DNA of 64,000 nucleotides from Bryobacteraceae bacterium. Lineage in GTDB: Bacteria > Acidobacteriota > Terriglobia > Bryobacterales > Bryobacteraceae. How positions within the stretch are numbered: the stretch's first letter is position 1; every line of letters begins with the position of its first letter. A program made the translations under genes and the position numbers. Of this stretch, positions 1 to 64,000 are shown piece by piece. Location: the NCBI GenBank assembly GCA_025056865.1, contig JANWVO010000025.1, positions 1-64,000 on the forward strand, in the 5' to 3' direction. A model generated the notes under the pieces. It was not told the DNA's origin. It did not search any database and saw only the letters and a list, made by a program, of their open reading frames with translations.

Positions 1-45
1 CTGTTCCCCGCCCTCGCAGAACTCTCCACCTGCCGGCTGTCATAA
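1..45 (+). CDS. C-terminal end of an upstream gene (partial)
   Basis: Read from base 1, the frame gives 14 codons ending in LSTCRLS and a TAA stop at 43-45. That stop shares its last base with the ATG of the next gene (TAATG), a typical translational-coupling overlap. The rest of the gene lies outside the window, so no function can be given. The call rests only on the open frame and the stop/start overlap. Confidence 0.4.
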   Translation: MFPALAELSTCRLS

Positions 46-1493
46 TGAAGGTGGTGACGGACCGCCCATCCACCGTCGAGCAGCTCGTGGCGCGCGCCGT
101 GCGGCGGCAGGCGGCCGTGCTGATCGTCGAAGAAGCCTGCCGCGCTGCCACGGCGATTTTTCTCTTTTTCGCCCTGCTTCTGGTCACCGGGGCCGGCCTT
201 TTCCACCCGGTGTGGATTCTGGCTCCTGTGCTCGCGGCCGCCGTGTGGGCCGGCTGGCGGGTGAGGCGGCGGCTGCCCGACCCCTACAGGGTGGCGCAGA
301 AGGCGGATCAGGGCCTCGGGATGAAGGATCTGCTCGCGACCGCATGGTACCTGCGGCGGGAAAACGGGCGGAGGACCGAACTAGCGCCTCTCATCGAGGC
401 GAGGGCCGAACAGGCCTGCGTTGCAGCGGACGTCCGCCGCGCCGTGCCATTGCGCTGGAGCAGGCCGGCCACAGCGGCTGTGGCTGCCTTCGTGGTGGTG
501 CTGGCGCTGTTCATTGCCCGAGTGGGAATCCTGAGGGCCTTTGAGCTGCGCACGCCGCTGGTGGCGGTGCACTTCGACACGCTGACCGGCGCGCCGGTGC
601 CGCCGGAGCCGCAACGGCAGCCCGCGCCGAAAAAGTTGAACCTGCCCGGCCTGCGCATGGAGGAGAGCCCCGGGGCCCCGGACGAAGAGCCGTTCCCGGC
701 CGAGGCTCTCCGCAGCGTCGACGCCGGGGATCCGGGAGCCGCCAGTCCGGAGGGGCTTCGGCAGACTGCGTCCTCGCGCTCCCGCGCGCAGGGGGAAGCT
801 GCCGAGGCGGGCGAACAGACCCCGCTCGAAGACGCCGCTTCCGATGCGCAGAACGAGACGGAAGGCAATGGCGACTCCAGCCCGAAGCGCGACAAGTCCA
901 CGCCCCCGCAGAAGCAGGATTCACTGCTGGACCGGATGCGCGATGCGCTGGCCAGCCTGATGGACAAGTTCAAGCTGGAACTCCCGCCCGGCGACGGGTC
1001 GCGCACGGCGTCGCAGGAGTCGTCCAGGAAGGAATCGGCCCGCCGCGAGAAGGGACAGCCGCAGCCCGGACGGAAGGGCGAACCATCGCAGGAGGGAGAG
1101 CTGCAATCCGGGCAGCAGCAGGCTTCGGATTCCTCCCGGCAGGCGAAGTCTGAACAGGCGGGGCGTCCGGACGCGGCTTCGCCGAACGAGAAGAGCGGCG
1201 TGGGACGCGAAGAGGGGCGCAAGGAGCTGGAGCTGGCCGAGCAGCTCGAAGCAATGGGCAGGCTGGACGAGCTGATTGGCAAGCGGGCGCAGAACGTCCA
1301 GGGCGAGGTGATGGTGGAGGTGACGCACTCGAAGAACCAGTCGCTGCGGACGCCGTATGCGCCGCGCACTGGCAACCGGACCGACGCAGGCACGGAGCTG
1401 GGCCGGGACGAGGTGCCGCTGCACCTTCAGCCCTATGTGCAGCGGTACTACGAGCAGGTGCGGAAGGGTGCAGGGGGCGGAAAGCAGCCCTGA
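45..1493 (+). CDS. Membrane-anchored protein with long low-complexity middle, function unknown
   Basis: I do not recognise a family with certainty. The 482-residue product has two closely spaced hydrophobic segments (about 34-70), a short soluble stretch with the motif DLLATAWYLRR, and a third hydrophobic segment (about 143-161). From about 205 to 410 it is rich in Ser, Glu, Gln, Lys and Pro and probably disordered. A more ordered, charged C-terminus follows, with VMVEVTHSKNQSLRTPYAP and a QPYVQRYYEQVRKG ending. The start overlaps the preceding stop by one base, so it is probably co-translated with the upstream gene. Acidobacterial clusters of this type often accompany MoxR/DUF58-type genes, but that neighbourhood is out of view. 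Confidence 0.75.
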   Translation: MKVVTDRPSTVEQLVARAVRRQAAVLIVEEACRAATAIFLFFALLLVTGAGLFHPVWILAPVLAAAVWAGWRVRRRLPDPYRVAQKADQGLGMKDLLATAWYLRRENGRRTELAPLIEARAEQACVAADVRRAVPLRWSRPATAAVAAFVVVLALFIARVGILRAFELRTPLVAVHFDTLTGAPVPPEPQRQPAPKKLNLPGLRMEESPGAPDEEPFPAEALRSVDAGDPGAASPEGLRQTASSRSRAQGEAAEAGEQTPLEDAASDAQNETEGNGDSSPKRDKSTPPQKQDSLLDRMRDALASLMDKFKLELPPGDGSRTASQESSRKESARREKGQPQPGRKGEPSQEGELQSGQQQASDSSRQAKSEQAGRPDAASPNEKSGVGREEGRKELELAEQLEAMGRLDELIGKRAQNVQGEVMVEVTHSKNQSLRTPYAPRTGNRTDAGTELGRDEVPLHLQPYVQRYYEQVRKGAGGGKQP

Positions 1494-1572
1494 TCGGGCA
1501 GGCGTCGCCCTGGAGCGGGCTGAGGCCGGAAGCGGGCCGCCGGGGGCAGCCGGGGGCAAGCAAAGCGGACTT

Positions 1573-2130
1573 TCAGCAGGCGGGGGGCGCTCCGGCGAAG
1601 CGCTCGACCCAGGCGTAGAGTTCTGCCGGTTCCACGGGCTTGGCGAGGTAACCGTTCATGCCTGCTTCGAGGCAGCGCCTTGGCTCGCCGTTGAGCGCGT
1701 GCGCGGAGACGGCGACGATGGGGACGTCGCTGATCTGGGGCAGGGATCGGATGAGGCGGGTGGCCTCGAAGCCGTCAAGGATGGGCATTTGCAGGTCCAT
1801 AAGCACGAGGCTGTAGCGTTTTTCGGCCAGCCGCTGCACGGCCTCGGCGCCGTCGCTGGCCACATCCACCTGGTAGCCCCGCTTGCGCAGGAACGCCACG
1901 AGGATTTTCTGGTTGATCAGGTTGTCCTCGACGACGAGCACGGCATGCGGGGCGCGCTCCTGCGGAAGTCCGTTTGCATCGGGCGCGAGCGCCCGGGCCA
2001 GAGGGCAGCGCGCCGGGCCCGCGTGTGGCCGTTCTCCGCTGCGGAGGGGCCTTTCCCGTTCCGCCGTGCCGCGAACGGTTCCCTCTCCCGGTTCGTTCCG
2101 CACACACGCCGTCGCACACTGGGCACCCAT
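1573..2130 (-). CDS. Stand-alone response regulator receiver protein
   Basis: A CheY-like receiver domain occupies about residues 62-180 of 185. The acidic pair is E68-D69 (VVEDN), the phosphoacceptor is D112 (LMDLQMPILDG), the Ser switch is S142 (VSAHA) and the conserved Lys is K164 (YLAKP). This resembles receivers found at the C-terminus of hybrid histidine kinases. No output domain follows. The first ~60 residues are Arg/Pro/Gly-rich with no recognisable fold. The start is kept because GGGAGG sits 7 nt before the ATG, an excellent ribosome binding site. It lies just past the terminator of the hopanoid operon, so it is probably transcribed separately. No partner kinase is in the window. 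Confidence 0.85.
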   Translation of the reverse strand: MGAQCATACVRNEPGEGTVRGTAERERPLRSGERPHAGPARCPLARALAPDANGLPQERAPHAVLVVEDNLINQKILVAFLRKRGYQVDVASDGAEAVQRLAEKRYSLVLMDLQMPILDGFEATRLIRSLPQISDVPIVAVSAHALNGEPRRCLEAGMNGYLAKPVEPAELYAWVERFAGAPPAC

Positions 2131-2238
2131 CAGGATCCCTCCCTCTCTGCTCGTGGGACACCCGTCGACGTCGGGGCGTCCCGGGCGGATTCGGCCGCCT
2201 ATTGCCTCCTATCGGCCGGCGGCACGAACACTTGAGAG

Positions 2239-2286
2239 AAAAAACGCTCCCTGCCGCGCCGCCTACCACCGCAGCGGCAGGGAACG
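2239..2286 (-). terminator. Intrinsic terminator of the hopanoid-molybdenum hydroxylase operon
   Basis: Bases 2245-2257 and 2274-2286 form a 13-bp stem with a single G-U pair on the minus-strand RNA. The loop of 16 nt contains the TAG stop of the molybdenum hydroxylase gene. On the minus strand the stem is followed directly by six T (2244-2239). This is a textbook Rho-independent terminator and fixes the 3' end of the long minus-strand operon. Confidence 0.85.
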
Positions 2287-4209
2287 GGGCCGCGCTCCCG
2301 TGGCATCGAAGATGGCATTGGCCATGGCGGGGGCGACGGCGACGATGGGCGTCTCGCCCGCGCCGGCGCTCGGCAGGTCTTTGCGGTCGAGCAGGATCAC
2401 CTCGAGCCGGTCGGGCAGGTCGCGGAAGCGCGGCACCCGGTATTGTGAGAAGCGCGCGTTCAGCACGCGGCCGTTGTCGAACAGGATCTCCTCGCGAAGC
2501 GCCGCGCCGAGGCCCATCAGGATGCAGCCTTCCACCTGCGAGCGCGTGTTCCACGGATTCAGGATCGCGCCGCACTCGAACGCTTCGACGATTTCCACCA
2601 GGCGCACGGCCTTCGCCTTCGGATCCACTTCCACCTCGACGCAGGCGGCGACCACGGAGTTCTTCTCCGTTCCGCAGGCGAGGCCGATGCCGCGGTGGGC
2701 CGCGCGCTTCTGCCTGCGCCGCTCGCGCCAGCCGAACTTCTCGCAGGCGGCCAGCAGCACGGCGCGGATGCGGTCGTTTTCCAGATGCGCGAGGCGGAAG
2801 TCGAGCGGGTCGGCGCCGGCGGCTGCGGCCAGCTCGTCCATGAAGGCCTCGCGGGCGAAGTGGTTGGCCGTGGCGGCCAGCGTGCGGTAGCTGCCCTGAC
2901 GGAGGGGCGGATCGGCCGGGACGTACTTTTCGCGCCGGTCCGGGATGGCGTAAGGAGTCTGGAGGCCCGCCGCGCCGGAGTTGTAATTGGTGAACTGCCA
3001 GGCGCGGATGCGCCCCCCTTCCAGCACCGCTTCGGCATCGATGAGGGCGGCGGGGCGGAAGTAAGCCCAGCGGAACTCCTCTTCGCGTGTCCAGCGGACT
3101 TTCACGGGCCGGCCGGCTTCCTTTGCCAGACGCGCTGCTTCGAGTGCCGCCTCGCCGGTGTGCTTGCCGCCGAAGCCGCCGCCGAAATCGGGCACGATGA
3201 CGCGGACCTCTTCGGCGCGCAGGCCGAAGGCGCGGGCGAGCTCGGCGCGCACGCTGAACGGGTTGCTGGTGCCGGTCCAGACGGTGAGGCGGCCGTCCTT
3301 CCATTCGGCCACGGCCGCGCGCGGCTCCATGGGCGCGTGCTGGATGTAGGCGGTGCGGTATTCGGCCGAGTGGGTCCTGCCCCCGAGCGGCGGCACCTTT
3401 TCCTTCGCCGTGGCCCGCAGGTGTTCAAACAGATTCGTGTGGGAATGTTTCTGGCCGCCGGACCAGCGCGCGGTGGCGGCCATTGCCTCCAGCGCGCGGC
3501 GCGCCTCATAGGACGTCCGCGCCGCGCATCCGGCGAAATCGCCGTCGCGCACGGCCGCTGCGGCACCCGCCTTTTTCCCCGCTTCCACGTCCACGGACTC
3601 AAGCCGCGCGCCGTAGGCGGGCGGGCGCAGGACGCACCCGTAGAGCATGCCCTCGAGCGCGATGTCGGAGGGGAAGCGGTGCGCGCCGGTGACGATCTCC
3701 CGCGCATCGGTGCGCCAGCGGCCCTTGCCGAGGATCGTCCATTCGCCGGGCTCGCGCAGCCGCGGATTTTCGATCAGGCGTTTCTCGCGCGACAGCCATC
3801 CGCGCGCGGCAGCGGCGGCGCGGCGCACGGCGGGCACCGTGCCGGGCGTGGTGCGGCTGCCGGCGGTGATACCGTCGTCCGGCGTGCGGCTGGTGTCGCA
3901 CAGCACGACGCGGACGCGCTCCAGCGGCACGCCCAGCTCTTCGGCGGCGGCCATCGCCAGCTCCGTGCGCGGCCCCTGGCCCTCCTCCACCTTGCCGCTG
4001 AAGACGGTGAAGATGCCGTCGTCGCCCAGATGGATGCGCGCCTCGACACGCTCTCCCGACGGCTGGTCCTGCGCATCTGCCACCCACGCGGTGACCAGCC
4101 AGCCCGCCGCCAGCGTGCCGATGGCCTGCCGCCGCGTGATTTCGAAGCGGTAGAAGGGCGGCTCGAACAGCTCGAAGCGGTCCGGCTCGAAGGCCTCAAT
4201 CGGCGGCAT
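2263..4209 (-). CDS. Xanthine dehydrogenase family molybdopterin-binding subunit, twin-arginine leader
   Basis: Large subunit of a molybdenum hydroxylase, closest in style to isoquinoline 1-oxidoreductase beta subunits. It shows ELAMAAAEELGVP, GSRTTPGTVPAVRRAAA, GGGFGGKHTGEAALEAARLA, RQGSYRTLAATANHFARE and a C-terminal GAGETPI, in which E619 matches the catalytic Glu of the family. A Tat-like segment sits near the N-terminus (TRRQAIGTLAAGW, about 25-37), so the enzyme is probably exported folded with its cofactor. At 648 residues it is somewhat short for the family (commonly 700-760). It overlaps the 2Fe-2S subunit gene by 14 nt. Substrate cannot be read from sequence. Its position at the end of the hopanoid operon raises a lipid-tailoring role, which is inference. 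Confidence 0.88.
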   Translation of the reverse strand: MPPIEAFEPDRFELFEPPFYRFEITRRQAIGTLAAGWLVTAWVADAQDQPSGERVEARIHLGDDGIFTVFSGKVEEGQGPRTELAMAAAEELGVPLERVRVVLCDTSRTPDDGITAGSRTTPGTVPAVRRAAAAARGWLSREKRLIENPRLREPGEWTILGKGRWRTDAREIVTGAHRFPSDIALEGMLYGCVLRPPAYGARLESVDVEAGKKAGAAAAVRDGDFAGCAARTSYEARRALEAMAATARWSGGQKHSHTNLFEHLRATAKEKVPPLGGRTHSAEYRTAYIQHAPMEPRAAVAEWKDGRLTVWTGTSNPFSVRAELARAFGLRAEEVRVIVPDFGGGFGGKHTGEAALEAARLAKEAGRPVKVRWTREEEFRWAYFRPAALIDAEAVLEGGRIRAWQFTNYNSGAAGLQTPYAIPDRREKYVPADPPLRQGSYRTLAATANHFAREAFMDELAAAAGADPLDFRLAHLENDRIRAVLLAACEKFGWRERRRQKRAAHRGIGLACGTEKNSVVAACVEVEVDPKAKAVRLVEIVEAFECGAILNPWNTRSQVEGCILMGLGAALREEILFDNGRVLNARFSQYRVPRFRDLPDRLEVILLDRKDLPSAGAGETPIVAVAPAMANAIFDATGARPRSLPLRW

Positions 4210-4702
4210 GGAGCACCTCCCCGGAGGCGGCGCTGCCCGAGCGCCGCAGCCTTGCGGCGAACTCGACGGCGGCGACGATGCGCGGATAGCCGCAGCAGCG
4301 GCACAGGCTGCCCTGGAGCGCCTCGAGAATCTGTGCGCGCGTGGGCGACGGCGTGCGCTCGAGCAGGGCGACGGTGCGAAGCACCATGCCCGGCGTGCAG
4401 TAGCCGCACTGCATGGCGCCCTCTTCGGCGAAGGCGCGCTGCACAGGATGCAGCTCGCCGCCGCGGGCCAGCCCCTCGATGGTGGTGATGCGCCTGCCGG
4501 CGGCGGCCCGCACCGGCGTGATGCAGGACAGCGCCGGCGCGCCGTCCATCAGCACGGTGCAGGCGCGGCACTGCCCTTCGCCGCAGCCGAACTTCGTGCC
4601 GGTCAGATTCAGATCCTCGCGCAGCACTTCAAGCAGCGGGCGGTCGGGGAACGTGTCGACCTCCCGCGGCTCGCCATTCACAGTGAAGCGGAAGACAGCC
4701 AT
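4196..4702 (-). CDS. 2Fe-2S subunit of molybdenum hydroxylase
   Basis: Small iron-sulfur subunit of the same enzyme (168 aa). The plant-type ferredoxin cluster is bound by C40, C45, C48 and C60 (CGEGQCRACTV ... LSC). The second helical cluster is bound by C99, C102, C134 and C136 (CGYCTPGMV ... CRCCGYPRIV). I take the ATG at 4702 because GAGG lies 8 nt before it. A GTG nine bases further upstream is possible but overlaps that site. It follows hpnD by 43 nt on the same strand. Electrons would pass from the molybdenum centre through these clusters to an unidentified acceptor. No FAD subunit is encoded here, as is usual for the isoquinoline-type group. Confidence 0.9.
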   Translation of the reverse strand: MAVFRFTVNGEPREVDTFPDRPLLEVLREDLNLTGTKFGCGEGQCRACTVLMDGAPALSCITPVRAAAGRRITTIEGLARGGELHPVQRAFAEEGAMQCGYCTPGMVLRTVALLERTPSPTRAQILEALQGSLCRCCGYPRIVAAVEFAARLRRSGSAASGEVLHAAD

Positions 4703-4745
4703 GGAAGCCACCTCGCAACCATGCTATGCGAATCGGCGTGCGCCG

Positions 4746-5591
4746 TCAGCCCCGGCGGGCGAACATGGCCCGCAGCGCGATGGCCGTCTTTTCAAGCGGC
4801 GACAGCCGCACGCGCGAGGCGAGCACCTCGTAGCCGCGCTGTTCGATGCGGCCGAGGAGCCGGCGGTAGATCTCGATCAGCGCCCACAGGGCGTGGCGGC
4901 TGTCCGGCTCCACCATCGTGATCAGCGGCTCCGCCTCTTCGTAGTAGGCGCGGGCGCGCGCCGCCTCGAAGGCGAGCAGGCGCTGCAATTCGGCGCACAC
5001 GGCCGGCGCGGACAGCATCTCTGCGGTGACGCCGAAGCGCTCCATGTCTTCCCGCGGCAGGTAGATGCGTCCGCTTCTGGCGTCTTCGCCAACGTCGCGC
5101 AGGATGTTGGTGAGCTGGAAGGCGATGCCGCAGCGTTCGGCCAGCCGCGGGGCGCGCGGATCGGCGAAGCCGAACACATGGATGGTGGCGATGCCGACGA
5201 CGCTGGCCACCAGGTAGCAGTACCGGTAAAGCGCATCAAACGTGTCAAAGAGGCGCGGCTCGAAGTCGGAAGCGACACCTTCGATCATCCCGTAGAGGCA
5301 CTCGGGCGGGATGCGGTACCGATGGACCGTGTCCATGAAGGCGGGCCAGAGGGCATGGGGCGGGGCGCCGCCGGCGAGGGCTTCGTCCAGTTGCGTGCGC
5401 CAGGCGCGCAGGGCTTCGAGGCTGGCGCGCGCGCCGTCGCTCAGGTCGTCGCACTCGCGCATGAAGGCGTAGAGGGCGCACATGGCGCGGCGCTTGTGCC
5501 GCGGCAGGGCCAGGAAGGAGTAGTAGAAATTGCGCGCGCGGCGGCGCGCGACCCGCTCGCAGAAGCGGTAGGACTGCTCGACCGCCGTCAT
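4746..5591 (-). CDS. hpnD: Presqualene diphosphate synthase
   Basis: Squalene/phytoene synthase family, 281 aa. In the HpnCDE route this enzyme condenses two farnesyl diphosphates to presqualene diphosphate. The first Asp-rich motif is ECDDLSDG (D48, D49, D52), and the second is NILRDVGED (D166, D170), followed by RSGRIYLP. It overlaps hpnC by 4 nt (ATGA), the usual hpnC-hpnD order. HpnE, the flavin-dependent last step to squalene, is not in the window. Phytoene synthase is the main alternative, but the adjacent HpnC homologue makes HpnD much more likely. Confidence 0.9.
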   Translation of the reverse strand: MTAVEQSYRFCERVARRRARNFYYSFLALPRHKRRAMCALYAFMRECDDLSDGARASLEALRAWRTQLDEALAGGAPPHALWPAFMDTVHRYRIPPECLYGMIEGVASDFEPRLFDTFDALYRYCYLVASVVGIATIHVFGFADPRAPRLAERCGIAFQLTNILRDVGEDARSGRIYLPREDMERFGVTAEMLSAPAVCAELQRLLAFEAARARAYYEEAEPLITMVEPDSRHALWALIEIYRRLLGRIEQRGYEVLASRVRLSPLEKTAIALRAMFARRG

Positions 5592-6508
5592 GCCGCCCGC
5601 CGCAGCGCCAGCCGCGCCAGGCTTCCGAGCAGCAGCAGCGCCCTTTCCGTTTTCGAAATGGCCGGGCGCGCGCGCAACACGTCGTAGTCCTGCGCGCGGA
5701 TCTTGTCGAGCACTTTCATGCCGCCGCGGCTGAACAGCTCGATGTCGAGCGCCAGCCTGCGGTCCACCATGCGCACCAGCGGCAGCCCCTGTTCAAACAG
5801 GGCCTGCGCGTAGCCGACGGCCTCGCGCATCGCCTCGCGGAAGCCGGCGGTGCAGCGGCGGGCGAAAAGGTCCTCCTCGCGGCAGCCGTGCCGGGCGAGC
5901 AGGTCCTGCGGCAGGTAGATGCGGTTCTTGGCGAGGTCGACAGAGACGTCCTGCCAGAAGTTGGCAAGCTGGAGCGCCGTGCAGGTGGCGTCCGAGAGCC
6001 GGAAGCGCTCTTCGTCGCGGTATCCGCACAGCATCAGCACGAGCCGGCCGACCGGGTTGGCAGAGCGGCGGCAGTAGCCGAGCACCTCGTTCCAGTCGCG
6101 GTACCGGGTGACGGTCTGATCCTGCACGAATGCGTCGATCAGGTCTTCGAAGGGCTGGCCGGGCAGCTCATGACGCGCAACGGTTTCCGCCAGCGCGAGG
6201 AAGACGGGATGCGAGGCGGGGCGGCCGGCGTAGAGCGAGCGCAGCTCGCCGCGCCACCATTCCAGAAGGCGGAGGCTCTCCTGCGGGTCGCCGGTCTCAT
6301 CGCCGAGATCGTCCGCCCAGCGGCAGAAGGCGTAGACGTTGTAGAAGTCCTGGTGCAGCCGCTTCGGCAGCAGGATCGAGACGACGTGGAAGTTCTCGTA
6401 GTGGTGCGTGGCCAGCCAGCGCGTGTAGCGGAGGGATTCGTCGAGGCTCCACTGCCTTCCCGCCGCTTGCGGCGACCGCAGAAACGGGATCGGTTCGAGC
6501 AGCTCCAC
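5588..6508 (-). CDS. hpnC: Hydroxysqualene synthase
   Basis: Squalene/phytoene synthase family, 306 aa. In the three-enzyme pathway it converts presqualene diphosphate to hydroxysqualene. It has the first Asp-rich motif RWADDLGDETGD (D66, D67, D70, E71) and the second NFWQDVSVDLAKNRIYLP near residue 195. The N-terminal HYENFHVVSILLPKRLH is typical of HpnC. Coupled to hpnD by an ATGA overlap and preceded by a zinc dehydrogenase 18 nt upstream, so it is part of the same operon. Confidence 0.9.
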   Translation of the reverse strand: MELLEPIPFLRSPQAAGRQWSLDESLRYTRWLATHHYENFHVVSILLPKRLHQDFYNVYAFCRWADDLGDETGDPQESLRLLEWWRGELRSLYAGRPASHPVFLALAETVARHELPGQPFEDLIDAFVQDQTVTRYRDWNEVLGYCRRSANPVGRLVLMLCGYRDEERFRLSDATCTALQLANFWQDVSVDLAKNRIYLPQDLLARHGCREEDLFARRCTAGFREAMREAVGYAQALFEQGLPLVRMVDRRLALDIELFSRGGMKVLDKIRAQDYDVLRARPAISKTERALLLLGSLARLALRRAA

Positions 6509-6526
6509 GCCCGCCCTTCCGCGCGA

Positions 6527-7564
6527 TCAGGGGATGATGGCCGTTTTCATGTGGCCGTTGTGGCTCATGAGGTGGCGCAGCACGTCGAGCAGATTGTGGA
6601 GCGGCTCTTCCCGGTTGACGAAATCGCGCGCGGCGATGTCGCCGCGGCTGACCACGTCGAGCGCCTTGCGGATGTAGGCAGGCGTGTGGTGGAAGCTGGC
6701 GATGCAGCGGATTTCGGAGTAATGCAGGAGCTGCGTCTCCAGCGTGATCTTCGTGTCCGACGGGCAGCCGCCGAAGAACTGCGCGGTGCCGCCGCGGCGC
6801 AGCAGCCGCGTGGCCAGCTCCCAGGTTTCCGGGTTGCCGACGGCTTCGATGACGGCGTCGGCGCCGTAGCCGCCGGTGAGGCGCCGCACTTCGCTCACCA
6901 CGGTGTCGGGGTCGGAGTTGATCAGCGCGTCATGGGCGCCCATGCGAAGCGCCCGTTCAAGCTGGGACTCGCGGCGTCCAAGCGCAATGACGCGGGCCCC
7001 ATAGACCTTGGCGAGGCGCACGAACATCAGCCCGATGGGGCCCTGGCCGATGACGACGACATGATCGCCCGGCCGGACGTTGGTCTCCTCGAGGCCTTTC
7101 AGCACGCAGGCCAGCGGCTCGATCAGCGCCGCGTCCTGGTAGCTGAGATGCGGCGGGATCTCGTACATGTTGCGCTGCACGATCCGCGCCGGAATGCGGA
7201 TGTATTCGGCATAGGCCCCGTTGTTGAACAGGAGGTCCTCGCAGTGGTTCTCGAGCCCCTTGCGGCAATAAAAGCAGTTGAGGCAGGGGGCGGAATTGGC
7301 GGCGACCACGCGCTGTCCCACGCGGAAGTTCTCCACATGGGAGCCCACTTTCACGATGTCGCCTGCAAGCTCATGGCCGAACAGCGCAGGGGGCACGATC
7401 ATGCGGGCGTGATAGCCCCTGCGGAACACCTTGACGTCCGTGCCGCAGGTCAGGGCGGCGCGCACGCGCACGAGGACGTCGCCTTTCTCGATGGCAGGAA
7501 CGGCTACCTCCTCCACGCGCACCTGCTCGCGTCCGTAGAGTACGGCAGCCTTCATTTTTTTCAT
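6527..7564 (-). CDS. Zinc-dependent medium-chain dehydrogenase (second of a pair)
   Basis: Medium-chain dehydrogenase/reductase, 345 aa. Catalytic-zinc residues are C40 and H64-E65 (TCGTD, FGHELAG). The structural zinc loop carries C94, C97, C100 and C108. The nucleotide-binding turn is VVVIGQGPIGLM near residue 170. Such enzymes oxidise or reduce alcohol/aldehyde or polyol substrates with NAD(P). It sits 4 nt after its paralogue and 18 nt before hpnC, inside the hopanoid operon. Sorbitol or threonine dehydrogenase-like activity cannot be excluded. Position suggests work on a hopanoid side-chain sugar or aldehyde, which is inference. Confidence 0.85.
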   Translation of the reverse strand: MKKMKAAVLYGREQVRVEEVAVPAIEKGDVLVRVRAALTCGTDVKVFRRGYHARMIVPPALFGHELAGDIVKVGSHVENFRVGQRVVAANSAPCLNCFYCRKGLENHCEDLLFNNGAYAEYIRIPARIVQRNMYEIPPHLSYQDAALIEPLACVLKGLEETNVRPGDHVVVIGQGPIGLMFVRLAKVYGARVIALGRRESQLERALRMGAHDALINSDPDTVVSEVRRLTGGYGADAVIEAVGNPETWELATRLLRRGGTAQFFGGCPSDTKITLETQLLHYSEIRCIASFHHTPAYIRKALDVVSRGDIAARDFVNREEPLHNLLDVLRHLMSHNGHMKTAIIP

Positions 7565-7568
7565 TGCT

Positions 7569-8657
7569 TCAACTCAACCTCTGTGGCTGAACGATGATCT
7601 TCAGGGACTCGCCGTCCGGATGCATCGCTTTCCGGATGCCATCCCGGATGGCGGTGAGGGGCATGCGATGCGAGATCAGATCCTGCACGGGCAGTTCCCC
7701 GCTCATCACCAGGCGCGCCGACTCGGACTGGAGATCGATGGAGGCGCTGTAGACACCGAACAGAGTTCTCTCGTACTTGCAGATGTCTGCGCCTGACAAC
7801 TCGATTCGTTCCGTTTCGGAGGTCTGGGCGAAAAACAATATTTTACTACCCGGGCGGGAGGCGGCGATAGCCTGCTCGACAATTCCCGGAGCCGAAGCGG
7901 CCACGAACACCTGATCGACGCCGCGGCCGGCGGTGAGCGCGCGGCAGCGGGCCGCCACGTCGGTTTCGAGCGGATTCCAGGCCTCGGCAGCGCCGAAGCG
8001 CCGCCCCAGCTCCAGCCGCCGCGGGATGGTGTCGGTGGCCAGAATGGTGCAACCGGTCCGCTTCAGCAGCATGGTGAACATCAGCCCGATCGGCCCCTGA
8101 CCCTGCACGAGCACGACGTCGTCGGCGCGGGGAGCGGCTTCCACGACAGCCTTCAGCACGGTATTGACAGGCTCCACCAGGCTGGCCACTTCGAAGGGCA
8201 CGCCGTCGGGGATCTTCTCGACGCCGTCCCGGACGATCCAGTCCATCACGCGCACGTACTGGCCGAAACCGCCGCCAGCGGGTTCGAAACCGGCGGTGAT
8301 GCCCACCTTCTTGTACGTCTCGCACTGCGCGTAAAGTTTCCTCGCGCAGTAGAAACAATTCCGGCAGGGAATGTGGTGGAAGGCGACCACCCGGTCGCCC
8401 GGCTGGAACTTCGTCACGCCTTCGCCTACGCGTACCACCACGCCCGCCGTCTCATGCCCGTAAATGCGCGGCGGCGGCAGCAGGTCGTAGGCGACCTTCT
8501 TCAGATCGGTGTGGCAGATGCCGCAGGCTTCCACGCGGACAAGGATCTCGCCGGGGCCGATGTCCGGCACCGGCACGGGCTGCACTTCGATGCGCCCGTT
8601 GCCGGTGTAGACGGCAGCCATCATTTCCCGGCCGGGTTCAAAAACGGCAGTGGACAA
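7569..8657 (-). CDS. Zinc-dependent medium-chain dehydrogenase (first of a pair)
   Basis: Medium-chain dehydrogenase, 362 aa, with catalytic-zinc residues C45 (EACGICHTD) and H68-E69 (YGHET), structural-zinc C98, C101, C104, C112, and VVLVQGQGPIGLM for the cofactor. The TTG at 8657 is chosen because GGGAG lies a few bases upstream, which makes a 20-nt overlap with hpnG. A start at ATG 8624 would give the more usual N-terminus (MMAAVYTGNG). The C-terminal half differs clearly from the next dehydrogenase, so the two are not a recent duplication. Tight coupling to hpnG is the best clue to its role. Confidence 0.85.
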   Translation of the reverse strand: MSTAVFEPGREMMAAVYTGNGRIEVQPVPVPDIGPGEILVRVEACGICHTDLKKVAYDLLPPPRIYGHETAGVVVRVGEGVTKFQPGDRVVAFHHIPCRNCFYCARKLYAQCETYKKVGITAGFEPAGGGFGQYVRVMDWIVRDGVEKIPDGVPFEVASLVEPVNTVLKAVVEAAPRADDVVLVQGQGPIGLMFTMLLKRTGCTILATDTIPRRLELGRRFGAAEAWNPLETDVAARCRALTAGRGVDQVFVAASAPGIVEQAIAASRPGSKILFFAQTSETERIELSGADICKYERTLFGVYSASIDLQSESARLVMSGELPVQDLISHRMPLTAIRDGIRKAMHPDGESLKIIVQPQRLS

Positions 8658-9357
8658 GAAACTCTCCCAATTGGTCTGCGGCCCGGCGGCAGTCGCCGTG
8701 GAACCGGAGCAGGGGTTTCAATCTACTAGGATGCACCAGAACGGCAAGGGTGATGCGCCATCTGGAGAATCTTCCATCGGAGGCGCGGAAACGGTTGAAA
8801 TCGAGCGGCAACGGCTCGTCCGCGCCATCGCTGACGGCGCGGATGCAGTAGAAAGGAACGCGGCGCGCCGCCGCCTCGGCCGCCACCGCGGCGGCCTCCA
8901 TATCGACGGCCACGGCGCCGCGCGCTGCGATCTGCGCCTTCTCTTCGGGTGTGGCAGCCACGCGGTCCTGCGACCACAGCGTGCCTGCGAGGAACCGGCG
9001 CCCGCAGGCCGGCGTCAGCGCAGGATAGCGGTCGCCGCTGCCTGCATCGACAACTTCGGAGGCGGCGAGGATGTCTCCCGGGGAGGCTCCGGCCAGGACA
9101 GCGCCGCAGAAGCCCGTGCTCACGAGCGTGGCGCGGCCGCCGCAACGGTCCAGCGCCGTCTGCGCGGCATGACGCGCCAGCTTCGGACCTGGCCCGTGCG
9201 CGGCGAGAATCCAGTGCCTCGCGCCGATCGCCGCTTCCCGCGCGAAAAGCACCGGCCAGCGGAGATTCCGCACGCCGCGGGCGCGGCGCAGCAGCCCGCG
9301 GAATTCCAGCGGCTCGGCCGCCACGGCAATCACCGGTTCCGCCTCAGCAGTAGCCAT
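8638..9357 (-). CDS. hpnG: Hopanoid-associated phosphorylase/nucleosidase
   Basis: Nucleoside phosphorylase-fold protein of 239 aa. HpnG removes adenine from adenosylhopane to give the ribosyl form on the way to bacteriohopanetetrol. Supporting motifs are VSTGFCGAVL, the purine-phosphorylase-like VAVDMEAAAVAAEA and FYCIRAVSDGADEPLP. The ATG at 9357 (MATAEAEP) overlaps the hpnA stop by 14 nt, and a longer upstream frame only runs antisense-like through hpnA. Placement after hpnA and inside the hopanoid operon supports the name over a generic 5'-methylthioadenosine nucleosidase. The radical-SAM partner HpnH is not in this window. Confidence 0.82.
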   Translation of the reverse strand: MATAEAEPVIAVAAEPLEFRGLLRRARGVRNLRWPVLFAREAAIGARHWILAAHGPGPKLARHAAQTALDRCGGRATLVSTGFCGAVLAGASPGDILAASEVVDAGSGDRYPALTPACGRRFLAGTLWSQDRVAATPEEKAQIAARGAVAVDMEAAAVAAEAAARRVPFYCIRAVSDGADEPLPLDFNRFRASDGRFSRWRITLAVLVHPSRLKPLLRFHGDCRRAADQLGEFLVHCRF

Positions 9358-10318
9358 GTTCGCGAAACCATTCCACGGCGTGGCGCAGCGCCGTTTCCGC
9401 AGGCGCGGGACGGTAGCCGAGCTCCCGTTCCGCCTTCGCATGCGACACCCACATCTTCTTGCGCGCCATCCGCACTGCATCGAGAGGCGCGCGGGGGGGC
9501 CTTCCGGTCAGCTCCGCCCAGGCGGTATCCACCAGGGCGGCGCCGAAGGCGACAGCCCAGGGCAGCCGGAGGCGCGGGGCGGGCAGGCCGGTGATCCGTG
9601 ACAAAAGATCAAAAATCTGTTTCAGCGTCAGGTTCTCGCTTCCGAGGATGTAGCGCTCGCCGGGCCGGCCGCGCTCGCAGGCCAGCCAGTGGCCTTCGGC
9701 CGCGTCGGCCGCATCGACGATGTTGAGGCCCGTGTCGACATAGGCCGGCATGCGGCCGCGCAGGAAGTCGAGGATCGTCTGCCCGGTGGGCGTCGGCTTC
9801 ACATCATGGGCGCCCACCGGCGCCGTCGGGTTGACGATCACCACCGGCAGCCCCTGCCGCGCGGCGGCGAGCGCCTCCTGCTCGGCAAGCCATTTCGAGC
9901 GCTTGTAATGGCCGGTCATGTCGCGGATGGAAACCGGCGTGGTCTCGTCGCCGAGGCCGCCCTCGACAAAGCCGATGCAGCCCACGGTGCTTGTATGGAC
10001 GACGCGCTCGGCGCCGGCGGCGCGTGCGGCTTCGAGGACGTTGCGGGTGCCGCCGACGTTGGACTCGTACATCTCGCGCGGGCGCGGCGTCCAAAGCCGG
10101 TAGTCGGCGGCCACGTGGAAGACCAGCCCGCAGCCCGCGGCGGCGCGCCGCACGGCGTCCGGATCGCGCAGGTCGCCCTGCACGATGTCGGCATCCAGGT
10201 CCTTCACCGCCTCCGGACGGCGCGCCAGCGCGCGCACGGGAATGCCGCGGCGCAGCAGGGCCTGCGCCACATGCCAGCCGAGAAAGCCCGAGGCGCCCGT
10301 CACCAGCGCGGGCTTCAT
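9344..10318 (-). CDS. hpnA: Hopanoid-associated NAD-dependent sugar epimerase
   Basis: Extended short-chain dehydrogenase of 324 aa. N-terminal glycine motif GASGFLGWH, then LVFHVAADYRLW, HTSTVGCIG and the catalytic YKRSKW (Tyr-x-x-x-Lys). The DYRLW and NPTAPVG segments are characteristic of the hopanoid-associated HpnA group. Its precise reaction is not established. A strong ribosome binding site (AAGGAGGAAG) precedes the ATG. It lies 40 nt after the cyclase gene and overlaps hpnG. Confidence 0.85.
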   Translation of the reverse strand: MKPALVTGASGFLGWHVAQALLRRGIPVRALARRPEAVKDLDADIVQGDLRDPDAVRRAAAGCGLVFHVAADYRLWTPRPREMYESNVGGTRNVLEAARAAGAERVVHTSTVGCIGFVEGGLGDETTPVSIRDMTGHYKRSKWLAEQEALAAARQGLPVVIVNPTAPVGAHDVKPTPTGQTILDFLRGRMPAYVDTGLNIVDAADAAEGHWLACERGRPGERYILGSENLTLKQIFDLLSRITGLPAPRLRLPWAVAFGAALVDTAWAELTGRPPRAPLDAVRMARKKMWVSHAKAERELGYRPAPAETALRHAVEWFREHGYC

Positions 10319-10358
10319 CGCCTTCCTCCTTCTGCCGATTCGTGCCGCAGTCGCATTT

Positions 10359-12131
10359 TCACAGGGAAATGTTCAGCCGTTCGCGCAGCGCGAGCAGCGG
10401 CCACGCCGCTGCGCCCAGCGGATCCGCCAGATAGGGAGCATACGCCACGCCGGCCAGCGTCGGCGCGCAGGCCGCCCAGCCACCGCCCGGCTGCTGGTTC
10501 GCCGCGAGCCATGCGAATCCACGGCGCACGCTTTCGCTGTCCGTGTCGCCGCCCGCGAGCAGCCCGAGCAGCGCCCACGCGGTCTGCTCCGGCGTGCTGG
10601 CGGCTTCGCGGAACTCGCCGCTTCCGTGCGACTCCGGATGCTCGCCCCAGCCGCCATCCGCGTTCTGGATGGAACGGAGCCATTCGCCGGCGCGCAGCAC
10701 GGACGCTTCGCGGTCGTCAAGCCCCGCGGCGCGAAGCCCGCGCAGGGCCATTGCAGTTCCGTACAGGCGGCAGATGCCGCGCGAGCCGCGCCACCACGCT
10801 TCGGCGTGCTGGGAGTCCTCGAGAAACTGCACGGCGCGGCGCACTGCCGGCGCGTCCTGGGACTGTCCGCAGGCGATCAACGCTTCGATCACGGCGCCGG
10901 TGACGTCCGGGCTGGAAGGATCGGCCTCGGAAACGCTCCAGCCGCCGTCGCCGCGCTGCGCCTGCATCAACGCATCCGCAGCTTCGCGCGCCATGCCGTC
11001 TTCCAGGTGATTCACGCTCCGTAGGGCGAGCAGTGCGAGCGCAGTAGTTTCCGCGTCGGCATCTTCGTGCAGGCCGCCCAGCGGCCATCCGGCAGGGAGC
11101 ATCCCGTTGCCATTCGATGCGGGGCCGCGCCGGAAACGCATCTTCAGAGCGCCGGCAGCGCGGGAGGCGGCGTCGCTTCCCGCCAGGGCCAACGCAGCCA
11201 GCGCAGCGGCGCGGATGCCATAATCGCAGGGCCGCGGGCAGCCCTCCGGGCCGGACGGCCCGAGCATCGAGACCACGCGCTCGAGGCGGCCGAGGGCGTG
11301 CGAGCCACGCCATCCGGCCGACTGCACGGCCAGCGCCGCGTGGAGCGCCACCGGCAACACCGGCCAGCGCAACGCCTCCTCCACCATCGCATCGTAAGCG
11401 CGGAAGACGATCGGGTCGCGCAGCGGGCGGGGCGCCAGGCGCGCCCATTTTGCGACGAGCGTTCCGGCCACGCCCCCAGGGCGCAGATCCGCGGCAACAG
11501 ACCGGACCCATGGCTCCTGGTGTTCTGCCGGCGGCAACGCGTTGCTCCGCAGAGCGTCCGTTCCGCGCAGATAGGCGGCGATGGAAAGCGCCGCAGCACA
11601 CACATCCTGCTGGCGCTGGAGCGCGGGCCAACGGCTGTAGTCGTGGAAGTAGTAATGCTCTGGCGCAACAGCGGGCACGCGCCTGCCGTCTGCCGCGCCC
11701 GCCCATGAATACCGGAGCAGCGTGAATGGGCTGCAAGCTGCGGAGACCCCGTGTGCAGCCAGCCACTGGGCGGCGCGGCGCAATCCCGCATGCCCCGGCT
11801 CGAGCCCTGCCAGACGCAACGCGAGCCAGGCGTCAAAAGTCGCTTCGGCGTCGGAGGGCCCCCCGCGCCACAGCGCGAATCCGCCATCGCCGTTCTGCCG
11901 TTGAAGCAGCCGCGTGGCCCACGTCCCATTGAGGGAAGGCTGGAACGGATGGTCCCTTCTGTCCAGAAACCAGGCGAAGAGGCCATGAAGGGCGTCCAGA
12001 TGGGCGCCTGCCTCGAGCAGATTGGGCCAGCCACCCTCTTCGCTCTGGAGCCGGGAAAGGAAAGAGCGGCCGCGCGCTGCTGCCTCGCGCAGGGCTTGCC
12101 CGGAGCCGTCTGCTGCGGTGGCTGCGCTCAT
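10359..12131 (-). CDS. Divergent squalene-hopene cyclase homologue
   Basis: Prenyltransferase/squalene-cyclase repeat protein of 590 aa, shorter than usual (about 630-700). QW-type repeats are visible: QSEEGGWP, QNGDGGFALW, QRGDGGW, QNADGGWGE and QQPGGGWA. RLYGTAMALRGL corresponds to the cyclase YGTW segment, and TPEQTAWALLGLLAGG is conserved. The acid motif DxDDTA, however, reads D359-A-E361-T362-T-A here. The C-terminal GTGFPxxFYLxYxxY block, which supplies active-site aromatics, is replaced by GVAYAPYLAD (from residue 561). The ATG at 12131 overlaps the ispH stop (ATGA). Context says hopanoid cyclisation. The residues leave open a changed substrate, weak activity, or a non-catalytic role. 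A canonical shc may lie elsewhere. Confidence 0.8.
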   Translation of the reverse strand: MSAATAADGSGQALREAAARGRSFLSRLQSEEGGWPNLLEAGAHLDALHGLFAWFLDRRDHPFQPSLNGTWATRLLQRQNGDGGFALWRGGPSDAEATFDAWLALRLAGLEPGHAGLRRAAQWLAAHGVSAACSPFTLLRYSWAGAADGRRVPAVAPEHYYFHDYSRWPALQRQQDVCAAALSIAAYLRGTDALRSNALPPAEHQEPWVRSVAADLRPGGVAGTLVAKWARLAPRPLRDPIVFRAYDAMVEEALRWPVLPVALHAALAVQSAGWRGSHALGRLERVVSMLGPSGPEGCPRPCDYGIRAAALAALALAGSDAASRAAGALKMRFRRGPASNGNGMLPAGWPLGGLHEDADAETTALALLALRSVNHLEDGMAREAADALMQAQRGDGGWSVSEADPSSPDVTGAVIEALIACGQSQDAPAVRRAVQFLEDSQHAEAWWRGSRGICRLYGTAMALRGLRAAGLDDREASVLRAGEWLRSIQNADGGWGEHPESHGSGEFREAASTPEQTAWALLGLLAGGDTDSESVRRGFAWLAANQQPGGGWAACAPTLAGVAYAPYLADPLGAAAWPLLALRERLNISL

Positions 12132-13123
12132 GCGCTGGCGGAGGGCGGCGCCGACGCGCCAGCCAGGCGGGACAGGGGCACCTGCACTTCCGGCGGCAGG
12201 CTGAAGCGGACGTCCTCCTCGATGATGTCCACCTCCTCCACCGCCGTGAAGCCCTTCTCCCGCAGCGCGGCGATCAGCTCCTGCACGAGATGCTCGGGGG
12301 CCGAGGCGCCCGCAGTCACCGAAACGGTCTTCACGCCTTCCAGCCACTCGTCCCGCAGGTAGCGGCGGTCGTCGATCAGGTGGCTGGGCACGCCCGCGCG
12401 CTGACACACCTCCACCAGCCGCTTCGAATTCGAGCTGTTCTGGCTGCCAACCACGAGGAGCAGCTCGCACAGCGGTGCCACCGCCTTGACGGCCGTCTGG
12501 CGGTTCTGCGTGGCGTAGCAGATGTCCTGGGACTTCGGGCCGGCGATCCTCGGGAAACGGCGCTCGAGAATCTCGATGATGCCGCGCGTTTCATCGAGGC
12601 TCAGCGTGGTCTGCGTCAGATAGCAGACCTTTTCGGGATCCGGCACCTGGACGCGCTCGGCATCCTCCTCGGACTCGATGATGATCGTGCTCTGGGGCGC
12701 CTCGCCGAAGGTGCCCTCGATCTCCTCGTGGTCCTTGTGTCCGATCAGCAGAATGGTGTAGCCCTGCTGGGCAAAGCGGACCGCTTCCAGGTGGACCTTG
12801 GTGACCAGGGGGCAGGTCGCGTCGATGACGGAAAGGTTGCGCCGGCGGGCTTCCTCGCGCACGGCGGGCGAGACCCCGTGCGCGCTGAAAACGACGCGCG
12901 CTCCTTCTGGCACTTCGCTCAGCTCGTTGACAAAGATCGCTCCCATGCCGCGCAGCTCGTCAACGACGTGGCGGTTGTGCACGATCTCCTTGCGGACATA
13001 AATCGGCGCGCCGTAAACTTCGAGCGCGATCTTGACGATGTCGATCGCCCGCACGACTCCCGCACAGAAGCCCCGGGGCCGCAGCAGGAGGACCTTTTTC
13101 CCAGCAGAATGTGGCGCTTGCAT
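12128..13123 (-). CDS. ispH: 4-hydroxy-3-methylbut-2-enyl diphosphate reductase
   Basis: Last enzyme of the MEP isoprenoid pathway; it makes IPP and DMAPP with a 4Fe-4S cluster. Cluster cysteines are C20 (RGFCAGV), C104 (DATCPLV) and C202 (ICYATQNRQ). Also visible are KEIVHNRHVV, FSAHGVSP, HEEIEGTFG with the proton-relay Glu, GSQNSSNSKRL and VTAGASAPE. 331 aa is full length. It is first in the hopanoid operon, preceded by an extended -10 promoter and overlapping the cyclase gene by 4 nt, so precursor supply and hopanoid synthesis are co-transcribed. Confidence 0.95.
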   Translation of the reverse strand: MQAPHSAGKKVLLLRPRGFCAGVVRAIDIVKIALEVYGAPIYVRKEIVHNRHVVDELRGMGAIFVNELSEVPEGARVVFSAHGVSPAVREEARRRNLSVIDATCPLVTKVHLEAVRFAQQGYTILLIGHKDHEEIEGTFGEAPQSTIIIESEEDAERVQVPDPEKVCYLTQTTLSLDETRGIIEILERRFPRIAGPKSQDICYATQNRQTAVKAVAPLCELLLVVGSQNSSNSKRLVEVCQRAGVPSHLIDDRRYLRDEWLEGVKTVSVTAGASAPEHLVQELIAALREKGFTAVEEVDIIEEDVRFSLPPEVQVPLSRLAGASAPPSASA

Positions 13124-13140
13124 GTTGAAGGAGTGCTCTC

Positions 13141-13149
13141 ATTATAGCA
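13141..13149 (-). promoter_or_regulatory. Extended -10 promoter of the ispH-hopanoid operon
   Basis: On the minus strand the sequence TGCTATAAT occurs 17 nt before the ispH ATG. It is a perfect TATAAT with the upstream TG of extended -10 promoters. I see no good -35 box at 16-18 bp, which the TG extension can offset. Transcription would begin about 10 nt before the ATG, and no clear Shine-Dalgarno site is present. Confidence 0.6.
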
Positions 13150-13232
13150 GCCGGCCGCAGTCCAGCCGCATTCGTGTGCACCTTTTGCGATGACCGCCCG
13201 TACCGGCGCGCTCCAAAATCCCGCCGTCCGCT

Positions 13233-13700
13233 TCAGCGGCGGCGGCGGAAGAACTCCTCCAGCAGCGCGGCGCACTCGGCCCCAAGCACGCCCTCGTGGA
13301 CTTCCACGCGGTGATTGAGCAGCTCCGAATCCGCCAGCCGGAACTTGGATCGCACGCCGCCGAAGCGGATGTCGCGGGCGCCGAACACCAGCCGTGCGAT
13401 GCGCGCATGCACGATGGCGCCGGCGCACATCACGCAGGGCTCAAGCGTCACGTACAGAGTGGCCCCGGGGAGCCGGTAGTTGCCTGCATGGCGCGCGGCC
13501 TCGCGCAGCGCCACGATCTCGGCGTGGGCGGTCGGGTCGAGGCAGGAGACGGGACGGTTATAGCCGGCGCCGATTTCCCGGCCCTCCAGGACGACCACCG
13601 CGCCGACCGGCACTTCGTCGCCGGCTTCGCCCTGCCGGGCCAGTTCCAGCGCTCGCCGCATCCACCGCTCGTCTGCGGATCCCGTTGGCACGCCGCTCAT
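13233..13700 (-). CDS. tadA: tRNA(Arg) adenosine deaminase
   Basis: Cytidine/deoxycytidylate deaminase fold, 155 aa. It converts wobble A34 of tRNA-Arg to inosine. The zinc-site residues H59 and catalytic E61 are in TAHAEI, and C89 and C92 are in LEPCVMCAGA. ARLVFGARDIRFGG and the C-terminal LLEEFFRRRR are typical of TadA. I use the ATG at 13700 (MSGVPTG); the frame continues upstream but there runs over the divergent promoter region. It lies 109 nt upstream of ispH on the same strand and is probably a separate unit. Confidence 0.92.
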   Translation of the reverse strand: MSGVPTGSADERWMRRALELARQGEAGDEVPVGAVVVLEGREIGAGYNRPVSCLDPTAHAEIVALREAARHAGNYRLPGATLYVTLEPCVMCAGAIVHARIARLVFGARDIRFGGVRSKFRLADSELLNHRVEVHEGVLGAECAALLEEFFRRRR

Positions 13701-13751
13701 TGTTACAAAAATTGCTCTGCCGGCAGGTGCGCCCCCCCGCCGGCGGGCGTC

Positions 13752-13757
13752 TAGAAT
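13752..13757 (+). promoter_or_regulatory. Candidate -10 box (TAGAAT) for the FtsX/HlyD exporter operon
   Basis: TAGAAT ends 11 nt before the ATG of the first permease gene, leaving a predicted leader of only a few bases and no Shine-Dalgarno site. No convincing -35 element is seen. The same arrangement recurs at other operon heads in the window, which is the main support. Confidence 0.4.
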
Positions 13758-13768
13758 GAGAGTGTCCC

Positions 13769-14932
13769 ATGAAATACCTGCCGCTCGTGTGGAAGAACGC
13801 ATGGCGCAACCGGCGGCGGACCCTGCTCACCATTTCGAGCCTTGCCGTTTCGCTGTGCCTCCTCGGCGTGATGATGGCGCTCTACTACGCGCTGTTCATC
13901 GGCGGGCAGCCGACGAAGTCCCAGACGCGCCGCGTCGTGGTCCGGCACAAGGTGTCGCTCACGTTCCCGATGCCGCTGCACTACCGCGAAAAGATCGCGC
14001 AGGTGCCCGGCGTCGAGGAGGTGATGGTGATGCAGTGGTTCGGCGGCGTCTACAAGGACTCGCGCGACCAGCGCAACTTCTTCGCGCGGATGGCGGCGGA
14101 GGCGGACAAGCTTTTCCGCATCTACCAGGACTACCGCATCAGCGACGCGGAGAAGGAAGCGTTCATCCGCGACCCCGCGGGCTGCGTCGTGAACCGGGTC
14201 CTCGCCGAACGGCACGGCTTCCGGGTGGGGGACCGCATCCTGATCAAGGGCGACATCTTCCCCTTCGACCTAGACCTGACCGTGCGCGGCATCTACTCGT
14301 CGGATGAACTCGACGATGAGACGCTGTGGTTCAACTGGAAATACCTCGAAAACATGCTGCGCAACTCGCCGCGGCTGGCGGCGGGGACCTTCCTTGTGCT
14401 CGTGCGCAGCGAGGAGGAGGTGCCGGCCGTCTGCCGCGCCATTGATGCCATGTTCGCCAACAGCGAGGCGCCGACGAAGTCGGAAGGCGAATTCACCTTC
14501 GGCATGTCCTTCCTGTCGTTCCTTGGCAATGTGAAGGTCATCCTGATGAGCATCTGCTTCGCAGTGACATTCACGGTGCTGCTGATTACCGCCAACACGA
14601 TGGCGATGAGCGTGCGGGAACGCGTGCGCGAGGTGGGCATCCTGCGCACGCTGGGCTTCCAGAAGACGGCGGTCGTCGGGCTGATTCTCGGCGAGAGCGC
14701 GCTGATCGCGATCGCAGGCGGAGCGATCGGCGTGCTGCTGGCCCAGGGGCTGTGCTTCGTCATCCGGCAGGGGCCGCTGATCGTGCAGCAGACAAAAACG
14801 CTGGCGATCGAGCCGCCCGTGCTGGCCGCGCTCATGGTGGTGAGCCTGCTGGTGGGCGTGCTCAGCTCGGTGGCGCCGGCCGTTTCGGCGGCGCGCCAGA
14901 ACATCGTCGACGCCCTTCGTTTCACCGACTGA
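13769..14932 (+). CDS. ABC transporter permease, FtsX/MacB family (first)
   Basis: 387-residue permease with an N-terminal membrane helix (about 20-42), a periplasmic domain to about 255, and three C-terminal helices (about 262-285, 310-335, 345-370). It includes the cytoplasmic segment SVRERVREVGILRTLGF and a VAPAVSAARQNIVDALRF ending, both typical of FtsX-like permeases. It is the first gene of a four-gene exporter set: permease, permease, membrane-fusion adaptor, ATPase. Such sets export lipoproteins, macrolides or peptides in mechanotransmission fashion. The substrate is unknown. Confidence 0.9.
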   Translation: MKYLPLVWKNAWRNRRRTLLTISSLAVSLCLLGVMMALYYALFIGGQPTKSQTRRVVVRHKVSLTFPMPLHYREKIAQVPGVEEVMVMQWFGGVYKDSRDQRNFFARMAAEADKLFRIYQDYRISDAEKEAFIRDPAGCVVNRVLAERHGFRVGDRILIKGDIFPFDLDLTVRGIYSSDELDDETLWFNWKYLENMLRNSPRLAAGTFLVLVRSEEEVPAVCRAIDAMFANSEAPTKSEGEFTFGMSFLSFLGNVKVILMSICFAVTFTVLLITANTMAMSVRERVREVGILRTLGFQKTAVVGLILGESALIAIAGGAIGVLLAQGLCFVIRQGPLIVQQTKTLAIEPPVLAALMVVSLLVGVLSSVAPAVSAARQNIVDALRFTD

Positions 14933-14947
14933 GGAGCCGGACGCGCA

Positions 14948-16114
14948 ATGATTCTTCCCCTCTCTTACAACTTGCGCAACCTCGCGGTCCGCCGCACGAC
15001 CACGCTCATGACGGCGCTGGGCATCGGGCTGACGGTGGCCGTGCTGGCGGCGTCCTTCGCGCTGGTCGACGGCCTGCGGCTGGCGCTGGAGGCGTCCGGG
15101 CATCCGCTCCACGTCCTGGTGACGAGGAAGGGAGCCGACTCCGAACTGGTCTCCAACTTTGAACGGCGCGTCTTCAACGATCTGAAATTCAAGCCGGGCA
15201 TCGCGCGCAACGCGAAGGGCGAGCCGCTGGCGTCGCTGGAAGTCGTCACCGCCATCAATCTGGCGAGCATCGAGTTCCCCGAGGGCGCCAACGTGACCGT
15301 GCGCGGCGTGACGCCTATCGGCGTCGAGCTCAGGGACGACGCGCGCCTGGTGGAAGGCCGATGGTTCACGCCCGGAAGGCGGGAGGCCACCGTGGGCCGC
15401 CTGATCGCGCAGCGCTACCCGGAAGCGCGGCCTGGAAGAAAGCTGCGCTTCGGGCGCGGCGAGTGGGAGGTGGTGGGCGTCTATGACAGCCCTCAAATGG
15501 CGAGGAATTCGGAGATCCTCGTGGACCTCAACCAGGTGGCCGCGGACTTTGGCCGCGAGGAAGTGCTCAGCTCGGCGCTGCTGCGCGCCACCGACGAGGT
15601 GGCCCACCAGGCGCTGATCAACGAGCTCGAAGCCGACCCGCGGCTCAACGTGCGGGCGAGGTCCGAGAAAGAATACTACGCGCAGCAGACCTCCAGCGGC
15701 GACCTGATCCGGTACCTTGGCACGGTGGTGGCGGCGATCATGGCGGTAGGATCTTGCTTCGCGGCGATGAACACGATGTATGCGGCGGTGGCGCGCCGCT
15801 CGCGCGAGATCGGCACGCTGCGCGTGCTCGGCTACTCGCGCGCGGCGATCCTGGCGAGCTTCCTGCTGGAATCCCTGCTGCTGGCGGCGCTCGGCGGCGT
15901 GTTGGGCATCCTGCTCGTGCTGCCCGTGAACGGCCTGACGACCGGCATCGGCAGCTTCACGACGTTCACCGAAATCGCCTTCCAGCTTCGCATCACGCCG
16001 CAGACGATGGCAGCCTCGCTTGTGTTCGCGCTGCTGATGGGCGGCGCGGGCGGGCTGCTGCCCGCATGGCAGGCAGCCCGGAAGGAGATCCTGACGGCGT
16101 TGAGGGAGGGTTGA
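14948..16114 (+). CDS. ABC transporter permease, FtsX/MacB family (second)
   Basis: 388 residues, same architecture as the preceding permease: N-terminal helix ([20 protein letters not shown]), large periplasmic domain, then three helices. The [21 protein letters not shown] segment and the [17 protein letters not shown] ending are family hallmarks. It starts 15 nt after the first permease and ends 7 nt before the adaptor gene. The two permeases differ in sequence, so the transporter is probably a heterodimer. Confidence 0.9.
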
Positions 16115-16121
16115 CGCGATC

Positions 16122-17456
16122 ATGGAGGCCGACATCCGCCGTTTGAAGATCGACCGGGGCGCTGAGCCGAAGGGCGCATCCGGCTGGGCGGCCAGGTGGA
16201 TCCTGGCGGGCGTCGCCCTCTTTGTCCTGCTTGGTGCGGCGGCGCTGGTGCAGCGGTATCTGAACGCTGCGCCGGAGGTGATGGTCGTGCGGGTGCAGGC
16301 ACAACAGCCCGCCGGCGCCGGCGGCGCCAGCGTCGTGCTGAATGCGACCGGCTACATTGTGGCGGCGCACAAGATCCAGGTGGCTTCGAAAGTGATCGGC
16401 AAAGTCGCCTGGATCGGGGTGGAGAAGGGCGACCGGGTGAAGGCCGGGCAGGTCATCGTGCGCCTTGAGGATGACGAGTACCGCGCCCAGGTGCAGCAGG
16501 CGCGCGGCCAGTTGGCCGCGCTGGAAGCGAGGCTGGCCGAGCTGGAGCGCGGCTCGCGCCCCGAGGAGATCGACGCGGCGCGGGCGCAGGTGGAGCAGGC
16601 GCGCGCCGAGCTCGAAAACGCGCGCGTGCAACTCGAGCGGATCCGGCAACTGGCGGCGGAGAAGGTGATGTCGAAGTCCGCGCTCGACGACGCGCAGGCG
16701 CGCTACGACACGGCGGCTGCGCGGCTGGAAGCGGCGCAGAAGAACTACGAAATCGTCCGCCAGGGGCCGCGGCGCGAACAGATCGAGTCGATGCGCGGCC
16801 AGGTGGAGGCGGCGCGCGGCGCGCTGGCCTTCGCCGAGACGCAGCTCGCCAACACGCTCATCCGCGCGCCGGTGGACGGCACGATTCTCGAGAGGGCCGT
16901 CGAAAAGGGCGAGTTCGTCACCACCAGCTTCGCCGGCGAGCGCGGAGCCAAGGGCTACGTGGTGACACTGGCGGACCTGAACGACCTGCGCGTCGAGCTG
17001 GACATTTCTCAGAACGATTTCGCCAAGCTGAAGCCGCGGCAGCGCGGCATTATCACCGCGGACGCATGGCCTGGAGTGGAATGGCAGGGCGAGCTCGACG
17101 AGATTGCGCCGGAGGCCAACCGGCAGAAGGCGGCCGTGCAGGTGAAGGTGCGCGTGCTGAACCCCGATGAACGCCTGCGGCCGGAGATGAATGCGGCGGT
17201 GGCGTTCCTTTCTGATCAGCCCGCCCCTGCGGCGGCTCCCGGCCGGCCAGTCGTCTACATCCCGCCGGCGGCCGTGCGCAACGACCGCGTCTACATCGTG
17301 CTCCGGGACCGCCTGGTGGAGCGCGCCATCCGCACCAGCGGCAGCACGCCGCTGGGGCTTCGCGTCGAGGAAGGGCTGAACGGCGGCGAAGACATCGTGC
17401 TCAACCCGGGGCCGGATCTCAGGGACGGAATGAAAGTGAAGGCGAAACGGCAATGA
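16122..17456 (+). CDS. Membrane-fusion (HlyD/MacA-type) periplasmic adaptor
   Basis: 444 aa with one N-terminal transmembrane helix ([18 protein letters not shown], about 26-43). A biotinyl/lipoyl-like hairpin half follows ([20 protein letters not shown]), then a long alpha-helical coiled coil (about 125-230) rich in Ala/Glu/Arg, the second lipoyl half ([18 protein letters not shown]), and beta-barrel and membrane-proximal domains. It would link the ABC permeases to an outer-membrane exit duct. No TolC-like gene is in the window. It overlaps the ATPase gene by 4 nt. Confidence 0.9.
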
Positions 17457-18160
17457 CGGATGATGTGGTGATCCAGGCGCGGCGGCTGACGAAGGAGTAC
17501 ATCCGCGACGAGTTCCACATTGTGGCGCTCAAGGACGTGGATCTGGACGTGCGCCGCGGGGAGTACCTCGCGCTGATGGGCCCGTCCGGGTCCGGCAAGT
17601 CCACGCTGCTGCATCTGATCGCCGCCATGGACAGGCCGACATCGGGCGCAATCCGGGTGCTTGGCGCGGATCTGGCCGCCATGCCGGATCCGGAGATGGC
17701 GCGCTGGCGCAACCGCCACATCGGTTTCGTCTTCCAGACGTTCAACCTGATCCCGGTGCTGACGGCGCTCGAAAACGTCGAGCTGCCGCTGAAGCTCACG
17801 CACCTGAAGAAGGGCGAGCGGATGGAACACGCGGTGACGGCGCTGAAGCTGGTGGGCCTCGGCGACCGCCTGCACCACTACCCGCGGCAGCTTTCCGGCG
17901 GCCAGGAGCAGCGCGTGGCGATCGCGCGCGCCATCGTCACCGATCCGGACATCATCCTCTGCGACGAGCCCACCGGCAACCTGGACGCGCGCAGCGCCAA
18001 CGAAGTGCTCGAGCTGCTGCGGCAGCTCAACCGCGACTATGGCAAGACGATCGTCATGGTGACGCACGACCCGCACGCGGCCCGGTTCGCTTCGCACATC
18101 CGCTACATTGACAAGGGAGAGCTGCTGCCGGAAGGCCGCAAGCCGGAAGACTGGAGCTGA
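17453..18160 (+). CDS. ABC transporter ATP-binding protein, MacB/LolD type
   Basis: 235 aa ATPase with Walker [11 protein letters not shown]-loop FQTFNLIP, signature LSGGQEQR, Walker B ILCDEPTG with D-loop GNLDARS, and switch His MVTHD. The [20 protein letters not shown] start and the [14 protein letters not shown] segment are typical of LolD/MacB-type exporters. Coupled to the adaptor gene by ATGA and followed 6 nt later by an ATP-grasp gene. It powers the two FtsX-like permeases upstream. Confidence 0.93.
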
Positions 18161-18166
18161 GCGCGA

Positions 18167-19075
18167 GTGAGCCGGCTGGCGATCCTCTACGAGCACCCGC
18201 AGTGGTTCCGCCCGCTGTTCGACGCCCTGCGCCGCGCGGGCGTGCCGTTCGAGGAGTGGCGCGCCGATGCGCTGGGGTGGACGCTCGAAGAAACACAATG
18301 GCCGGATCTTGTTCTGAACCGCATGAGCGCGTCGGCCCGCTGGCGGGGCCACGGCCATGCGCAGTTCGCCGTGCGCGAGCTGCTGGCGGTGCTCGAGGCG
18401 AGGCGCGTCGAGGTGGTCAACGGCGCGGCCGCCTACGAGCTGGAAATCAGCAAGGTGCGGCAGCTCGAGCTGTTCCGCCGCGCCGGCGCGCGCGTGCCGC
18501 GGACGGCGGTGGCCAACTGCCCCGGACAGCTTCTGCCGGCGGCGCGCGCCCTACCGTTTCCGGTCATGGTCAAGCCCAACTGCGGCGGCGCGGGCGCGGG
18601 CGTGCGGCGCTTCGACTCGCCGGCGCAGCTTGAGAGAGAGGCCGCCGGCGTCGATTTCGGCTGCGACCACGTGGCGCTGGTGCAGGAGCACATCCCCTCG
18701 CGCGACGGCGCCTGCTACCGCATCGAGATCCTCGGCGGCGAAGTGCTCTACTGCCTGAAAGTGCAGCGGGACGGGGCGGGCTACAATCTCTGTCCGGCGG
18801 ACGCCTGTAGCGCCGGGTCCCGGCCTGTGTTCACCCGCTGCGAGCCGCTGCCGGAAGCCGAAACCATCGCGCTGAACGTGGCGCGGCTCGGCCGCATCGA
18901 TCTGTGCGGCATCGAGTACATCATCGACCACCGCACCGGCGAGCCCGTCTTCTACGACCTGAACGTGCTTTCCAACTTCGTCGCCAACGCGCGCGAGATT
19001 GTCGGCTTTGACCCGTACGACCGGCTCGTGGAGTACCTCGGCCGCCGGCTGCACGCGCTGGCGCGGCTGCGGTGA
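18167..19075 (+). CDS. ATP-grasp ligase (RimK-like), substrate unknown
   Basis: 302 aa with ATP-grasp features: LEISKVRQLELFRRAGARVPRT, nucleotide-binding Lys in FPVMVKPNCGGAGAG, VALVQEHI, GACYRIEILGGE, and the metal-binding DLCGIEYIID ... FYDLNVLSNFV (E/N residues). Members form amide, thioester or ester bonds through an acyl-phosphate intermediate, for example RimK, peptide-modifying and small-peptide ligases. GTG start. It follows the exporter ATPase by 6 nt, so it is the fifth gene of that operon. Its product may be cargo of the exporter, or it may modify a transporter partner; both are inference. Confidence 0.8.
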   Translation: MSRLAILYEHPQWFRPLFDALRRAGVPFEEWRADALGWTLEETQWPDLVLNRMSASARWRGHGHAQFAVRELLAVLEARRVEVVNGAAAYELEISKVRQLELFRRAGARVPRTAVANCPGQLLPAARALPFPVMVKPNCGGAGAGVRRFDSPAQLEREAAGVDFGCDHVALVQEHIPSRDGACYRIEILGGEVLYCLKVQRDGAGYNLCPADACSAGSRPVFTRCEPLPEAETIALNVARLGRIDLCGIEYIIDHRTGEPVFYDLNVLSNFVANAREIVGFDPYDRLVEYLGRRLHALARLR

Positions 19076-19157
19076 GCGCCCGGCAATCCGTTCCCGCACG
19101 CCGTCCCCCCGGGGCGCGGCAGGGCGGAAGTCCGCCAGCCAAGGCGCAGAGCGGCGT

Positions 19158-20714
19158 TCAGTGACGGAAGTGGCGGATGCCGGTGAACACCATCGCCACG
19201 CCAAGCCGGTTGGCCGCGGCGATCACCTCCTCGTCCTTCACCGATCCGCCGGGCTGGATCACCGCCGTCGCCCCGTGCGAAGCCACTGTCTCAAGACCGT
19301 CCGGAAACGGAAAGAAGGCGTCCGAGGCGGCCACGCAGCCGGCCAGCGGCAGCACCGATTTTTTCGCGCCGATCTCGGCGGAAAACACGCGGCTCATCTG
19401 CCCGGCGCCGGCGCTGAGAAGCTGGCCGCGGCGCGCATAGACGATCGCGTTCGACTTGACGTGCTTGCACACCTTCCATGCGAATTCGAGAGCCGCCATT
19501 TCCTCCGGGGTGGGCTTGCGTTCGGTCACCACGCGCAGCGAAGCCGGATCGAGCGTCAGCAGGTCGGGCGTCTGCGCGAGCACGCCGCCGGTGATGGAAC
19601 GCAGCACGAGCTCCGCGGGCACGCCTCCCTTGACGGCCACGAGCCGGAGGTTCTTCTTCGCGCGCAGGATGGCAAGCGCCTGCTCGGAATAGGCGGGCGC
19701 GGCGATGGCTTCCACGAAGAGTTTCGAGACCTCATGCGCCGTGTCGGCATCCACTTCGCGGTTGAAGGCGAGCACGCCTCCGAAAGCGGAGACGGGATCC
19801 GCCTCGCAGGCCATGCGGTAAGCCTCGGCGAGGCTGTCCTGCTCGGCGCAGCCGCAGGGATTGGTGTGCTTGATGATGACCGCAGCGGGCCGTTCGAACT
19901 CGCACACAAGCTGCCAGGCGGCGTCGAGGTCGACAAGGTTGTTGAAGCTCAGCTCCCTGCCGTGGAGCTGGACGGCGTTGGCCACGCCTTCGCTGCCTTC
20001 CGCATAGAGCGCTGCCTTCTGGTGAGGATTCTCGCCGTAGCGCAGCTCCTGCCGGCGCGGCAGCAGGACGTGAAGCGCGCCCGGAAGATCCGGGCGGCGG
20101 TCGACGAAGGACTCTTCCCCGCATTCGATGGAAGCCAGCCGCACGGTGATGGCCGCGTCGTAACGCGCCGTCAGCGCGAAAGCCTTGCGGGCGAGGTTCC
20201 AGTGCGTGCGGCGGCTGAGCGAGCCGCCATTGGCGCGAAGCTCGTCAAGGATGGCGGGGTAGTCCTCCGGAGACGTGACCACGGCCACGTCTTCGAAGTT
20301 CTTCGCCGCGGCCCGGATCATGGTCGGCCCGCCGATGTCGATGTTTTCAATCAGCTCTTCGATGGAAGCGCCCTCTTTCGCGGCGGCTTTCTCGAAGGCA
20401 TAGAGGTTGACGACCACCATGTCGATGGGGGCGATGCCGTGTTCGGCGAGCGCGGCGCGGTGCGCGGCCACGCCGCGGCGGGCGAGGATGCCGGCGGCGA
20501 TCACCGGATGGATGGTCTTGACGCGGCCATCGAGGATCTCGGGGAAGCCGGTGACCTCGCTGACGTCTTTCACCGGAAGCCCCGCATCCCGCAGCAGGCG
20601 GGCCGTGCCGCCGGTGGAGAGGAGCTCGCAGCCGAGGGCGGCGAGTCCGCGGGCGAATTCCGCCAGTCCGGTCTTGTCAGTAACGCTGAGAAGGGCGCGC
20701 TGGATTCTGGGCAT
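19158..20714 (-). CDS. purH: Bifunctional AICAR transformylase/IMP cyclohydrolase
   Basis: Catalyses the last two steps of purine synthesis. The N-terminal MGS-like cyclohydrolase domain (about 1-195) has SVTDKTGL, LLSTGGTA, DGRVKTIHP and NIDIGGPTMIRAAAKN. The C-terminal transformylase domain has LRYGENPHQ, the catalytic KHTNPCG, DPVSAFGG and a VIQPGGSVKDEEVI ending. About 518 aa is full length. I take the second ATG (MPRIQRALLSV), which has GGAGGG just upstream. It is divergent from the isocitrate dehydrogenase family gene. Confidence 0.95.
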   Translation of the reverse strand: MPRIQRALLSVTDKTGLAEFARGLAALGCELLSTGGTARLLRDAGLPVKDVSEVTGFPEILDGRVKTIHPVIAAGILARRGVAAHRAALAEHGIAPIDMVVVNLYAFEKAAAKEGASIEELIENIDIGGPTMIRAAAKNFEDVAVVTSPEDYPAILDELRANGGSLSRRTHWNLARKAFALTARYDAAITVRLASIECGEESFVDRRPDLPGALHVLLPRRQELRYGENPHQKAALYAEGSEGVANAVQLHGRELSFNNLVDLDAAWQLVCEFERPAAVIIKHTNPCGCAEQDSLAEAYRMACEADPVSAFGGVLAFNREVDADTAHEVSKLFVEAIAAPAYSEQALAILRAKKNLRLVAVKGGVPAELVLRSITGGVLAQTPDLLTLDPASLRVVTERKPTPEEMAALEFAWKVCKHVKSNAIVYARRGQLLSAGAGQMSRVFSAEIGAKKSVLPLAGCVAASDAFFPFPDGLETVASHGATAVIQPGGSVKDEEVIAAANRLGVAMVFTGIRHFRH

Positions 20715-20744
20715 GACCCTCCATTCTGCCATTCACGCAGCCCC

Positions 20745-20753
20745 TGTTACCAT
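20745..20753 (+). promoter_or_regulatory. Candidate extended -10 box (TGTTACCAT)
   Basis: A TG-N-TANNAT element ends 6 nt before the GTG start of the isocitrate dehydrogenase family gene. Transcription would then begin at or next to the start codon. No Shine-Dalgarno sequence is present, which fits a leaderless message. Confidence 0.35.
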
Positions 20754-20759
20754 GAGAGC

Positions 20760-21767
20760 GTGGCACACAGGGTGACTCTCATTCCCGGCGACGGCATCGG
20801 CCCCGAAGTGGCCGCCGCCACGGTAGAAGCGGTGAACGCCACCGGCGTCAAGATCGAGTGGGAAACGGCCGAGCTGAGCGCGGAGATCATCGAAAAGACC
20901 GGTTCCAGCCTGCCGCAATACGTGTTGGACTCGCTGGAGCGCACAGGCGTCGGGCTGAAAGGGCCGGTGACGACGCCGATCGCCGGCGGATTCAAGAGCG
21001 TCAACGTGGCGCTGCGCAAGACGCTGGACCTGTTCGCCAACGTGCGCCCCGTGTTCACCCTGCCCGGGCTGAAGACGCGCTTTCAGGACGTCAACATCGA
21101 CATGGTGATCTTCCGCGAGAACACGGAGGATCTTTACTCCGGGCTGGAGCACGAGGTGGTGAAGGACGTCGTCGAAAGCCTGAAAATCATCACCGGCTTC
21201 GCCTCGCTCCGGATCGCCAACTACGCCTTCGCCTATGCACGGAAGAACCGGCGCAAGAAGGTGACCGCGGTGCACAAGGCCAACATCATGAAGCTCAGCG
21301 ACGGGCTCTTCATCCGCTGCTGCCGCGAAGTGGCCACCCAGTATCCGGACATCGCCTACAACGAGCTGATCGTCGACAATGCCGCCATGCAACTGGTGAT
21401 GCGTCCGGAGACGTTCGACATCCTGCTGCTGCCGAACCTCTACGGGGACATCGTCAGCGATCTTGCCGCCGGGCTGGTGGGCGGGCTGGGGGTGGTGCCG
21501 GGCGCGAACATGGGCGAGAAGTGCGCCGTGTTTGAAGCGGTGCACGGTTCGGCGCCCGACATCGCCGGCCACGGGATTGCCAACCCGACGGCGCTGATGT
21601 CGTCCGCGATCCTGATGCTGCGCCACCTGGGCGAGAGCGAAGCCGCCGACCGTCTGCAACGGGCCATCATGGCCACCTACGCCGAAGGCAGACACCTGAC
21701 CCGGGATGTCGGCGGCACGGCCACCACGCGCGAATTCACGGACGCCGTGATCCGCCACCTGGGCTGA
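20760..21767 (+). CDS. NAD-dependent isocitrate/isopropylmalate dehydrogenase family protein
   Basis: Decarboxylating dehydrogenase of 335 aa. It shows TLIPGDGIGPEV, the substrate loop KSVNVALRKTLDLFANVRPV, RENTEDLYSGLEHEV and the catalytic Lys/Tyr region KVTAVHKANIMKLSDGLF. DNAAMQLV, LLLPNLYGDIVSDLAAGLVGG and the nucleotide-binding EAVHGSAPDIAGHGIANPTA follow. The RENTEDLY motif and short length favour NAD-isocitrate dehydrogenase over LeuB. I start at GTG 20760 (VAHRVTLIPG); the frame continues upstream only as antisense to purH. A 13-bp hairpin overlaps its 3' end. Confidence 0.88.
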   Translation: MAHRVTLIPGDGIGPEVAAATVEAVNATGVKIEWETAELSAEIIEKTGSSLPQYVLDSLERTGVGLKGPVTTPIAGGFKSVNVALRKTLDLFANVRPVFTLPGLKTRFQDVNIDMVIFRENTEDLYSGLEHEVVKDVVESLKIITGFASLRIANYAFAYARKNRRKKVTAVHKANIMKLSDGLFIRCCREVATQYPDIAYNELIVDNAAMQLVMRPETFDILLLPNLYGDIVSDLAAGLVGGLGVVPGANMGEKCAVFEAVHGSAPDIAGHGIANPTALMSSAILMLRHLGESEAADRLQRAIMATYAEGRHLTRDVGGTATTREFTDAVIRHLG

Positions 21768-21783
21768 GGCGGCGGATCACGGC
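21744..21783. terminator. 13-bp perfect hairpin spanning the stop codon
   Basis: Bases 21744-21756 and 21771-21783 are exact inverted copies (13 bp) around a 14-nt loop that contains the end of the dehydrogenase gene; its TGA is at 21765-21767. It lies between converging genes. No T run follows on either strand, so it may act as a Rho-assisted or bidirectional terminator or as a 3'-end stabiliser. Confidence 0.5.
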
Positions 21784-21800
21784 AGAGCCGGGCCAGAAGC

Positions 21801-22727
21801 CTACTTCACCGTGACGGTGAATGGCGACTTGAGCTGGAAGGTAAGCACGGACTCGGCGGGAATGGTGGCAGGTTCGCCGCGCGTGGCCATGGCCGTGGCC
21901 GTGCCCGCGCCCGCGCCGACGCCCGCGCCGACCGCCGCGCCTTTGCCGCCGCCCGCGATGGCGCCGATGGCCGCGCCCACGCCGGTCATGATGGCGCCGC
22001 GCGTGACGTCCTTCTTCACGCTGCTCTTTGCTTCAGCCGCGTAGGCTCCGGTCTCGATCTCCACGTCTCCGGCAGCCGTGTGGATGCGGCGCAGCGTCAC
22101 CGAAATCTGCGCCACGCCTTTCACGCGCCCGCCGGGGTCGCTTTCCACAATGACGCCCTCGACGTCGGCGCCCTTGGGCGCGATGGTCACCCCGTCGATC
22201 ACAAGCGGCTCGGCCAGCGTGGCGCGGAAGGGATCGCCGCTCTTCGCGTCTTTGGTGGAAAGCGCCGTCGTTGTGCGGATCACGATCTGCGTGCCCGCTG
22301 GCACCGTAATGGGCTTTGGCGCGGGAGCCGCCGGAGCCTGCGCCGCCGTGGCGGGCGAAGCGGACTGGAGCGCCTGTCCGCCCGCCGTCTGCTGCGCCCC
22401 CCCGGAGGAAGAGGCCTGAGCCTGCGACTGTGCCGCCTTCTGCTGCGCCTCGAGAAGCTTCTTCCTCGCCGCGTCCGCCTGCCGCTGAGCCTGCTCCAGC
22501 TTCTTGCGGGCGTCCTCCAGTTCCTGCTGCTGGCGCGCCTGTTCCGCAGCGCGCTGCGCTTCTTCGAGCTGGCGCCGCGCTTCGGCGGCCTCCCTTTCCG
22601 CTTCTTCCACCCTCTTCTGGGCTTCCTGAAGCTGCTGCTGCGCCTGCGCTTCCTGCGAGGCGTCCTTCTTGCAGCCCGTGAAAGCCATCACGGCGGCTGC
22701 CATTGACATCAAGAAAAGCTTCCTCAT
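21801..22727 (-). CDS. Lipoprotein with coiled coil and glycine-zipper C-terminal region
   Basis: 308 aa. A lipoprotein signal ends in FTGC-KKD (Cys about 19). A highly charged heptad-like coiled coil (Glu/Ala/Arg/Gln, about 25-105) follows, then a Pro/Ala linker. The C-terminal beta-rich part contains ITVPAGTQIVIRTTTALSTK and SGDPFRATLAEPLVIDGV, resembling exported proteins of unknown function common in Acidobacteria. A Gly-rich stretch (GVGAAIGAIAGGGKGAAVGAG, about 255-280) could be a membrane-inserting glycine zipper. Probably an envelope-associated structural protein. The reaction or partner is unknown. Confidence 0.8.
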   Translation of the reverse strand: MRKLFLMSMAAAVMAFTGCKKDASQEAQAQQQLQEAQKRVEEAEREAAEARRQLEEAQRAAEQARQQQELEDARKKLEQAQRQADAARKKLLEAQQKAAQSQAQASSSGGAQQTAGGQALQSASPATAAQAPAAPAPKPITVPAGTQIVIRTTTALSTKDAKSGDPFRATLAEPLVIDGVTIAPKGADVEGVIVESDPGGRVKGVAQISVTLRRIHTAAGDVEIETGAYAAEAKSSVKKDVTRGAIMTGVGAAIGAIAGGGKGAAVGAGVGAGAGTATAMATRGEPATIPAESVLTFQLKSPFTVTVK

Positions 22728-22919
22728 GATGTGAAGTCCCTCTCTTTCCCCCGAGGCGTTCTCAGGCTCCTCCCCCTCTAGTCTAGATCCAAAGGCGCAT
22801 GACCTGGCGATCGGGCCGGCATAGAATGAAGCCCACGGGAGGCAGAGGCCCTGAGAAACGCCGGGGAAGGGACCAGCAACCATTGCAGCCGCCGCGAGCT
22901 GCTGGGCGCAGGGCTGCTG

Positions 22920-24188
22920 ATGCTGCGCCGGAGCAGCGGACTCCGGGCTGCCGTGTTTCAGTGCGACGCCACGCCGCCGAAGGGGCAGCCGAACATCTGG
23001 GTGGAGCCCGTGCGCGAAGTGCTGGACCCCCTGCTGTGCAAGGGGCTGGTTCTGGAGGGCAACGGCCAGCGCGTGGTGCTTGCCGCCATGGACTGGTGCG
23101 GAGCAGGCGGCGCCACCCATGAGCGCTTCTGCGCCGCGCTGGCGCACGGCGCGGCGACGTCGCGCCGCAATGTGTGGCTGCACACGGTGCATCAGCATGC
23201 GGCGCCCTACGTGGTGGAAGACGCGTATCCGCTGCTTCAGAGCGCGCGTCCGCAGGCCCTGCGGATGTCGGCGCGGTTTCTTCAGCGAATGGCCGAACGC
23301 CTTGCCACGGCGGCTGCCGCGGCCGTCAGGATGCTGGCGCCGGTGGAGCGCCTCGGGACCGGGCTCGCCCGCGTGGAGAAGGTGGCCAGCGCGCGGCGGC
23401 TGCTGGTGGATGGCCGCATCGTGACACGCTTCAGCAGCACTGCCGCGTCGCCCCATCTGGCGGAGCTGCCTGAAGGCGACATCGACCCGGACATCCGCTG
23501 CATGACGCTGGCCGGCAGCGCGGGGCCTCTCGTGCACCTGATGTTCTACGCCACGCATCCGCAGACGTTCTGCTGCGACGGGCGCGTCTCGGCGGACTTC
23601 GTGGGCGCGGCGCGCGCGGCGATGGAAAAGGAGGCCGGCGCTGCGGTGATTTACTTCACCGGGTGCGCCGGCGACGTCACCGTCGGCAGGTACAACCAGG
23701 GCAGGGAAGAGCAGCGCGCGGAGCTGGCCCTGCGGCTCGCGGACGGCATGAGGCGGGCGATCCGCGCCGCTGCTTTCGAGCCAGCCGCAGGGCTGGAGTG
23801 GCGCACGGCCGCCCTGCGTCTGGAAGCGCGGACCGGATTCCCGTCGGTCGAGGAGGCTTCCAGCGACGCCGAAGCCTACCGCAGGGCGATCACAGCTTCC
23901 TTCGCCCGGCGGCAGCGGCCGCTGGGCGCCGCCGCGCTGGATCTCGGTTCCGCCGTGGCCGTGCTCCTTCCCGGCGAACCGCTGCTCGCCTTTCAGCGCG
24001 AGGCCCAGGCGGCGGCCCCCGGCCGTTTTGTCTGTGCGGCCGGATACGGAGACATCAGTCCGGGATACCTGTGCCGGGATGAGGACTACCGCCTGGGCGG
24101 GTATGAACCGGGCGCATCCAACGTGCAGCCCGGCAGCGAGGAGCGGATCCGGCAGGCGATCCGCGCGCTGGCGGGCGCGAAAAGCTGA
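22920..24188 (+). CDS. Exported hydrolase-like protein resembling neutral ceramidase N-terminal domain
   Basis: 422 aa from the first in-frame ATG. HTVHQHAAPYVVEDAY, LMFYATHPQTFCCDGRVSAD, YFTGCAGDVTVGRYN and a late CAAGYGDISPGYL resemble the neutral/alkaline ceramidase-like proteins frequent in Acidobacteria and Planctomycetes, where His residues bind zinc. The open frame continues upstream of the ATG and encodes a Tat-like leader (SRRELLGAGLL) directly before it. That stretch has no ATG, GTG or TTG start, and a stop lies at 22827-22829. Either a rare CTG (22851) is used or a frameshift has separated the leader from its start. A TAGAAT hexamer lies at 22822-22827. The gene precedes the DegT-like gene by 11 nt. 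Confidence 0.65.
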   Translation: MLRRSSGLRAAVFQCDATPPKGQPNIWVEPVREVLDPLLCKGLVLEGNGQRVVLAAMDWCGAGGATHERFCAALAHGAATSRRNVWLHTVHQHAAPYVVEDAYPLLQSARPQALRMSARFLQRMAERLATAAAAAVRMLAPVERLGTGLARVEKVASARRLLVDGRIVTRFSSTAASPHLAELPEGDIDPDIRCMTLAGSAGPLVHLMFYATHPQTFCCDGRVSADFVGAARAAMEKEAGAAVIYFTGCAGDVTVGRYNQGREEQRAELALRLADGMRRAIRAAAFEPAAGLEWRTAALRLEARTGFPSVEEASSDAEAYRRAITASFARRQRPLGAAALDLGSAVAVLLPGEPLLAFQREAQAAAPGRFVCAAGYGDISPGYLCRDEDYRLGGYEPGASNVQPGSEERIRQAIRALAGAKS

Positions 24189-24199
24189 GGAGGACTGCC

Positions 24200-25519
24200 A
24201 TGACAGATGCGCAGAAAGATTCTGGCGAGACCCGCCGGAATTTCGTCCTGAAAAGCGCGGCCGCCGCAGGCGCCGCCGGGATCCTGTTCCCCCGCCAGGG
24301 GCTGGCAGCGCTGGGCGGGCCGCCCAGCGTCACGTTCCCTGCCGAAAAGATCAAGGAGCTCACGCGCTGGCCCCGCTATGGCCCCGCCGAAAGGCAGGCG
24401 CTGCACGAGCTGATCGAAGCCAACACCTATTACGATGCGCTGCCCGCTTTCGAGAACGAATGGAAGGAATACACGAAATCTCCCTTCGTCAAGGCGCACA
24501 TGAACGGCTCGAGCGCGCTGACGTCGATGTACTTCGCGCTCGGCCTCCCGCCGGGCAGCGAAGTGATGGTGCCGTCCTACACCTTCTTCTCCACGTGTCT
24601 GGCGATGCGGTTTTTCGGGCTGGTTCCCATTTTCGTCGATATCGACCCGAAGACCGCGTGCTTCGATCTGGAGGACGCCAGGAGGAAGCTGACGCCGCGC
24701 ACGCGCGCCGTCGTCGTGATGCATTCCTGGGGCCTGCCATGCGAAATGGACCACATTGCCGCCTGGTGCCGGGAAAAGGGCCTGATCCTGCTGGAGGACG
24801 CCGCGCACGCCCACGGCGCGTGGATGCAGGGCAGGGCGATGGGCACCTGGGGCGTCATGGGCATTTACTCTTTCCAGGCATCGAAAGTCCTGCCGAGCGT
24901 CGAAGGCGGCATGGGGATGTACCAGACGCGCGCCTATTATGAGCGCGCTGCCGCATTCGGCCACTACGAAGATCCGGTAAAATTCCCCAAAGACAGCCCG
25001 GTGCGCGCTTATGAAGGCACCGGCTTCGGCCAGAAATACCGGATGCATCCCTTCGCGGCCGCGGTGGCGCGCGTGCAGCTCAGGGGGCTGGAGGAGCGCA
25101 ACGAAACGGTGCGCCGCAACGTGCGGAAACTGAACGCGCGGCTCACCGCGCTGTCCGGCCTGAGCGAGCCGCGCTGCCGGCCGGACCAGAAGCGCGTCTA
25201 CTACCATGCCAACATGCTGTTTCTGGATTCCGCCCGGGCGGGCTTCACGCGCGATCAACTGGTGCGCGCGCTCAAGGCCGAAGGCGTGGGCGTGAGCGTA
25301 TGGGATTACCCCGAGCAGCACAAAATGAGGATTTACTCGGAGGCGCAGTGGTGGCATCATCCGCCAGTGATTCCGGAGAAAATGCCAGGAAACGCACAGG
25401 TGAATTCCACGCACATTTTCCTGCCGCTGATGCACGGCGAAGCGGATGAGCTGATCGACCAGTATGTGAAAGCGTTCGAGAAGATCTGGGCCCGCCGGAT
25501 GGAAGTGAGCAAGCTCTGA
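24200..25519 (+). CDS. DegT/DnrJ/EryC1 family PLP-dependent protein with Tat leader
   Basis: 439 aa. An N-terminal twin-arginine leader (TRRNFVLKSAAAAGAAG, about 11-27) precedes a fold type I aminotransferase of the sugar-aminotransferase family. Supporting motifs are NGSSALTSMYFALGLPPG, VPSYTFFSTC, ILLEDAAHAHGA and SFQASKVLPS, with the likely PLP lysine at K229. The family normally aminates keto-sugars in the cytoplasm, so a Tat leader is unusual; the PLP-loaded enzyme could be exported folded. It follows the ceramidase-like gene closely with a GAGGA ribosome site. Substrate unknown. Confidence 0.85.
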   Translation: MTDAQKDSGETRRNFVLKSAAAAGAAGILFPRQGLAALGGPPSVTFPAEKIKELTRWPRYGPAERQALHELIEANTYYDALPAFENEWKEYTKSPFVKAHMNGSSALTSMYFALGLPPGSEVMVPSYTFFSTCLAMRFFGLVPIFVDIDPKTACFDLEDARRKLTPRTRAVVVMHSWGLPCEMDHIAAWCREKGLILLEDAAHAHGAWMQGRAMGTWGVMGIYSFQASKVLPSVEGGMGMYQTRAYYERAAAFGHYEDPVKFPKDSPVRAYEGTGFGQKYRMHPFAAAVARVQLRGLEERNETVRRNVRKLNARLTALSGLSEPRCRPDQKRVYYHANMLFLDSARAGFTRDQLVRALKAEGVGVSVWDYPEQHKMRIYSEAQWWHHPPVIPEKMPGNAQVNSTHIFLPLMHGEADELIDQYVKAFEKIWARRMEVSKL

Positions 25520-25531
25520 GCAGCGTCCGCG

Positions 25532-25556
25532 CGGCACGTCCGGCCGGGGCGTGCCG
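25532..25556. terminator. Weak hairpin between converging genes
   Basis: CGGCACG (25532-25538) and CGTGCCG (25550-25556) form a 7-bp stem with an 11-nt loop in the 52-nt space between the converging DegT-like and mannonate dehydratase-like genes. There is no T run. It is a plausible shared 3'-end structure and little more can be said. Confidence 0.3.
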
Positions 25557-25571
25557 GGCGTCCTCCGCGAG

Positions 25572-26678
25572 CTACACGCTGGCCATCGCCGCCTGGAGCA
25601 TGGCGCGCGCGTAGCCGACGTTGTAGGCAAGACCGCCGTAGGTGCCGCCGCCCGGGTAGAAGGGCCTGAAGTCGGGCCGCTCGCGGTCGATGTCCAGGGC
25701 GCGCGGGTGCTCGGGGTAAATGATGCCGTTGTAGCCGAGCCGCACCACCTCCTTCATCACCGCGAACATGTCCACTTCGCCCTCGTCGGGGAAAACCTCG
25801 GTGTAGTCGACGTAAGGCCTGCGGACTTTCACGTTGCGGTAATGCATGTGGTTGACGGCCTTGCGCTGCATGAAATACCGGAAGACTTCCACCGGGTCTT
25901 CGCCGAGCTCGCGCGTGACGCCGCAGTCGTACGTGATGCCGTTGGACGGGCTGGGCACAATGCTGATGAGTTTTTTCCAGCCGTCGACGGTGGCCATGAT
26001 CTGGCCGGAGCCGCGGCTGAGCGGCACCGGCGGGTCGTTCGGGTGCAGCGCCATGCGGACTCCCGCTTTTTCCGCCTCGGGAATGACCGCCTTGAGAAAA
26101 TACGTAATGTTTTTCCACATTTCGTCCAGCGAATGCACGCCGATTTCCGGCAGCGGCGGCAGGTCCTTTACCTTGTCATACGTGTAGGCCGTGAGCCCCG
26201 CGCCGCCGCGGCCCAGCTCTTCGTAATAGCCTTCCACGAGGCGGTGAGCGTAGAAGTTGTACTCGACCACCGGCAGGCCGCACCGGCCGGCCACGCGGAT
26301 CGACCGGATGACCTTCTCGATCTCCTCGTCCCGCCCGGGGCGGCCGTAGATCGTGTTCGGAAAGCCGCCGATCATCAGGTTGTAGAGCGTCAGGCCGGAC
26401 TGGCGCAGACGGTCCATCTTGGCCCGCAGCTCAGCCTCGTCCCAGGGGATCTGGCTCCAACTGCTGAGCACATAAGTGATGCCGAGCTGGCGGATGCGGC
26501 GCAGATCGCGCTCGGTGAAGTTGCTCCAGCCGATTTCCAGGCACAGTTTGGGCGTGTCCGTGCCTTCCTCGAAGGGCCAGGTCCGCCTGCGGCCCTGCGC
26601 GGAGACAGAGACGTGGGGCGCCGCGGCCAGCATGCCGGCCGCCTGCATGGCGCGCCGCCGCGTGAACCGGTTCTGCAT
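25572..26678 (-). CDS. Mannonate dehydratase-like TIM-barrel protein, Tat leader
   Basis: 368 aa. The leader FTRRRAMQAAGMLAAAPHVSVSA (about 5-27) suggests Tat export. The body is a xylose-isomerase-like barrel with UxuA-type motifs: VEYNFYAHR, ALHPNDPPVP, YDCGVTREL, HMHYRNVK and IYPEHPRAL. UxuA removes water from D-mannonate in hexuronate breakdown. The His/Cys metal ligands of that family have plausible counterparts here. GGAGG lies 6 nt before the ATG. It converges with the DegT-like gene. Sugar-phosphate isomerase/epimerase-type activity is the alternative. Confidence 0.78.
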   Translation of the reverse strand: MQNRFTRRRAMQAAGMLAAAPHVSVSAQGRRRTWPFEEGTDTPKLCLEIGWSNFTERDLRRIRQLGITYVLSSWSQIPWDEAELRAKMDRLRQSGLTLYNLMIGGFPNTIYGRPGRDEEIEKVIRSIRVAGRCGLPVVEYNFYAHRLVEGYYEELGRGGAGLTAYTYDKVKDLPPLPEIGVHSLDEMWKNITYFLKAVIPEAEKAGVRMALHPNDPPVPLSRGSGQIMATVDGWKKLISIVPSPSNGITYDCGVTRELGEDPVEVFRYFMQRKAVNHMHYRNVKVRRPYVDYTEVFPDEGEVDMFAVMKEVVRLGYNGIIYPEHPRALDIDRERPDFRPFYPGGGTYGGLAYNVGYARAMLQAAMASV

Positions 26679-26787
26679 GCGAGTCCTCCTGCCGTGAGCG
26701 TGGCCTCCGCGCCCGCGCGAAGCAGCCGGACGGCGCGCCTCGCGGCGGCGCGGGTCTTCCGCATCATATCCCGGCGTGCGCGGCGGC

Positions 26788-28929
26788 TCAATGCGCCGGG
26801 CCGAGCAGCGAAGCGAGCCATTCGGCGGTGTGCCGGACGCGCGTGGGCGCGCCGGCGGCGGCGCAGCCGCCCCGGATCTGCATCAGGCAGCCCGGGCAGT
26901 CCACGGCGACTCCCGCGGCCTCCGTGGCGGCGATCATGCGCAGCTTGCGCGCCAGCATCGCGGCGGAGACTTCGGGCATCTTGAGCGAATACGATCCGCC
27001 CATGCCGCAGCAGACATCGGACTCCTGCATCTCGCGAAGCGCGTATCCGCAGCTCTGCAACAGCTCCCGGGGAGGCTGCGCGGCGTGCAGCGTGCGCTTC
27101 AGGTGGCAGGAGTCGTGGTAGGTGACCGCGGGCAGATCCGCGCCGGAGGGCAGCCGCAGCGAACCCTCGGCGGCGAGGCGGTGGACGAAGGTGGAGAAGT
27201 CGACGACTTTTTCCGCCAGCCGGGCAGCGCGCCCGGCCAGGGCGGCGTCGCCGCATTCCTGCGCCACGCGGGCCGCATCGGACTGCAAGGCCACGGTGCA
27301 GGTGGGGCAGGCGGAAACGACCGCTTCGGCGCCATCGCCAGGCAGGGCTTCCACGTTGTCGCGGATGTTGGCCAGGGCCGCTTCCGGCGCGCCGCTGAAG
27401 CGGGCGGGCGCGCCGCAGCAGGTCTGGGCTTCGGGGAAGAGCACCTCCAGGCCAGCGCGGTTCAGGATGCGTACGATGGCTTCGCCGATTTCCGGATACA
27501 CGAAGTCGATCAGGCATCCCGCAAACAGCGCCACGCGGCGGGCCGAGCGCGGCTGCCCGATGCGCGGGAAGCGGTCCCGGAAGGGTTCGGCGGCCAGCGC
27601 CGGCAACCGGCGGTTCTTTCCTGCTTCGGTGAAGAACAGCGGCAGGTGCCGCAGGTAAGGCCCTTCGGTGAACGGCTTCTGCGCGAGCGCGGCTGCCCGC
27701 AGCGCTGCGTGAAAAGCGCGGCGGTTGCCGATCAGTACGAACGCAGCCCGCCCGGCCAGCGGCGGCGTCACCGCATGCGCGGCGCGCCGGCGCACCTCCA
27801 GGATCAGTTCCGGCAGGTCGATGCGGGCCGGGCACGCATCGCGGCACGCGCCGCACTGGATGCAGAGCTGCTCGAGGCCGCGGGACGCCTCCCATCCTTC
27901 CGTCCATGCAGTGAGCACGGTGCCGATGGCGCCCGTGTACACGCGCCCGAACACATGGCCGCCAACCAGGCGGTATACCGGGCAGACGTTCAGGCAGGAG
28001 GCGCAGCGGATGCACTGGAGCGCCTCGCGGAACACCGGGTCCGCGGCCATCGCGGCCCGGCGGTGCCCGTAGAGGATGATGTGCATCTCCTTGGGGCCGC
28101 CGCCTGCCGCCTCGGCCGGGCCGGTGAGGATGCTGACATAGCTGGTGATCTGCTGTGCGGTGGCGCTGCGGGGCAGCGCGGCGAGAATCGGTTCGATGTC
28201 CTCGAAGCGTTCCACCAGCTTCTCCAGGCCGACGACGGCGATGTGCACCGGCGGCAGAGTGGATACCAGCCGCGCGTTGCCTTCATTCGTGCACAGCACC
28301 AGGCTGCCGGTTTCCGCCACGGCGATGTTGGCTCCGGTGATGCCGATGTCGGCGCGGAGGAACTTCTCGCGGAGCTGTTCGCGGGCGACGCGTACGAGCT
28401 GCGGGATCTCCGCCTCAAGCGTCTGGCCTGTCTCGCGGCTGAACAGGCGGGCCACGTCGGCGCGCGTAAGATGAATCGCCGGCAGCACCATGTGCGAAGG
28501 CCGCTGGCGGGCCAACTGGACAATCCACTCGCCGAGATCGGTTTCTTTCACCTCGATGCCGGCGTGCGCCAGCGCGGCGTTGAGATGGATCTCTTCGGTG
28601 GCCATCGATTTGGCCTTGACGACAAGCCGCGCGCCACGGCGGCGCGCCACCCGGAGAATGTAATCGTGCACGTCGCCGGGCGCGTCCAGCCGGACGACGT
28701 GCGCGCCGCGCGCCGAAGCAGCGGCGGCGAAGCGCGCGGCGAGCTCCTCAAGATGCTCGGCAGCGGCCGCCTTGCGCGCGGCGATGCGCTCCCGCAGCGC
28801 TTCGAAGTCGATCCCCTTGTATGCGCGGGCACGGCTCATGCGGTAGTCTTCGCTGAAGCGCGTGAGCGCGGCCGAAAGATGGGGATGCGCCAGCGCGCGG
28901 CGGACCAGTTCCCGCAGCTCTTCAGGCAT
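26788..28929 (-). CDS. LutB-LutA fusion: LUD domain, ferredoxin and CCG domains
   Basis: 713 aa combining two normally separate lactate-utilisation subunits. Residues 1-290 form a LUD domain (MATEEIHLNAALAHAGIEV, ITGANIAVAETGSLVL). About 305-370 carries two 4Fe-4S motifs (CIRCASCLNVCPVY, CIQCGACRDACPAR). About 475-700 carries two cysteine-rich CCG domains (FAGCLIDFVYPE ... QTCCGAPA; YHDSCHLKRTL ... DVCCGMGGSYS). LutABC oxidises L-lactate to pyruvate. The fusion has LutB first and LutA second. It overlaps lutC by 8 nt, so the whole pathway is encoded in two coupled genes. Confidence 0.88.
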   Translation of the reverse strand: MPEELRELVRRALAHPHLSAALTRFSEDYRMSRARAYKGIDFEALRERIAARKAAAAEHLEELAARFAAAASARGAHVVRLDAPGDVHDYILRVARRRGARLVVKAKSMATEEIHLNAALAHAGIEVKETDLGEWIVQLARQRPSHMVLPAIHLTRADVARLFSRETGQTLEAEIPQLVRVAREQLREKFLRADIGITGANIAVAETGSLVLCTNEGNARLVSTLPPVHIAVVGLEKLVERFEDIEPILAALPRSATAQQITSYVSILTGPAEAAGGGPKEMHIILYGHRRAAMAADPVFREALQCIRCASCLNVCPVYRLVGGHVFGRVYTGAIGTVLTAWTEGWEASRGLEQLCIQCGACRDACPARIDLPELILEVRRRAAHAVTPPLAGRAAFVLIGNRRAFHAALRAAALAQKPFTEGPYLRHLPLFFTEAGKNRRLPALAAEPFRDRFPRIGQPRSARRVALFAGCLIDFVYPEIGEAIVRILNRAGLEVLFPEAQTCCGAPARFSGAPEAALANIRDNVEALPGDGAEAVVSACPTCTVALQSDAARVAQECGDAALAGRAARLAEKVVDFSTFVHRLAAEGSLRLPSGADLPAVTYHDSCHLKRTLHAAQPPRELLQSCGYALREMQESDVCCGMGGSYSLKMPEVSAAMLARKLRMIAATEAAGVAVDCPGCLMQIRGGCAAAGAPTRVRHTAEWLASLLGPAH

Positions 28930-29470
28930 GGCCGGCCTCCTGTCCGTAAAGAACGATCACCAGCCGCCGCGGGCCGTGCACGCCGATGGTCAGCACGCGC
29001 TCGATGTCGGCAGTGCGGCTCGGCCCGGTGACGAGGGCGAGGAAAGCGGCGCGCGCGGGGTCGAACCGCCGCAGCGCGGCCCCGATGTCAGCCACGATCG
29101 CGCCCGCCGGCAGGAGCGCCACATGCACTGGCGGCAGCGTGGAAGCCAGCCGCTGCGCCACGGCCGAGGCGTCCTGAACCAGCGTCCCGGTGGCGGCTGC
29201 GCCCCACTCGAACTCGGTGACGCCGACGTGAGCCGCGGCGGCCGCCTCCCGCGTGACTTCCAGCACCAGCCCCGGCAGCATCTGGGCCAGGATCTCCGGG
29301 TGGAAGCGCTGCCGCAGCGGACCCGCCGGCCAGACCGCCGTCCTGCCGCCGGCGCCGACTCCTTCTTCCTTGAGAATGCGCGCCAGGGTCGCCAGCGCGG
29401 CTTCGGGCGTCCGCGCCTCCAGAACCTCCGCTCCGGCCGCTTCCGCGGCCCGCCGGAATTTTCCGATCAT
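28922..29470 (-). CDS. lutC: LUD-domain lactate utilisation protein C
   Basis: 182 aa LUD-domain protein, the third component of LutABC. Motifs are GVTEFEWGAAATGTLVQ, STLPPVHVALLPAGAIVADI and VTGPSRTADIERVLTIGVHGP with a C-terminal RRLVIVLYG, all typical of LutC/YkgG. I start at ATG 29470 (MIGKFRRAAEAAGAEV). The frame runs 24 codons further upstream but crosses a palindrome that looks regulatory. It is first in the two-gene lut operon. Confidence 0.87.
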   Translation of the reverse strand: MIGKFRRAAEAAGAEVLEARTPEAALATLARILKEEGVGAGGRTAVWPAGPLRQRFHPEILAQMLPGLVLEVTREAAAAAHVGVTEFEWGAAATGTLVQDASAVAQRLASTLPPVHVALLPAGAIVADIGAALRRFDPARAAFLALVTGPSRTADIERVLTIGVHGPRRLVIVLYGQEAGHA

Positions 29471-29477
29471 GGAACCT

Positions 29478-29497
29478 GAAACCAGCTTATTGGTTTC
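29478..29497. promoter_or_regulatory. Palindrome upstream of lutC (candidate operator)
   Basis: GAAACCA and TGGTTTC (7-bp arms, 6-nt spacer, 29478-29497) form an exact inverted repeat 8 nt before the lutC start, in the divergent region shared with the oxidoreductase gene. Arms with ACCA/TGGT resemble operators of GntR-family lactate/pyruvate regulators. No regulator gene is nearby, so this is a candidate only. Confidence 0.35.
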
Positions 29498-29585
29498 TCC
29501 GCCACTATTGGAGACCGCGCCTGCCGGGTCAAGGCCCTGCAAGCGCGCTCAAATCCGGATAGGATATGTGCGGGAGTTGACAGCC

Positions 29586-31112
29586 TTGGCTCTGGAAACC
29601 AATCGAAGACATTTCTTCCTCGGCACTCTGCTCGCTGGAGCCGTGCCCGCTGCCGGCTTCGGCAGCGCCCCCTCTCTGAAACTCGCCGGATACAAGTCTC
29701 CGAACGAGAAGCTGAACATCGCCTCCATTGGCGCGGGCGGCAAGGCCGCCAGCGACATCGCCGCCTGCGCGCAGACCGAAAACATCGTCGCGCTGTGCGA
29801 CGTGGACGACCGGCAGGCGGCGGCCACCTACAAGCGGTATGAGAATGTCCCCAAGTACAAGGACTTCCGCCGCATGCTGGACAAGGAGGACAAGAACATC
29901 GACGCCGTCATCGTCTGCACGCCGGACCATATGCACGGCATCTGCGCGATGTGGGCGATGGAGCGCGGCAAGCACGTCTATGTGCAGAAGCCGCTGACGC
30001 GCACCGTCTGGGAGGCGCGGCAACTGCTCGAGGCGGCGCGAAAGTACAAGGTCGCCACCCAGATGGGCAACCAGGGCTACTCCAACGAGGGTACGCGCCA
30101 GGTGGCCGAAATGATCTGGGCGGGCGAGATCGGCGAGGTGAAGGAGGTCCACGCGTGGACGGACCGCCCGCTGTGGCCCCAGGGGCTGACGCAGATTCCG
30201 CCGGAGGAGCCCGTGCCGGATACGCTCGACTGGGATCTCTGGCTGGGCATCGCCGAGATGCGGCCGTTCACCTCGGGCAAGGACACCGGCAGGTATCCGA
30301 ACCGTTTCGGCGGCTACTTCTACCAGCCGTTCAACTGGCGCGGCTTCTACGACTTCGGCTGCGGCGCGCTGGGCGACATGGCGTGCCACATCCTCGGCGC
30401 GCCCAATCTGGCGCTGCGGCTCGGGCCGCCTTCCAGCGTCGAGTGCATCCGGAAGGAAGGCACTTCGCCGTTCATGTTCCCCGAGCGGAGCGTGATCAAG
30501 TTCGAGTTCCCGGCGCGCGGCAACATGCCTCCGGTGACGCTCTACTGGTACGACGGCTGCAAGGAAACGCCGAAGATCCCCGGCGTGCCGGAAGGCGAAT
30601 GGCTCGGCGACATGCCCTATTACACGGGCGGCGGCCAGGGTCCGCAGGGCGGCCCGCCGCGGCAGGGGCAGCAGCGCACGGGATACGTCGGCCGGGTCTT
30701 CGACTGGGAGCAGTACGAGCTGATGCGGAAGGAGCCGGACAAGCTGCGGTTCCCGCCGCCGGACGGCGCCCTGTTCATTGGCGACAAGGGCATGATCACC
30801 ACCGGCACCTATGGCGAACAGACGCGCCTCATCCCGGCGGAAAAGATGAAGGACTACCGGTTCCCGCCGCAACTGCTGACGCGTTCGCCCGGCCACTACC
30901 GCGACTGGATCCGCGCCTGCAAGGGCGGCGAGCCGGCCTGTTCGAACTTCGAAGTGGCCGCGCCGTTCACCGAGTGGATGCTGCTTGGCGTGATCGCGCT
31001 GCGCGTCGAAGGCAAGCTCGAATACGACCCGGTGAAGATGCGCTTCACCAACAACAACGAAGCCAACAAGTACCTCAAGCCGACCTTCCGCAAGGGCTGG
31101 TCATTCGCCTGA
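29586..31112 (+). CDS. Gfo/Idh/MocA family oxidoreductase with Tat-like leader
   Basis: About 508 aa. The leader TNRRHFFLGTLLAGAVPAAGF precedes the dinucleotide fold (IASIGAGGKAASDIAA, VALCDVDD, VIVCTPDHMHG) and the catalytic EKP-like motif, which reads QKPLTRTV here. The long C-terminal domain includes WDLWLGIAE and ALGDMACHILGAPNLAL, as in the secreted group of Acidobacteria, Planctomycetes and Bacteroidetes. The start is uncertain: TTG 29586 has GGGAG 9 nt upstream, while TTG 29577 and GTG 29568 are in frame. A TAGGAT hexamer lies at 29560-29565. A terminator follows. Substrate unknown; sugar or inositol oxidation is typical of the family. Confidence 0.82.
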   Translation: MALETNRRHFFLGTLLAGAVPAAGFGSAPSLKLAGYKSPNEKLNIASIGAGGKAASDIAACAQTENIVALCDVDDRQAAATYKRYENVPKYKDFRRMLDKEDKNIDAVIVCTPDHMHGICAMWAMERGKHVYVQKPLTRTVWEARQLLEAARKYKVATQMGNQGYSNEGTRQVAEMIWAGEIGEVKEVHAWTDRPLWPQGLTQIPPEEPVPDTLDWDLWLGIAEMRPFTSGKDTGRYPNRFGGYFYQPFNWRGFYDFGCGALGDMACHILGAPNLALRLGPPSSVECIRKEGTSPFMFPERSVIKFEFPARGNMPPVTLYWYDGCKETPKIPGVPEGEWLGDMPYYTGGGQGPQGGPPRQGQQRTGYVGRVFDWEQYELMRKEPDKLRFPPPDGALFIGDKGMITTGTYGEQTRLIPAEKMKDYRFPPQLLTRSPGHYRDWIRACKGGEPACSNFEVAAPFTEWMLLGVIALRVEGKLEYDPVKMRFTNNNEANKYLKPTFRKGWSFA

Positions 31113-31142
31113 TCCGTTGCTTCTTTCCGGAGGAGAAGGGAC

Positions 31143-31189
31143 GCCGGCGCAGCGCTGGATCCACGGCGCGCGCGCCGGCATCTCTTTTT
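31143..31189 (+). terminator. Intrinsic terminator after the Gfo/Idh/MocA gene
   Basis: GCCGGCGC (31143-31150) pairs with GCGCCGGC (31172-31179). The stem is followed shortly by five T (31185-31189). It lies 30 nt past the stop and 27 nt before the tRNA gene, so it separates the two units. Confidence 0.55.
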
Positions 31190-31215
31190 GCGGGTGCAGT
31201 AAAATTGTGGCTGTC

Positions 31216-31305
31216 GGAAGGGTGGCCGAGCGGTTGATGGCAGCGGTCTTGAAAACCGCCAACGGCGAAAGCCGTTCGTGGGTTCGAATCCCACCCCTTC
31301 CGCCA
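31216..31305 (+). tRNA. tRNA-Ser(UGA)
   Basis: A 90-nt class II tRNA. The acceptor stem GGAAGGG (31216-31222) pairs with CCCTTCC (31295-31301), followed by discriminator G and an encoded CCA (31303-31305). The anticodon loop CTTGAAA has TGA at 31250-31252, flanked by the GCGGT/ACCGC stem. A long variable arm (AACGGCGAAAGCCGTT) marks a serine tRNA, and the T loop GTTCGAATC is canonical. TAAAAT ending 10 nt upstream could be its -10 box. Confidence 0.97.
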
Positions 31306-31349
31306 GCAGCGCCGAGCCGTTCCCATTCCCCGGAAAGGACCTGACGCTC

Positions 31350-31916
31350 TTGCCGCAGCGGCTGATTGTGGCGATCACCGGCGCCTCTGGCGTCATTTAC
31401 GGAATCCGGCTGCTCGAGGTGCTCCGCCAGAGGACGGAGATCGAAACGCACCTCATCATGAGCCCTGCGGCGCGGGCCACCATCAGCGCCGAAACGGCCT
31501 ACACGCCCAGGCAGGTGGAGGGGCTTGCCTCGGTGGTGCATCCCAACGCCAACATCGGGGCCACCATCGCCTCGGGCTCCTTCGAGACGCGCGGCATGAT
31601 CGTCGCGCCGTGCTCGATCAAGACGCTGTCGGCGATCGCCAACTGCTACAGCGCCGATCTGATCGCCCGCGCCGCCGACGTGCAGCTCAAGGAAGGGCGC
31701 CCGGTGCTGCTGCTGGTGCGCGAGACGCCTTTGCACAAGGGCCACCTGCGGCTGATGCAGATGGCCGCCGACCAGGGCGCGGTGATCATGCCTCCCGTGC
31801 CCGCCTTTTACAACCGTCCGCAGACGGTGGACGACATCGTCAATGCGACCGTTGGCCGCGCGCTGGCGCGGATCGGCATTCCCACCGGCCTCGTCAGCGA
31901 GTGGGCGGGACTCTAG
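31350..31916 (+). CDS. ubiX: Flavin prenyltransferase
   Basis: 188 aa UbiX/Pad1 family flavoprotein, which makes prenylated FMN for UbiD-type decarboxylases. Motifs are VAITGASGVIYGIRLLE, the conserved SGSF-type loop (ASGSFETRGMIVAPCSIKTLSAIA), the RPVLLLVRETPLHKGHLR block and MPPVPAFYNRPQTVDDIVNATVGR. I choose TTG 31350 because GGAAAGGA lies 10 nt upstream. An ATG further upstream falls inside the tRNA gene. No ubiD is in the window. Confidence 0.93.
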   Translation: MPQRLIVAITGASGVIYGIRLLEVLRQRTEIETHLIMSPAARATISAETAYTPRQVEGLASVVHPNANIGATIASGSFETRGMIVAPCSIKTLSAIANCYSADLIARAADVQLKEGRPVLLLVRETPLHKGHLRLMQMAADQGAVIMPPVPAFYNRPQTVDDIVNATVGRALARIGIPTGLVSEWAGL

Positions 31917-31956
31917 CGGCGGCAGACGCGGCCCAGGCTGTGGCAGACTGTTCCCC

Positions 31957-33699
31957 ATGAACCGTCTGAAGCTGTTTGCGGGGCTTGCCGCGTTGCCTCT
32001 TTTCGCCTTTCAGGATGCGGACCCGACGGCCCGTCAGGTGGCCCCGCCGCCGCAGTACGAGCAGGCGCGCCCGCTGGTGGTGTCGAAATACGGCATCGTC
32101 GCCGCCTCGAATTTCCTGGCCTCGCAGGCAGCGGCGAAGATCCTTGAGCAGGGCGGAAACGCCGTCGATGCGGCCATCGCCGCCAACGCGATGACCGGCC
32201 TCGTGCAGCCGTTCGTCAACGGCATTGGCGGCGACCTGTTCGCCATCTACTACGAAGCGAAGACCGGGAAAGTCTACGGCCTGAACGCCAGCGGGTGGAC
32301 GCCGAAAGCGCTCACGCTCGAATGGATCCGCGAAAAGAAAGTGGCTCTCAACGAACGCACGAAGAAGTTCGACGAGCTGAGCGTCCACACGGTCACGGTG
32401 CCGGGCTGCGTCGCCGGCTGGCATGCGCTGCGGGAGCGGTTCGGTTCGAAATCCTTCGCCGAGATCCTCGCGCCGGCCATCCATTTCGCCGAAAACGGAT
32501 TCGCGCTTTCTCCGGTGAGCGCGCGGTCGCTGGCGCAGCGGCGCTACTTCCAGCAGCCCGGATTCCGCGAGACGTACCTCACGCTTGGCGAGCGTCCGCA
32601 GGCGGGCGACGTCTTCCGCAACCCGGCGCTTGCCAGTTCGCTGCGGCGCATCGCCGCACAGGGCCGCGATGGTTTCTACAGGGGCGAGCTCGCCGAAAGG
32701 ATGGTCGCGTTCCTCCAGGCGCAGGGGGGCGCGCACACGCTGGAGGATTTCGCCGAGTTTCAGCCCGAATGGGTGGAGCCGATCTCGACCACGTACCGCG
32801 GCTGGACCGTCTACGAGCTGCCGCCCAACGGGCAGGGCATCGCCGCGCTGGCCATGCTGAACATCATGGAGCGGTTCCCGCTGGCCGACTACGGGCACAA
32901 TTCGGCCGCGGCGCTGCACGTGATGATCGAGGCGAAGAAGCTGGCCTACGCCGACATGGAGCGGTACGTGGGCGACCCGCGCTTTACGCCCGTGCCCGTG
33001 CGCGAAATGCTTTCCAAGGAACTCGCCGCGAAGCGCGCCGCCCAGATCGACATGCGGCGCGCCGCCTGCCGGGTGCTGCCGAGCGACCTGAAAGAGTCTC
33101 TGGCGGCCAAGGGCAGCGACACGATCTATCTCTCGGTCATCGACCGTGACGGCAACATCGTCAGCCTGATCCAGTCCAACTACGGCGGCTACGGCACCGG
33201 CCTCGTGGCGCCGGGGGCAGGCTTCACGTTCCACAACCGCGGCGCGGGCTTCGATCTCGAGCCCGGCAGGCCGAATTCGCTGGCCGGACGCAAGCGGCCG
33301 CTGCACACCATCATCCCGGCGCTGATGCGCAAGGACGACACGGTGATCGGCTTCGGCATCATGGGCGGCTGGAACCAGAGCCAGGCGCACGCGCAGTTCG
33401 TGTCGAACGTCGTCGACTTCGGCATGAACGTGCAGCAGGCGCTGGAGGCGCCGCGATTCACCAAGACGACGTTCGACGGCTGCGACGTGCAGATCGAGAG
33501 CCGCATCCCGGAAAACATCCGCGTGGAGCTTCAGCGCCGCGGACACCAGGTCCAGCCGACGGCGCCTTACTCAAGCGTCTTCGGCTTCGGCAGCGCCGTC
33601 GTCCATGACCTGAAGCGCAAGGTGCAGATGGCTGGGACGGATCCGCGCGTGGACGGGGCGGCCGTGCTTGAGATGCCGCAGTTCGGTCCTGTCCGCTGA
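31957..33699 (+). CDS. Gamma-glutamyltransferase family protein, exported
   Basis: 580 aa Ntn-hydrolase proenzyme with an N-terminal signal (LKLFAGLAALPLFAF). Self-cleavage would occur before T389 in GSDTIYLSVIDRDGNIVSL. The Thr nucleophile is kept, but the following residues (usual TTH) are T-I-Y. Upstream motifs AASNFLASQAAAKILEQGGNAVDAAIAAN and NGIGGDLFAIYY, and the later GRKRPLHTIIPALM and GIMGGWNQSQAHAQFV, are typical. The acidic pair of the glutamate pocket is not obvious, so the enzyme may act as an acylase or hydrolase on gamma-glutamyl or related amides in the periplasm. Followed by a structured non-coding region. Confidence 0.88.
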   Translation: MNRLKLFAGLAALPLFAFQDADPTARQVAPPPQYEQARPLVVSKYGIVAASNFLASQAAAKILEQGGNAVDAAIAANAMTGLVQPFVNGIGGDLFAIYYEAKTGKVYGLNASGWTPKALTLEWIREKKVALNERTKKFDELSVHTVTVPGCVAGWHALRERFGSKSFAEILAPAIHFAENGFALSPVSARSLAQRRYFQQPGFRETYLTLGERPQAGDVFRNPALASSLRRIAAQGRDGFYRGELAERMVAFLQAQGGAHTLEDFAEFQPEWVEPISTTYRGWTVYELPPNGQGIAALAMLNIMERFPLADYGHNSAAALHVMIEAKKLAYADMERYVGDPRFTPVPVREMLSKELAAKRAAQIDMRRAACRVLPSDLKESLAAKGSDTIYLSVIDRDGNIVSLIQSNYGGYGTGLVAPGAGFTFHNRGAGFDLEPGRPNSLAGRKRPLHTIIPALMRKDDTVIGFGIMGGWNQSQAHAQFVSNVVDFGMNVQQALEAPRFTKTTFDGCDVQIESRIPENIRVELQRRGHQVQPTAPYSSVFGFGSAVVHDLKRKVQMAGTDPRVDGAAVLEMPQFGPVR

Positions 33700-33720
33700 A
33701 GGCGGCGCGACATAAGAGAA

Positions 33721-33975
33721 CTGGGGATCCGTGGCTCCTCCTCCCTCCTGGATCCCCGGTGTCCCCCGCCGGGGCAGGGCCGCTCCTCCCTCAGCACCTG
33801 CCCCGGTCCGCCCTGCCGGAGACGGCACACGATTGGCGCACGCCCCCGGAAGCCTGAATGTGCCGTATCGAGCTGATTCCAGCTTCCTCGTGCGGTCCCG
33901 GCGCCCCGCCCGAATCCGGGGAGGCGCCGGTGACCTGCCAGCGTCCTCCTCCGCCTCCCGCCCTCGCCGGGAGGC
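33721..33975. other. Non-coding array of five hairpins with shared pyrimidine loop motif
   Basis: The 388-nt gap between converging genes contains no credible gene. Hairpins read in order: stem 33723-33730/33750-33757 (8 bp); 33769-33778/33797-33806 (10 bp); 33822-33829/33859-33866 (8 bp); 33898-33907/33920-33930 (10 bp, one bulge); 33953-33960/33968-33975 (8 bp). The loops of the first two both contain CTCCTCCCTC, and another CCTCCTCC tract lies just before the fifth. On the plus strand these are anti-Shine-Dalgarno-like, as in C-rich-loop small RNAs. It could be a small RNA, a 3'-UTR element of the upstream gene, or a complex terminator. Confidence 0.45.
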
Positions 33976-34087
33976 TCATCCGATCAGCGATTCACCCTAA
34001 TTAACGGAATCCGGCTGTGGATTTTTCCTTCATCCAAAGGGCCGGCCGGCGGAGATTGCAGAGGCGGCGGGACAGGCGGAGGCTCCG

Positions 34088-34309
34088 TCAACGGCGGCGG
34101 AACAGCCAGAGCAAAACGGAGAATAGCAGGCTGAGCAGCAGGCTGGTCATCAGCGGGAAGTAGAAAACGCTGTTCCTGCCGCGGATGACGATGTCGCCGG
34201 GGAGGCGGCCGAGGCGGAGCGGCAGGCGCGGGAACAGATACAGCAGGAGTCCGGCAAGGAAGAGGGCGATGCCCAGGATCATCAGGCTGCGGCCAAGCTG
34301 GCTGATCAT
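34088..34309 (-). CDS. DUF2905 family small membrane protein
   Basis: 73 aa with two hydrophobic helices (LMILGIALFLAGLLLYLF, and MTSLLLSLLFSVLLWLF near the C-terminus) separated by LPLRLGRLPGDIVIRGRNSVFYFP. The GRLPGDI motif is the DUF2905 signature. Function is unknown; members are inner-membrane proteins often near RuvB or queuosine genes in other bacteria. ATG 34309 is used; the frame extends upstream but loses family resemblance. The 261 nt between this start and the next gene (34310-34570) show nothing I can support. Confidence 0.85.
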   Translation of the reverse strand: MISQLGRSLMILGIALFLAGLLLYLFPRLPLRLGRLPGDIVIRGRNSVFYFPLMTSLLLSLLFSVLLWLFRRR

Positions 34310-34570
34310 GGCGTCCGGGGCGCGCGTCAAACAGCGCACTGATTCCATCGTAATGAAGTGCGGCGCGGCGGGCCGTCCTGGCCGCTCTTGGGCCGCCCGG
34401 CGGGACGGGAGGGACTCGGGCGGAACGGGCGTTGATTTCCTCCGGCCACCCGGCGGAGTGCCTGCAACAGGTGGTAGATTTTCCAGAGCTTGCCCGCCGC
34501 GTGCGGCAACCAGACCCGAAGCAGGCAGCGTGGTATTGCATTCGGCGCGCACGCCCGGGTGCCCCGGTTA

Positions 34571-35449
34571 TCAGAAGGACGCTTTCAGCGGCTGGAGATC
34601 TTCCTCGAATGCAGCGAGAATCGCATCCGTGTCGTGAGCCAGCTTCAACCGGGCGAACGACTCCCTCGGGGGCGGAGCCTCTTTGGCATCTTCCTCCGTG
34701 ATGGCGTGGCCGGTGGCGTTGGCCACCTCGTTGGCCACAGCGAGCGCCAGACTCAGAGGCTGCGCCCCGCCTGCACGGCGCTCCGGGTCGAGCTCGGGGT
34801 GGTGGTGATAAAGAACGGCCTTCTGGATGGGCACCGGCAGGTTCCAGCGGCCAAGCGCGGCGGCGCTCAATTCGGCGTGGCTGGTGTCGATGACTGCGTA
34901 TTCGCACTGCACAAGCGCCTTGCCGCTGGAGACGCGCATGGCATGGATCCGCTGGAATTCTTCCGGCAGGGCGGTGGCGATCATCAGCCGCCCGAGATCA
35001 TGGAGCAGCCCCGCGGCGAATGCTCCTTCGGGGTACTCGATGGGCGTCTTCTGCACCAGCCGGTCGGCGAGCACGGCAACGGCGATCGCATGGCCGTTGA
35101 AGCGGGCCATCGACCAGGAGTCTGGCGTGCGGACACGCGACCAGAGCCGCGACACAGACAGCCCGAGCAGGAAGTTCCTGAGCTTGTTCAGGCCGAGGAT
35201 GGACACGGCCGCGCGCACGCTGCTCACGTTGCCGCGCCTCCCGTAAAGCGCCGAGTTGACCAGCCGCAGCACATTCCCGCTGAGAACCGTGTCGCGCTCA
35301 ATCAGGTCGGCCAGCTTCGAGAAGCTGACGTCCTCGTCGGCCAGCGTCGCCATCAGGTGATGCAGGACGGGCGAGAATGGCGGCAACTGGTCCAGGCTCT
35401 TCATCGCCAGGTCACGAGGAGTGAGCTTCGGCAGAATACTCTGACTCAC
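34571..35449 (-). CDS. HDOD domain signalling protein
   Basis: 292 aa. An HDOD domain (about 15-215) shows LPPFSPVLHHLMATLADEDVSFSKLADLIERD, GLLHDLGRLMIA and the helical region following SHAELSAAALGRWNLP. The domain is a degenerate HD-type phosphohydrolase fold thought to scaffold signalling rather than cleave nucleotides; HD is present in LLHDLG. The C-terminal ~60 residues are variable. Divergent from the ABC-2 exporter operon. Role probably regulatory, target unknown. Confidence 0.88.
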   Translation of the reverse strand: MSQSILPKLTPRDLAMKSLDQLPPFSPVLHHLMATLADEDVSFSKLADLIERDTVLSGNVLRLVNSALYGRRGNVSSVRAAVSILGLNKLRNFLLGLSVSRLWSRVRTPDSWSMARFNGHAIAVAVLADRLVQKTPIEYPEGAFAAGLLHDLGRLMIATALPEEFQRIHAMRVSSGKALVQCEYAVIDTSHAELSAAALGRWNLPVPIQKAVLYHHHPELDPERRAGGAQPLSLALAVANEVANATGHAITEEDAKEAPPPRESFARLKLAHDTDAILAAFEEDLQPLKASF

Positions 35450-35536
35450 ATTCGTCTACATCGGCGGATCCGGCTCAAAAGTTGAGAGTGCCGCAGCGAA
35501 AATTCACCGGTCCGCTTGGTCCGGGGCCGGAAACGG

Positions 35537-35542
35537 TAGGAT
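35537..35542 (+). promoter_or_regulatory. Candidate -10 box (TAGGAT) for the ABC-2 operon
   Basis: TAGGAT ends 12 nt before the ATG of the ATPase gene, and the interval has no Shine-Dalgarno site. The predicted leader is about 5 nt. Same layout as at 13752 and 47865. Confidence 0.35.
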
Positions 35543-35554
35543 GAAAGAACACCC

Positions 35555-36322
35555 ATGAGCGTCCATCCGTCTCCTGCCATCGAGGTGAACGGGCTCCGCA
35601 AAGTTTACGGGGAGAAAGCGGCCGTGGACGGACTGACGCTCACTGTGGAGCGGGGCTGTTTCTTCGGCTTTCTGGGACCCAACGGGGCGGGCAAGACCAC
35701 GACGATCCGCATGCTGATGGGCCTTGCGCCGCCGACGGCGGGAACGATCCGCATTCTCGGCAGGAAGATGCCGGAAGAGGAGCTGGAAATCAAGGCCCGG
35801 ATCGGGCTGGTGCCCGACGAAAGCCTCCTGTTCGACCACCTCACCGGGTTCGAATTCGTCGAGTTCGTCGGCAGGATGTACAGGCTGGGGCGCGAGCTGA
35901 GCCGCCGGCGCGCCGCCGAGCTGATGGAGCTGTTCGAACTGGACACGGCGGGCCGCAAGCTCATCGCCGAGTATTCCAAGGGGATGCGCAAGCGGGTGGC
36001 GATGGCCGCGGCGCTGATCCACCGGCCAGAGCTGTTCCTGCTGGATGAGCCCTTCGAGGGCGTCGACGCCGTCGGCGCCCGCCTCATGAAAGACATCCTG
36101 CTGGAGCAGGTGGCCCAGGGCGCGACGATCTTCCTCACGTCGCACGTGCTCGAAGTCGTCGAGCGGCTGTGCGACCGCGTGGCGATCATCCACCAGGGCA
36201 GGCTCGTGGTGGAGGGGCCGATGGACGAACTGAGGTCGGGAGAAGAGACGCTGGAGGACCTCTTCGTGCGCGTCGTGGGGGGACCGGCGCGTTCGACCGA
36301 GGCGCTGGACTGGCTGCGTTAG
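35555..36322 (+). CDS. ABC transporter ATP-binding protein, ABC-2 type
   Basis: 255 aa. Walker A GPNGAGKTT, Q-loop LVPDESLLFD, signature YSKGMRKRVAMAAAL, Walker B FLLDEPFEGVD and switch LTSHVLEVVERL. The start IEVNGLRKVYGEKAAVDGL is typical of CcmA-type ATPases of ABC-2 exporters. It lies 11 nt before a large membrane protein that is its evident permease. Substrate unknown. Confidence 0.93.
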   Translation: MSVHPSPAIEVNGLRKVYGEKAAVDGLTLTVERGCFFGFLGPNGAGKTTTIRMLMGLAPPTAGTIRILGRKMPEEELEIKARIGLVPDESLLFDHLTGFEFVEFVGRMYRLGRELSRRRAAELMELFELDTAGRKLIAEYSKGMRKRVAMAAALIHRPELFLLDEPFEGVDAVGARLMKDILLEQVAQGATIFLTSHVLEVVERLCDRVAIIHQGRLVVEGPMDELRSGEETLEDLFVRVVGGPARSTEALDWLR

Positions 36323-36333
36323 CCGGAACGTCG

Positions 36334-37965
36334 ATGATGCTGGCAGATGACCAGATCCGGGCGATCCTGCGGGCCCAGTTCCGGATCCTGTACAACCGCC
36401 TGAGCGGAGGTTCCATCGGCGCCGGACGGATCCTGTACTGGGCCTCCGTCGCCATCTGGTACGGCCTGATCCTCATGCTGGCCTGGCTGATGGCGGTGTC
36501 ACTGCCTTCCATCCGCAGCAGAGAGAGCCTGATTTCGATCACATCCACCATCCTGATGGTGGCCGCCGCGTTCTGGCAGTTGATGCCGGTCATGATGGCT
36601 GCCACAGGACTCAGCCTCGACCTGAAGCGCCTCCTCGCCTATCCCATTCCGATCCGGAAACTGTTTGCAGTGGAAGTGCTGCTGCGGGTCTCGACCGGGA
36701 CGGAAGTTCTGATTGTCCTTGCGGGACTGGGCGCGGGGCTCGCCGGGAGTCCGCTGACTTCCGCGTGGGCCGTGTTGTGGCTGCTCCTGTTTGTTCTCTT
36801 CAACCTGCTGCTCTCGGTGGGCATCCGGGATCTGCTGACGCGCCTCCTGGCGCGGCGTGGCATCCGGGAGCTGATCGTTCTCGGCATCGTCCTGCTTGCG
36901 GCCCTTCCCCAGCTCATCCTCGTGGCGGTTCCGCCGGAGCTGCTGCGGAGCATGTATCAGCGTTACTCGGCCCTCGCCCCTTACCTCGGATTGCCATGGT
37001 CGAGCGTGGCCGTTCTGGCGGTCGACGGGTTCTCCCCGGCCGCTTTCGCGTTGACGTCCGCGTGGCTGTGCTTTGGCGCCTGGTTCGGGTTTTCCCAGTT
37101 CCGCCGCGGACTCCGCTGGGATGCCGCTGAAGCGGGGTCGAAAGACCGGGCCGCGGGGCGCGCCTTCTCCTTCGCTGTCTTCGAGCGGTTCTATGCGCTT
37201 CCCTCGCGCCTGCTCCCGGATCCGCTGGGCGTGCTCGTGACCAAGGAGCTGAGAACGCTGGGCCGCTCCACGCGGTTCCGGCTCGTCTTCTTCATGGGGT
37301 TCACATTCGGCATCCTCATCTGGCTGCCCCTTGCGTTCCGCGGCCAACCGGGCGCGGCGCGCGCTTCGGGGAGCCTCCTGCTGTGGGTGAGCCTTTATGC
37401 AGCGCTTCTGATGGGCGAAGTTCTGTTCTGGAACATCCTCGGTTTCGACAGGACCGCCGTGCAGGCCTACTTCGTCATGCCGGTTCCGCTGCGGGTGGTT
37501 TTCCTGGCCAAGAACATGGCCGCGGTGATCCTGCTGCTGGCGGAGGTCGCCATGATCGTGGCGGCGCTTTCGGTACTCCGCATCCGGTTTCCGCTGTCGA
37601 AAGTGCCCGAGGCGCTGGCCTGTACGATGATGCTGGCGCTCTTCCTGCTTGCAGTCGGCAACCTGGCCAGCGTGATGTCGCCGCGGCCGGCGGATCCCTC
37701 CTCAAGCTGGCGCCAGGCGTCTGCCGGCAAGATCCAGGGGCTGATCCTGATGCTGTATCCTCTGCTGCTGGCGCCCATCGGCCTCGCCTATCTGGCCCGG
37801 TATGCCTTTGAGCGCGAACTGGCCTTCTACGGGGTGCTGCTCAGCGGCTACGCGGTGGCAGCCATGGCCTATTGGGTAGCGCTGGATTCGGCGGTGGAGA
37901 TCGCCGAAAAAGAGAAAGAAAGGATCGTGGCGGCCCTGTCAGCGGCACAGGGCCCGATATCCTGA
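36334..37965 (+). CDS. ABC exporter membrane protein, about 12 helices
   Basis: 543 aa, predominantly hydrophobic, with helices visible around residues 35-55, 65-90, 120-145, 150-170, 185-205, 235-255, 320-340, 350-370, 390-420, 430-450, 480-500 and 505-525. Two half-repeats are suggested. It starts with two ATG codons 11 nt after the ATPase stop and ends with a charged tail. It is the membrane partner of the preceding ATPase. The sequence fits the large ABC exporter permeases sometimes labelled as putative, with no assigned cargo. Confidence 0.82.
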   Translation: MMLADDQIRAILRAQFRILYNRLSGGSIGAGRILYWASVAIWYGLILMLAWLMAVSLPSIRSRESLISITSTILMVAAAFWQLMPVMMAATGLSLDLKRLLAYPIPIRKLFAVEVLLRVSTGTEVLIVLAGLGAGLAGSPLTSAWAVLWLLLFVLFNLLLSVGIRDLLTRLLARRGIRELIVLGIVLLAALPQLILVAVPPELLRSMYQRYSALAPYLGLPWSSVAVLAVDGFSPAAFALTSAWLCFGAWFGFSQFRRGLRWDAAEAGSKDRAAGRAFSFAVFERFYALPSRLLPDPLGVLVTKELRTLGRSTRFRLVFFMGFTFGILIWLPLAFRGQPGAARASGSLLLWVSLYAALLMGEVLFWNILGFDRTAVQAYFVMPVPLRVVFLAKNMAAVILLLAEVAMIVAALSVLRIRFPLSKVPEALACTMMLALFLLAVGNLASVMSPRPADPSSSWRQASAGKIQGLILMLYPLLLAPIGLAYLARYAFERELAFYGVLLSGYAVAAMAYWVALDSAVEIAEKEKERIVAALSAAQGPIS

Positions 37966-37980
37966 GCAGGGAGACACGCG

Positions 37981-39642
37981 ATGCGCGCGGCCCTTCCGCT
38001 TCTGCTTCTGCTCGCCGCCGCGAAGCCGGCCGCGGCGGACTGGGTGGAAACAAAAAGCGGTCCTTTTGTTGTTTACTCCGATGCCGGCGAAGACCGCGCC
38101 CGCCAGGCGCTTTACCACCTGGAGCAGTTCCGCTTCCTGTTCGGCGAGGCGATGGGCAGGCGCGATCTGCAAACGGTGTGGCCGATCACCGTGGTGGTGC
38201 GCCGCCCGGAGAAAGGCGAACCGCCGCCGCGGCTCGGCTTCTCGCGCGACGGCTGGATGACGTCGTGGCCGGCAGGAGGCGCGCCGCCGCCGGAGTTCTT
38301 CCGCGGCCTGGCGCTGCTGTTCATCGAAGACAACTGGCAGGACCGCATGCCCGGCACGCTCGAGCAGACGGTGGCGGTGCTGTTTTCGACGATGAAGCTG
38401 GACGGCGGGCGCGCCACGCTCGGGCTGCCTCCCGAACCGCCGCTGCGCACGCGCGAATGGGCCCTGCTGCAATACCTGCTCACCGGCGAGGAGACGGCCA
38501 CGCGGACGCGCGTGCTGCTGTCGAACCTCGGCGCCGGCGCCGACTGGAACACCGCCTTCCGCAACGCGTTCGGACGCAGGGCGGCCGAGTTCGATGCGGA
38601 AGTGGACCGCTACCTCGCCTCCGGCCAGTTCCGCACCGTGACCCTGCCGGGGCGGCCATTGGACCCGCGCGTCGCCTTCCCCATCGTGCCGATGATGCCC
38701 TCACGGCTGCGCGTGCTCCCGGCCGACCTGCTGATGGCCCGCGGCGCGCCGCCGGCGGAGGTCCGCCGCGCCTATCAGCGCGCCATCGAGGAGCGCCCGG
38801 GACCGCTGGCGTTCGAAGGGCTTGGGCTGGCGTTGCTGGCAGAAGGCGCGCAGGAAGAGGCGCGCGCGGCGTTCGAATCGATGAAGAAGCTGATGGACCC
38901 GCAGCGCGACCGCTGCGCCCGCGGCCTGCTCGAGCTGGGCCTGTACGAGGAGGCGGCGCAGAAGAACCCGCGCTGGGCCGAGCCGTACGTGCGCGCCGCG
39001 GCGCGCGAACCCGGGCCGGTGCGCAAGGCTTACCTGCTGAAGAAGGCCGCCGAGCTGCGGCCGCGCGATCCCGAAATCTGGCAGGCGCTGGCCCGCGCGC
39101 AGCACGACGCGAAGCAGTATGCCGAGGCCGAGAAGAGCTGGCGCGCCGCCGAACGCGTCGCGCGCAGCGAAGAGGAGAGGGAACGCATCGCCCGGGCCCG
39201 GGAGGAGTTCCAGCAGGCGCGGCTCGATGCCGAAGCCGCCGAGCGCGCGCGCCGCCGCAAGGAGGAGCAGGACGAGCTCGAAAGGCTGAAGAAAGAGGCG
39301 CTCGAGCGCATCCGCGAGGCCGAACAGCGCGCCAGCCAGGGCGGCCTGGAGGGGCGGAAGATCGAGAAGTGGTGGGAAGGGCCTCCGACGCAGACCTTCA
39401 CCGGGACGCTCGAGAGCGTGCAGTGCCAGGGCCGCACGGCGAGGCTCGCGCTGCGCGATCCTTCGGGCAAGGCGGTGACGATGGTCATCCCGGATCCGGG
39501 CAAGGTGGTCGTGCTGAATGCGCAGCAGGAGCAGGTGCAGCTCGCCTGCGGCGCACAGAAGCCGGCGCGGCGTGTGAAGATCGAGTATGTGGCCCGGCCC
39601 GGCGCCCCGGGCGAGGTGGCCGTGCTCGAATTCCTCCCATGA
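37981..39642 (+). CDS. Exported TPR-like protein with charged coiled coil, function unknown
   Basis: 553 aa. Signal peptide (LPLLLLLAAAKPAAA). An N-terminal region resembles DUF1570-like pseudo-peptidase domains (KSGPFVVYSDAGEDRARQALYHLEQFR). TPR-like helices span about 250-400 (AYQRAIEERPGPLAFEGLGLALLAEG). A Glu/Arg/Ala coiled coil spans about 395-460, and a C-terminal beta-type domain contains TFTGTLESVQCQG. No HExxH zinc motif is present, so enzymatic activity is doubtful. The stop overlaps the start of the MFS gene (ATGA), linking it to the transporter and glycosyltransferase that follow. Confidence 0.75.
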   Translation: MRAALPLLLLLAAAKPAAADWVETKSGPFVVYSDAGEDRARQALYHLEQFRFLFGEAMGRRDLQTVWPITVVVRRPEKGEPPPRLGFSRDGWMTSWPAGGAPPPEFFRGLALLFIEDNWQDRMPGTLEQTVAVLFSTMKLDGGRATLGLPPEPPLRTREWALLQYLLTGEETATRTRVLLSNLGAGADWNTAFRNAFGRRAAEFDAEVDRYLASGQFRTVTLPGRPLDPRVAFPIVPMMPSRLRVLPADLLMARGAPPAEVRRAYQRAIEERPGPLAFEGLGLALLAEGAQEEARAAFESMKKLMDPQRDRCARGLLELGLYEEAAQKNPRWAEPYVRAAAREPGPVRKAYLLKKAAELRPRDPEIWQALARAQHDAKQYAEAEKSWRAAERVARSEEERERIARAREEFQQARLDAEAAERARRRKEEQDELERLKKEALERIREAEQRASQGGLEGRKIEKWWEGPPTQTFTGTLESVQCQGRTARLALRDPSGKAVTMVIPDPGKVVVLNAQQEQVQLACGAQKPARRVKIEYVARPGAPGEVAVLEFLP

Positions 39643-40838
39643 ACCCGCGGCTGCGCTGGCTGGTGATCGCCGTCTTCGCGCTTTCCAATGCCATCAATTT
39701 CATGGACCGGCAGATTCTGGCGGCGCTGGCGCCGCAGCTCATGGAGGAATTCCGCCTCAGCGCGGCGGGCTACGGCGACGTGATCCTGGCCTTCTCGATC
39801 GCCTACGCCAGCGGCGCGCCGCTGGCTGGGTGGCTGATCGACCGCATCGGGCTGCGCTGGGGCGCATCGCTCGCCGTGGGCTTCTGGTCGCTGGCCGGCA
39901 TGGCCACCGGTTGGGTGAACAGCGTGGGCGCGCTCATCGCCTGCCGCGCCGCGCTGGGGCTGGGCGAAGCGGGCGGCGTGCCTTCGACGGGCAAGGCCTC
40001 GGCCCTGTACCTGCCGCCGCGGGAGCGCGCGCTCGGAAGCGCGGTCTTCCAGATTGGGCTGACCATCGGCGCGATCCTCGCGCCGCTGGCGGCGCAGTGG
40101 ATCGCGCGCCGCTACGGCTGGCGCATGGCGTTCGTTCTGCTGGGCGCCGCCGGGCTTGCATGGATCCCCTTGTGGCTTGCGGTGGAGCGGCGCGTGCCCG
40201 CCGCGCCGCTGCCGTCCCGCCCCGCGGAAGGCCCGGCCGCGCTGTTCCGCGAAGGCCGCTACTGGGCGCTGCTGGCGGCCAATGTCCTGCTGATGGCCGT
40301 CTACTCGCTGTGGGTGAACTGGACCACCGTGTTCCTGGTGCGCGAACACGGTCTTGCGCAGGCGGAAGCGAACTACCGCCTCGCGTGGATCCCGCCCATC
40401 TTCGCCACACTGGGCGGGCTGGCTGGCGGCTGGCTGACGTTGCGGTGGTCGGCGGGCAGGGAAGACGTCACGCCGGCGCGGATGCGCACCATTCTGCTCG
40501 CTTCCGTCCTTCTGCTTGGCGGGGCGGCCGTGCCGTGGATGCCGACGCCCGAGTGGGCCACGGTTTTCATCTGCCTTTCGTTTTTCGCCTGCGTTGCCTC
40601 GAGCGTCAACATCTATGCCATGCCGCTGGACCTGTTCGGCGCGCACCGCGCGGCCTTCGCCGTTTCCGGGCTGACGGCCGTCTACGGCGCGTTGCAGGGC
40701 GTGTTTTCCTCCATCGCCGGGCGCGTCGTGGACCGCTACGGCTTCGCGCCGGTGTGCGTCGCCGCCGCGCTGCTACCGATGGCGAGCTGGGCCGTGCTGC
40801 ATCTCGCACTGGGCCGGCGGCGGGAGGCCGGCGCATGA
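39639..40838 (+). CDS. MFS transporter, anion:cation symporter (ExuT-like) family
   Basis: 399 aa with 12 predicted helices. FALSNAINFMDRQILAALAP in helix 1, LAGWLIDRIGLRWG between helices 2 and 3, and ALGLGEAGGVPSTGKASAL in helix 4 match the ACS family (hexuronate, glucarate and other organic anions). A helix-7 start of SLWVNWTTVFLVREHG is also typical. It overlaps both neighbours by 4 nt. Substrate is probably a small organic acid; identity unknown. Confidence 0.88.
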   Translation: MNPRLRWLVIAVFALSNAINFMDRQILAALAPQLMEEFRLSAAGYGDVILAFSIAYASGAPLAGWLIDRIGLRWGASLAVGFWSLAGMATGWVNSVGALIACRAALGLGEAGGVPSTGKASALYLPPRERALGSAVFQIGLTIGAILAPLAAQWIARRYGWRMAFVLLGAAGLAWIPLWLAVERRVPAAPLPSRPAEGPAALFREGRYWALLAANVLLMAVYSLWVNWTTVFLVREHGLAQAEANYRLAWIPPIFATLGGLAGGWLTLRWSAGREDVTPARMRTILLASVLLLGGAAVPWMPTPEWATVFICLSFFACVASSVNIYAMPLDLFGAHRAAFAVSGLTAVYGALQGVFSSIAGRVVDRYGFAPVCVAAALLPMASWAVLHLALGRRREAGA

Positions 40839-42448
40839 AAGCAGCGCTGAAACGCGCGCTTTTCGCGCTGCTCGGCAAGGCTCCTGAGCCGGTGGTGCTG
40901 GTGGCGGGGCATGGCCCGCACGAAGAGGAGATGCGGCGCCTGGTGCGGAACGTCCCGGTGCTGGCCGTCCCGCTTCCCGATGGCGGCGCGGGCGAAGCGT
41001 GGCTCGCCCTGCGGCGCGCGGCGCGCGGGCGGCGCGTCGCGCTCTGCGCCGCGCGGGTGGACGACCGCCGGGCGCTGCTGGCGGCGCTGGCCGCCTTTCC
41101 GTTCCGCGTGCTCGCCTTCAACAGCCGGCTGGAGCGCCACCACGTCCACTGGCGCGAGCCGGCAGCTTCGCTGCTGTTCCTGGCGGGCGTCCCGCGCGAC
41201 CGGATCTTCCTGCGCCCCCGCTGGCTGGCGCCGTGGAAGCGGGACCGCAGCGTGCTGCCGCGCGAGTGGCGGCCGCAGGGCGGCCGCGGCTTCCGCGCGG
41301 GACGGCCGCGCGTCGCCGTCGTCTCGCCATACCTGCCCTGGCCGCAGGCGCACGGCGGCGCTATACGGATCGCCAATCTGCTCGAGAAATGCTCCGAACA
41401 ATTCGATATCGTCCTGTTCGGGTTCGAGGACGCGCAGACGCCGGACGACTACGGGCGCATGCGGCGCATCTGCGCCTTCGTCTATGCAGCGGACAAGCCC
41501 CGCTGGCGCGAGCCGCGCTGGTCGACGCTGCTGCCGCCGGAGGCATGCGAGTTCTACTCGCCGGAGCTCGATGCCGGCCTGCGCCGCCTGATGCAGGAGC
41601 ATGGCGTCACGCTGCTTCAGGCCGAATACACGCAGATGGCGCGCTACCGTCCGGACATCCTCGTCGAGCACGACGTCACCTGGGATCTCTTCGCGCAGGT
41701 CCATGCGCGGCGCCGCTCGCTGGCCTCCTGGTGGGACCTGTGGCGGTGGCGGCGTTTCGAGCGGAAAGCTTTGCAGGCGGCGCGGCGCATCGTGGTCATG
41801 AGCGCGAAAGATGCGGCCCTGGCCGGCGTGCCGGACAAGACCGTCATCATCCCGAACGGCGTCGATCTGGCGCGCTTCCGGCCGGCGCCAGAGCCTGCCG
41901 GGGGGACGCCGGAGCTGCTGTTCGTCGGTTCGTTTCGTCATTTTCCGAACGTGCGCGCGTTCCTGTTCCTGCTCGGGGAGGTGTGGCCGCGGCTGGCGGG
42001 CCGAAGGCTGCGGCTCACGGTGGTGGCCGGGCCGCAGCCGGAGCTTTACTGGACGCCGCGCCCGCTGGATGACCGCATTGCGCTGCTGGGCTATGTGGCC
42101 GACGTGCAGCCGCTCTATGAGCGCGCCACTCTGGTGCTGATCCCGACGGTCGTCTCCGCGGGGACGAACCTGAAAGCGCTGGAGGCGATGGCTTCGCAAC
42201 GGGCGATCGTGTCGACCCCTTCCGGCGTGGCGGGGCTGGGGCTGGTGCACGGCGAAAGCGTCTGGCTCGCGGAGTCGGCGGATGAGTTCGCGGCAGGGAT
42301 CCTGCGCCTGCTGGAGGACGCGCCGCTGCGGCAACGGCTGGCAGCCGCCGCGCGCCGCTACGCGGAGCTTCACTACGGATGGGAGGCGATCGCCTGCCGG
42401 CAGATGGACCTGTGGCGCGAACTCCTCGGGGGGCAGCGGAAGGAGTGA
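40835..42448 (+). CDS. GT4-type glycosyltransferase with extra N-terminal domain
   Basis: 537 aa. About 1-150 is an additional domain of unknown type (VVLVAGHGPHEEEMRRLVRN, RVLAFNSRLERHHVHW). From about 160 a GT-B glycosyltransferase begins with AVVSPYLPWPQAHGGAIRI. IIPNGVDLARFRPAP, FVGSFRHFPNVRAFLFLL and the donor-site region PTVVSAGTNLKALEAMASQRAIVST follow, with the conserved Glu (KALEAMA) of family GT4. Lack of a membrane anchor suggests a cytoplasmic enzyme for polysaccharide or glycolipid assembly. Coupled to the MFS gene by ATGA. Confidence 0.85.
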   Translation: MKAALKRALFALLGKAPEPVVLVAGHGPHEEEMRRLVRNVPVLAVPLPDGGAGEAWLALRRAARGRRVALCAARVDDRRALLAALAAFPFRVLAFNSRLERHHVHWREPAASLLFLAGVPRDRIFLRPRWLAPWKRDRSVLPREWRPQGGRGFRAGRPRVAVVSPYLPWPQAHGGAIRIANLLEKCSEQFDIVLFGFEDAQTPDDYGRMRRICAFVYAADKPRWREPRWSTLLPPEACEFYSPELDAGLRRLMQEHGVTLLQAEYTQMARYRPDILVEHDVTWDLFAQVHARRRSLASWWDLWRWRRFERKALQAARRIVVMSAKDAALAGVPDKTVIIPNGVDLARFRPAPEPAGGTPELLFVGSFRHFPNVRAFLFLLGEVWPRLAGRRLRLTVVAGPQPELYWTPRPLDDRIALLGYVADVQPLYERATLVLIPTVVSAGTNLKALEAMASQRAIVSTPSGVAGLGLVHGESVWLAESADEFAAGILRLLEDAPLRQRLAAAARRYAELHYGWEAIACRQMDLWRELLGGQRKE

Positions 42449-42455
42449 CCGGGAC

Positions 42456-42860
42456 GTGCTGCGAAGGATGAGCGAGGCGGATGCGGCAGCAGTTGAGGGG
42501 CTGCTGCGTCTGTGCCCCGAAGCCGGGCAGTGGCTGCCGGGGCGCGGATCGCCTCTCGAAGCATACGTCGCTGAACAGGACGGCCGCATCGACGGCGTGG
42601 CCGTGTGGCAGGAGCTGCCCGGAGGCGAGGCGGAGCTGCTGAACCTCGCCGTGCGCCCGGAAGCGCGCCGGCGCGGCGTGGGGCGCGCCCTGCTGGCACT
42701 GCTGTCGGCAAGAAAGGTGTGGCTGGAGGTGCGGTCCTCCAACGAGGCGGCGATCCGCTTCTACGAGTCGCAGGGCTTCCGCGTCTACGGCCTCCGGCGG
42801 AACTACTACCGGGATCCGCCGGACGACGCGGTGCTGATGGTCCGCGAGGCGGAGGGCTGA
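42456..42860 (+). CDS. GNAT family N-acetyltransferase
   Basis: 134 aa acetyl-CoA-dependent acyltransferase. LLNLAVRPEARRRGVGRALLALL gives the acetyl-CoA pyrophosphate loop (RRRGVG). VWLEVRSSNEAAIRFYESQGFRVYGLRRNYY is the RimI-like C-terminal half. I start at GTG 42456 because AAGGAG lies 10 nt upstream, inside the end of the glycosyltransferase gene. An ATG at 42468 has its purine tract too close. RimI-type N-terminal acetylation of a protein is the nearest analogy. Confidence 0.85.
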   Translation: MLRRMSEADAAAVEGLLRLCPEAGQWLPGRGSPLEAYVAEQDGRIDGVAVWQELPGGEAELLNLAVRPEARRRGVGRALLALLSARKVWLEVRSSNEAAIRFYESQGFRVYGLRRNYYRDPPDDAVLMVREAEG

Positions 42861-42885
42861 ACAGCGTCCGCCCCGCGGCCTTCCT

Positions 42886-43707
42886 TCAGGGCATCTTCGC
42901 TGCCAGCTCGCGTGCCAGCGCAGCCGCGTCGAGCCCCTCGGCCACCGAAGTCCACCCGCCGATGCGCGGCCCCTTCAGGAAGAAGCAGACGCGGCCGAGG
43001 AAGCGGTCCTGCGCCGTGAAGCCCTCCAGGCCATCCCTGAGCGGCTCGTTCGGCGAAAAGCGCTCCTTGAGCTTTTCGAACACGCCGCGCGCCGCCTCGG
43101 GGGTCTCTTCGAGGATGACGACGGCGCGGCCATAGTCGTACTGCGCCAGGTACCCGCGGCGCAGCAGGCGCAGGCCCAGCACGCTCTGGGGCACCAGGCG
43201 CGGGAATCCCGGCTGGATGCCGTCCTTCGGGAACCAGCCTAGCGCGGGCGGCGGATCGGTGGACCCTTGCAGTTTCGCCGCCCAGGCCTGCGCTGCCTTC
43301 CGCAGCAGTTCGGTGTGGTCCGCCTCGGGTTCGGCGGCGATCTCGGCGAAGTAATGGCCTTTGACGAAGATCACCTTGCGCGGCGTCACCTGTCCGCCGG
43401 CGCCGATCTTCTCCACCGGAAGCCGTGGATCGAGGTTGCCGGTGAACATCCCGTAGGCGTGCTCTGGCGAGGCGAACTCGCTCAGATCGACGATCAGCGT
43501 CACCGGCCCGGCCTGGCAGGTCACTCCATGCATCCTGCGGAACCCATAGAGGAAATAGCCCTCCGAGTTCCCGTTCATGTACTCGTACAGCGTATCGGTG
43601 TCGAACTCGCGCGCCTCGCCCTGCTGCCTGGAGCCGGGCACGATGGAGCAGTCCGGCTTCTGCGCAGACAGCGAGGACGCAAGCGCCAGTACCCAGAGCC
43701 ACCTCAT
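42886..43707 (-). CDS. DUF6599-like exported protein
   Basis: 273 aa with a signal peptide (LWVLALASSLSA). Characteristic stretches are TDTLYEYMNGNSEGYFLYGF and LIVDLSEFASPEHAYGMFTG, with a repeat-like second half (GRAVVILEETPEAARGVFEKL). This matches the DUF6599-type proteins frequent in Acidobacteria. Function unknown. It overlaps the aldo/keto reductase gene by 4 nt (ATGA), so the two are co-translated. Confidence 0.75.
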   Translation of the reverse strand: MRWLWVLALASSLSAQKPDCSIVPGSRQQGEAREFDTDTLYEYMNGNSEGYFLYGFRRMHGVTCQAGPVTLIVDLSEFASPEHAYGMFTGNLDPRLPVEKIGAGGQVTPRKVIFVKGHYFAEIAAEPEADHTELLRKAAQAWAAKLQGSTDPPPALGWFPKDGIQPGFPRLVPQSVLGLRLLRRGYLAQYDYGRAVVILEETPEAARGVFEKLKERFSPNEPLRDGLEGFTAQDRFLGRVCFFLKGPRIGGWTSVAEGLDAAALARELAAKMP

Positions 43708-44825
43708 GCGAACAGCTCCTGGGCGCGGGCCACGCGTTCCGCCACGCGCACTCCGTTCGGGCAGCGCACCGCGCAGACGGCGCAGTCCCGGCAGCGCGCT
43801 TCGCGGACCTTCTCCGGCAGCAGGCGGAACTGGTCGCGGCCGAGCGCGAACTCGCCGTAGCCCTCGGCGTAGGTGACGTAGCGGATGATGTCGCTCACGG
43901 GCAGGCCCTTCGGGCAGAGGCCCGAGCAGGCGCCGCACATGCGGCAGTAGTAAGGCCGGATCATTTCGAGCTGCGCGGCCAGCAGCCTGTCGTCCACCTC
44001 CGGGCGGTAGCCCGTGACGACGGCCCGGTAGTTCTCCTCGAGCTGGTCCTGGTCCATGATGCCGGGGATCGAAGTGTGCACGAAGGGCAGGCGCACGGCC
44101 CACTTGAGCGCTGCCGCCATCGCGCCCGGACGGGCGAACTTCTCGCGCAGCGGGTCGCCCTCCCGGATCCGGCGGAAGCCGCCCGCCATCACTTTCATCG
44201 CCACGATGCCGATGCCCTTGTCGGCGGCCTCCTTCATCAGCGGCTCGATTTTCGAGCCCATGGTGAAGTTGTAGCTGACCAGGATGACGTCCGTCCGCCC
44301 CTTGTCGATGAGGAACCGGAACATCGTCTCGTGGTTGGAGTGGAAGCTGACGCCGCGGAAGCGCGCCTTGCCCGCCTTGACGGCTTCGTCCTGCGCATCG
44401 AACAGCTCGTCGGGGCAGTCGGAGGGATTCGACCGGTTGTGCAGGTACCAGACGTCGACATGGTCGGTCTGGAGCTCGCGCAGGGAGGTGTCCAGATGCG
44501 CCAGGGCGTCGGCCTTTGTGCGGGCGGGCGTCTTGGTGGTGATGTGCAGCTTTTGCCGCCGGCTTTTCAGCGCTGCGCCCACCATCCGCTCGTTGTTGCC
44601 GTTCTGATACCCGCGGGCGGTGTCGAACCAGTTGATGCCCGCCTCGGCGGCCTGTTCGATGACGCTCGCGTCGGTCGTGGTCATGCAGCCGAAGCCAAGC
44701 ACCGTAGGCTCCAGGCCCGTCTTGCCCAGCTTGCGCTTCGGCAGCTCCGCGGGCGCCGCCTTGAGGGACCGCGGGCCCACCAGCAGGGCCGCGCCGGCCA
44801 GGAATCCGCGCCGTGTTGCTTCCAT
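43704..44825 (-). CDS. Aldo/keto reductase with Tat leader and two 4Fe-4S motifs
   Basis: 373 aa. Tat leader (ATRRGFLAGAALLVG), then an aldo/keto reductase barrel: LGKTGLEPTVLGFGC, NWFDTARGYQNGNNE (Asp/Tyr of the catalytic tetrad), ITTKTPA and VDVWYLHN. The C-terminal ~90 residues add two ferredoxin-type motifs, CRMCGACSGLCPKG and CRDCAVCAVRCPNG. Such Fe-S AKR proteins are widespread in Acidobacteria and anaerobes. Export by Tat implies cofactor insertion before translocation and raises the question of its periplasmic electron donor. Divergent from the DUF362 gene. Confidence 0.88.
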   Translation of the reverse strand: MEATRRGFLAGAALLVGPRSLKAAPAELPKRKLGKTGLEPTVLGFGCMTTTDASVIEQAAEAGINWFDTARGYQNGNNERMVGAALKSRRQKLHITTKTPARTKADALAHLDTSLRELQTDHVDVWYLHNRSNPSDCPDELFDAQDEAVKAGKARFRGVSFHSNHETMFRFLIDKGRTDVILVSYNFTMGSKIEPLMKEAADKGIGIVAMKVMAGGFRRIREGDPLREKFARPGAMAAALKWAVRLPFVHTSIPGIMDQDQLEENYRAVVTGYRPEVDDRLLAAQLEMIRPYYCRMCGACSGLCPKGLPVSDIIRYVTYAEGYGEFALGRDQFRLLPEKVREARCRDCAVCAVRCPNGVRVAERVARAQELFA

Positions 44826-44839
44826 TAAGATCAGCCTCC

Positions 44840-44869
44840 TTTACAGAGATTCCGGTCTGAACATACTAT
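44840..44869 (+). promoter_or_regulatory. Candidate sigma-70 type promoter for the DUF362 gene
   Basis: TTTACA (44840-44845) and TACTAT (44864-44869) are separated by 18 bp. Transcription would begin near 44876. AGAGG (44876-44880) then stands 8 nt before the ATG at 44889. It is the clearest -35/-10 pair in the window, in the AT-richer space between divergent genes. Confidence 0.45.
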
Positions 44870-44888
44870 ACAACCAGAGGCGATTTTC

Positions 44889-45923
44889 ATGAACCACCCG
44901 GTCACCCGTCGTACCCTTCTCGGGGCAGGCTTCGGCCTGCTGGCCGCCCGCCGGCTGCCCGGCGCACCTTCCCAGGCTCCTGCCGCGCTGGTCCGCGGCG
45001 GCAGCCGCCGCCAGAACATCCATGAGGCGCTGAAGCTCATCGACCGCGAAATCCGGGCGAAGCTTGCCGGCAGGAAGTGCGTCATCATCAAGCCGAACAT
45101 CGTAAACACCGGGAGGCAGCTCGCGTCGACGCACGTCGACGCCCTCCAGGGCATCCTCGACTACCTCGCCGACCGCTGGAAGGGCCCCGTCTACATCGCC
45201 GAGGCTTCAGCGGGCTTCACCACGGAAGGCTACGCCAACTTCCGCTACGAGGAGGCGATCCGCGACCACAGGAGCATGCATGTGGAGCTGGTGGACCTGA
45301 ACGAGGAGGGCCAGTACGAGATCCTGCACGTGCTGAACGGGGATCTGCACATCCAGCCGGTGCGGCTGGCCAGGCGGCTGTGCGATCCCGACGCCTTCGT
45401 GATCTCGAGCGCGATCCTGAAGACGCACAACACGGTGATCGCCACGCTCAACATCAAGAACATGGCCCTGGGCGCGCCGCTGCATTACCGGCGCGGTGAA
45501 AGCCAGCGCTGGAACGACAAGCGCATCTATCACGGCGGCGTGCGGCAGACCCACTACGACATCCTGCTTACCGCCCAGAGGCTGTGCCGCAACTGGGGCG
45601 TGGGCGTGATCGACGGCTGGGAGGGCATGGAGGGCAACGGGCCGAACTCCGGCACGCCGGTGGACCACCGCGTCGCCATCGCCTCGACGGACATGGTGGC
45701 GGCTGACCGGATCGGAGCCGAAGTCATGGGCATCAACCCGGACTGGCTTGGCTACCTGAAGTGGTGCGGCGAGACCGGCGTGGGCGTCTGGGACAGGGAC
45801 CGGATCGAACTGCGCGGCGAACGCATCGAGAGCGTGCGGCGCGAATACCGGCTGCATGCAGACATCGACCGGATGCTCACCTGGATGGGGCCGCTCACCG
45901 ACCTGCCGCCGAAGCTGGGGTGA
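44889..45923 (+). CDS. DUF362 domain protein with Tat leader
   Basis: 344 aa. A leader of Tat type (VTRRTLLGAGFGLLAARRLPGA, about 5-26) precedes a DUF362 domain: CVIIKPNIVNTGRQLASTHV, VYIAEASAGF, FVISSAILKTHNTVIATLNI and GVGVIDGWEGMEGNGPNSG. DUF362 proteins are of unknown activity, often found with ferredoxin domains; none is present here. First of a run of exported genes (DUF362, DUF2264, TIM barrel) on the plus strand. Confidence 0.85.
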   Translation: MNHPVTRRTLLGAGFGLLAARRLPGAPSQAPAALVRGGSRRQNIHEALKLIDREIRAKLAGRKCVIIKPNIVNTGRQLASTHVDALQGILDYLADRWKGPVYIAEASAGFTTEGYANFRYEEAIRDHRSMHVELVDLNEEGQYEILHVLNGDLHIQPVRLARRLCDPDAFVISSAILKTHNTVIATLNIKNMALGAPLHYRRGESQRWNDKRIYHGGVRQTHYDILLTAQRLCRNWGVGVIDGWEGMEGNGPNSGTPVDHRVAIASTDMVAADRIGAEVMGINPDWLGYLKWCGETGVGVWDRDRIELRGERIESVRREYRLHADIDRMLTWMGPLTDLPPKLG

Positions 45924-45944
45924 GCGGGCGATAATGCCGGAAGA

Positions 45945-47852
45945 ATGATCCGGCGGGAATTTCTTGGCCTGATCCCCGCGGCAGCTCTGGCGCAGCGGGG
46001 ACGGAAGCAGGAGCAGAAGGACGCGAAATCGCAGCAGCCGCCCCCGCCGCCCGGCGAGCGGGTGCGGCAGCTCTTCTTCGAGATCGTCCGCGGCTACATC
46101 CGGGCGGCGCGTCAGACCTCGCCGACGCTCGCCGTCGTCGAATACCCCAATGCCACTGTCACGAAGGGTTTCCTCGCAAAGTCCGGCCTCAGCGTGACCG
46201 GCGTCACGCGGATGCTGCCTGCGCTGGCGGCGTGGGCTGCCAGCGGCAGGGAGCCCGATCTCGGCGCCCGCGAGGCGCTGGTGTCCGCCTTCCGCAACGG
46301 CTGCCATCCGGACTCGCCGGACTACTGGCTGCCCAGCCCGCCGGACCGGCAGAACCAGCGGCAGGTGGAGGCGTCCGTCGTGGCCTGGAGCCTGTGGGTG
46401 GCGCGCGACATCGTGCTGCCGGCCCTCGAACCGCGCGAGCGGCGCCACGTGGCGGAATGGCTGGCGAGCTGCTGCCGCGTGCCGGTGCGCGGCAACAACT
46501 GGGCGTGGTTCACCGCCGTCACCCAGGCCGCGCTGATGCGGCTGGCCGAAAAGCACCCCGAGTTCTCTTTCGACGAGAAGTGGATGCTCGACGACCTGAA
46601 GGCGCTGGACGCGATGGCGGCGGCCGAATCCGGCTGGTACAACGACGGCCTCCAGGGCGCGGCCTTCGATTATTACAATTTCTGGGTTTTTGCCTCCCAT
46701 TTTCTTTACTGGAACGCGCTTTGCGGCCAGAAATATCCGGAATGGCAGAAACGGTTTTCTTCCCGCCTGGCGCAATTTCTGGAAACCGCTCCATACTTCT
46801 TCGCCAATCACGGCGGGCACGTGCTGTACGGGCGCTCGCTCATCTACCGCTGGGCGGTGCTGACGCCGCTCGTGCTCGCCTGGCAGCAGGGGCTGTGGCC
46901 CCATCCGCCGGGCCTGCTGCGCCGCATCGTCGAGCGCAACATCCTCTGGCAGGCGGACCTGGGAGCGCTGGACGCGGCGGCGGGGAAGCTCCGGGAGACC
47001 TACACGCGGGCCGGCGCCCGGGACATCTGCGAGCCGTATATCGACGGCGGCCATCCCTACTGGGGCATGCAGGCGTTCGCCTTCTGGCTGATCCCGGACG
47101 GAGATCCATTCTGGACGGCCCCGGAAGAGCCGCTGCCGGTGGAGAAGTCCGATTATGCCATCGCGATTCCGGAAGCGGGGCTGCTCGTGCGCGGCGCAAG
47201 GGTCAGCGGGCAGGTGACCCTCTACAACGCAAGATCGACGAAAATCGAGCCCCATTACCGGGACAAATACAACAAGCTCGCTTACAATTCGCATTTTCCG
47301 TTTGCCGTCAATCACGAGCCGGGCCGGGCCACCATCGACGGCACGCTCCTGCTGCGCAACCCGTCCACCGGCGAGCAGGCCGGCCGCGGCCCGGTGGAGG
47401 AGTACTCGGTGGAGGCCGAGAAGGTGGAGCTGAGCTATGAAATCCGGCTCGGCAAGGTGACCGCGAAGGTGCAGACGCTCATCCGCTGGCGCGGGGACTT
47501 CGAGATGCGCACCCATCTGGTGTCGGCATCCGGCGAAGGGCTGGAGCGGATTGAAATCGCCGAAGGAGGCGTCCCGTACTCCGACCGCCCGGCGGATCTG
47601 AATCTCGGCGCCATGCAGCCGTTCTTCCCGGAGGTCCACCTGAAGACGTGGAACCTGCGGGGCTGGAAAGGCGTGCGGACAGAAGACGGCGAGGGCAGCG
47701 TCTGGTATGGGCCGCACAAGGTGCAGGTCGCGTGGGCTCCGCTGGCGGCGAAGATGAGCCTGGCTTCGTTGCGGTACGCAAGCCCGAAGGCGGTGCCGAA
47801 GGAGAGGGTGGAAGAAGAAGCGCAGCGGTTCCTGGCGCTCTACAGGCCCTAG
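45945..47852 (+). CDS. DUF2264 domain protein with Tat-like leader
   Basis: 635 aa. MIRREFLGLIPAAALA is a short RR leader. A DUF2264 domain follows: GRMLPALAAW-like TRMLPALAAWAASG, DYWLPSPPDRQNQRQVEAS, RVPVRGNNWAWFTAVTQAAL, YNDGLQGAAFDYYNFWVFASHF. The helical barrel fold resembles unsaturated glycuronyl hydrolases and lyases, and members occur in polysaccharide-utilisation loci. The C-terminal 230 residues are beta-rich. A GATAAT hexamer lies 9 nt before the ATG. The next gene starts 26 nt downstream. Confidence 0.82.
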   Translation: MIRREFLGLIPAAALAQRGRKQEQKDAKSQQPPPPPGERVRQLFFEIVRGYIRAARQTSPTLAVVEYPNATVTKGFLAKSGLSVTGVTRMLPALAAWAASGREPDLGAREALVSAFRNGCHPDSPDYWLPSPPDRQNQRQVEASVVAWSLWVARDIVLPALEPRERRHVAEWLASCCRVPVRGNNWAWFTAVTQAALMRLAEKHPEFSFDEKWMLDDLKALDAMAAAESGWYNDGLQGAAFDYYNFWVFASHFLYWNALCGQKYPEWQKRFSSRLAQFLETAPYFFANHGGHVLYGRSLIYRWAVLTPLVLAWQQGLWPHPPGLLRRIVERNILWQADLGALDAAAGKLRETYTRAGARDICEPYIDGGHPYWGMQAFAFWLIPDGDPFWTAPEEPLPVEKSDYAIAIPEAGLLVRGARVSGQVTLYNARSTKIEPHYRDKYNKLAYNSHFPFAVNHEPGRATIDGTLLLRNPSTGEQAGRGPVEEYSVEAEKVELSYEIRLGKVTAKVQTLIRWRGDFEMRTHLVSASGEGLERIEIAEGGVPYSDRPADLNLGAMQPFFPEVHLKTWNLRGWKGVRTEDGEGSVWYGPHKVQVAWAPLAAKMSLASLRYASPKAVPKERVEEEAQRFLALYRP

Positions 47853-47878
47853 CGGACGGGCTGTTAGGATATCGGCAG

Positions 47879-48946
47879 ATGGAGCTCCGCCGCCGGACCC
47901 TGTTCCTCGCTCCGCTGGCCGCGTTTGCCTCGCGGCTGCGCGCCGCCGCGCCGCGCCTGCGGCTCGGCTACGACACTTACTCGCTCCGCGCCTGGGGCAT
48001 GAAGGCGATGGAGCATCTCGAGTTCGCCGCCCGCCACGGATGCAACGCGTTGCAGATCTCCTCTCTCGGCGATTTCGAGTCCCTTGACGAGGCTCACCTC
48101 GCCCGCGTGCGTGCCAGAGCCGAGGAGCTCGGCATCGCGCTCGATGCGGGAACGGGCTGCATCTGCCCGTCGGCGCGCGCGTGGCGGGACCGGGGCGAGT
48201 CTCCCGAGCAGCACCTGCGCCGCGCGCTGCGCGTGGCGAAGGCCATCGGTGCGCGCACGCTGCGGTGCTATCTCGGAGACTTCGAAGACCGCCTGCACCC
48301 GGACGGAATCGGATTCCACATGGAGAACACGGTCCGCGTGCTCCGCGCCGTCCGGGAGGCGGCGCTCGAGGCAGGGGTGAAGATCGCCCTCGAAAACCAC
48401 TCCGGCGACCTCCAGGCGTGGGAGTGCCTCGAGATCGTCAAGGAAGCCGGTACGGACGCCGTCGGAGCGTGCCTGGACACCGGCAACCCCATCTGGTGCG
48501 CCGAACACCCCGAAGTCACGCTGGAGGTGCTGGGGCCGGTGGCCGTGACCACGCATGTGCGCGACACTGCCATCTTTCCGCACCCGCGCGGCTGCGCCGC
48601 CCACTGGACGGCGCTCGGCGACGGCTCGATCGATCTGGTGCGGCTGGCGGAGCTTCAGAAGCAGCTCTGCCCGCAGGCGGCACTGCACCTGGAGATCATC
48701 ACCGGACGCCCGCCGCGCATTGTGCCCTTTTACGAGGACAGCTTCTGGAAGGCGTTCCCGAAGGCCCGCGCGGCCGAGCTGGCCCGGTTCGTGGCGCTGG
48801 TCCGGCAGGGTTCGCCGCTCATGAAGCCGATGGTGATCGAGGATGTCCCCGGCATGGACGTGCCGGAATACCGCGCCGCGCTGAAGAAGCAGCAGTGGCT
48901 GGATCTGGAGCGCAGCCTCGCATACGCGCGCGAGAGGATGATCTGA
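47879..48946 (+). CDS. Sugar phosphate isomerase/epimerase-like TIM barrel, RR leader
   Basis: 355 aa. Leader ELRRRTLFLAPLAAFASRLRAAA, then an AP endonuclease 2/xylose isomerase-like barrel: LRLGYDTYSLRAWGMKAMEH, ALENHSGDLQAWE, GACLDTGNPIWCAEHPE and THVRDTAIF, with the metal-binding Glu, Asp and His positions of the family. TAGGAT ends 8 nt before the ATG and no Shine-Dalgarno site is present. Likely an exported isomerase or epimerase acting on a sugar released by neighbouring enzymes; exact substrate unknown. Confidence 0.82.
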   Translation: MELRRRTLFLAPLAAFASRLRAAAPRLRLGYDTYSLRAWGMKAMEHLEFAARHGCNALQISSLGDFESLDEAHLARVRARAEELGIALDAGTGCICPSARAWRDRGESPEQHLRRALRVAKAIGARTLRCYLGDFEDRLHPDGIGFHMENTVRVLRAVREAALEAGVKIALENHSGDLQAWECLEIVKEAGTDAVGACLDTGNPIWCAEHPEVTLEVLGPVAVTTHVRDTAIFPHPRGCAAHWTALGDGSIDLVRLAELQKQLCPQAALHLEIITGRPPRIVPFYEDSFWKAFPKARAAELARFVALVRQGSPLMKPMVIEDVPGMDVPEYRAALKKQQWLDLERSLAYARERMI

Positions 48947-49029
48947 ACCCGGCCGCATACCGGATCGACGGGATTGGCAGCCCGCCGCGGGTCCGCCACA
49001 CTGGATAGGAGCACGGCCAGGAATCCCGC

Positions 49030-50370
49030 ATGTCCGACGACATCCTGTCCCCCGAAGCCCGGCAGGCGATCGAGAAGCTGGGCCAGGCCGATATTGTCAT
49101 CGGCATCCCCAGCTACAACAACGGGCGCACCATCGGCCATGTCGTCCGCGCGGCGCAGGCGGGCCTGAACAAGTACTTCCCGGAGTTCCGCGGCGTCATC
49201 ATCAATTCCGACGGAGGCTCGAAGGACGACACGCGCAGGCAGGTGCTGGAGGCGCAGCTCGATCCGGCGCAACTGCTGCTGGTGGAGACCCCCCTGCATC
49301 CCGTGCACCGGCTGTCGTTCCCCTACCACGGCATTCCGGGCAAGGGCAGCGCCTTCCGCATGATCTTCCGGATGGCGCGCGACCTCGGCGCGAAAGCCTG
49401 CGCCGTGGTGGACAGCGACCTGCGCTCGATCACGCCGGAGTGGATCGACCTGCTGGTGCGGCCCGTGGTGCACCGCGGCTACGACTTCGTCGCGCCTTAC
49501 TATCACCGGCACAAGTACGACGGCACCATCACCAACAGCATCGTCTACCCGCTGACGCGCGCCCTGTACGGGCAGCGCATCCGGCAGCCCATCGGCGGCG
49601 ACTTCGGCCTATCCGGGGCGGTGCTGGAGACATACCTGGCGCGGAAGGACTGGGAGACGGACGTTGCCCGCTACGGCATCGACATCTGGATGACGACCAT
49701 CGCTGTGGCGCGCGGCTTCAAGGTCTGCCAGAGTTTCCTCGGGGCCAAGCTGCACGACGCCAAGGATCCGGGCGCGGATCTGAGCGCGATGTTGCAGCAG
49801 GTGGTGGGCAGCGTGTTCGCGCTGATGATCGAGTTCCGCGATGTCTGGATGCGCGTGCACGGCAGCCGCGATGTCGAGCTGTTCGGCTTCCGTTACGACG
49901 TCGGCCTGGATCCGATCCCCGTCAACCTCGACCGGATGGTGCAGGCCTTCGTGCGCGGCGAGGCGGACCTGCGCGAGGTCTGGTCCATGGCGCTCAGCGA
50001 CGCGACGCTGCGGGAGCTGGGTGCAATCGCGCGGGCTGCGCGCTCGGCGCCCGCTGCCGCATTCCGGATCTCCGACGAGCTGTGGGTCTCGGTGATCTAC
50101 GAATTCGCCTCCGCCTATGCGGAACTGCCCACGGCGCGCACCCATCTGGTGCGGTCGCTGACGCCGCTGTATCTGGGGCGCGTGGCGTCGTTCGTCAACG
50201 AGACAAGAGACATGAACGCCGCTGAAGTGGAGGAGCGCATCGAACAGCTCTGCCTCGCCTTCGAGCGGCTCAAGCCGTTTCTGGTCGAACGCTGGGGAGG
50301 CCCCCGCGTCGATGAGTTCCGGCCGCGGCCCGCGCCGGCCGCCGGCAAGCCTCAGGAGGTGTCCTCATGA
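49030..50370 (+). CDS. GT-A glycosyltransferase, glucosyl/mannosyl-glycerate synthase-like
   Basis: 446 aa. DIVIGIPSYNNGRTIGHVV opens a GT-A fold. IINSDGGSKDDTR, GIPGKGSAFRMIF, the metal-binding D128-S-D130 (AVVDSDLRSITPEW), FVAPYYHRHKYDGTITNSIVYPL and RQPIGGDFGLSG follow. The pattern resembles retaining enzymes making glucosyl- or mannosyl-glycerate (GT78/GT81-like), with a helical C-terminal domain. It overlaps by 4 nt with a mechanosensitive-channel-like gene, which suits a role in osmolyte metabolism. Glycolipid synthesis is the alternative. Confidence 0.8.
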   Translation: MSDDILSPEARQAIEKLGQADIVIGIPSYNNGRTIGHVVRAAQAGLNKYFPEFRGVIINSDGGSKDDTRRQVLEAQLDPAQLLLVETPLHPVHRLSFPYHGIPGKGSAFRMIFRMARDLGAKACAVVDSDLRSITPEWIDLLVRPVVHRGYDFVAPYYHRHKYDGTITNSIVYPLTRALYGQRIRQPIGGDFGLSGAVLETYLARKDWETDVARYGIDIWMTTIAVARGFKVCQSFLGAKLHDAKDPGADLSAMLQQVVGSVFALMIEFRDVWMRVHGSRDVELFGFRYDVGLDPIPVNLDRMVQAFVRGEADLREVWSMALSDATLRELGAIARAARSAPAAAFRISDELWVSVIYEFASAYAELPTARTHLVRSLTPLYLGRVASFVNETRDMNAAEVEERIEQLCLAFERLKPFLVERWGGPRVDEFRPRPAPAAGKPQEVSS

Positions 50371-51071
50371 TCGAGACATTCCGCCAGGTTCTCGAGCAGA
50401 GCGTGGCCCGCCTGTCGGCGCAGGCCACCATGTATCTGCCCTCCCTGTTCGTCGCCATTGTCGTCTTCGGCGTAGCCTGGATCGCCGCCCTGCTGGTGCG
50501 CTGGCTGCTGCTGCACGCCTTCAAAGGGGAGCGCGTGGATGCGTTCCTGCGCCGCACGGGCATCGGAACGATGCTTGACCACTCTGGCAGGCTGCGCGCC
50601 AGCCCGCTGATGGCGCACGCCATCTACTACGCCATCCTGCTCATTGGCCTGCTGAACGCAATCAGCGTGTTCGATACGGACATCACGCGGGATATCGTCG
50701 ATGGCGTCGTCCACCTGCTGCCGAAGCTGCTCGCCGCTGGAGCGATCATTCTGGGCGGCATCTGGCTGGCGCAGTACCTTGGCCGGGGGGCGCTGGTGTG
50801 GGCCAGCAACGAAGGATTTCCGTGGGCGCGGCGGTTCTGCGCGTTCGTCCGCGTGGTGGTCGTCTTCGTCTCCATCGTGGTCGCCGCCGACGTGCTGAAC
50901 TTTGCGCGCACGGTTTTCTTCTCGGCCTTCCTGATCTTCTCGATCGGCGCCGTCGTGGCAGCCTGCCTTGTGCTCGCCCTGAACCACCGCGAAGTCTACC
51001 GCTGGTTCGCCTCCTCCCGCGGCAGGGACGCGGAGACCGGGAGCGAGCGCTCGTTGTGGCACCACCTGTGA
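50367..51071 (+). CDS. Membrane protein resembling the transmembrane part of small mechanosensitive channels
   Basis: 234 aa with about five helices (22-45, 84-105, 112-135, 153-172, 178-200). Repeated amphipathic segments LPSLFVAIVVFGVAWIAALL and LPKLLAAGAIILGGIWLAQY match the conserved TM-helix repeat of CmpX/YnaI-like channels. The cytoplasmic MscS beta domain is absent. The ATG overlaps the glycosyltransferase stop (ATGA). It may pass or sense solutes under osmotic change. Confidence 0.78.
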   Translation: MIETFRQVLEQSVARLSAQATMYLPSLFVAIVVFGVAWIAALLVRWLLLHAFKGERVDAFLRRTGIGTMLDHSGRLRASPLMAHAIYYAILLIGLLNAISVFDTDITRDIVDGVVHLLPKLLAAGAIILGGIWLAQYLGRGALVWASNEGFPWARRFCAFVRVVVVFVSIVVAADVLNFARTVFFSAFLIFSIGAVVAACLVLALNHREVYRWFASSRGRDAETGSERSLWHHL

Positions 51072-51101
51072 AGCAGCCGGGAGGGGCGGTCTGCGGATAA
51101 G

Positions 51102-51134
51102 AAAAACGGCCGCACACCCGGAGGCGTGCGGCCG
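51102..51134 (-). terminator. Intrinsic terminator of the outer-membrane barrel gene
   Basis: CGGCCGCAC (51107-51115) and GTGCGGCCG (51126-51134) form a 9-bp GC-rich stem. On the minus strand it is followed by five T (51106-51102). It lies 17 nt past the stop of the barrel gene and also separates the converging operon. Confidence 0.75.
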
Positions 51135-51151
51135 GGTCGGGCTGTGGATGA

Positions 51152-51781
51152 TTATCTTCCGCCGAAGGTGTAGCCGACGGAGAGACCGTATTCAGGCACC
51201 CAGTTCCGGCCGAACTGGAACAGATCGTTCACCCAGCGCAGCTTGAACTCCGGCTTCACGTACCAGTTGTTGTGGATGAAGGTCTTGAAGCCGCCGCCAA
51301 AGTGCGTGGTGAACTTGTTGTCCGTGCCGACCAGAGAGCTGGAAGTCCGGCAGCCGGTGAAGTTGTTGCACAGCCTCTGCTCATAGTAGAAGCGGAGGCT
51401 CGCGCCGCCAAGGCCGGCCTGGAGCTCCGGCACGAACCACTTGGACTTCGTCGGCGGAGTGTACATGCCGTAGAAGTCATAGAACAGCGGCCGGTACATC
51501 AGAGCGGCGTAGTCGCCCTTGGAGGCGCGCCAGCTCATTTCGCCGCCAATGCCGAACCAGGAGTTCACCTTCAGGTTCGCGCCGAACTTCGGGAAGGCGC
51601 CCGTCATCTGAGGCGGATTGTACAGGACGCCCGTGCCGAAGGTATCAATCGGCGTCGTACGGGCTTTCACCTGGTTGGTCACCGTGCCGACGTATACGTC
51701 CAGGCTGTCCTGGGCGAACATCGGCGCCGCAAGGAAAAACGTCAGCGCGAGAAGAGACACGAAACTCCCACGCAGTCTCAT
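51152..51781 (-). CDS. Outer-membrane beta-barrel protein
   Basis: 209 aa with a cleavable signal peptide (VSLLALTFFLAAPMFA, cut before QDSLDVYVG). Alternating polar/aromatic strands include NSWFGIGGEMSWRASKG, FYDFYGMYTPP, QAGLGGASLRFYYEQR, THFGGGFKTFIHNNWYVKPE and a final YGLSVGYTFGG ending in an aromatic-containing strand, all as in OmpA/OmpW-like small barrels. GGAGGTGAG stands 8 nt before the ATG, one of the strongest ribosome sites in the window, implying high expression. Two cysteines (CNNFTGC) may form a loop disulfide. Monocistronic with its own terminator. Confidence 0.85.
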   Translation of the reverse strand: MRLRGSFVSLLALTFFLAAPMFAQDSLDVYVGTVTNQVKARTTPIDTFGTGVLYNPPQMTGAFPKFGANLKVNSWFGIGGEMSWRASKGDYAALMYRPLFYDFYGMYTPPTKSKWFVPELQAGLGGASLRFYYEQRLCNNFTGCRTSSSLVGTDNKFTTHFGGGFKTFIHNNWYVKPEFKLRWVNDLFQFGRNWVPEYGLSVGYTFGGR

Positions 51782-51803
51782 AAGCGATTCTCACCTCCCG
51801 CCG

Positions 51804-51823
51804 AGCGAATTTCGGGATTCGCT
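51804..51823. promoter_or_regulatory. Palindrome upstream of the barrel gene
   Basis: AGCGAAT and ATTCGCT (7-bp arms, 6-nt spacer) lie 23 nt before the barrel start. It could be an operator or a 5'-UTR hairpin. No regulator can be named. Confidence 0.3.
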
Positions 51824-51941
51824 GCGGCTCAACTCCTGAAGTCATTGGGCGCAGAGCATTTCTCTCATCCGGCGCCCCCTTTCCAATCCCAGCCGGATCT
51901 CTGCGTCCACTTTTACGGACGCGCAGCCCGTTTGCGCGGTT

Positions 51942-53333
51942 TCAATTTCGCCGCCCTGCCGGCGCGAGCGAGGCGGCCACGCGGGCGCGCGCCGCGGCGG
52001 CTTCCCGAAGCACGCGCGCCGGGTCGAGCGTCAGCGGCCTGCGGTCCAGCACCGTCAGCCGCCCCTCGATGACGACGTCCCGCACGTCGCCGGCCTTCAG
52101 GCTGTAGACGAGCATGGAATACGGGTCATGGGCCGGCGCCGCATGGGGAGCCGCGGTGGAAATGGTAATGAAATCGGCCCGCTTTCCCGGTTCAATCGAA
52201 CCGATTTCCTTCTCCATTCCCAGCGCTTTCGCCCCTTCGATGGTGGCCATCCGGAAAGCCTTTTCGGCCGGAAGAACCGTGGGATCTCCGCTGGTCACCT
52301 TGGCCAGTTTCGAGGCCAGATCCATCTCCTCGAACAGATTGAAGTCGTTGTTGGAGCCCGCCGGGCCGTCGGTGCCCAGACCGATGGGGACCCGGGAGGC
52401 AAGCCAGGCGCGGTAGTCCGGGATCCCGCTGGCCAGCTTCGTGTTGCTCGACGGGCAGTGGACGATGCCCGCCGGCCTGCCCTCGAGCAGGCGCAGATCG
52501 GCGGCCGTGGCCCACACCATGTGCGCGAGGATCGTGCGGCCGGCGAAGAATCCCAACGAATCGAGATAGGCGGCCGGAGTCCGGCCGTGCGCCTTCAGCG
52601 AGTCCTCGTTCTCCTGCCGGGTCTCGGAGACGTGGATGTGCACGGGCGCCCCGTAGCGGTCCGCCAGCGCGCGGGCGGCCTTGAGCGTGGCTGCGTCCGT
52701 CGTGTAGATGGCATGGGGCGCCACGGCGGGCGTGATGAGCGGGTCGTTCCGCCAGGCCAGGAGGAAACGCTCCGTGGCCTCGAGCGCCTGCTGCGGGGTC
52801 TTGTAGTCCGGGGCGGGGAACCCGATGACGGTCTGCCCGAGCACGGCGCGCATCCCGGCCCGTTTCGTCTCTTCGGCGATGGCGTGTTCGAAGTAGTACA
52901 TGTCGGCGTAAGTGGTGATGCCGCCCAGCATCATCTCGAGCACGGCCAGCCGCGTGCCGGCGCGGACGAACGCCTCGTCGACGTTGCGGGCTTCCGCAGG
53001 GAAGATGTAGCGCTCCAGCCAGGCCTGCAACGGCACGTCGTCCGCAATGCCCCGCAGCAGCGACATCGGCGCGTGCGTGTGGCCGTTGACCAGGCCCGGC
53101 GCCAGCAGCGCGTCCGGCCGTGCGATGCGCCGCCTCGCGCGGTAGCGGCGCTCGATCTCGGCCCGCGGGCCGGCGGCGAGGATCCGGCCGCCGCGCACCG
53201 CAACGGCCCCGTCCTCGATCACGGTGCCGGCGGCGTCCATGGTAAGGATTTTTCCGGCGCTGACGACGAGGTCCGCCGGCTCCGCGGCGGAAAGCGCAAG
53301 AATGGGGAAAAGGCTAATCCAGGAAATTCGCAT
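51942..53333 (-). CDS. Exported amidohydrolase (SAH/MTA/guanine deaminase-like)
   Basis: 463 aa, TrzN/MtaD-type metal-dependent deaminase. A signal peptide (WISLFPILALSAAEPA) precedes LVVSAGKILTMDAAGTVIEDG. Metal ligands are seen in LVNGHTHAPMSLLRG, HIHVSETRQE, ILAHMVWA and GLGTDGPAGSNNDFNLFEEM. SIEPGKRADFI near the end is typical. It overlaps cdd by 20 nt and ends the nucleoside salvage run, so an adenosine-, guanine- or S-adenosylhomocysteine-type substrate is likely. A periplasmic location, if the signal is real, would process nucleosides before uptake. Confidence 0.83.
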   Translation of the reverse strand: MRISWISLFPILALSAAEPADLVVSAGKILTMDAAGTVIEDGAVAVRGGRILAAGPRAEIERRYRARRRIARPDALLAPGLVNGHTHAPMSLLRGIADDVPLQAWLERYIFPAEARNVDEAFVRAGTRLAVLEMMLGGITTYADMYYFEHAIAEETKRAGMRAVLGQTVIGFPAPDYKTPQQALEATERFLLAWRNDPLITPAVAPHAIYTTDAATLKAARALADRYGAPVHIHVSETRQENEDSLKAHGRTPAAYLDSLGFFAGRTILAHMVWATAADLRLLEGRPAGIVHCPSSNTKLASGIPDYRAWLASRVPIGLGTDGPAGSNNDFNLFEEMDLASKLAKVTSGDPTVLPAEKAFRMATIEGAKALGMEKEIGSIEPGKRADFITISTAAPHAAPAHDPYSMLVYSLKAGDVRDVVIEGRLTVLDRRPLTLDPARVLREAAAARARVAASLAPAGRRN

Positions 53334-53700
53334 CGAATGGCCGTGGGAAAAGCGAAGAAAGGCGCATCGATTCCGAGGCGCCTTTCAGGTTGACGAGCAG
53401 GATTTCAATGTCGCCGCAGATCTCCCACAGCACCTGCCGGCAGGCCCCGCAGGGCGGCGTCAGCACGTCCGTGTCGGCGGCGACCGCGATGCGCCGGAAG
53501 CGCCTGGCCCCCTCCGCGACCGCGCGGAACACGGCATTGCGTTCGGCGCAGACGGTGAGCCCGTAAGAGGCGCTCTCCACGTTGCAGCCGGTGAAGATGC
53601 GGCCCTCTTCGTCCTCGAGCGCTGCGCCCACCTGAAATCCCGAAAAGGGCGCGCGGGCCCGCTGCCGCGCTTCAATGGCCGCAGCCGCCAGCGGATCCAC
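53314..53700 (-). CDS. cdd: Cytidine deaminase
   Basis: 128 aa homotetrameric-type cytidine deaminase, converting cytidine or deoxycytidine to uridine forms. Zinc ligands C51 with catalytic E53 (TVCAERNAVF), and C84 and C87 (TPPCGACRQVLWE). N-terminal APFSGFQVGAALED is typical. Two nt separate it from the purine nucleoside phosphorylase gene, and it overlaps the amidohydrolase gene. Confidence 0.95.
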   Translation of the reverse strand: MDPLAAAAIEARQRARAPFSGFQVGAALEDEEGRIFTGCNVESASYGLTVCAERNAVFRAVAEGARRFRRIAVAADTDVLTPPCGACRQVLWEICGDIEILLVNLKGASESMRLSSLFPRPFDANFLD

Positions 53701-53702
53701 GG

Positions 53703-54509
53703 CTAGACCTCCACCCGCGCGAGGAACGATTCCAGAAACCGCCGCAGCTCTGCGGCCGAGGCTTTGCCGGTCTCGAGCACTTCCTCGTGGCTGAGCCGCT
53801 GCTGGAGTCCTGCGGCCATGTTGGTCACCGTGGAGATGGCAAGCACGCGCAATCCCATGTGGCGCGCCGCAATCACCTCCGGCACCGTCGACATACCCGC
53901 CAGGTCCGCCCCGATCGCGCGCAGGAAGCGGATCTCGGCAGGCGTCTCGAAGCTCGGGCCGAGCATGGCCGCGTAGACGCCCTCGCCCGCCTCCATGCCG
54001 AGTTCCCGCGCCGTCTGCCGCGCCAGCTCGAGCAGGGCGCGGTCGTACGCTTCGCTCATGTCCGGGAAGCGGGGACCCAGGCTGTCATCGTTCGGACCGC
54101 ACAAAGGATTCGTGCCTTGCAGGTTGATGTGGTCCGTCAGGAAGACCTGCATGCCGGGGCGGAAGGTTTCCCGGATGGCGCCCGCGGCGTTGGTCAGAAT
54201 GAGAACTTTCACGCCGAGCAGGCCCATGACGCGGACCCCGAACACCACCTGTTGCGGCGTCCAGCCCTCGTAGAGGTGCACCCGTCCGCACAGCAGCGCC
54301 ACGCGCCGGCTGCCGGAGCGGCCGACGACCAGCTCGCCCGCGTGGCCCGCCACGCGTGGCACCGGCCAGCCGGGGATCTCGGCGTACGGGATGGTGACGC
54401 GGTCCTCGAGCGATTCGGCAAACGAAGCCTGCGCGCTGCCAAGCACGATGGCGATCTTCGGCCAGTCGGGAACTCTTCGGGACAGTTCGGCGGCGGCAGC
54501 GCGGATCAT
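53703..54509 (-). CDS. Purine nucleoside phosphorylase
   Basis: 268 aa, trimeric PNP family (PunA/DeoD2 type). It splits inosine/guanosine with phosphate. Motifs are GRVHLYEGWTPQQVVFGVRV, LTNAAGAI, TDHINLQGTNPL, AMLGPSFETPAEI, GMSTVPEVIAARH and the purine-binding STVTNMAAG. The usual GSGLG phosphate turn reads GSAQAS, a notable change. The start overlaps the transporter stop (ATGA). It acts downstream of the concentrative transporter encoded just before it. Confidence 0.92.
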   Translation of the reverse strand: MIRAAAAELSRRVPDWPKIAIVLGSAQASFAESLEDRVTIPYAEIPGWPVPRVAGHAGELVVGRSGSRRVALLCGRVHLYEGWTPQQVVFGVRVMGLLGVKVLILTNAAGAIRETFRPGMQVFLTDHINLQGTNPLCGPNDDSLGPRFPDMSEAYDRALLELARQTARELGMEAGEGVYAAMLGPSFETPAEIRFLRAIGADLAGMSTVPEVIAARHMGLRVLAISTVTNMAAGLQQRLSHEEVLETGKASAAELRRFLESFLARVEV

Positions 54510-55723
54510 AACAGGATTCCTGCAATACAGGCTGACATGAAATTGGCCATCGTGCCCGCCAGCATGGCGCGCACGCCGAGCCGCGCCAGGTCGGACTTGC
54601 GGTTCGGCGCCAGCGCGCCGATGCCTCCGATCTGAATGGCGATGGAGCTGAAATTGGCGAAGCCGCAGAGGGCGAATGTCGAGATGACGAACGAGCGCGG
54701 ATCGAGCGCGCCTTTCAGCTCGCCCAGCCGGAGGAACGCGATGAACTCATTCAGCACCATGCGCGTGCCGAGCATGTCGCCGACCGCCTGCGCGTCCTTC
54801 CAGCTCACGCCCAGCAGCCAGGCCACCGGCGCGAAGACGAGTCCGAACAGCTTCTGGAGCGACTCCGGGAACCAGGAGGCGAACCCGTGCACCCAGCCCA
54901 TCACGCCGTTCAGCAGGGCGATCAGCGAGATGAAGGCGATCAGCATGCCGGCGATGTTCAGCGCCAGGTGCAGCCCCTCTCCCGCGCCGCGGGCGGCGGC
55001 GTCGATCACGTTGACGCCGGGGCGCTCGATTTCCACCTTCACGTCGCCTGCGGTCTCCGGCTCGCCTGTCTCCGGGATCAGCATCTTGGCCAGCACGAGC
55101 GTCGCCGGCGCGGTCATGATCACGGCGGTGAGAAGGTGCTTGATGTCGACGCCGGCGATCTTCACGTAAGCCGCCATCACCGCCCCCGACACATGGGACA
55201 TGCCCGCCGTCATGATCGTGAACAGCTCGCTTTCCGTCAGGCGCGGCAGGAAGGGGCGGATGGTGAGCGGCGCTTCCGTCTGTCCCATGAAGATGCTGGC
55301 GGCCACGTCGGTGGACTCGGCGCCGGAGCAGCGCATCACGCGGTGCATCAGCCACGCCATGCCTCGGATCACCACCTGCATGATGCCGAAATAGTAGAGC
55401 ACCGAAAACAGGCTGGCGATGAAGATGACGATCGGCAGCACCTGGAAGGCGAAGACGACGCCGAAGGCTCCCGTCTTCACGCCGAGCGGGCCGAAAAGAA
55501 ACTCGCTTCCCTTTTCGGCGAAATCCAGCAGCGCGTTCACGGCCACGCTGGCAGCCTGGAAAAGCAGGCCGAAGTCCGTCTTGAGGACGAGGAACGCGAA
55601 GAAGAACTGGAGCGCAAGGCCCCATGCCACCACGCGGAGGCGGATCGCCTTCCGGTTGGAGGAGAAAACATAGCAGGCTCCCAGGATGCACAGGAGCCCG
55701 AGCAGCCCGGTGAATCGCTCCAT
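54506..55723 (-). CDS. NupC/CNT family concentrative nucleoside transporter
   Basis: 405 aa inner-membrane symporter. It shows LLGLLCILGACYVFSSNRKAI, GVVFAFQVLPIVIFIASLFS, the substrate-site GQTEAPLTIRPFLPRLTESE, MTAGMSHVSGAVMAAY and a late ERGVRAML-type helix (LARLGVRAMLAGTMANFMSA). The GQTEAP motif is diagnostic of CNT proteins. It lies 22 nt after the pyrimidine phosphorylase gene and is coupled to the purine phosphorylase gene. Confidence 0.93.
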   Translation of the reverse strand: MERFTGLLGLLCILGACYVFSSNRKAIRLRVVAWGLALQFFFAFLVLKTDFGLLFQAASVAVNALLDFAEKGSEFLFGPLGVKTGAFGVVFAFQVLPIVIFIASLFSVLYYFGIMQVVIRGMAWLMHRVMRCSGAESTDVAASIFMGQTEAPLTIRPFLPRLTESELFTIMTAGMSHVSGAVMAAYVKIAGVDIKHLLTAVIMTAPATLVLAKMLIPETGEPETAGDVKVEIERPGVNVIDAAARGAGEGLHLALNIAGMLIAFISLIALLNGVMGWVHGFASWFPESLQKLFGLVFAPVAWLLGVSWKDAQAVGDMLGTRMVLNEFIAFLRLGELKGALDPRSFVISTFALCGFANFSSIAIQIGGIGALAPNRKSDLARLGVRAMLAGTMANFMSACIAGILL

Positions 55724-55745
55724 GCGGCCTCCTGGCCCTGCCGGC

Positions 55746-57050
55746 TCAGCCGACGACTTCGAGGATCAGATCGCGCGGCTCGGGTTCGGAGGTGGAGATG
55801 CGGAAGGCGTCCTCGATGCGGTCGATGGCTTCCTGAAGGCCTTCCGAGTTGGTGTAGTGGATGCGGCAGAGGACGTTGCCCTCCTCGACGCGCGCGCCCA
55901 CCTTCACCTCGAGGAACACGCCCACGGCGGGATCGACCGTGTCTTCCTTGGTGTTGCGGCCGGCGCCGAGCATGGCCGAAGCGCGGCCGATCTCTTCGGC
56001 GTCGATGGCAGCCACGTATCCGGAGCGCGGCGACACGATCTCGTACGAGTAGGGAGCGTTCGGCAGCAGCTCGAACCGGTCCAGCACCTGCGGATTGCCG
56101 CCCTGCGCCGCGATCATCTCCTTGAACTTCATGTAGCCCATCCGCTCCACCAGCAGGCGGGTGGCGAGGTCGCGGGCTTCGTCGAGGGTCTCGGTGATCC
56201 TGCCGAGGAAGATCATCCGCGCGGCCAGCTCGAGGGAGATCTGCGTCAGGTCTTCAGGGCCCGCGCCCAGAAGCGTCTGCGAGACCTCCATGATCTCCAG
56301 CGCGTTGCCGATGGCGCGGCCAAGCGGCTGGTTCATGTCGGTGATCAGCGCCTGCGCGCGCAGGTCCTTGCGCCGGGCGATGGTGACCATCATCTGCGCC
56401 AGCCGCCGGGCTTCCACCTGCCGCTTCATGAAGGCGCCCGCGCCCACCTTGACGTCCAGCACCAGCCCGTCGAGGCCCACCGCGAGCTTCTTGCTCATGA
56501 TCGAGGCGGCGATCAGCGCCGGCGATTCCACCGTCGCCGTGGCATCGCGCAGCGCGTAGAGCTTGCCGTCGGCAGGCGCCACCTTCTCGCTCTGCCCGAT
56601 GACGGCGAAGCCGACCTTGTCCAGCACTTCCCGGAATTCTTCAATCGAGAGGTTCGTGCGGAAACCGGGAATCGATTCCAGCTTGTCCAGCGTGCCGCCC
56701 GTGTGGCCCAGCGCCCGTCCGCTCAACATCGGCACTTTCACGCCCGCCGCCGCCGCCAGAGGTCCGGCGATGAGGCTGGTCTTGTCGCCAACGCCGCCGG
56801 TGGAGTGCTTGTCCACTTTCGGTCCGGAAACGGAGGAGAGATCAATCCGCTCGCCCGAATCGATCATCGCGTCCACCATCGCGCCGACCTCGTGGTCCGT
56901 CATGTTCTGGAAGTAGACGGCCATCAGGAAGGCCGACATCTGATAGTCGGGAATTTCGCCGCGGGTGTAGGATTCGACGAGCCAACGAATTTCTTCGGGC
57001 GAGAGCTCTTCGCCGTTGCGCTTGCGCTGGATGAGGTCGACGGTTCGCAT
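55746..57050 (-). CDS. Thymidine/pyrimidine-nucleoside phosphorylase
   Basis: 434 aa, DeoA/Pdp family. RTVDLIQRKRNGEELSPEEI opens the helical domain. The phosphate site is KHSTGGVGDKTSL. DKLESIPGFRTNLS, ALRDATATVESPALIAASIMSKKLA and LVLDVKVGAGAFM follow, and the C-terminal barrel domain contains EIVSPRSGYV. ATG 57050 is the family-typical start; an ATG 14 codons upstream would add an unrelated extension. It heads the nucleoside salvage set. Confidence 0.94.
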   Translation of the reverse strand: MRTVDLIQRKRNGEELSPEEIRWLVESYTRGEIPDYQMSAFLMAVYFQNMTDHEVGAMVDAMIDSGERIDLSSVSGPKVDKHSTGGVGDKTSLIAGPLAAAAGVKVPMLSGRALGHTGGTLDKLESIPGFRTNLSIEEFREVLDKVGFAVIGQSEKVAPADGKLYALRDATATVESPALIAASIMSKKLAVGLDGLVLDVKVGAGAFMKRQVEARRLAQMMVTIARRKDLRAQALITDMNQPLGRAIGNALEIMEVSQTLLGAGPEDLTQISLELAARMIFLGRITETLDEARDLATRLLVERMGYMKFKEMIAAQGGNPQVLDRFELLPNAPYSYEIVSPRSGYVAAIDAEEIGRASAMLGAGRNTKEDTVDPAVGVFLEVKVGARVEEGNVLCRIHYTNSEGLQEAIDRIEDAFRISTSEPEPRDLILEVVG

Positions 57051-57116
57051 TTTCAATGTCTTAGGGTAACACCCCGGACTTGCATAACACAAATGGCGCG
57101 GCGGGAGGCCCCGTGG

Positions 57117-57935
57117 CTAGCCCTGCGCCGACACCACCGGCAGCGGGAACCGGTAGCGCCCGGCGAAGACGTCGGCGAACAGCTCGAGCAGCGCTCCGTG
57201 GATCCTGCCGTTGGTCGCGGCGACGTGCGGGCCACGGATATCGGCGGGCCCGCCCTTCATTGTCGTCGTGCTTCCGCCCGCCTCGCGCACTAGGAGCAGC
57301 CCGGCGGCCATGTCCCAGGGATTGAGCCCGAATTCCCAGAAGCCGTCCAGCCGCCCGCAGGCGACATAGGCCAGATCAAGCGCAGCCGAGCCGCTGCGGC
57401 GCACGCCGTGCGTCGACATCGCCACCTGATGAAAGAAGTGGACGTTGACGTTTTCGTGGCGCTTGCGCGAGGGGAAGCCCGTGGCCAGCAGCGCCTCCTC
57501 GAGCGCCTCCGTGCGGCTGACGCGGATGCGCCTTCCGTTGAGGAACGCGCCGCTGCCCAGCTCCGCGGTGAACATCTCCTGATGCAGCGGATCATAGATG
57601 ACGCCCGCAATCAGCTCGCCGCGGCGCTCGAGCGCGAGCGTCACGTTGAAAGCCGGGTAGCCGTGGGCGAAGTTGGTGGTGCCGTCCAGCGGATCCACGT
57701 ACCAGCAGTATTCGCCCGTCTTGTCCCGCATGCCGCCCTCTTCGCCGAGGACGGAGTGCGCGGGGAAGTAGGCGTGGAGGCGCTCCACGACAAGCGATTC
57801 GCTTGCGCGGTCGGCTTCGGTGACGAGATCGAATTCGCCCTTCAGATCGAAGGAAATGCCGCGCTCGAAATAGTGCGCCAGCAGCGCGCCCGCCTCGCGC
57901 GCGATTTCAACGGCAGTCTCCAGATAGCTGGTCAT
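57117..57935 (-). CDS. suhB: Inositol-1-monophosphatase family protein
   Basis: 272 aa. Lithium-sensitive phosphatase fold with metal ligands in GEEGG (SVLGEEGGM), DPLDGTTNFAHGYP and the late LNPWDMAAGLLLVREAGG. GVRRSGSAALDLAYVACGRLDGFWE is also conserved. Cleaves inositol phosphates or related sugar phosphates such as NADP/PAP-type substrates. Located 26 nt after the Hfq-like gene. The suhB name reflects family membership and not a proven role. Confidence 0.9.
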   Translation of the reverse strand: MTSYLETAVEIAREAGALLAHYFERGISFDLKGEFDLVTEADRASESLVVERLHAYFPAHSVLGEEGGMRDKTGEYCWYVDPLDGTTNFAHGYPAFNVTLALERRGELIAGVIYDPLHQEMFTAELGSGAFLNGRRIRVSRTEALEEALLATGFPSRKRHENVNVHFFHQVAMSTHGVRRSGSAALDLAYVACGRLDGFWEFGLNPWDMAAGLLLVREAGGSTTTMKGGPADIRGPHVAATNGRIHGALLELFADVFAGRYRFPLPVVSAQG

Positions 57936-57961
57936 GGTTTGGCAACAAAGCGCCTTGGGCT

Positions 57962-58189
57962 CTATTCGCCCTCGGCGGCAATCCAGGCAATGTCGTGCTT
58001 GAAGATGAAGAGATTCGGCGCCGCTGGTTCGCGCGTCAGGCGGATGAAGGCCTGATCCCAGTACTCTATGTAGCCCTCCACCTCTTCGCCGGAAAGCAGC
58101 CGGATGCGCACCGGCGCTTTCGAGCTCACCAGCTTCCTCAGGTAGCGCGCTTCCTCGAAAGTCTGGGCGGGAGCCTTGGATTTCGCCAC
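57962..58189 (-). CDS. Hfq-like Sm-fold protein, divergent
   Basis: 75 aa. It aligns by eye to Hfq: an N-terminal helix (EEARYLRKLVSSKAPV), Sm1-like strands VRIRLLSGEEVEGYIEYWDQAFIRL split as VRIRLLSGEEVEGYI and EYWDQAFIRL, and an Sm2-like FIFKHDIAWI. D45-Q46 and K64-H65 match the conserved DQ and KH of Hfq. Two RNA-contact positions differ: the residue aligned with Gln8 is Glu, and the one aligned with Phe42 is Ala. It may still be the RNA chaperone of this lineage. It lies between the VWA and suhB genes on the minus strand. Confidence 0.7.
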   Translation of the reverse strand: MAKSKAPAQTFEEARYLRKLVSSKAPVRIRLLSGEEVEGYIEYWDQAFIRLTREPAAPNLFIFKHDIAWIAAEGE

Positions 58190-58213
58190 GCCGCGCTCGC
58201 CTCCTCGCTGCCC

Positions 58214-59113
58214 TTATGGTAACGCATCCGCGAAATAGCCCGTGCGCGCTGAAACCGTGTAGCCGGGCCTGTTCACTTCGACGCGGATGCGGTGGAAGCG
58301 GTCCTTGGAAGGAGGAATGTTCTTCGGGTAATAGCCGATCAGGTACTGCGTGCGCAGATCGCGCAGGATCTCCGAAAACGCCTGGTCGAGCGACGCCGCT
58401 TCCGAAGGGTAGAACATCCTGCCGCCGGTGCCCGTGGAAAGCTGGATGAGCGCATTCTCGCCGCGGAGATTGCGCCCCGCTTCGCCCTTCACCGGCACGA
58501 GCAGCAGCGCGTAAAGCACGGCGTCTGCCCGGTGCAGGCCTTCCAGGGCCTCGTGGAATGTCGCCCTGCTGATGGTGTCCGCCCCGTCGGTGACGACCAC
58601 CATGACGCGGCGCCCTTCGCGCGCCTCGAGATCGCGCGCGGCCAGGTAGATGGCGTCATACATGGCCGTGGCGCCCTCGCTGCGCAGCCTCCGGATGGCG
58701 TCTTCCAGCCGTTCGATGCGGCGCGTGAAACCCGCCTGCATCACGACTTCGAAATTGAACGAATACAGCGCCGCCGCATCGCGCGGATTGCCCTCCCGCA
58801 CCACGGCGCGGAAGAAGCGGCGCAGCGCGTCCAGCTCGTAGGCGCGCTCGCGCTGCGTCGAGCGGCTGCGGTCGATCAGGACGGCGATGGACAGCGGCTG
58901 CGCCGACTGCCGTTCAAACACGGCGATCTCCTGTTCCACGCCGTTGTCGGTGACGCGGAAATCCGCCCTGTCCAGCCCGCCTGCCAGCGCCCCCTGCGCG
59001 TCCCGCACGGTGGCCAGGATCCGCACGAGCCGCACGTCGACACGGAAGACCGGCTCCTGAAGGAGCCCCGCCGGCAGCGCTGCCATCAGCGTCCGGCGAT
59101 CGATGGATCCCAC
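58214..59113 (-). CDS. VWFA-domain protein with short RR leader
   Basis: About 299 aa. A VWA-type domain follows an acidobacterial N-terminal beta domain (VDVRLVRILATVRDAQG, DFRVTDNGVEQEIAVFERQ). The metal-ion site DRSRST sits in SIAVLIDRSRSTQRER (D-x-S-x-S), with the later Thr and Asp in GATAMYDAIYLA and VVVTDGADT. I favour GTG 59113: it gives a leader-like GSIDRRTLMAALPAGLL and has GGAGG close upstream, though it overlaps moaDE by 28 nt. ATG 59086 is the alternative. Probably envelope protein binding or assembly. Confidence 0.82.
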   Translation of the reverse strand: MGSIDRRTLMAALPAGLLQEPVFRVDVRLVRILATVRDAQGALAGGLDRADFRVTDNGVEQEIAVFERQSAQPLSIAVLIDRSRSTQRERAYELDALRRFFRAVVREGNPRDAAALYSFNFEVVMQAGFTRRIERLEDAIRRLRSEGATAMYDAIYLAARDLEAREGRRVMVVVTDGADTISRATFHEALEGLHRADAVLYALLLVPVKGEAGRNLRGENALIQLSTGTGGRMFYPSEAASLDQAFSEILRDLRTQYLIGYYPKNIPPSKDRFHRIRVEVNRPGYTVSARTGYFADALP

Positions 59114-59802
59114 TCCCCCTCCACCCACACCGCGCCGTCCTCGAAATGCTCCTTCTTCCAGATGGGCACTTCCTTCTTCAGCCTGTCGATGGCTTCGCGC
59201 GCCGCATCGAACGCTGCCTTGCGGTGCGGCGCCGATACCACGATCACGACGCTGGCCTCGCCGATCTCCATCCTGCCCAGCCGGTGGACGATCGCGACCC
59301 GGCTCACCGCATGGCGGCCGGCGATTTCGCGCCCCAGCCGGGCGATCTCGCGGATCGCCATCGGCTCGTAGCACTCGTAATCGAGAAACAGGGTGCGCCG
59401 GCCGCCGCTGTGGTTGCGGACGATTCCTTCGAAGACGACCACGGCTCCGTCCTGCGGCTGCGCCACCCGGCGCTTCAGCCGTTCTGCATCGATAGGGCCG
59501 CGCGTGAGTGCGAAAAAATGCCCCGCCGCGTCTTCCTCGGCCCGCAGCCACTCCTCCTGCCCGCCGCTGACCGGCGGCAGGAAGGCCACCTCGTCGCCGT
59601 CGCGCAGCGTGTCCGAAGGCAGGGCATAACGCTGGTTGACGGCCAGCACGGTGGATTTCCGACGCGGCTCCAGCTCCGGCCAGCGCGCGGCTGCCGCGCG
59701 GAAGGCGTCCTCCGCCGTGGCGCCCTCGGCCAGCTCCAGCTCGGCTTCGGCCGTGCCTGCGGCGTCCTTCAGCATCCCGAAAAACAGTACGCGGACCCTC
59801 AC
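59086..59802 (-). CDS. Molybdopterin synthase MoaD-MoaE fusion
   Basis: 238 aa. Residues 1-81 are a ubiquitin-like MoaD ending at G80-G81 (FLPPVSGG). Residues about 90-238 are MoaE, with VVFEGIVRNHSGGRRT, ECYEPMAIREIARL, HRLGRMEIGEASVVIVVSAPHRKAAFDA and the catalytic-Lys region VPIWKKEHFEDG. MoaD must be thiocarboxylated at its terminal glycine, so the internal GG implies cleavage after G81, as described for mycobacterial MoaX. GTG start. The product would support the molybdenum hydroxylase encoded at 2.3-4.7 kb. Confidence 0.92.
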   Translation of the reverse strand: MRVRVLFFGMLKDAAGTAEAELELAEGATAEDAFRAAAARWPELEPRRKSTVLAVNQRYALPSDTLRDGDEVAFLPPVSGGQEEWLRAEEDAAGHFFALTRGPIDAERLKRRVAQPQDGAVVVFEGIVRNHSGGRRTLFLDYECYEPMAIREIARLGREIAGRHAVSRVAIVHRLGRMEIGEASVVIVVSAPHRKAAFDAAREAIDRLKKEVPIWKKEHFEDGAVWVEGEWDPSIAGR

Positions 59803-59847
59803 CTACGGCCATCGTAACATCCCGCCCTGCGGATACCATGGAGAACG

Positions 59848-60264
59848 ATGGCCGCCGGACCGCGTTCCCGCTCCGAGGTCCGTTTCCGCGTGCGGTATGC
59901 GGAGACGGACCAGATGGGCATCGTGCACCACGCAAATTACCTCGTCTGGATGGAGGTGGCGCGCACCGAGCTGTGCCGCCAGCAGGGCATCAGCTACCGC
60001 GAGATGGAAGAGCGCAGCGGGCTGCATCTGGTGGTGGCCGAAGTGCGCTGCCGGTATCTTCATCCGGCGCGCTACGACGACGAGATCCTCGCCTCGGCGT
60101 GGCTCGAAAGCGCCCATCCGCGCATGGTGGAGTTCGCCTATGAGATCCGCCGCGCCGCCGATGGCGTGCTGCTGGCGACAGGAGCCACGAAACACGTGTT
60201 TGTAAAAGACGGAAAACCAGTGAAAATTCCGGAAGAATTCCGCTGCATTTTCGGCCTGTCATGA
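59848..60264 (+). CDS. Acyl-CoA thioesterase, YbgC/4-hydroxybenzoyl-CoA type
   Basis: 138 aa hotdog-fold thioesterase. VRYAETDQMGIVHHANYLVWMEVART contains the catalytic Asp of the family (AETDQMG). REMEERSGLHLVVAEVRCRYLHPARYDDEI and KPVKIPEEFR are also typical. TACCAT ends 8 nt before the ATG, with GGAGA between. The stop overlaps the next start (ATGA), tying it to the transpeptidase-like gene. Substrate may be a short or aromatic acyl-CoA. Confidence 0.9.
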   Translation: MAAGPRSRSEVRFRVRYAETDQMGIVHHANYLVWMEVARTELCRQQGISYREMEERSGLHLVVAEVRCRYLHPARYDDEILASAWLESAHPRMVEFAYEIRRAADGVLLATGATKHVFVKDGKPVKIPEEFRCIFGLS

Positions 60265-61001
60265 TCACCCGCCGCGCGCTCTTCCCGGCGCTTGCCGACG
60301 CTTTCCGCCTCTCCGGGGCGGCCGTCGTGCTGCGCGTTTCCGACGGGAGCCTGCTCCGGGCCGACAACGGGCGGGCAGCGCGGCAGCAGGCCGCCGCGCC
60401 GGGATCGGCGATCAAGCCGTGGCTGGCGGAAGCGCTCCGCCCCTGGCGGCTCCACCGGTGCGCGCTGCGCCTTCGCATCCTGGGCCATCGTCTTGACTGT
60501 AGCCATGCGCACCTCGCGGGGCCGCTGGACGCCGAAACGGCCATCGCCGCGAGCTGCAATCAGTGGTTCGCCGCGCAGGCGGCTGCCGCGGATCCTGCCC
60601 GGGTCTGCCAGCGGCTGCGCGAAGGGGGAGCGGAAGCTGGCGAGGCAGCGCCGGGAGAGGAGCTCCAGCTTCAGGTGCTTGGCGTGGCGCATGTCCGGAT
60701 CACGGCGATGGCGATGGCGCGCGCTTACCGCAGGCTCGCCCTCGAGGCAGACCCCGCCGTGATGGCCGGCCTCCGCCGGGCCGTGGTGGAGGGGACGGCG
60801 CAGGCGGCAGACGCTCCGGGGCTGGAAGTCGCCGGCAAGACTGGCACCAGCCGGGATGGCGCATGGTTTGCGGGCTTCGCGCCCGCGTCCTCTCCACGTT
60901 TCGCCGTGGCCGTTTTCCAGCCTGGCGGGCGCGGCGGGCGCGACGCGGCGCCGCTGGCGCGGGAGCTCTTCGTATGGGCGTTCCGTTCCTTCCCGCGCTA
61001 G
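60261..61001 (+). CDS. Minimal penicillin-binding transpeptidase-like protein
   Basis: 246 aa, far smaller than class B PBPs. All three serine penicillin-recognising motifs are present: S49-A-I-K52 (APGSAIKPW), S98-C-N100 (AASCNQW) and K193-T-G195 (AGKTGTS). The fold would be a stripped transpeptidase domain, comparable with class D beta-lactamases in size but with PBP-like spacing. An RR leader (MITRRALFPALADAF) suggests export. It overlaps the thioesterase gene by 4 nt and the SpoIID-like gene by 28 nt, pointing to joint work on peptidoglycan. Confidence 0.78.
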   Translation: MITRRALFPALADAFRLSGAAVVLRVSDGSLLRADNGRAARQQAAAPGSAIKPWLAEALRPWRLHRCALRLRILGHRLDCSHAHLAGPLDAETAIAASCNQWFAAQAAAADPARVCQRLREGGAEAGEAAPGEELQLQVLGVAHVRITAMAMARAYRRLALEADPAVMAGLRRAVVEGTAQAADAPGLEVAGKTGTSRDGAWFAGFAPASSPRFAVAVFQPGGRGGRDAAPLARELFVWAFRSFPR

Positions 61002-62296
61002 CCGCCGCGGCGGCTCTGGCCTCTGGCCCGGCTGCCGTCCGTGTGCGCCTGGACGGCCAAATCCGCGAAGCGCTGATGGAGACCTACGTCGAGTGGGTGC
61101 TTGCTGGAGAGATGGGGGGCGTGGCGGAACGCGAAGCCTTGCGGGCCTTCGCGATCACCGCGAGGACGTGGGCAAGAACCAACCGGAGGCGCCATCAGGC
61201 CGAAGGCTTCGATTTCTGCCAGACCACCCACTGCCAGCGCCTGGCGCCCGCGGGTGTCACAGCGCGGATTCGCGAGGCGGTGGAAGACACGGCCGGCATC
61301 ACGCTTTGGCACCGCGGCCGCAATGCCGACGTCTTCCACTCAGCCGACTGCGGCGGACACACCGCGTCTGCGGGCGAGATCTGGCCCGGCATGGCCCGGC
61401 CCTATCTGCCCTCGAAAGAGGATCCCTGGTGCGCCCGCGCGGGCAATCTGTCCTGGCGCGCGGAAATCGGCTGGCGGCAGCTTGAGGAAGCTGCCGGGCT
61501 GCGCGGCATCCGCCACCTGCGCGTCACAGCCCGCAGCGGTTCAGGCCGGGTTCTCAGGCTGGAGTCCAACCGTGGCCCCATGGACGCGGAGCAGTTCCAT
61601 CTGCGCGTGGGGCGGATGCTCGGCTGGAATCTGCTGCACAGCCGCCTGTATTCGGTCGAAGCGGGGCCGGACGGCGCCCTATTTCAGGGAAAAGGATCCG
61701 GCCATGGCACCGGACTTTGCCAGAAAGGCGCGGTGGAAATGGCCAAATCCGGCGCAAATGATCTGGAAATTCTCGCCTTTTATTTTCCGGGAACGAAACC
61801 CGGCGTTTCGGCGCAGGGGCTGCTCTGGCGGCAGCACCGCGGAGGCTCCGTCGACATCTGGACCATCGGGCCGGGGCCGCCTGTCTCCGAACCCTCGGCG
61901 GACGCCGCGTGGCGCGAGGCCCGCCGCCGCTCCGGACTCGATGCGCCCTGCCGCCCCCGCGTGCGCGAGTACCCCGATGCGGCGCTGTTCCGCGACGCCG
62001 CCGGAGCCGGCGCGCACTTCGCCGCGGTCACGCGTGGCTGCACGGTCCATGTGCAGAACCCGCAGCGGCTGGCGGCGCAGGGGGAGCTGGCGCAGGTCCT
62101 GCTGCACGAGATGATCCACGTCCTGATCGGGGCCAACCGCCGTGCGCCGCTGCCCGAGTGGTTCGAGGAAGGCCTGGCCGAATACTTCGCGGGCGGCTCC
62201 CGGCGCGCTGCCGAGCGCAGCCGCGTAGAGGCGCTCATCCGCCGCTATGGCCGGCAGTCAGTCCTGCGCTTCCTCCAGTCCGGACTCCCCGAGTAG
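60974..62296 (+). CDS. SpoIID/LytB-domain protein fused to an HExxH metallopeptidase-like domain
   Basis: 440 aa. A signal peptide (FLPALAAAAALASGPA) is followed by a SpoIID lytic-transglycosylase domain (about 20-270). METYVEWVLAGEMGGVAERE contains the conserved Glu, then ALRAFAITARTWAR, HSADCGGHTASAGE and GSGHGTGLCQKGAVEMA. The C-terminal domain has H378-E-M-I-H382 and WFEEGLAEYFAG with the third-ligand Glu, a peptidase MA-like gluzincin arrangement. The organism type is not known to sporulate, so a role in cell-wall remodelling is more likely than engulfment. The 3' end overlaps the converging macrodomain gene by 39 nt. Confidence 0.85.
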   Translation: MGVPFLPALAAAAALASGPAAVRVRLDGQIREALMETYVEWVLAGEMGGVAEREALRAFAITARTWARTNRRRHQAEGFDFCQTTHCQRLAPAGVTARIREAVEDTAGITLWHRGRNADVFHSADCGGHTASAGEIWPGMARPYLPSKEDPWCARAGNLSWRAEIGWRQLEEAAGLRGIRHLRVTARSGSGRVLRLESNRGPMDAEQFHLRVGRMLGWNLLHSRLYSVEAGPDGALFQGKGSGHGTGLCQKGAVEMAKSGANDLEILAFYFPGTKPGVSAQGLLWRQHRGGSVDIWTIGPGPPVSEPSADAAWREARRRSGLDAPCRPRVREYPDAALFRDAAGAGAHFAAVTRGCTVHVQNPQRLAAQGELAQVLLHEMIHVLIGANRRAPLPEWFEEGLAEYFAGGSRRAAERSRVEALIRRYGRQSVLRFLQSGLPE

Positions 62297-62836
62297 CCGC
62301 TCATAGATCCGGTAAGCCGGCTCGCCGAACTGCACGAAGATGACCTCCTCAACCGAGGACGGCCCCTGCTCAAGGAACCGCCGCACCTCGCCAATCGCAA
62401 TCCGTGCGGCCTCTTCCGGCGGGTATCCGTAAACGCCCGTGCTGATGGCCGGAAAGCTGATGGTTCGGCAGCCGCGCTCCTCCGCCATTTCCAGGCAGGT
62501 GCGGTAGCAGGAGGCCAGGGCCTCCGGCTCGCCATGCCGGCCGTCTCTGTAAACCGGGCCCACCGCGTGAAACACATATTTCGCCGGCAGCCTTCCTGCG
62601 CCCGTCGCCACCGCCTGACCCGCGGGGAGCCGGCCCACGCGAGGCCGGATCTCATCGAGCTCGCGCATGATCTCCGGTCCGCCCGCGCGGTGGATCGCGC
62701 CATCCACGCCGCCTCCGCCGGCCAGCGCCGAGTTGGCCGCATTGGCGATCGCATCGGCGGCGATGCGTGTGATGTCGCCCTCCACCAGCCGGATCCGCTT
62801 TCCATTGGACAGCCGGTAGCGCCTCTCCATCGTCAT
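62258..62836 (-). CDS. Macrodomain protein (O-acetyl-ADP-ribose deacetylase-like)
   Basis: 192 aa. The macrodomain shows VEGDITRIAADAIANAANSALAGGGGVDGAIHRAGG, given here as ITRIAADAIANAANS and GGGGVDGAIHRAGG, then AVATGAGRLPAKYVFHAVGP and ISFPAISTGVYGYPPEEAA, the ADP-ribose-binding loops of the YmdB/MacroD group. The C-terminal ~25 residues are extra. The ATG at 62836 overlaps the stop of the membrane-protein gene (ATGA). Likely removes ADP-ribose or O-acetyl-ADP-ribose. Confidence 0.93.
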   Translation of the reverse strand: MTMERRYRLSNGKRIRLVEGDITRIAADAIANAANSALAGGGGVDGAIHRAGGPEIMRELDEIRPRVGRLPAGQAVATGAGRLPAKYVFHAVGPVYRDGRHGEPEALASCYRTCLEMAEERGCRTISFPAISTGVYGYPPEEAARIAIGEVRRFLEQGPSSVEEVIFVQFGEPAYRIYERLLGESGLEEAQD

Positions 62837-63288
62837 GCCTCTCTGGAAAGCAGCCCGAGGCAGGCCACAAGCCAGCACAGGGAGCCGGAGAACAGGCCCC
62901 ATGCCACCAGGAAGCGCACCAGTGCGCTTGCAGCCTGCGCCTCCAGCGCCGAGAATCCTGGGACCCACTGAACGAGTCCCCATGGCAGCAGCAGCTCGGC
63001 CGCGGCGGCCAGAGCCAGAGCGCCCCAGAACTCCTTCCTCTTCAGGACCGCTGCGGGCCGCACTCCCTCGGGCGCGAACCGCCGCCGCGCCAGCCACAAC
63101 GCGTACCAGAGGAAGGCCAGGCCCCAGATGACGTAAGCCACATTCATGGCGATATGCGTGGCCGTAGCCAACGGCGCGGCCAGCCAGAGCACGGCCACGG
63201 CGCCTGCGCCCGTCATCAGCGATGCCACAATGATCCAGTCTTTCCACTGCCGGACGAGAATTGCGAGTGCTGACTGCCAGCACCTCAC
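62833..63288 (-). CDS. Small membrane protein with four predicted helices, function unknown
   Basis: 151 aa. Hydrophobic segments are visible around 17-38 (IIVASLMTGAGAVAVLWLAA), 45-65, 85-105 and 122-145. The first and second flank a short loop, and a basic linker (RRRFAPEGVRPAAVLKRKEF) separates the halves. I choose GTG 63288, whose GTGA overlaps the stop of the upstream gene; an ATG at 63303 is possible. No family is recognised. Coupled on both sides by 4-nt overlaps. Confidence 0.75.
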   Translation of the reverse strand: MRCWQSALAILVRQWKDWIIVASLMTGAGAVAVLWLAAPLATATHIAMNVAYVIWGLAFLWYALWLARRRFAPEGVRPAAVLKRKEFWGALALAAAAELLLPWGLVQWVPGFSALEAQAASALVRFLVAWGLFSGSLCWLVACLGLLSREA

Positions 63289-64000
63289 GGCAGCACCTCC
63301 CATTGCGCCGCTTCGCTCCACGCCATCACGCCGGGCTCGTACATCGGCTCCAGGCGTGCGGGCGCGGCCCGGTAACGGCCTGCGTTCGTGAAGCGGAGCA
63401 GATACACCGCATCATAACCCCGTTCGGGAATCCACCAGGGAAACCATGCAACACGGTCGTCGCGCAGCTCGCGGCGTCCTGTCCACCAGCGCCACCACTC
63501 CGGCACGCGCCTGAGCCGCAATCCCATGTCCCGGCCCACCGGTTCCGCGCCGGCGGGCAGTGGATCCTCGAGCACATACGCATTCATCCGGTCGAGGCCG
63601 AAGGCGCGGACATGCACGGCCACCAGATCCCCCCGCCGCGCCGGTCCGGTCCAGGGTTCGAGCTCATATTCGATCCGCCCGCCCGCATCGGCGCGCCGCA
63701 GCCGGTAGTAGCGCCGTTCGATGCGCAGGCGGCCCGTTTCCGGCATCCGCCCCGCCTCCAGGATTTCGGCGCGCCGCCAGCTCCAGTTGGCCGACACGTA
63801 CAGCGTGCCGCGGCCCTCGGTCTCCACGCGGATTTCGCTGCGCGCGCCGCTTACCGGCACGGCGATTCTCAGCGGCCTGGCGGCGAGCGCGTCTTCGGCG
63901 GTGAAGCGCTTCCGCAACACCTCGCGGCCGCCGGCAAGCACGCGCGCCGTAAGATCCGGCCTCAACTGGCCGCTCCGCTCGAGCAGCGGCGCCAGCCCGT
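63285..64000 (-). CDS. Bacterial alpha-2-macroglobulin-like protein, C-terminal part
   Basis: The frame is open to the window edge, so only the last ~238 codons are seen. LTARVLAGGREVLRKRF, RIERRYYRLR, RRGDLVAVHVRAF, YVLEDPLPAGAEPVGRDM, RDDRVAWFPWWIPERGYDAVYLLRFTNAGRY and AAPARLEPMYEPGVMA match the C-terminal receptor-binding-like end of bacterial alpha-2-macroglobulins. These are periplasmic lipoproteins that trap proteases and often pair with penicillin-binding protein 1C. The thioester motif, if any, lies outside. It overlaps the membrane-protein gene by 4 nt. Confidence 0.75.
   Translation of the reverse strand, partial: GLAPLLERSGQLRPDLTARVLAGGREVLRKRFTAEDALAARPLRIAVPVSGARSEIRVETEGRGTLYVSANWSWRRAEILEAGRMPETGRLRIERRYYRLRRADAGGRIEYELEPWTGPARRGDLVAVHVRAFGLDRMNAYVLEDPLPAGAEPVGRDMGLRLRRVPEWWRWWTGRRELRDDRVAWFPWWIPERGYDAVYLLRFTNAGRYRAAPARLEPMYEPGVMAWSEAAQWEVLP

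Follow-up and report, generated by a model that had tools for sequence, protein, structure and literature searches.

A conserved Bryobacterales hopanoid operon with a degenerate copy in its squalene-hopene cyclase slot and a neighbouring molybdenum hydroxylase pair

The window, that is the whole stretch of 64,000 nucleotides analysed from a contig of a Bryobacteraceae bacterium, contains a block of 10 open reading frames (ORFs) on the minus strand, whose junctions range from -20 to +40 nt. The block lies between an extended -10 promoter box and an intrinsic-terminator-like hairpin. An earlier note had described this arrangement of one-strand genes with overlaps or short gaps, together with both flanking elements, and all three were found in place. 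The features are as follows:

13141–13149, minus strand: extended -10 promoter box TGCTATAAT, conserved ahead of ispH in 8/8 aligned leaders
12128–13123, minus strand: ispH (HMBPP reductase), NCBIfam NF002189, 469.7 bits (cut-off 444)
10359–12131, minus strand: squalene-hopene cyclase (SHC)-like protein occupying the SHC slot, with DAETT in place of DxDD and overlapping ispH by ATGA
10506–10751, minus strand: segment kept in every degenerate copy, residues 461–542 from the ATG, conserved at the protein level
9344–10318, minus strand: hpnA, TIGR03466, 464.5 bits (cut-off 367.65)
8638–9357, minus strand: hpnG (phosphorylase superfamily; likely start 9357), TIGR03468 best match, in its conserved place
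7569–8657, minus strand: MDR1, Zn alcohol dehydrogenase with NAD-type Asp209 (domains, alignment)
6527–7564, minus strand: MDR2, Zn alcohol dehydrogenase with NADP-type Gly-Arg-Arg 196–198 (domains, alignment)
5588–6508, minus strand: hpnC, TIGR03464, 363.9 bits (cut-off 250.45)
4746–5591, minus strand: hpnD, TIGR03465 best match, 266.6 bits, just under the cut-off of 278.6
4196–4711, minus strand: 2Fe-2S subunit of a molybdenum (Mo) hydroxylase, a neighbour (PF01799, PF00111)
2263–4209, minus strand: Mo-binding subunit, a neighbour (PF20256, PF02738), its RR signal peptide identified by eye
2239–2286, minus strand: intrinsic-terminator-like hairpin, 13-pair stem plus T6, MFE -33.5 kcal/mol

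The -10 box reads TATAAT in seven and TATACT in one of the aligned leaders, which come from the present genome and seven hand-chosen relatives, three of the eight belonging to other genera. The stability of the end hairpin was matched by 0/200 shuffles. No such hairpin was visible in the two congeners that carry the Mo gene, G039 and G049, and a scan for terminator-like sites returned 8 in 16 kb, with 8.2 expected. The hopanoid gene names given in the earlier note hold in part: hpnA and hpnC score over their curated cut-offs, hpnG and hpnD are best matches that fall under theirs, and the "cyclase homologue" lacks DxDD. The score of hpnG is well under its cut-off (127.1 vs 187.1 bits); its name is backed by gene order. 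Its longest ORF opens at 9480 and is overextended: the alignment of relatives sets in at about 9363, and there is an ATG at 9357. The identity of ispH to four congeners is 87–93%. The hpnE gene lies outside the block, as is usual for the order. The hpnH gene is also outside it, with the best HpnH match on contig C53, and none was found in the block of the congeners.

Judged by gene order, the hopanoid operon of the Bryobacterales usually runs ispH-cyclase-hpnA-hpnG-MDR1-MDR2-hpnC-hpnD, and the present block follows this order from ispH through the SHC slot to hpnD. Among 80 named loci of the order, picked by MDR1 similarity, hpnG precedes MDR1 in every case. The numbers of loci in which a gene is present, the DNA is too short, or the gene is absent with room are 65/14/1 for ispH, 69/9/2 for the cyclase, 76/3/1 for hpnA, 80/0/0 for hpnG, 75/5/0 for MDR2, 70/9/1 for hpnC and 66/11/3 for hpnD; such counts are not independent, since the genomes are related. 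Exceptions to the core order are L115, L120, L132, L164, L169 and several loci outside the Bryobacterales. In 48/80 loci hpnH is located between the cyclase and hpnA, a place where it is absent in the present block. The first half of the operon is conserved at the level of the class (Terriglobia) too. In 20 loci outside the order, hand-picked among the better-scoring matches, hpnG precedes MDR1 in 18, the other two being cut, and MDR2 is absent with room in three. The second half often breaks off there (hpnC present in 9, absent with room in 8). This conserved linkage bears out the proposed association of ispH and the hopanoid genes with two MDR dehydrogenases. The dehydrogenases, regarded earlier as non-standard additions, are standard members in the order. 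The block would represent an old Bryobacterales/Terriglobia hopanoid operon of ispH, SHC, hpnA, hpnG, two MDR dehydrogenases, hpnC and hpnD.

Sinninghe Damsté et al. described most of this layout for Acidobacteria in 2017 (PMC5462960), with a Zn dehydrogenase next to hpnC. In the available part of that paper, cluster A consists of ug2 (a Zn alcohol dehydrogenase of ~350 aa), hpnC, hpnD and hpnE; cluster B of ispA, shc and hpnH, the text also grouping hpnH, shc and ispH; and cluster C of hpnA, hpnG and ug1. All three are concatenated in Terracidiphilus, and Ca. Solibacter usitatus carries a second shc. For cultured subdivision 3, cluster C alone was recognised and A and B were called reduced, which differs from the present block. 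By position, MDR1 would correspond to ug1 and MDR2 to ug2.

Both MDR proteins carry ADH_N and ADH_zinc_N domains. The residues at the catalytic and structural Zn ligand positions of the family are invariant in 8/8 rows each. Across 151 genomes, MDR1 and HpnH occur together in 96, neither in 36, HpnH only in 17 and MDR1 only in two, both of the latter being incomplete (81–85%). A close MDR1 is missing from 17/113 HpnH-positive genomes, so that MDR1 is dispensable for part of the side-chain synthesis. One or both MDR enzymes most likely modify the hopanoid side chain in a step following HpnG, and the obvious step would be the reduction of ribosylhopane to bacteriohopanetetrol. The enzyme of this step was stated as not established in the accessible text of a 2025 paper (PMC12583986). 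The link of hpnG with one NAD-type and one NADP-type dehydrogenase, typed by sequence, names MDR1 and MDR2 as candidates for the ribosylhopane reductase.

The protein in the SHC slot is predicted to adopt the double alpha-barrel fold (pLDDT 76.6, from an alignment containing true SHCs). The whole fold is shared with the Alicyclobacillus SHC 2sqc (Z 40.1, 3.6 Å over 547 residues, 26% identity), but the DxDD, DGGWAAFD, FADHNAML and GTGFPxxFYL parts of the latter are lost. Its TIGR01507 score is 199.7 bits against a curated 431.1, and in 5/5 species of the genus the DxDD(T) acid motif is replaced by DAETT or DVETT. Motif loss also occurs in the loci L099–L103, and at least three losses are independent: one in the genus, one in L100–L102 and one in L099, which lies within a clade of intact copies (support 0.948). 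The locus tree holds 73/90 taxa, those with ispH, hpnA and MDR1, so that L103 dropped out; it supersedes a wider tree (89/90 taxa), which grouped loci with missing genes. An intact SHC with DIDD is encoded elsewhere in 10/10 genomes with a degenerate copy, and these second cyclases form one clade (support 0.999). In the present genome it is located on contig C51. An SHC without an active site was not seen in the available part of PMC5462960, and no title on a dead SHC was present among the literature matches listed. The gene of the operon is probably the original SHC, now cyclase-dead, and the old paralogue on C51 would make hopene.

The degenerate copy of the operon remains a long open frame, ATGA-coupled to ispH and under purifying selection. 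The frame is open in 10/10 degenerate copies, and the dN/dS of the cyclase is 0.275, with 0.262 for hpnG and 0.056–0.159 for the other six core genes. The constraint on the cyclase is relaxed, since its value is well above those six; the 2Fe-2S subunit was left out because its alignment held the remnant from G030. Large deletions are present in L099 and L101–L103, and the short L101 copy gives a poor model (pLDDT 46 from 4 sequences; 54–91 by blocks over residues 191–300). One segment of about 80 residues is kept throughout (narrower string ALRGLRAAG..SESVRRG, 10518–10748). Each lineage retains 36–46 of 51 highly conserved columns within it vs 47–118 of 284 elsewhere (Fisher p 1.6e-9 to 1.6e-19 in five lineage groups, the columns not being independent; the 70 "intact" comparison rows include some genomes under two ids). 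Some retention is expected, because few parts of normal SHC are conserved as strongly as this segment. Its synonymous sites are not clearly depressed (pS 0.51 vs 0.59 upstream and 0.52 downstream). A DNA or RNA element beneath it is not favoured, as synonymous codons vary, and copying from the second SHC is unlikely, as the C51 copy of this genome reads differently there.

The overall explanation, to which we assign a probability of roughly 0.7, is an old hopanoid operon with a dead cyclase that retains one segment, an SHC on C51 that makes hopene, an MDR side-chain step and a bystander Mo pair. Gene content and order, the motif loss, the second cyclase and the linkage are observed, and all biochemical roles in it are inferred. 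The window cyclase would be a pseudoenzyme that has kept a role other than cyclisation, and the kept segment would most likely dock neighbouring hopanoid enzymes or bind membrane or lipid. More tentatively, and at somewhat worse than even odds, the operon SHC may always have had a second job in this segment, and the paralogue may have freed the catalytic part to decay repeatedly, leaving a metabolon-organising pseudoenzyme. Such a repeated natural split of SHC catalysis from another function, if true, would point to hopanoid enzymes acting as an assembly, with the segment as the place to look for this function. An shc call made by homology or gene order alone would misread the cyclase of these genomes.

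The raised dN/dS, the deletions and the redundancy created by the second SHC would also fit an operon cyclase that is simply decaying, open because the decay is recent or because polarity on hpnA is avoided. This is unlikely, as all ten frames are open, dN/dS is well below 1, and the same segment is kept in five lineage groups in which equally conserved parts are lost. Somewhat less probable still is conversion into a class II terpene cyclase in which the Glu of D[AV]ETT acts on a different and perhaps shorter substrate. The retention of D-x-E-T-T in 5/5 species of the genus, a genus-specific conserved stretch near residues 236–275 (pN 0.08) and structural similarity to drimenyl diphosphate synthase (Z ~34) are consistent with it, and DxDTT is functional in AsDMS according to the available text of PMC9128629. 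However, the likeness to the DxDTT of drimenol and drimenyl diphosphate synthases is superficial within a related fold: the window protein is SHC-derived, has Glu for the catalytic Asp and, in Pfam, is without the HAD domain of AsDMS. The same text describes AsDMS D333N as inactive, and entry titles record an SsDMS D303E structure solved with bound substrate, both suggesting that the Asp matters. The degenerate copies of other lineages lack such a motif (SCGET, HTEET, gaps), yet keep the same other segment.

The pair behind hpnD is of the xanthine oxidase type, with Fer2/Fer2_2 and MoCoBD domains, and GAGE aligns to GVGE of PaoC. The Glu in GxGE is presumably the catalytic residue. The 2Fe-2S and Mo subunits are common to the PaoABC/xanthine dehydrogenase family, and among solved structures PaoC is the best match to the Mo subunit; unlike in PaoABC, there is no gene for an FAD subunit among the ten, and no curated cut-off was reached. 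The pair is, on comparative grounds, a bystander and chance neighbour of the hopanoid operon. In 4/4 congeners the gene immediately after hpnD is convergent, and two of these species are without an intact pair: G030 has a ~200-bp 2Fe-2S remnant beyond ThuA, and G040 has ThuA and no pair. In the other two, the convergent gene (ThuA in G049, an NHL gene in G039) separates hpnD from the pair. Outside the genus, 0/16 fetched loci with an orthologous pair, hand-picked from the better-scoring matches, have hpn genes nearby, and the pair lies downstream of the operon in 0/52 named loci read at least 6 kb past MDR1. The gene-order comparison proposed in the earlier note thus speaks against the Mo hydroxylase as a member of the unit, the pair being unlinked outside the genus and largely so inside it. 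A single unit making a tailored hopanoid that the Mo hydroxylase oxidises, a product for which no evidence was found, is very improbable against these separations and losses, even with the pair running in the direction of hpnD and starting 34 nt beyond it, a hairpin behind the pair and an intact pair downstream of hpnD in 3/5 species of the genus, the present one included. Rather, the bystander would be a two-gene module complete in itself, which probably reached its place next to hpnD when a gene between them was lost in this lineage. As for a conserved partner, none of the other gene families is conspicuous in 18 Mo loci, where further widespread families resemble shadows of the pair in antisense or in another frame, and the word "xanthine" has 0 occurrences in the available part of PMC5462960. 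A Mo/2Fe-2S pair is located near the operon, upstream and on the other strand, in L169 (1/80 loci), and a distant pair follows hpnE in L236. Separately, a ThuA relative lies near the Mo pair in G182 (L076).

Ten same-strand genes with overlaps or short gaps had been described in the earlier note, and this layout is borne out in the window, which belongs to a 4.18-Mb assembly.

13123-2263, minus strand: ten-gene block, i.e., ispH, a cyclase-like gene, hpnA, hpnG, MDR1 and MDR2 (Zn alcohol dehydrogenases), hpnC, hpnD, and the 2Fe-2S (FeS) and Mo-binding subunits of a molybdenum hydroxylase (the Mo pair)
10506-10751, minus strand: kept C-terminal segment of the cyclase-like gene, about 80 residues
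9357-8638, minus strand: hpnG

The gaps between successive genes are -4, 40, -20, -20, 4, 18, -4, 34 and -14 nt (range -20 to 40 nt), computed with hpnG starting at 9363, the point from which relatives align; its start codon is likely the ATG at 9357. The extended -10 box noted upstream of the block, TGCTATAAT, is kept in 8/8 aligned leaders from genomes of our choice (all five species of the genus, G026, G104 and G121), once as TATACT. The proposed stem terminator is present as a hairpin at the block end, which folds at -33.5 kcal/mol; none was seen in G039 or G049.

Judged from gene order, the hopanoid operon is old. Cyclase matches in four congeners and in nine other genomes led to 13 loci, two of which were too short; the order ispH-cyclase-(hpnH)-hpnA-hpnG-MDR1-MDR2-hpnC-hpnD recurs in all 11 spanning the block. 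Contigs were also scanned with an MDR1 alignment and the best 80 loci of the order kept. MDR1 follows hpnG in 80/80 and MDR2 follows in 75, the DNA of the remaining five stopping right past MDR1. A reading of the dehydrogenases as non-standard additions is not supported within the order. Genes missing despite room are ispH (one locus), cyclase (two), hpnA (one), hpnC (one) and hpnD (three). No hpnE was found in the 80 loci, and its absence from the block is therefore normal. Among 20 loci selected by us outside the order, hpnG and MDR1 are adjacent in 18, the other two being cut; MDR2 occurs in 17, hpnC in 9 and hpnE in 10. The block layout is ordinary and largely published: acidobacterial clusters described in a 2017 survey (PMC5462960), with hpnA-hpnG-ug1 and Zn-dehydrogenase-hpnC-hpnD-hpnE, resemble it.

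The cyclase-like gene, joined to ispH by an ATGA overlap, occupies the slot of squalene-hopene cyclase (SHC). Throughout the genus (5/5 species) D[AV]ETT replaces the acid motif DxDD, and further conserved stretches have been lost; the operon cyclase is, by its predicted protein, dead in place. Cyclase sequence is present in 69 of the 80 loci, with DxDD in 62, none in six (that of congener G040 and L099-L103) and one contig-end fragment. A tree of ispH, hpnA and MDR1 puts the losses at three places: the genus, L100-L102, and L099 amid intact copies (0.948). L103 was placed solely by a different tree. By a simple counting method with partly saturated values, dN/dS of the whole gene is 0.275 versus 0.056-0.159 for ispH, hpnA, MDR1, MDR2, hpnC and hpnD. 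Structure prediction gives an SHC-like fold, which is best towards the C-terminus. Separately, hpnG evolves about as fast (dN/dS 0.262) and scores under the HpnG model cut-off despite its fixed place.

Retention was counted over 335 highly conserved SHC columns, 51 inside the kept segment and 284 outside.

Table. Conserved SHC columns retained in operon copies lacking DxDD
Lineage; segment; elsewhere
Genus; 46/51; 97/284
L099; 44/51; 58/284
L100; 44/51; 118/284
L101-102; 36/51; 47/284
L103; 40/51; 63/284

Within the genus, pN and pS are 0.134 and 0.51 in the segment, 0.267 and 0.59 upstream of it, and 0.218 and 0.52 downstream; the segment's synonymous codons vary among lineages. We infer a function other than cyclisation for the motif-less cyclase with its kept segment. 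What a specialist would not expect is that the SHC belonging to the operon has lost catalysis repeatedly while retaining one segment.

A full SHC with DIDD is encoded elsewhere in 10/10 genomes with a motif-less operon copy (the five species of the genus and the five genomes that carry L099-L103). These full copies group together in a single clade, separate from the operon SHCs (support 0.999). Ten other genomes in this search all have an intact operon SHC; six of them also have a second copy belonging to that clade, and four have none. The second copy of G121 carries an in-frame stop.

The Mo pair, which the earlier note had counted into the unit, reads from gene order as a bystander and not an operon member. 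A convergent gene lies immediately past hpnD in 4/4 congeners (ThuA in G049, G040 and G030, NHL in G039), and none of the 52 loci with at least 6 kb read past MDR1 has a downstream pair. Beyond the convergent gene, the pair is intact in G049 and G039; none lies downstream of hpnD in G040, and no close Mo subunit was found in the G030 genome, where an FeS remnant of about 200 bp follows ThuA (L053:1987-2186). In other genera the pair is likewise unlinked: 16 orthologous pairs were retrieved there, and the 8.5-20 kb read around each holds no hpn gene. A single pair occurs among the 80 loci, upstream and on the opposite strand (L169). Outside the order, one of the 20 loci has a distant FeS/Mo pair past hpnE, on the same strand (L236:10936-13500, G225, another family of the class; 42% and 27% identity). 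In G182, a ThuA relative (L076:13200-14126), 61-63% identical to that of the congeners, lies near an orthologous Mo pair away from hpn genes; ThuA may therefore be an older neighbour of the pair.

Of the 151 genomes of the class, 98 have an MDR1-type match (>360 bits, the next class of matches beginning at 217); HpnH is above cut-off in 96 of these 98 and absent from 36 of the 53 without MDR1. The presumed Zn ligands of both dehydrogenases are invariant (8/8 rows). From general rules, we take Asp209 of MDR1 to mark an NAD type and Gly-Arg-Arg 196-198 of MDR2 an NADP type.

Full SHC, HpnH, HpnE and one HpnI are encoded on other contigs of the window genome. An operon hpnH is present in 48/80 loci, and this kind is only 38-49% identical to HpnH of the window genome (C53:40484-41434). 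The genus has no operon copy, and HpnH therefore seems, like SHC, to have moved out of the operon. Two HpnI-like genes (C32:40080 and C1:7504; 318 and 303 bits, cut-off 310) hint at glycosylated hopanoids.
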